A DNA stretch of 17,078 nucleotides, taken from assembly GCA_000316135.1 (NCBI GenBank), contig JH994060.1:1-17078 (forward strand), given 5' to 3'. Origin of the DNA: Trachipleistophora hominis (Eukaryota; Microsporidia; Pleistophoridae). The notes below the pieces were generated by a model. It did not search any database and had not been told where the DNA came from. It worked only from the letters and a program-made list of their open reading frames with translations. Made by a program: the position numbers and the translations under genes. Shown here piece after piece: positions 1-17,078 of this stretch (positions are counted from its first letter, which is position 1; each line of letters opens with the position of its first letter).

Positions 1-1219
1 ATCATAATTTCAAACATCGTAGTTCAATCCTGAACAAAAGAATCTCAAAATATTATATAATGATATAGTTTTATAATAGATAGAATAAATGTATAAATTA
101 TAATGCTTTTGTTGTTATGGATAGTGTCTTATCTAACATTAGTATTTTAATAATGATCATAATGCTATTGTGGGTAAATACTAAGCGTGTATTGTTCACT
201 CATTACTATTATGACAAATCAAACAGAATAAAATATCTTTATGAGTGAGTTCCTTTTTAGACAAATTCTTATCAATGATGAAAATACAAAAGATCACTAA
301 TACGGAATATTGATAATAGTTTGTTGGTGTAGGAAAAAAAATAAATTTTGAAAAGCAGTTTTACTTAAAAAATTGCATTTTATTGTCCTAGAATTCAAAA
401 ATACATTTATCGAAAACTGAGATGAAGAGAAAACAAAAGTTCTAACATTCCATGATATGAAAATGGGAACAAAACAATATTAAATCCTCTCTATAATACG
501 AAGAAAGAATAACCGAGATAATTAAAATTCACATTTAATCATATTTAAACGATAAACCCAATAAAATCATATGTGTTATAATTAACAGGTTTATTTATTA
601 AATAAACCTTTAGGCAAACGCGAAATCCAACTTAGAGTTGTCAATCTAATTCGTTTCACTTGTTCAACTGACGATTATATAATCGACACATTTTTTGTTA
701 AGTCTCTTGTTTATAAATATGATTCCCATCGTTTTGTTTCACCATTCGAAAAATCTTTCTCTGTTGTGGTTTGTAAAAATGACAAAAAAAGCAATAGCTC
801 AAAAATACAAACCTGTTGCCTTTTCATAATATATCTATTACTGACCATATTCTAGTTTAATCGTGTATATTCTAAAGTTGTTATTCATGTTATGGCTGTA
901 TTATTCTTTGTTTTCTATTCTTAGGTAGCTCAGATTCGTATATTATATAATATTTTCTTCTATAATATAATGTTCTAATATGTATTTAATGACATTTATC
1001 ACTTTATTTATACAAAAAATGAGTTGTTTGAGTTAATCTCAGGCAAAAAATAATGAACCATACCAAAAGACAAAAAAATGATAAAACAGTATGTTGATAG
1101 CAATGTGAAAAGTTATATAAGAAAGAAATACATGAGATCCTATGTTTTCATACAGAGCCATATAATTGATTTTCTACTTTACAAATATTTTTTCCACAGA
1201 TGGGGATTAAGGAAGAAAT
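1..1219. other. AT-rich intergenic region, no gene seen
   Basis: No frame stays open for a convincing length on either strand, and I see no tRNA- or rRNA-like segment. The only notable structure is a near-perfect palindrome at 587-609, listed separately. A GGGG run at 1202-1205 lies 14 bases before the ATG of the next feature and could be a degenerate G-rich start-site motif, but this is weak. Confidence 0.6.
587..609. repeat. 23-nt quasi-palindrome
   Basis: Two perfect 11-base arms (AGGTTTATTTA and its reverse complement) surround a single central T at 598. It lies in AT-rich DNA with no gene nearby. It could extrude as a hairpin, or be the footprint of a template-switch mutation. No function can be assigned. 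Confidence 0.8.
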
Positions 1220-1687
1220 ATGAACCAGGATAATAATATGATAGAGGATACCGATTCGGGGATTCGATTTAAGAACGTTAGAGCTTTACATTCCTATGAA
1301 TCAGTATGTGTGCAAGCAGACTCTGAACCAACAAACTCTGATAATGAGTACAATAAGGATGTAATGTTAAACGGAAACAGAGAAATGCTCGTGGTCTGCG
1401 AACCTAGAAGGAGTAAGTACGAATCATGCCAGGTGTATTAAGGAAATAAGTCATCAACACAGACAGAAGATATTCGAGAAAACATTGATGCTAGAGAATG
1501 TAGACATAGATGTAATCCAATAATATATCGACCAGAGTTGGCTATATCTCATGATCTAAAATCTGTTATCCAATGACTTAACTCTTATATAGGAGTAGCT
1601 AATGATGATATACTAGAAGCCACAATTTTACCTTATTTAATAGTAATATGTCTATGTATTTACGTAATCATCAAAAACCTCCCCTAG
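1220..1687 (+). pseudogene. Disrupted gene for a small C-terminally anchored membrane protein
   Basis: From the ATG at 1220 one frame runs 155 codons to a TAG at 1685-1687. It contains only two internal stops, TAA at 1439-1441 and TGA at 1574-1576. In DNA this AT-rich about a dozen stops would be expected, so the whole frame was probably one gene. The first part is polar and acidic (start MNQDNNMIEDTDSGIRF). The middle has a Cys/His patch (ECRHRCNP). The last 20 or so codons form a hydrophobic segment (ILPYLIVICLCIYVII) followed by K-N-L-P, typical of a tail anchor. I do not recognise the family. The alternatives are a 73-residue protein ending at the first stop, or programmed readthrough. 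A point-mutated pseudogene is simplest, given the other dead genes nearby. Confidence 0.6.
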
Positions 1688-1938
1688 TAGCGTGGATAAT
1701 GATATTATTTCGTCTATGAACTAATGGTCGTCAAGGCCACGATCGGCGCTCAGCGCGCCAGGAAAACTTGTTTGGTGTGTGAGGAAATGTGAGATGTTAA
1801 TTAAACGGACTTTCAAGCAAAAAAAAGGAAAAAATGAAATTTTACAACATGAAATACTGGATTAACTTATAATTCTATTTTATACACCCGTTTTTGAAAA
1901 ACGAGATAGCGCAGCTAGTTCTCTATAAATGTTTATGC
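1688..1938. other. Short intergenic spacer with a GC-rich hairpin
   Basis: No gene is seen. At 1745-1759 a GC-rich hairpin (arms GGCGC and GCGCC, loop TCAGC) stands out from AT-rich surroundings. A CGTGG at 1691-1695 can also pair with CCACG at 1737-1741. The spacer lies between the ends of two convergent pseudogenes. Confidence 0.5.
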
Positions 1939-2840
1939 TTATGTATGTTCTCCTTGGTTCTCGGATTCATTGTCAGTCTCGCATAAACCATACGAAATAA
2001 AAAAATACGCTGCATGGATGACCTTCTGCACCTCTTTGTCATTAAATTTTTTGATGAGAATGTTCATATTTTCAAGAAATTGTATGTCATTTCTACATAG
2101 CTAAATAGAAATGAGAGTGAACAACTCATCAATTTCAAGCCACGATGAATCATTTTCCGGTAATCTTTTTTAGGATGTATTCTGGCACAATCCTGGAAAT
2201 AGTCAAACAATTTGAACACGAGGCTATCGTTAACTTCTGTTGGAAAACTTTCCTAACTATCATTCTTATTGAAAACATACACGAAAAAAAGTTTTATATT
2301 TTGACTGAACCTGTCTTTGTTTTGAGTTTTGTAACACTCGTTTAATACATCAACCTCGTTAGTATTTTGTTCGAGACATAACATTGTATGTAAGTAACGC
2401 CTTTTTGTTTTTGAAGGGAAGCAAACACTTAATTAGACCGCATATCTCATCAAATGTAAGGTGCGGAACATTTCTCGTGGACGGGACCAAAACTTTATGA
2501 TAAAGCGAAATCATAAACGGTACTCTTATCCATAAATAATACATCACAAATTGCCTCCTCAACGTCCTGATCAAGACATTTACGCCTTTTCTAGAAAGGC
2601 TCCTAATTAACACGACATGCTGCACTTCTTCCTTCGTAGCTTGTCGTAGTTGCTGGTGTAAAACACAATTCATTATTTGGATTAGTGTATTTCTCCAAAT
2701 TGCGTTGAAGCGAAGACATAACCCGGTATGTTTCATAGTTGTACGAAATTATCTAAACCTGTATCCTATAGGTTACTATATACTAAATAATCGATATTTA
2801 GTTCGTCAAAGAGAAGTTTAGAAGGAAGAATATGCTCCAT
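1939..2840 (-). pseudogene. Frame-broken protein gene of about 300 codons
   Basis: On the minus strand a coding-like trail starts at an ATG at 2838-2840 (MEHILPSKLLFDELNIDYLV) and ends at TAA 1939-1941. It moves through all three frames. Pieces in order include RKCLDQDVEEAICDVLFMDK, LTFDEICGLIKCLLPFKN, a piece with EQNTNEVDVLNECYKTQNKD, LVFKLFDYFQDCARIHPK, and a last piece with VIHAAYFFISYGLCETDN. The shift near 2165-2171 falls on a run of six T and the one near 2400 in A-rich sequence, as expected for homopolymer slippage. Internal stops include those at 2101-2103 and 2253-2255. The composition is that of a helical, acidic microsporidian protein. I do not recognise the family. The longest single ORF inside (2359-2736) mixes genuine and out-of-frame codons and should not be taken as a gene. 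Sequencing error cannot explain this many lesions. Confidence 0.6.
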
Positions 2841-3072
2841 GGTTTTTCTTATTCAGTTACGTATATTAAATTGAATAAGACCATGAAAATTTTACATTAT
2901 TTATAGGTTCAATTTCGGTCGAAGAAAATTACTATTTGCAATTAATAAATGCTAACAAATTATTAAATCGTTAGAAGCGATTATATAGATATGATTTTAC
3001 TATAGCTAATGATTAGAGTAAAACGTTAATACAAAGAATATAAAAGAGTCTGATTATTAAAATAGAGTTATA
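2841..3072. other. AT-rich spacer
   Basis: No ORF or RNA gene is seen. It is upstream of both divergent remnants, the minus-strand pseudogene ending at 2840 and the plus-strand remnant starting at 3073. Any former promoters would lie here. I see no CCC-type motif next to either start. Confidence 0.4.
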
Positions 3073-3234
3073 ATGAACAAATTTATTAATAAGATGTTTC
3101 TAATACATCTTTTACTAGTACTTATTTGCAACTATACCACAACGAAAATTTTTTATTGAACTGCAAACTAGAAATACCAAAAACTAGCAAGATCGTTTTT
3201 GCCTGTGAAGTAAATAATAATTGCTGGAATTACC
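3073..3234 (+). pseudogene. Remnant of a secreted-protein gene
   Basis: The ATG at 3073 opens a 28-codon frame with the pattern of a signal peptide. A short basic start (MNKFINK) is followed by a hydrophobic core (MFLIHLLLVLICNY) and a polar stretch, ending at TGA 3157-3159. The reading continues well in the next frame from about 3150 with LNCKLEIPKTSKIVFACEVN and then NNCWNYHQYF, to TAA TAA at 3229-3234. The shift falls on a run of six T at 3149-3154, so a one-base slip is likely. Three cysteines in the mature part suit a secreted or surface protein. The second frame stays open from 3235 to 3464, but that part is AT-biased and I would not extend the gene into it. Confidence 0.45.
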
Positions 3235-5698
3235 ACCAATACTTTTAATAACAGCGTGTTCGAAATTCATTATTGTTTAGAAGAGTTGGGAGTTATCAGT
3301 TGGCAGTATTTATAGTGACTGTCATCCCCAACAAGTATAATTTATTATTTTTTAATTTTTTTCTTCTCAAATTCACCGTTCTAATCCGTTCACGGTTAAA
3401 TTATCGTTATACTTTGTATTTTAGATATAAACTAGATAGTTATTTTTTGTGTTCTAACCATTAAACTCATAAATTTCTATTCCATATACTAACTGCGTTA
3501 TTCCATTCATATAACAAAGTAAAAATCAATGTGAGTTGTTTGATGTTGTTACAATTAGCTTTATTTAGGTCTCCCACGTTTTATATGCGGTAAAATATTT
3601 TCTCATTTGAATAGTAGCTTTGACATTACGACAATTAAATTTTTTATCTATTCATTTCCTCTAGCTCAGCATTTTTCAATGGTTATTCAAAAAATCAATT
3701 ATCAGTAGACATTAGTATTTAAATACATCTGTTCAAAGATTGCTGAGTGACTTTAAAACGTACGAATTGAATAACAACATATACCTTTTCCTTTATACAA
3801 AAACGTGGAATAAAGTTCTATGAGATGTTTTCTAAACCGATCAATTAGCTGCAAATTATTCTTTAATTATTAATATCTGTATTAAAGGTGTTGTTTTTCC
3901 CACCAATTATTTTCCAATGAATTATTTAAAAATTATCATGCTATAATTTACGTATATAAATTTTAACTACAACTAGTGTGAATATGGATATAGAGATGAT
4001 ATCATTATGTAAAACATAATATTGAAAACGAGACTTGTTTTAGGATCTGATTTTCTTAAAAAATCTACAGTTTGTCATCTTTGTACTTATGAAAAATATT
4101 TGATGGTGATACTGAACTTGTACTAAAACGTCCATGACACCTAAACAACAAGTTGCCATAAAGACTAGCTTAAATCAGAACAAGTTTAATTTCGGCGTAA
4201 AAAATCATATATTCCAATATTGAAACCAATTAACTGTGTTAATAATTGTTTTTGGACAATGAGTTCTTATGGTTAACAAGGGTATATAGATTGATATTCC
4301 ATTACCACGTACGTGCACTTATTTATTATGATCAACATCTTGGAGATAGTTGTAAATATGCTAAATTGTAAACTTTATACAAAAAAGGTTGACGAATTAT
4401 TAGAGGCCTTCAAAAGTGGTTAGTGTAAAAAATAAATTTCAACCAAAAGATATATTTATCTGCAAAAGTTACTCGTACTTTACCACATAAAACGTTGGCA
4501 TTTGTTTATGTTCATAAATAATGCTGTAATATAGACGTTACGTGATTATCGGTTTTATAATACGCTACCGATAGCTCTTTCCACTTGTACAAGATTATGA
4601 TAGCGGTTCGCAGTAATTTGATTTAACTAACTATATAGCACAGATGAATGATGGTAATCAAATTTTATTATTATATGTAGAAACAATGCCGCATATTTTC
4701 CCAATTAGATAAAAATTAACCGTTAGCATTTGTAGAACAGCCGTTGCTATGTATTTTATAATCATGTTAAAAGGGTGCGATAACGTAATAATAAGATAAT
4801 ATGATACTTTACACTATGAATCCCATGAAATATTGTTTAGTTAGATGATGTGAACGATAGAGATAATTAAACCGAATTTTAGTTAAACCAATCACATGAA
4901 ATGAACCGTAGTATACCACATTAGACACAAATAACGTATGTAATAAAATTAGAATGTAGAGACGATAAATAAATTTATTTTATTAAAAGTTACTAATTTT
5001 TAATATTCAAAAATTATCTTCTCAATATCTTGAGATATTGTATTTGAATTGGGATGACATATTGTCACCTGAAATATTAAAATAGACTAGTACTATAAAT
5101 TATTCATCAGTTATAACACACATTATCATGTAATATTAAATTAAATTTATTTTTCCATGAAAATAGCTATTTACGCTAATAAACAAACTTTGTTGGCACA
5201 TCGAACATTTATCAAACAGCGTTAATTAATTTGTGATTCATAAGTATATTTTCTTAATGGAAAAGAATAGGTTCATATATTAATCTTTCAGCCGTTATAT
5301 CTCCACAAAAAATTAGAAATAGTGTTTTATAATATTATTCATAGTAATACAATAATACGCATTTCAACGACTTCGAAAATCACATCAGTAACAGATTCAA
5401 CTCAAGGTTCACCAAAACATTGTACCTATCCCTTTATACAGCTTCTAAGCACTTTGGAATTTAATTTTAGAATCTTAAACTACGTATAAGAGAAGGAATA
5501 TTCTGATTTGGACTAGATTAGCTGCATCAAAATATGGAATGTTAAAATATAAAGGTGATTTTTAAAAAGAATTACGCCAATGTTACCACAGAAATCAATG
5601 ATATTTTAATTTAGCCACATTAATTAACTGTTTAAAATCATTAACTGAAGTCAATTACTATTAAACAAAACGAACACTCTATAAAAACGTCCCTTTAT
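3235..5698. other. Long AT-rich gene-free region
   Basis: No intact gene, tRNA or rRNA is seen. Short coding-like scraps occur on the plus strand: a 28-codon run before a stop near 4229 (ending FNFGVKNHIFQY), and a 31-codon ATG frame at 4328-4423 (start MINILEIVVNMLNCKLYTKK). They may be bits of dead genes or chance. A quasi-palindrome at 5023-5040 has 8-base arms CAATATCT and AGATATTG. Confidence 0.5.
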
Positions 5699-5701
5699 TC
5701 A
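5696..5701 (-). promoter_or_regulatory. AATAAA poly(A) signal overlapping the stop codon
   Basis: On the coding strand the gene ends TGAATAAA, so the canonical hexamer begins inside the stop codon. Very short 3' ends of this kind are known in microsporidia. The site supports a 3' end close to the ORF end. Confidence 0.5.
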
Positions 5702-6928
5702 AACTATACGTATTTTACATAAATATTCACCTAGATCTTGGAGTGAAACTAGTGAAAATTCATTATTCTCGTGATATGAGCTCAAAATATCACTAAAATT
5801 GGGAGGTTGACCCTTAAGTACATTAGTAATTCTATTGTGTATTTCCTTAAGCACTTTGTATTCTGGACAGCTGTCTTCTCTTAGTTTTTCAAACATATCC
5901 ATGAACAGTAAATAATTATTGGTTATCAAGAGAAATCTCAACCAAGCATATACTATTTTTTTCATTATCTGAATATTTGAACACTTTAAATGGTGTTCTT
6001 TGCTTGCACACTCACCTACTTCATCATAAACATCTGTATGATTGGTTCTCCGTTCTACTTCATCGGCCGTGGCTTTTTTCGTTTCTTTGCGCTCTTTTTG
6101 GCAAATAAAACTGTTTTCATCTGGATATTTAAATACATTCTCCGACATACTAACCTCTAAGCAGATTTCATTAAAACTTAAATTACGATTTAAGAGCTTT
6201 TCATCATTTGTCACCATGAATTGCTTCATACATTCGTTTAAAAAAGATTTTACAATTCTTATCCTGTCTATATTTACAATCCGTAGAATATTTAACAAGT
6301 CTCTATTTGGCAAGGTTATCATTTTTGTTGAAATATACTCATATGAAGGCTCATACACTTCAAAAACGTATTGAGGTACTTTATAGTCTTCATGCCATCT
6401 ATCTAATACTTGTTTCATCAATTCATCACATTTTAGCAAATAGGCTGCAATAAATGCCATTCTTAACGGCAGCTGCCTGATTTTCTTATTTAAAATGCTA
6501 ATATATCTTTTATCTACGTTATTAACAATGTACAAATAATATAAAAAAGCCTCTTCATTTGTTTCAAATTTGAATTTGTATGATGATGTGTTCTTTTTAC
6601 GATTCTTTCGACCCCTTGCATGGATAACAAATTTGAAGCTAAGAATACACAAAATAACTAGTAGAGCTGACTTATAGGTCCGTTTTCGTCTCAATAAAAA
6701 GTCAATTATTTGTTTCTCATCCTCACCTGCACTTTCTACCAACATTTGCAGCGTTCCTTTTACTTCACCAAATACTTTTAAACTATTAATTTTGAAGAGA
6801 TATTTTATATCCTCTTCTGTCTTGTAATACTGCAGTGCTGTGTAGTTGTTAATTCTCTTGTTTGTAATATCACGAGCAAGTTGATAATACTTTTCCAAAT
6901 CCAGATTCAGTTCAAGAAATCTTTGCAT
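5699..6928 (-). CDS. Hypothetical helical protein, 409 aa
   Basis: This is an intact single-exon ORF with no stops, and I do not recognise its family. The start is supported by a C-rich motif (ACCCC on the coding strand, plus positions 6937-6941) eight bases before the ATG, the usual microsporidian arrangement. The product is predicted to be mostly alpha-helical and rich in Lys, Ile, Leu and Tyr. Residues 88-103 form a hydrophobic stretch (ALLVILCILSFKFVIH) bracketed by basic clusters at 80-86 and 105-112, a possible single membrane segment. Residues 120-240 and 318-372 resemble stacked helices such as those of vesicle-coat or nucleoporin scaffolds, but nothing specific supports that. A charged linker lies at about 270-315. 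The stop overlaps a poly(A) signal (TGAATAAA). Base composition is slightly less AT-rich than the flanks. The gene is surely real; its function is unknown. Confidence 0.88.
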   Translation of the reverse strand: MQRFLELNLDLEKYYQLARDITNKRINNYTALQYYKTEEDIKYLFKINSLKVFGEVKGTLQMLVESAGEDEKQIIDFLLRRKRTYKSALLVILCILSFKFVIHARGRKNRKKNTSSYKFKFETNEEAFLYYLYIVNNVDKRYISILNKKIRQLPLRMAFIAAYLLKCDELMKQVLDRWHEDYKVPQYVFEVYEPSYEYISTKMITLPNRDLLNILRIVNIDRIRIVKSFLNECMKQFMVTNDEKLLNRNLSFNEICLEVSMSENVFKYPDENSFICQKERKETKKATADEVERRTNHTDVYDEVGECASKEHHLKCSNIQIMKKIVYAWLRFLLITNNYLLFMDMFEKLREDSCPEYKVLKEIHNRITNVLKGQPPNFSDILSSYHENNEFSLVSLQDLGEYLCKIRIV

Positions 6929-6936
6929 GGCCTGCA

Positions 6937-6941
6937 GGGGT
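6937..6941 (-). promoter_or_regulatory. CCC-type start-site motif of the 409-aa gene
   Basis: ACCCC on the minus strand lies eight bases before the ATG at 6926-6928. C-rich motifs just upstream of start codons mark microsporidian genes. Three ORFs in this window carry one, which helps separate real genes from chance ORFs. Confidence 0.6.
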
Positions 6942-8333
6942 AAACTTTTCCATAAATAATTCTTCGCGAAACCTTAACCATGTGTTCCGAAATGAATTAC
7001 AGATTTTCTTCATACATTCTCGCATATTGTTGTTTTATAATTCACTCTACGATTTTTTATATATAATCAAAATCGTTAACTGAGTGTTCACTGTTCTAGT
7101 TTGGAAGAGCTCTAAAATTACAGCAAAAATTAGTAATTCATAAAAAAAATTGTACGACAGGTAAGTATGAATTATCGTTATACAAATTTAAATTAACATT
7201 ACGGCTGTAAAAATATGTAGAATTCATCTCAGTTATAGATTATTGGGTTAAAAATAATTTGATATTTACTTTGGAAAAATTGATGTACAGTGTTTTTAAA
7301 AGTAAAACATATCACTAATAGCATCTCAGGTAAAACAGAAAATTATCAACTGCCCATTTCTTGTCAAATTCGAAAAAAGTACCAGGTTAACAGATTTGTT
7401 CTTTTTTACTACTAAAAACAATTTAAAAGCCTAGCTAATTGAATATGCGAATCAACCTGTCTCTAAAACGCACAATATCGCAAATTTCATGTGGAACAAA
7501 GACATTTCTGCGGTAAAGGAACAAACATGTCTTAATAAGTCATAGTATTTGGCACAGCTGACAATAGCCAACTTGTATATTTTCATTTGCCTTTGATGTT
7601 ATATATGAATAATCAAAATTCGTTGCGAGAAATTTGATGAATATAGATTTTTCATATTTTATATAGGGTGATCTACTTAAACATGAAGCAACAAATTCTA
7701 ATTTAAGGTGATAAATGTTAAATAACACATTAACCATGGGTATCAAGTCATAAAACAATTAAGATTATATTGTTCTATAGAGTCTATGACTGAGAGTAAT
7801 CGGTTATCGTTGGGTAATTTAACTCTACGATTGTAATGAACTATAAAATACTTGTATTGATACAAAAGCTTGTTATTAATAATACATTACAAAAATTTGA
7901 TTAATAAAATACGTTGTAGTATTAACAAAAAGACAATTCGTAACACATTGATCAGGAAGGAAAAAAAAATACTCTGGTTTTTAAAAACAAACACCGTTAT
8001 GTGTTGTTATTTAACTTATTCGTTTTAAAACTCATTCAACAATCTTTTACCGAGAACATACAAAAAAACCAATGCTCATTAGAATTAATTTTTCTACCCT
8101 CTTTTGAAAAATGCTGAGTTAGAAGAAGTAAATTATAAAACTGAAAATGGAGATAACTAAAGAATATATCAACAAACTATACTAAGTTTTTCTTTGACTT
8201 TATGAACAGAATAGTTCAACTGGTTTTTAATAGTAAAATATGACGATCTTATCTCCACAACGTGTTTGTCAAATAAACCTTACAAAAAACCAAGACAAAT
8301 TATCTCAAAGTGTAAACCAGCGAAAATATCCGT
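6942..8333. other. AT-rich intergenic region
   Basis: The part next to 6941 should hold the promoter of the gene ending at 5699. The part next to 8333 holds the 3' end of the gene that stops there. A 72-codon minus-strand ORF (7540-7758) has no start-site motif and poor composition, so I do not call it. No RNA gene is seen. Confidence 0.5.
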
Positions 8334-9653
8334 TTAATTAATTTTTGTAAGAATATACTTTTGAGAGGAGCGTATGTTAATACCAACGTAGATTTTACTA
8401 TTATCCCATTCAGTAGAAAGAACCATAACACCCCTGTACGTGCCGGCAAAATAAGAAAAAGAGCCTCTCAAAACGTATCCACAGATAATATTTTCATTAT
8501 TTGAGCAATAAATTCGAGCACATCTCTGCAAATTTCCTTTTTTACATTCAAACAAATACGTAAATTGTAAACTTGGAACACTCGGAAACTTATATGGAAA
8601 AATAAAGTCTTCGTGTTGTGCACTACTTCCTATACTCATGATTTGATTGGTATTACTAGGTCGCGATCTGTTGCCAATATTTTCCTCTAACGCTGAATAA
8701 TCATATCTTTTTCCTTTCGGAGTTCTAAAATATTTTTGATTTTCCGTATAAAACACTTCCCTTTCGTATTGTTTATACCAATCACTATTTACATCATCAA
8801 AGGGAAAAACAAGAAATCCATAGTTTAGTGATAGTCTCAAGTATTCCTCCAGTCCTATTACCCTCCAGATTCGAATTATACTACCAAATATTGTTTTCAA
8901 GTTTCTAAAAATGAGAAGGAGTGAAAAGTCTGCATTGAGCTTCAGCACGCAGTTATCCTTCATATTGCTAAAATAATCATCTATTGTTACATCACTCCTT
9001 GTCATAGTGCCATTTATGAGCTCATAGATACCAGAGCTCGACAGTTCTTTTTCCTTTAATATCTCGAATATATTCTCTGCTTCACAATAAATTTGTTTTG
9101 TTTTTAGAAATTCTGGTATTGTATCAAGCGTTAGAAGAATAAGGAATTTTTTTGTCTTGAGCATTTGAAACTTACTCCCATTTCTGAGATATAGTCTAAA
9201 GTTAGCATCGATGTTAGATGTATAAGTGTTTTTTTGACTGTAATTCTGATAAATATCTTGTTTCTCTGTGTTTATAGATGTGCTGACATCATGATAGCCG
9301 TAGTTTTTGAGCTGTTGTTCGATATCACAATCTATACGGTAAACATAACCATGACAGTACACCATGCTATAGATAAAATTTCCACCTTTGTGCAAAAGCG
9401 AAGAGGTCTTTTCGAACCGTTGGTATGCAATTTTATGTCCATTAACACATATCATACTGAATCGCTTACCATAGTAATTTCCTTTCTTATTTCTTTTACG
9501 CTTTCTGTGGTGAGATGATGAACGCCTACGCAAGTAAAACGGCAGTTTTTGGAATAACATGTTCTTCTTCTTACGTGGAGGTAAGGATTTTTCTAGTTCC
9601 TGTATTTCATTACTGCGTTCATTGACAAATTCGTGGGCATCGATAAAAGTCAT
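8334..9653 (-). CDS. Hypothetical protein with nuclear-localisation-like basic region, 439 aa
   Basis: This is an intact single-exon ORF whose family I do not recognise. The ATG is preceded by TACCC only two bases upstream, which fixes the start. The N-terminal 25 residues are acidic and helical. Residues 26-58 then carry dense basic clusters (PPRKKK, and LRRRSSSHHRKRKRNKK), a bipartite nuclear-localisation or nucleic-acid-binding pattern with a Ser/His spacer. The middle (about 60-300) is mixed alpha/beta with hydrophobic helices at 168-178 and 241-262. A polar linker lies at 310-350. The C-terminal third (about 355-435) looks beta-rich, with aromatic and glycine residues (VLRGSFSYFAGTYRG) and Cys pairs at 370, 377, 383 and 391. 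No signal peptide or clear membrane segment is seen. A nuclear or RNA-associated role is inferred only from the basic region. Confidence 0.87.
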   Translation of the reverse strand: MTFIDAHEFVNERSNEIQELEKSLPPRKKKNMLFQKLPFYLRRRSSSHHRKRKRNKKGNYYGKRFSMICVNGHKIAYQRFEKTSSLLHKGGNFIYSMVYCHGYVYRIDCDIEQQLKNYGYHDVSTSINTEKQDIYQNYSQKNTYTSNIDANFRLYLRNGSKFQMLKTKKFLILLTLDTIPEFLKTKQIYCEAENIFEILKEKELSSSGIYELINGTMTRSDVTIDDYFSNMKDNCVLKLNADFSLLLIFRNLKTIFGSIIRIWRVIGLEEYLRLSLNYGFLVFPFDDVNSDWYKQYEREVFYTENQKYFRTPKGKRYDYSALEENIGNRSRPSNTNQIMSIGSSAQHEDFIFPYKFPSVPSLQFTYLFECKKGNLQRCARIYCSNNENIICGYVLRGSFSYFAGTYRGVMVLSTEWDNSKIYVGINIRSSQKYILTKIN

Positions 9654-9655
9654 TT

Positions 9656-9660
9656 GGGTA
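9656..9660 (-). promoter_or_regulatory. CCC-type start-site motif of the 439-aa gene
   Basis: TACCC on the minus strand ends two bases before the ATG at 9651-9653. With so little room, the 5' untranslated region must be extremely short if transcription starts at or near the motif. Confidence 0.55.
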
Positions 9661-10098
9661 CGAGCCCAGCAAAAATTTAAATATTTTAGGTGTAATACCG
9701 TAGTATGAGCGAATCTAACAATAAAAATGTTTTAATTAGCATTAAAGTATTATAAATTGTTTTTTAATATTTTAATATATTGCTCTGCATGTTTTTAGCA
9801 GGAAGTTACATCCGTAAATCTTACGCAAAAGAAATTTTTTCACAAAAATTTGCAGTTTAAATCGGTAATAAATATTAACGTGCATAATCCATTATTAGTG
9901 GTCCACCAATTCAAGCATGTTTAAAATGAAAATTAACTATGTCAAAAATAAATTAGAATAGTTCTTACTTTCGGAGTGAAAACGGAAAATTTACACATGC
10001 AAACTGTTCTAAGTTATTTTGTAGGTGTGTGATTGTCCAGATTTATGTATAAGAGTGTTTCTTACAGGCGATTTACAAACTGATTTTCATATAATTTT
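9661..10098. other. AT-rich spacer, no gene seen
   Basis: This lies between the promoter of the 439-aa gene and the 3' end of the retroelement remnant. If the remnant kept a 3' long terminal repeat it would lie here. I see no second copy of any of this sequence in the window, so an LTR cannot be shown. Confidence 0.4.
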
Positions 10099-10101
10099 TT
10101 A

Positions 10102-10278
10102 TAAAAGAGCCTTAATCATCCTTCTACATACCTTATCATATAAATCCTCATTGAGTCCCTTTAGACCGATCATGGATATCAGTCTGTTGTTCATGAAAGA
10201 AACTCGTATACCAAGTCGCATCCTCACAGCAACAGAAAGGTATGCTGTAAGCGCAGTAATGGTCTTAATTTTTTTTGA
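10102..10278 (-). pseudogene. Integrase C-terminal fragment
   Basis: This is a 59-codon open stretch ending in TAA at 10099-10101 (last residues CRRMIKALL). It follows the catalytic-core piece and reads ITALTAYLSVAVRMRLGIRV, similar to the region after the catalytic E in Ty3/gypsy integrases, where a tyrosine/asparagine helix precedes a G-x-x-P-F motif. It joins the upstream piece across a run of eight T at 10269-10276, another likely slippage site. A plus-strand ORF covering the same bases (10025-10282) is a shadow. Confidence 0.45.
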
Positions 10279-10413
10279 CTAAAAGAGTTTTATTTAAAAA
10301 TCTTGTGACTGACCTTCCATCTTATTATCATCATCATCGTTTAAATCATCTCATGCTTCCTCATTGTCAACAGCAAAATAATAAATCTCTTTTCCGGCCC
10401 GCTAGGGCTTCAA

Positions 10414-10433
10414 CCATGGCCTTCGGTCCATGG
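10414..10433 (+). other. Hairpin with UUCG-type loop
   Basis: Arms CCATGG/CCATGG plus an inner C-G pair, with one C/T mismatch, enclose TTCG on the plus strand. A cUUCGg loop is an exceptionally stable RNA tetraloop. It is the left-most strong hairpin of the GC-rich island. Confidence 0.5.
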
Positions 10434-10474
10434 AGATCCTGCATAGCTCATCAAACAAACATATCCTACACGGC

Positions 10475-10490
10475 CAAAACCTGAGTTTTG
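10475..10490. repeat. 6-bp perfect hairpin
   Basis: Arms CAAAAC and GTTTTG enclose CTGA. It lies within the integrase-core remnant, next to a second short inverted repeat (GTTC-GGC-GAAC, 10490-10500). Confidence 0.5.
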
Positions 10491-10547
10491 TTCGGCGAAC
10501 CATAGACGTAAGTCAAAGTATATCGCATAACACAACAGGGACTTCAG

Positions 10548-10568
10548 CAGTATGCTGACAACATACTG
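10548..10568. repeat. 7-bp perfect hairpin
   Basis: Arms CAGTATG (10548-10554) and CATACTG (10562-10568) enclose a seven-base loop. A 10-base palindrome, CTCCTAGGAG, follows at 10578-10587. Confidence 0.6.
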
Positions 10569-10635
10569 ATCATCTCCCTCCTAGGAGCGCCCAAGCTACT
10601 CCTGCCCTGGGTTATACACATTTACTACTTCGCAT

Positions 10636-10669
10636 AAGGCCTCATACTTTGACCCTGGTATGAGGCCTT
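10636..10669. repeat. 12-bp perfect inverted repeat
   Basis: Arms at 10636-10647 (AAGGCCTCATAC) and 10658-10669 are exact reverse complements around a ten-base spacer. Twelve perfect pairs at this spacing are not expected by chance in a region this short. It is the strongest short stem in the island. Confidence 0.85.
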
Positions 10670-10763
10670 CCTTCCATCTACGGCTGCATATCTTACAGCC
10701 TATCACCTCCTTGCATATTACAGGCCTTGTAGGTAGGCCCTGGGGTCTGCAGGCGGACATTTT

Positions 10764-10957
10764 CGCTGGCAACAGCGCTCTAGGATAGCATTGTTGACAA
10801 CTCGTGGACACGTAAGCGTGTCACTCTTCGACCGCTTAAAAGCGGTACGTGCCTGCATAGCAGGCTTTTTTGCCATCCTGTATCGGCAAGACAGCCTTCC
10901 TTACGGCACAATAGTGCCGCTCGTATTCCCTGAGTCTGGCTGTACTCGGGGATACGA
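10764..10957. repeat. Array of seven adjacent hairpins
   Basis: Consecutive inverted repeats with very short loops fill this stretch. They are CGCTG-GCAA-CAGCG (10764-10777), GACACG-TAAG-CGTGTC (10807-10822), ACCGCT-TAAA-AGCGGT (10831-10846), GCCTGC-ATA-GCAGGC (10851-10865) followed by six T, a 7-bp stem with one G-T pair (10868-10891), CGGCAC-AATA-GTGCCG (10904-10919), and a 14-bp stem with one bulge (10921-10957). Four perfect 6-bp stems with 3-4 base loops in about 115 bases greatly exceeds chance. On the plus strand the first loop is GCAA, a GNRA tetraloop. The array overlaps the integrase remnant. It may be a folded RNA encoded on the plus strand or the result of repeated template-switch mutation. 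Confidence 0.75.
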
Positions 10958-10977
10958 TGCCCGTATTCCGAGCTTGT

Positions 10978-11076
10978 TGCCGACCAGTGATTCGTCGGGG
11001 TCTGTCACCTCACAAGGCAGACTCTGATCTGAAGCAGTGATCTTAAAATGCAAATTATAGCTTGCATGACACTTCT
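10978..11076. repeat. Weaker inverted repeats at the edge of the island
   Basis: CCGAC/GTCGG (10980-10998), GTCTG/CAGAC (11000-11022, with an inner CCT/AGG) and ATGCAA/TTGCAT (11048-11067) continue the hairpin pattern as GC content falls. GAAG at 11031-11034 can pair with CTTC at 11073-11076 around the last one. Each alone is weak. Confidence 0.4.
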
Positions 11077-11189
11077 ATTTTAGGAGTATTCTAAGGAACT
11101 TTTTCTCTCAGTGATTTTTATCAAACGATAATTCCTGGCAACTTCTCATCCGGCCAAGGAACATTATTCTGTGTTCAACCCATCGTTTA

Positions 11190-11309
11190 TACTTCCATAG
11201 GAGATATTGCGCGATTTCTCCTTTCTGCTAAGCGGGCATTTTCCTCTGTAAATCGGACAGTTGTGCCATATTCAATTAGACATAACGAATTCGCCGATAC
11301 AAATTTTGA
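11190..11309 (-). pseudogene. RNase H domain fragment of the retroelement
   Basis: This is a 40-codon open stretch between a TAA at 11310-11312 and a TAA at 11187-11189. It contains IEYGTTVRFTEENARLAERR and AISPMEV, resembling the Ty3/gypsy RNase H segment in which I-Y-S-R is followed by L-T-x-E-x-x-Y and a catalytic-region E. An overlapping frame just downstream reads QYLLWKYKRWVEHRIMFLGR, like the following helix of that domain, which implies a frameshift between them. Confidence 0.4.
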
Positions 11310-11386
11310 TTAATGTGGTCTATTAGCTGTAAATCACTGGATTAACGACAACAATCTTCCAAGATGATAGGGGTGATTAATACCAG

Positions 11387-11440
11387 AAGAGTTGGTTTGG
11401 TTGGATGTTGTTGTGCGAGATGATAGTTAAACCAACTCTT
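11387..11440. repeat. 12-bp perfect inverted repeat, 30-base spacer
   Basis: Arms AAGAGTTGGTTT (11387-11398) and AAACCAACTCTT (11429-11440) match exactly. They lie between the reverse-transcriptase and RNase H remnants, outside any readable coding piece. Confidence 0.8.
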
Positions 11441-11502
11441 ATTTAGGAAAAGGAGGTGAATTAAATAAATTCGCTCAGTTAAAGTTTCTTATCACACTCT
11501 TA

Positions 11503-11562
11503 TCGGTGCCTGATAGATTGATAGGCCCTATAAATTAAAACATCTTCCCTGTCAAGTAATGA
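11503..11562 (-). pseudogene. Reverse-transcriptase catalytic-motif fragment
   Basis: A 20-codon open piece includes DREDVLIYRAYQSIRHR. It matches the pattern around the YxDD motif of Ty3/gypsy reverse transcriptases (aspartates, then V-L-I-Y-S and spaced His residues). The catalytic pair is disrupted. Upstream in another frame, bits reading SITPFV and LSQKEVLDHYL fit the MPFGL...VL segment that precedes it. The fragment is short, and its weight comes from lying at the right place relative to the RNase H and integrase pieces. Confidence 0.4.
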
Positions 11563-11700
11563 TCAAGCACTTCTTTCTGAGATAAAAAATTAAAAAAAAG
11601 TGGGTTAAACTAAACAAATGGAGTGATTGACACTGACGATCATTTCACAAATACAGTAAAGAACTATCATGTAATCTACTCGTGTCTTAGTAAGATAGTA

Positions 11701-11933
11701 ACATACGATTCATATTACAACAACCATTAATACGACGTAAACGAAAGTTTACGTAATTAAATGATTGTAGAGCACTCTTCTTCAAATTACTACAGCCTAA
11801 TGTGGGCGATTAATAAAAAGTGGGCTTAGACAATAATTAGATATAAATAAAATGAAAACAAAAGCGCGAGTAACGCGAAATGTTATTTCATAACAACAGT
11901 AAAAATTAACTAAAACGTTTTAATGCCGATTTA
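11701..11933. other. Spacer downstream of the NTT gene
   Basis: No gene is seen. It holds a hairpin at 11735-11754, a CGCG-AGTAA-CGCG repeat near 11864-11876, and a 12-base palindrome TAAAACGTTTTA close to the NTT stop. An ATTAAA hexamer about 15 bases after the NTT stop on the minus strand could act as a variant poly(A) signal. Confidence 0.4.
11735..11754. repeat. 8-bp hairpin with GAAA loop
   Basis: Arms ACGTAAAC and GTTTACGT enclose GAAA. Imperfect pairing extends outward to about 11725 and 11763, giving a stem of about 15 pairs. It lies at the 5' edge of the retroelement remnant, near the NTT 3' end. Confidence 0.7.
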
Positions 11934-13628
11934 TCAACTTGCTGTAATAGGCTCATCCTCATCATCACTAAACATCTTCTTTGTTCCCTTAAACAAGTCA
12001 ATATCAACGTTCTTTCTCAGTTTAACCGATTCCTCATACTTTCCGGCTAGATAATTGATAAGATAGAACCAAATGGACACGATAACAAGTGATATCATCA
12101 GGTAGAAGAATGACGACCTACGAATATCAGTGGTGTTTATAAGTTGGTTGGATACCAGCAGGAGAAGTGCTCCACCAGCTTTACCAAGCTTGCCACACAC
12201 ACCGTCGTAGATTCCCTTAAATCTTGCACGATATCTCTTATCTATCTTCATGCTTAATGTTTCCTTTGCTATATCAAATGCCGCGTACTTGCAGATTTTG
12301 AAGCATGCCACGGCTAGCAGGCATACCGTCTCCTCAAACTGCAAAAATTTTCGCCGTGTATCATCGCTAACTTCTGACTTGAGCATCATGTTTATTGGCG
12401 GAATGTTCTCTCCATCCCTTCCTGTGTTGAACAATGCAAGTGTGAAAACGCCCACAAAACCAGCAGTTGCGATCAGTGGGGGAATTATACCGACTATTTT
12501 CCAACCTCTACTTTCAATAAATCGTGAAAAGGGGGAAATAAGCAGCAATATAACCACTAGACCGGTTATGAATTGTATTATTGACGATTTAAGAAGAACG
12601 TGGTTACCAGTATCTTGTTTGGTCGCCATAGAAACGATTTTCAAGCTACTCTTGTAACACGATTCAATCATATTCGTACCGATGTTGTACGCGAGCACGA
12701 TTCCACATATTGCAAGGACGAGTTTTGATTTGAACATAAGGCGTATGCCCTCCGTGAAGGATAGTTTCACCTTTTTTGTTCGTTTCTGCTCCTCTCCTTC
12801 AATCGTGTACAAGACTCTGCCCAGAATTTTTCTTTCTAAGATAATTTGGAAAGCGAGTATCGCCAGGCAGAATATTGCGATGATAACAAATGCTATCCTA
12901 AGCATCATCTGCTTCGTGGAGTAATCGACGAGCTTATTATAATGCTGATAACCCAACATTGTTATCGATGATCCCATCAGCGCCACATTTGACAATACGT
13001 AGAAAAGTGGCATGAACCGGATAAACTGCCTGAACGGACAAACATCGTTTGAGAACGACATAAATAAGAGCGACAGCACCATCGTACCCCACACCTCAGA
13101 TGCCACGAAATGCAGCGTAGATGTCCAGCAGTTCAACGTAAGTACGATTGCAGACACTGATTCTAACCCCTTATACGCCATTTTAGAATCACTAAAATCA
13201 TCAGTCGCGTTGAAATTGCTTGATTCAATTGTGTCCTGTAACGGCAACACCACAACACCATAAACCAAGAAATAGACGCCGAAACACGCTACAACGTAAC
13301 TCAAAATTCGCTTATTTGATGAAAAGATAAGACACTTCTGTACCAACGCGGAAGCCGCTATCGATACGGGCGGAACGTATATCAGCTTGAGAAAACTGAT
13401 AGACGCGGGAAGCTGCCTTTTGATGATGAACGAATCCTTCAACTCTCGTATGACAGAATAAATATAAGCGATGCAGAAGAACATCCCGCCCATGAGCCAG
13501 AACTTGCTATCTTCGACCTTTGATACCCTGTAAATTCCGAAGCGACCAGCACGCCTCACAGCCTGCTGTTCAACTTCGTTCTCTGTTAGCGTTCTTATCT
13601 CATGAGCTAAATCATTTTGATTTGGCAT
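11934..13628 (-). CDS. ADP/ATP translocase, NTT (Tlc) family
   Basis: This membrane protein exchanges host ATP for parasite ADP, or imports nucleotides, across the cell or mitosome membrane. Microsporidia need it because they make little or no ATP and cannot make purines. At 564 aa it has the usual family length, with about 11-12 hydrophobic segments (for example 45-60, 108-129, 180-192, 244-263, 302-318, 350-366, 378-400, 506-526). Positions matching the four charged residues essential in plant and bacterial NTTs are visible: K64 in RELKDSF, E178 in SEVWGTMVLSLLF, E322 in NMIESCYKSSLK, and K455 in FDIAKETLSM. N-glycosylation-like sites fall in the loop near 138-142. The tail is acidic (SDDEDEPITAS). 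The ATG follows a CCCCC motif by seven bases; stops TGA and TAA are in tandem. GC content is visibly higher than in the flanks. The family entered microsporidia by transfer from bacteria. The copy looks intact. Confidence 0.95.
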   Translation of the reverse strand: MPNQNDLAHEIRTLTENEVEQQAVRRAGRFGIYRVSKVEDSKFWLMGGMFFCIAYIYSVIRELKDSFIIKRQLPASISFLKLIYVPPVSIAASALVQKCLIFSSNKRILSYVVACFGVYFLVYGVVVLPLQDTIESSNFNATDDFSDSKMAYKGLESVSAIVLTLNCWTSTLHFVASEVWGTMVLSLLFMSFSNDVCPFRQFIRFMPLFYVLSNVALMGSSITMLGYQHYNKLVDYSTKQMMLRIAFVIIAIFCLAILAFQIILERKILGRVLYTIEGEEQKRTKKVKLSFTEGIRLMFKSKLVLAICGIVLAYNIGTNMIESCYKSSLKIVSMATKQDTGNHVLLKSSIIQFITGLVVILLLISPFSRFIESRGWKIVGIIPPLIATAGFVGVFTLALFNTGRDGENIPPINMMLKSEVSDDTRRKFLQFEETVCLLAVACFKICKYAAFDIAKETLSMKIDKRYRARFKGIYDGVCGKLGKAGGALLLLVSNQLINTTDIRRSSFFYLMISLVIVSIWFYLINYLAGKYEESVKLRKNVDIDLFKGTKKMFSDDEDEPITAS

Positions 13629-13635
13629 TCTTATC

Positions 13636-13640
13636 GGGGG
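13636..13640 (-). promoter_or_regulatory. CCC-type start-site motif of the NTT gene
   Basis: CCCCC on the minus strand lies seven bases before the ATG at 13626-13628. This is the clearest of the three start-site motifs in the window and fixes the start codon. Confidence 0.7.
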
Positions 13641-13648
13641 TAAAAGCT

Positions 13649-13670
13649 TTTTGATAAAATTTTATCAAAA
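13649..13670. promoter_or_regulatory. 22-bp perfect palindrome upstream of the NTT start
   Basis: The half-site TTTTGATAAAA (13649-13659) is followed directly by its reverse complement (13660-13670). The centre is about 31 bases upstream of the ATG and 20 beyond the CCC motif, in the core promoter. A perfect two-fold palindrome could bind a dimeric regulator; GATA-type factors recognise GATAA, which occurs once on each strand here. A chance AT-rich palindrome of this length is possible but unlikely. Its role is inferred from position only. Confidence 0.5.
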
Positions 13671-14538
13671 CGAAAATATTAATATAATATGTGATATGAT
13701 TTGATAGGGATGATAAAACATATTAAAACGCGTTTGTTTGCATTTAATAAGTGTGTTTTTATTATTTTCTAGTTCTATTATACGTTTAATAAAAAAATTT
13801 GCTGAGATAATAAATGATAAGAAAATAGAAATTTGATAATAAATATTACAACGTAAATTGTTACAAGAGCGTACAAACACTACAAGTACGATAAAATACA
13901 TTGCAAAACAAACATAGCATCATAAAAATGAAATAATATTAAATTAGGAAAAATGAATAAAATTGGAATATTTTTTTCTGGAATTAATTGGTTCGTAAAT
14001 ATGCTTAAGCACTCCTTTTTGTGAACTTTTAGTAAGTAAATTATACACTAATAAGATTAAACATTATTATTAAACCATCCTTTAACCAAAACATTCACCA
14101 ATCATGAAGATTTTTGACAAGCAAGTATTCATATCATGAATTTTGTATAGCTGTCAAAGTAAATTACGTTTTTCTATTTTTCTAATAATATTTTTTGACA
14201 ATCATCATTTTAAGTCGATGATAAACTTAACCATTAGTTATTTCACAACGCTGTATGAGATATAAGCAGCTAAATAAATTTGAGATTCTGTAACTCTGTA
14301 TATTGTATTATATTTTAGTGTTATGTTACCTTTAGAGTATTAAAATATGCTTTAACTCTTGTTCATTGTATACTACGTTTATTTTTAGTACGTATATGAA
14401 ACATTTCATGGTAGAATATATTTTATGTGTTTGTAATATAACCAAGCTATGTATTTTTAAATGAATTAATATATTTTAATTGTTTTGATATATTGTCATC
14501 GGCTTCTGATAAAAATACAATAATACTTTAGATTCCAC
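13671..14538. other. AT-rich intergenic region
   Basis: This is upstream of the NTT gene. A 78-codon minus-strand ORF (13665-13901) overlaps the palindrome, has no start-site motif and is low-complexity, so it is not called. No RNA gene is seen. Confidence 0.5.
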
Positions 14539-14577
14539 CATGAATTATTAACTAAAAGAGGTAAATTATAATTCATG
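14539..14577. repeat. 10-bp perfect inverted repeat
   Basis: Arms CATGAATTAT (14539-14548) and ATAATTCATG (14568-14577) surround a 19-base spacer. It immediately precedes the coding-like scrap below, whose ATG lies in the right arm. It could be a transposon end or a regulatory dyad; nothing decides between them. Confidence 0.6.
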
Positions 14578-14673
14578 ACGACCAGAAGAGACTGTCTTGC
14601 GCTAGTTCACGGAGAAGGTTTTTCGACCACGAAACTGTTAAGATGCTATTTGACTATTAAACAATGTTGGTAG
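14575..14673 (+). pseudogene. Short coding-like scrap, 32 codons
   Basis: An ATG frame with less AT-rich, protein-like composition begins MTTRRDCLALVHGEGFSTTK and ends at TAG 14671-14673. After the stop no frame stays open. It may be the first exon-like piece of a dead gene or transposase. I do not recognise it, and chance is a serious alternative. Confidence 0.2.
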
Positions 14674-16689
14674 AAATATATATCAGAAACACGCGTGTAG
14701 ATGTTTGTTCACTCCCAGTTGTTATAAATTATCGATACATCAATATACAAATAACAGCATGTAGTTCTCATTCCAGCATTATTTTAAAAGTTTAATAATA
14801 AAAATAGCATTTATTTACCATCGTTGTAAATTTTTCATTAAAAACCAGCTATGCTATTCCTCTTAGAAGATAATAAATCAACTTTGTATACATTCGTCAG
14901 TATTTATTTTTTTTTGTTCTATATTTTTACGCCCACCATTTTTGCGCTACTCGTGTTTCGGAGGTTAAACAAATTGATTCTCAGCCGGCGGCAATATTTT
15001 TCTTTGAACATTTCTGGTAATTGCTTTTTCTTAAAGCAAAAGCTGTTAAAATCATGATGAGAGTTAGCATATTAATAGCGTAATATGTGGTTTCTAATTA
15101 GTGACATGCGGTTCGAAATAGATGTAGTAGAAATCAGCCTTTATAAATAAATCTCGTTCACTAAAAAAATCGTTAGCAAAAGATTACACAGTGAGTTCCA
15201 GAAAATGAGGATGATGCAACGATATTTTATTTTTTATTTATTGCTAAAACGGTATAAAAATACTTATTTTTCTCAAACTGACTAACCAGCTCACAATTTG
15301 TCTTTTTCACTAGCGGATAATGTTTTGGTGAGAGATTTCTCATTAAATATGTCGTTTACAGCATTTTCCTGGACATTAATTAAATTTATTTTTTGCCGCA
15401 AAAGTACAAACGATATTTGCGGTATATATGAAGCCTGTACATCATCTTTTAGTAGGTGAATCTAGTGTATGATACTTCGCTTATTCTGATACCAAAATGT
15501 ATTTGATTGCCCGAAATGATACTTGATTGATTTTCTATTTCACATGATGAAAATAATAGTTTAACATGTAATGGTTTATAAAAAAGATGTCTGTAAACGC
15601 TGTCGATATAATAACAAAAGATTTCGTTCATTCAAAATTTGTCTACCGTGATTCATAATTATAACGTTTTTTCAGAAAATAAAGTGAATTACAGACTCTT
15701 TACTTGTGCCATTGTTCAAAAAGTTATTGAATAATTCACTACACATTTTTACCGCCAATTGTTCATTTTACTGTTACCGCCACAGTTGAATGAATATTAA
15801 ACATTCAGGAATATTCCGATGTTCAAAAAAATGTGAATTAGACACTTTATTGCTTGTTAAATGATAACGACCGGAAAAAAGTTTTGTAGACACTACATTC
15901 GAAACAAGCTAGCGCTGATTTGACAATTGATTAAATGAATCTGTATTCAAACGAAGATTTTGAAATAGAGATCGTCGGATCATGGACTATATGACGATAA
16001 GTAATATTTAATAAATTATATGTCGCTATCACTATCAATATCGGTTTATGAATATTATAGTTTTTCGTCCTGTCTTGATGATAATTTATCTTAAATATTG
16101 TTTTACAGATATAAATAAACACTATAATTCATTAATAGTTCGATTTGTTCTTACGAAACTGAACAGTTCTTGTAACACTACTGGAACATTTGAGGAACAT
16201 ATCAATATAAGATTCAGCTTTAATCGTTTTACGACATATTTGGTTTAAAATATATATCAACATGGGTGTAAGTACTATCATTATTCTCGTGTGTCATTAA
16301 AAATAGAAAACGATTTCTCAAAAATGTTACCCGGCATTATATACTGTTGAATAAAATACTTTCGTGGTTTGGGTGGACTAAATAGCATCAACTTTAAAGA
16401 AAAGAGTTGTTGAGATATTTATAAGCCTAGATGCTGAGAAAATATGAAATAAAATGAAAAAATCAGAAATGTTAGCAAAAAGACTGGAAATGAACGTTAA
16501 AAAGCCGTAAAAATCAAGGATGATGGGGCTAATGCTAGCCTGATAAAATATATAACTGTGGACAAGTTAATGATTACAGTAATGATACCTATTATGATCA
16601 ATTAAATTAAATTTGCTTGCTTTTTGCTTGTACCACAGATTACACATTTCATAAGTAAATTTTAGATGAGTTACCGTCTACCATAGCCT
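14674..16689. other. AT-rich gene-free region
   Basis: Three ORFs of 60-68 codons (14851-15057 plus, 15449-15631 minus, and an overlapping pair near 15931-16248) lack a start-site motif and have AT-driven composition. The first would encode a Phe/Leu-rich membrane stretch. From about 16440 a short ATG frame reads MKKSEMLAKRLEMNVKKP before a stop and may belong to the transposase remnant that follows. No RNA gene is seen. Confidence 0.45.
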
Positions 16690-17078
16690 CGTCGATCATC
16701 AATTATGATAGCAACAGAATGGTTCATGAGAAGTATTTGTAGGCTGGATTAAGAAAAAAATAGTAGATCACGAAAAAGATAAGTTCTGATGATATATGGT
16801 GCTATGATCTTCACGTGAATGGTCACCAGAGTTGTAGCGGACTATCAAGGATTTATTATTGAGATTGTTTCACTGGAGTGATCGGATGTATTCTGAAACA
16901 TGCTTATGTCACAGAATCGTGCTTAATGCCTAGTATGCAAAGTTTTATAACCCATTGTTTCATATCGCGCACCTTACATGGTGATTATAGTATATATCAG
17001 GTTGTTATTCGGCTTCCTGGTTTGATTTTTAACGTTTTTTTGTTGTTTTCTTGAGACGACGAGATTCCTTTAATGTAC
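16690..17078 (+). mobile_element. Decayed PIF/Harbinger-like DDE transposase fragment, cut by window edge
   Basis: Plus-strand pieces in shifting frames line up with the DDE_Tnp_4 (Harbinger) catalytic domain. SLVDHQL near 16690 could be the I-D-G-x-H-I region. VTRVVADYQGFIIEIVS (frame open 16819-16878) resembles the V-x-V-V-x-D-x-x-G-x-I-x-x-V strand with the second acidic residue. WSDRMYSETCL from 16874, one frame on, fits W-P-G-S-x-x-D-x-x-x-F-x-x-S-x-L with a small loss. GDYSIYQ from 16980, in the third frame, fits G-D-S-x-Y. The spacing between acidic positions is about 50 and 47 residues, close to that family. Several stops and at least two frameshifts show it is dead. No terminal inverted repeat is visible, and the rest lies beyond the window. 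Confidence 0.4.

Follow-up and report, generated by a model that had tools for sequence, protein, structure and literature searches.

HDV-like ribozymes have been described as freeing the RNA of retroelements from co-transcripts, both at the 5' ends of R2 (PMC3774820) and in the L1Tc/ingi clade (PMC4035085). In the trypanosomatid L1Tc/ingi clade, the Pr77 sequence was reported to have an HDV-like ribozyme fold, the activity of which has been lost in some members, and the keywords of that paper include LINE, SINE and SIDER (PMC4035085). The element that is presented here was likened to Pr77 by description; compared with L1Tc/ingi, it has a microsporidian host, a hairpin-rich body of ~970 nt and a ribozyme that is predicted. 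R2 and the R2-derived elements use their 3' region for the reverse transcriptase (RT) (PMC3774820, PMC3414825), and one of the two LINE RT pieces that were searched in this study matches R2 best. Unlike R2, the present element lies at scattered targets, not in 28S rDNA as far as its flanks show, with no evidence of coding. Retrozymes are likewise non-autonomous retroelements with a self-cleaving ribozyme (PMC4918200, PMC7229834), whereas the ribozyme of the present element is single, lies at the 5' end and is HDV-like rather than of the hammerhead type. Rfam scans of the window (the whole 17,078-nt stretch of contig JH994060.1 of Trachipleistophora hominis that was analysed) and of eight loci gave no hammerhead match, which sets the element apart from retrozymes, and no exact head-to-tail dimer was found in the loci examined. 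Like SINEs that derive from tRNA, 5S or 7SL RNA, the element is short, apparently non-coding and A-tailed, and part of its 3' end is common to a LINE. Compared with these SINEs, it is much longer, has no B box in five copies and has no tRNA-like part that could be found.

According to an earlier study, the non-LTR elements of T. hominis carry frameshifts and are probably inactive (PMC3486916), and the partner LINE of the present element resembles these decayed LINEs. A table in PMC4202319 gives no LINE family for Vavraia culicis, and the term 'SINE' is absent from the main texts of PMC3486916 and PMC4202319. The kind of element is already known elsewhere, while our searches of open papers turned up no report of either a SINE-like element or an HDV-like ribozyme from a microsporidian. 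Based on sequence comparison, we propose that the hairpins at positions 10764..10957 are very probably part of the non-coding body of a non-autonomous, LINE-mobilised retroelement of ~970 nt that carries an HDV-like ribozyme at its 5' end.

Results

The hairpin array and its surroundings

The window has a GC content of 31.8%, while the element copy inside it reaches 47.7%. Its features are collected in Table 1. The ATP/ADP carrier shares 85% identity with a protein of Vavraia culicis, which indicates a microsporidian close to Vavraia. The POP1-like protein is just 439 aa long, and two open reading frames on the minus strand (5699-6928, 409 aa; 2359-2736, 125 aa) are without a Pfam match.

Table 1. 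Features of the window with their coordinates, strand and supporting evidence
Feature	Coordinates	Strand	Evidence
POP1-like RNase P/MRP subunit	8334-9653	minus	POPLD E 9e-10, POP1_N E 4e-8
LINE relic, downstream of insertion	10217..10268	minus	LINE match
Target-site duplication, 3' side, TTAAGACCATTACTGC, imperfect	10253..10268	minus	score 13 in the formal test
5'-truncated element copy	10269..11032	minus	blastn to copies with common sharp ends
A8 tail, element 3' end (T8 on plus)	10269..10276	minus	similar A-runs in other 3'-complete copies
~50-nt 3' domain common with LINE, 7 nt missing in this copy	10387..10435	minus	
Hairpin array, interior of element body	10764..10957	minus	folding, hairpin listing, alignment with 11 other copies
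Perfect short-loop hairpin, loop GCAA	10764-10777		
Perfect short-loop hairpin	10807-10822		
Perfect short-loop hairpin	10831-10846		
Perfect short-loop hairpin	10851-10865		
Sixth stem, 10-base loop	10870-10889		
Perfect short-loop hairpin	10904-10919		
Seventh stem, bulged	end at 10957		
Target-site duplication, 5' side, TTAAGATCACTGCT	11033..11046	minus	two LINE matches overlap
LINE 3'-region relic, upstream of insertion	11033..11381	minus	matched pieces 11029-11243, 11288-11381
ATP/ADP carrier	11934-13628	minus	Pfam TLC, E 2e-54

The first-pass annotation had described the array as seven hairpins in a row, with perfect stems of 5-6 bp, loops of 3-4 bases and almost no spacer between them, the last being a bulged stem of 14 bp. 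Five of the hairpins are of this kind, while the sixth has a 10-base loop and the seventh is bulged; the close spacing holds in places, the gaps between the five perfect stems being 29, 8, 4 and 38 nt, the last of which contains the stem with the 10-base loop. The proposed comparison of folding energy with shuffled sequences bore the claim out, as none of 200 shuffles was as good on either strand (plus strand: -79.7 against -59.0 +/- 4.5, z -4.56; minus strand: -82.0 against -57.4 +/- 3.8, z -6.55). These z values are flattered by the bounds of the array, and moving the 194-nt frame by 11 nt gave z -2.99 on both strands. In 39 background frames of the minus strand, the mean z was -0.22 (sd 1.2, minimum -3.66), and at least one of them scored lower than the shifted array. 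The suggested Rfam search of the window returned no family above its threshold and neither a tRNA nor a hammerhead match; a tRNA or another Rfam RNA inside the window was rejected on the basis of the Rfam and tRNA searches.

The loops GCAA and TTCG had been pointed out as stable RNA tetraloops of the plus strand. They are present on that strand only, which is the antisense of the element; the sense strand reads TTGC and CGAA. The GCAA hairpin is intact in the window copy and in L012, whereas it is disrupted in several further copies, L009 and L011a among them. Because the RNA strand of the element is the minus strand, the plus-strand tetraloops are probably incidental, and a plus-strand RNA with GNRA/UUCG loops was rejected.

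The abundance of hairpins extends to the whole element. Perfect stems that are 6 bp or longer and lie within 45 nt number 15 in the majority sequence of 12 copies, compared with 4.8 +/- 2.0 (maximum 11) in 200 shuffles of it, and folding of a 966-nt copy gave z -6.5 for the sense and -5.0 for the antisense strand (20 shuffles each). Across the 12 copies, the RNAalifold consensus of the array comprises 31 pairs in five stems with 91.6% of the cells paired. It has nine double-changed pairs, compared with 5.8 +/- 1.7 in the shuffles (32 of 500 as high), and the cells with a double change number 12 (5 of 500 as high). When the minus-strand fold of the window copy was laid over the copies, 82.5% of the cells were paired and 22 were double-changed (1 of 500 shuffles), while further pair types did not exceed the shuffles (333 of 500). 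The expectation of compensatory changes was thus borne out on some counts, as double changes are above the shuffles there, with support that is modest overall. On these alignments, the support for conservation of the array is real but modest, which is what one would expect of copies that mostly decay once they have been inserted. A strand test that was based on departures to G-U compared with A-C was nearly flat (102 against 91 overall; 26 against 29 in stems of at least 8 bp).

Copies, ends and insertion sites

A search for other genomic copies, as had been suggested, revealed that the array belongs to a dispersed repeat. In the T. hominis genome (5,508,218 bases, 119 contigs, ~5.5 Mb), a query of 641 bases that took in the hairpins returned at least 19 matching rows. 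A blastn search with the copy on C116 gave at least 30 rows, four of which were merged as pieces or inner matches, which leaves about 26 copies as a lower bound. The common 3' end (query base 969 or beyond, the tail ending at 972) is present in 24 of the 26, the exceptions being the copies on C3 and C90. At the other side, according to blastn, nine of the 26 begin no more than 18 bases from the common 5' end. In two further copies, which both lie on C93, a 5' end was recognised by the covariance model only; the copy on C57 is interrupted by a run of N, and the other 14 begin at inner points. Of these inner starts, five, in L040-L043 and L045 (C45, C10, C97, C16 and C7), fall at 797-804, at the edge of the LINE-shared domain; they may mark a hotspot of truncation or make up a short subfamily. 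The full copies measure ~935-973 nt with 48-51% GC. Six of them, L010, L011a, L012, L015, L016 and L017, are without large losses (936-973 nt), and some 5'-complete copies are shorter, e.g., L018 with 783 nt. The 3'-complete copies end in runs of A, mostly six to eight. Because the A-tail, the common 3' end, the 5' truncations and the 5' ribozyme fold all agree, the sense strand of the element is the minus strand of the window.

The window copy is 65-88% identical to 11 other copies and corresponds to positions ~200-972 of the C116 query; it is therefore 5'-truncated, the first ~200 nt being gone. It can be recognised as an insertion because sequence of a LINE 3' region lies on both sides of it and the two matches have 18 nt in common (1971-2189 and 2172-2223 of the LINE query). 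The duplication that flanks it is imperfect and ~15 bp long (Table 1), and the copy, which is without the ribozyme, is a dead relic. Clear flanking duplications were found at several short copies: CGTATGAAAA at L040, TTAAATTCAT at L041, TGACAAACTTAGA at L042 and GCGATTAAATAGAG at L046, where the match then continues with two mismatches. In a formal test, in which the ends of the element were set by hand, the flank score was at least 20 in nine of 21 copies, compared with eight of 418 mismatched flank pairs; the remaining 12 copies, the window copy (13) among them, were below 20. In L016, a 10-bp duplication ends directly before the first base of the ribozyme model, and in L018, an 11-bp duplication ends 4 nt before it.

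Identity among twelve copies ranges from 62 to 88% (66 pairs), and the tails of L014 and L019 are 94% identical over 285 nt. Judging from these values, the copies examined give no sign of very recent activity. In L022 (C93), a ribozyme-like 5' end occurs twice at a distance of ~0.5 kb, apparently in two neighbouring element copies with internal losses. Neither a similarity search of a plasmid collection nor a search of viral contigs for an exact pattern of 23 bases gave a match; microsporidian DNA was not expected in either collection.

The 5' ribozyme-like fold

The better-kept copies start, at their first base, with an HDV-like fold, a nested double pseudoknot in which P1 (7 bp), P2, P3 (3 bp), P1.1 and P4 follow in order. 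The 5' end of L018 scored 34.8 bits with RF00094 (HDV_ribozyme, cut-off 50) and 28.2 bits with RF02682 (HDV-F-prausnitzii, cut-off 44); as both scores are under the curated cut-offs, the element is classed as HDV-like only, outside the membership of either family. Genome-wide, neither model had a match above its cut-off; RF00094 had two matches at E <= 10 (0.0056 and 0.068), both of which are 5' ends of the element. RF02682, for which 61 of 181 candidates were scored, had three matches, one at the element (E 0.007), which is also one of the two RF00094 loci, and two elsewhere (E 2.2 and 7.05).

In the four best-kept copies, pairing holds in 93 of the 96 cells of P1, P2, P3 and P4, a level that was reached by 3 of 500 shuffles, and there are four double changes compared with 1.5 +/- 1.0 in the shuffles (14 of 500 as high). 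Across nine copies, 86.1% of the ribozyme cells are paired compared with 84.5 +/- 0.8% (26 of 500), with seven double-changed pairs (10 of 500). The single stems differ in the nine copies (P1 72.9%, P2 88.9%, P3 85.2%, P1.1 77.8%, P4 98.4%), from which it follows that several copies are degenerate; the value for P1 is the lowest, in part owing to its misalignment by MAFFT in some copies. The pairing in the nine-copy MAFFT alignment is accordingly understated, while that of the four hand-picked copies may be overstated. The cytosine in J4/2, which we take to be at the position of the catalytic base of HDV-like ribozymes, is invariant in all nine copies and, by eye, is also present in both matches of L022. 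The catalytic C is described as one of the few rigidly conserved bases of HDV-like ribozymes (PMC3774820). A covariance model that was built from the four copies gave eleven matches in 32 sequences, all inside element copies, four of them being the training set. In L010, L012, L014 and L018, homology between the copies begins exactly at base 1 of the ribozyme, and the flanks are unrelated. Mismatches in P1 and loss of a conserved G in L3 can accompany non-cleavage (PMC3774820), so the degenerate copies of the element need not be active.

Coding capacity and promoter

The element seems to encode no protein. Differences by position modulo 3 were 0.145, 0.145 and 0.143 among five close copies and 0.275, 0.258 and 0.270 among 12 copies; one 120-nt block in the five-copy set was uneven (0.175, 0.070 and 0.084). 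The longest open stretch exceeded 95% of the shuffles in three of nine copies (144, 161 and 142 codons), on strands that differ. A coding remnant in the body of the element was rejected on account of the missing three-base periodicity and the differing strands of the long open stretches.

A Pol III B box is absent in all five copies that were inspected, and A-box-like matches occur in three of them. A tRNA search of five loci (bacterial settings) found none, and Rfam scans of the window and eight loci gave no tRNA-, 5S- or 7SL-type RNA. Judged by these searches, the element would have neither the internal Pol III promoter nor the tRNA, 5S or 7SL head of a classical SINE. The missing B box fits a reliance on host transcripts, without proving it.

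The partner LINE and the shared 3' domain

A search of the genome for RVT_1 gave nine rows. Of four loci that were inspected by eye, L054 and L057 look Ty3/gypsy-like and L055 and L058 look non-LTR. Compared with PDB proteins, one non-LTR RT piece matched R2 (best E 2.6e-9) and LINE-1 (1.3e-5), while the other had nothing better than LINE-1 at E 0.15. Other fragments of the LINE are scattered in the genome, and no full-length or intact LINE was found in the genome searches, which is why 'autonomous' can be applied to the partner LINE by inference only. A domain of ~50 nt near the 3' end is common to the element and the LINE (81% over 54 nt in L064), and its hairpin reads GCCC-TAGC-GGGC in the element and GTCC-CAGC-GGAC in the LINE copy L063. 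Beyond this domain, ~115 nt differ between the two, with the exception of L045, and the element and the LINE alike terminate in a run of A. In L045 (C7:13134-13533), the LINE 3' region passes directly into the last ~170 nt of the element; it may be chimeric, or it may represent a subfamily of the LINE that carries the tail of the element, and no second junction of this kind was present among 42 rows. A segment of ~2.9 kb is found on two contigs (L063 601-3491 on C111 and L064 1-2893 on C107) with 95% identity, and it contains a truncated LINE together with a gene that was classed by eye as leucine-rich-repeat-like.

Discussion

By its A-tailed common 3' end, 5' truncations, flanking duplications, apparent lack of coding capacity and LINE-shared 3' domain, the element is best placed among the non-autonomous non-LTR (SINE/SIDE-like) retroelements. 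Its copying through RNA and insertion by target-primed reverse transcription are supported by these same sequence traits. Of the possibilities that had been raised for the array, a folded non-coding RNA antisense to the element came close to the proposed reading as far as the non-coding RNA is concerned, with the strand reversed, since the RNA strand is the minus and not the plus. No integrase was noticed at this place.

The ~50-nt 3' domain and the similar A-tailed ends that the element and the LINE have in common could also mean that the element is an internally deleted LINE, in which a ribozyme-bearing 5' UTR was fused to a 3' UTR, and not an independent family. Deletion elements that derive from R2 are known, and R2 has a 5' ribozyme (PMC3414825). 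In T. hominis, however, no ribozyme-bearing LINE was found, and the nine places that match the 5' end all belong to the element. Moreover, when seven LINE/LTR loci were compared with one copy, they matched it solely at ~796-965 (E < 1e-3), and no full-length LINE was among them. We regard an origin by internal deletion as a serious possibility that is nevertheless unlikely.

The second question is whether the 5' fold means anything, as the element might be a retrocopied non-coding RNA that used an internal or host promoter and carries a fold that is due to chance or no longer functional. Folds of this general shape do arise by chance: a loose ribozyme motif scan gave 51 matches in 3.34 Mb of shuffles (~1.5 per 100 kb) and 54 in 966 kb of shuffles with the composition of the element (~5.6 per 100 kb), and of its 10 matches in 348 kb of the studied loci, three are 5' ends of the element and seven lie outside of them. 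Likewise, below the cut-off at E <= 10, RF00094 had a match in 4 and RF02682 in 8 of 14 control genomes. The sub-threshold Rfam scores, the degenerate P1 of several copies and the A-box-like matches in three of five copies agree with such a reading. What speaks against it is that the fold sits at the exact first base in several copies and has double changes and a conserved J4/2 cytosine, and that a B box is missing from all five copies and a tRNA from the five loci searched with bacterial settings. We consider a meaningless fold improbable.

The numerous perfect short inverted repeats had also suggested a DNA feature, either a MITE-like hairpin transposon or a hotspot of template switching, but the A-tail, the truncation from a common 3' end, the duplications of variable length and the LINE-shared 3' domain are those of an RNA-copied retroelement, and the two ends of the element are, by eye, not inverted copies of each other; a DNA transposon with hairpin ends was rejected on this evidence, and we hold the whole class of explanation to be almost certainly wrong.

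For a LINE-mobilised retroelement with a 5' HDV-like ribozyme, the following cycle can be proposed. The element would be transcribed within longer transcripts by read-through, and the ribozyme would release its RNA at the exact 5' end by cutting before base 1. The folded RNA, including the hairpins, would then be taken by the LINE reverse transcriptase by means of the shared 3' domain and the A-tail, and target-primed reverse transcription would insert it, often halting early. The hairpins themselves probably keep the uncapped 5'-hydroxyl RNA compact or bind a protein, which is a guess on our part. A far more speculative thought, to which we give very little credence, is that the element goes back to an independent self-cleaving RNA, rich in hairpins and similar to a viroid or retrozyme, that lived in a microsporidian, captured a LINE 3' recognition domain and in this way turned into a genomic parasite of a parasite. 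The partly conserved array would in that case be the relic of an RNA replicon rather than filler.

If the proposed reading is true, HDV-like ribozymes occur in Microsporidia, which are known for their reduced genomes, and aid the spread of a non-coding retroelement there, and the association of HDV-like ribozymes with non-LTR elements reaches into another deep branch. The element also offers a case in which the ribozyme, the hairpin body and the LINE-shared tail are separately testable. As a caution, GC-rich hairpin arrays in the AT-rich genomes of microsporidia may be fragments of retroelements.
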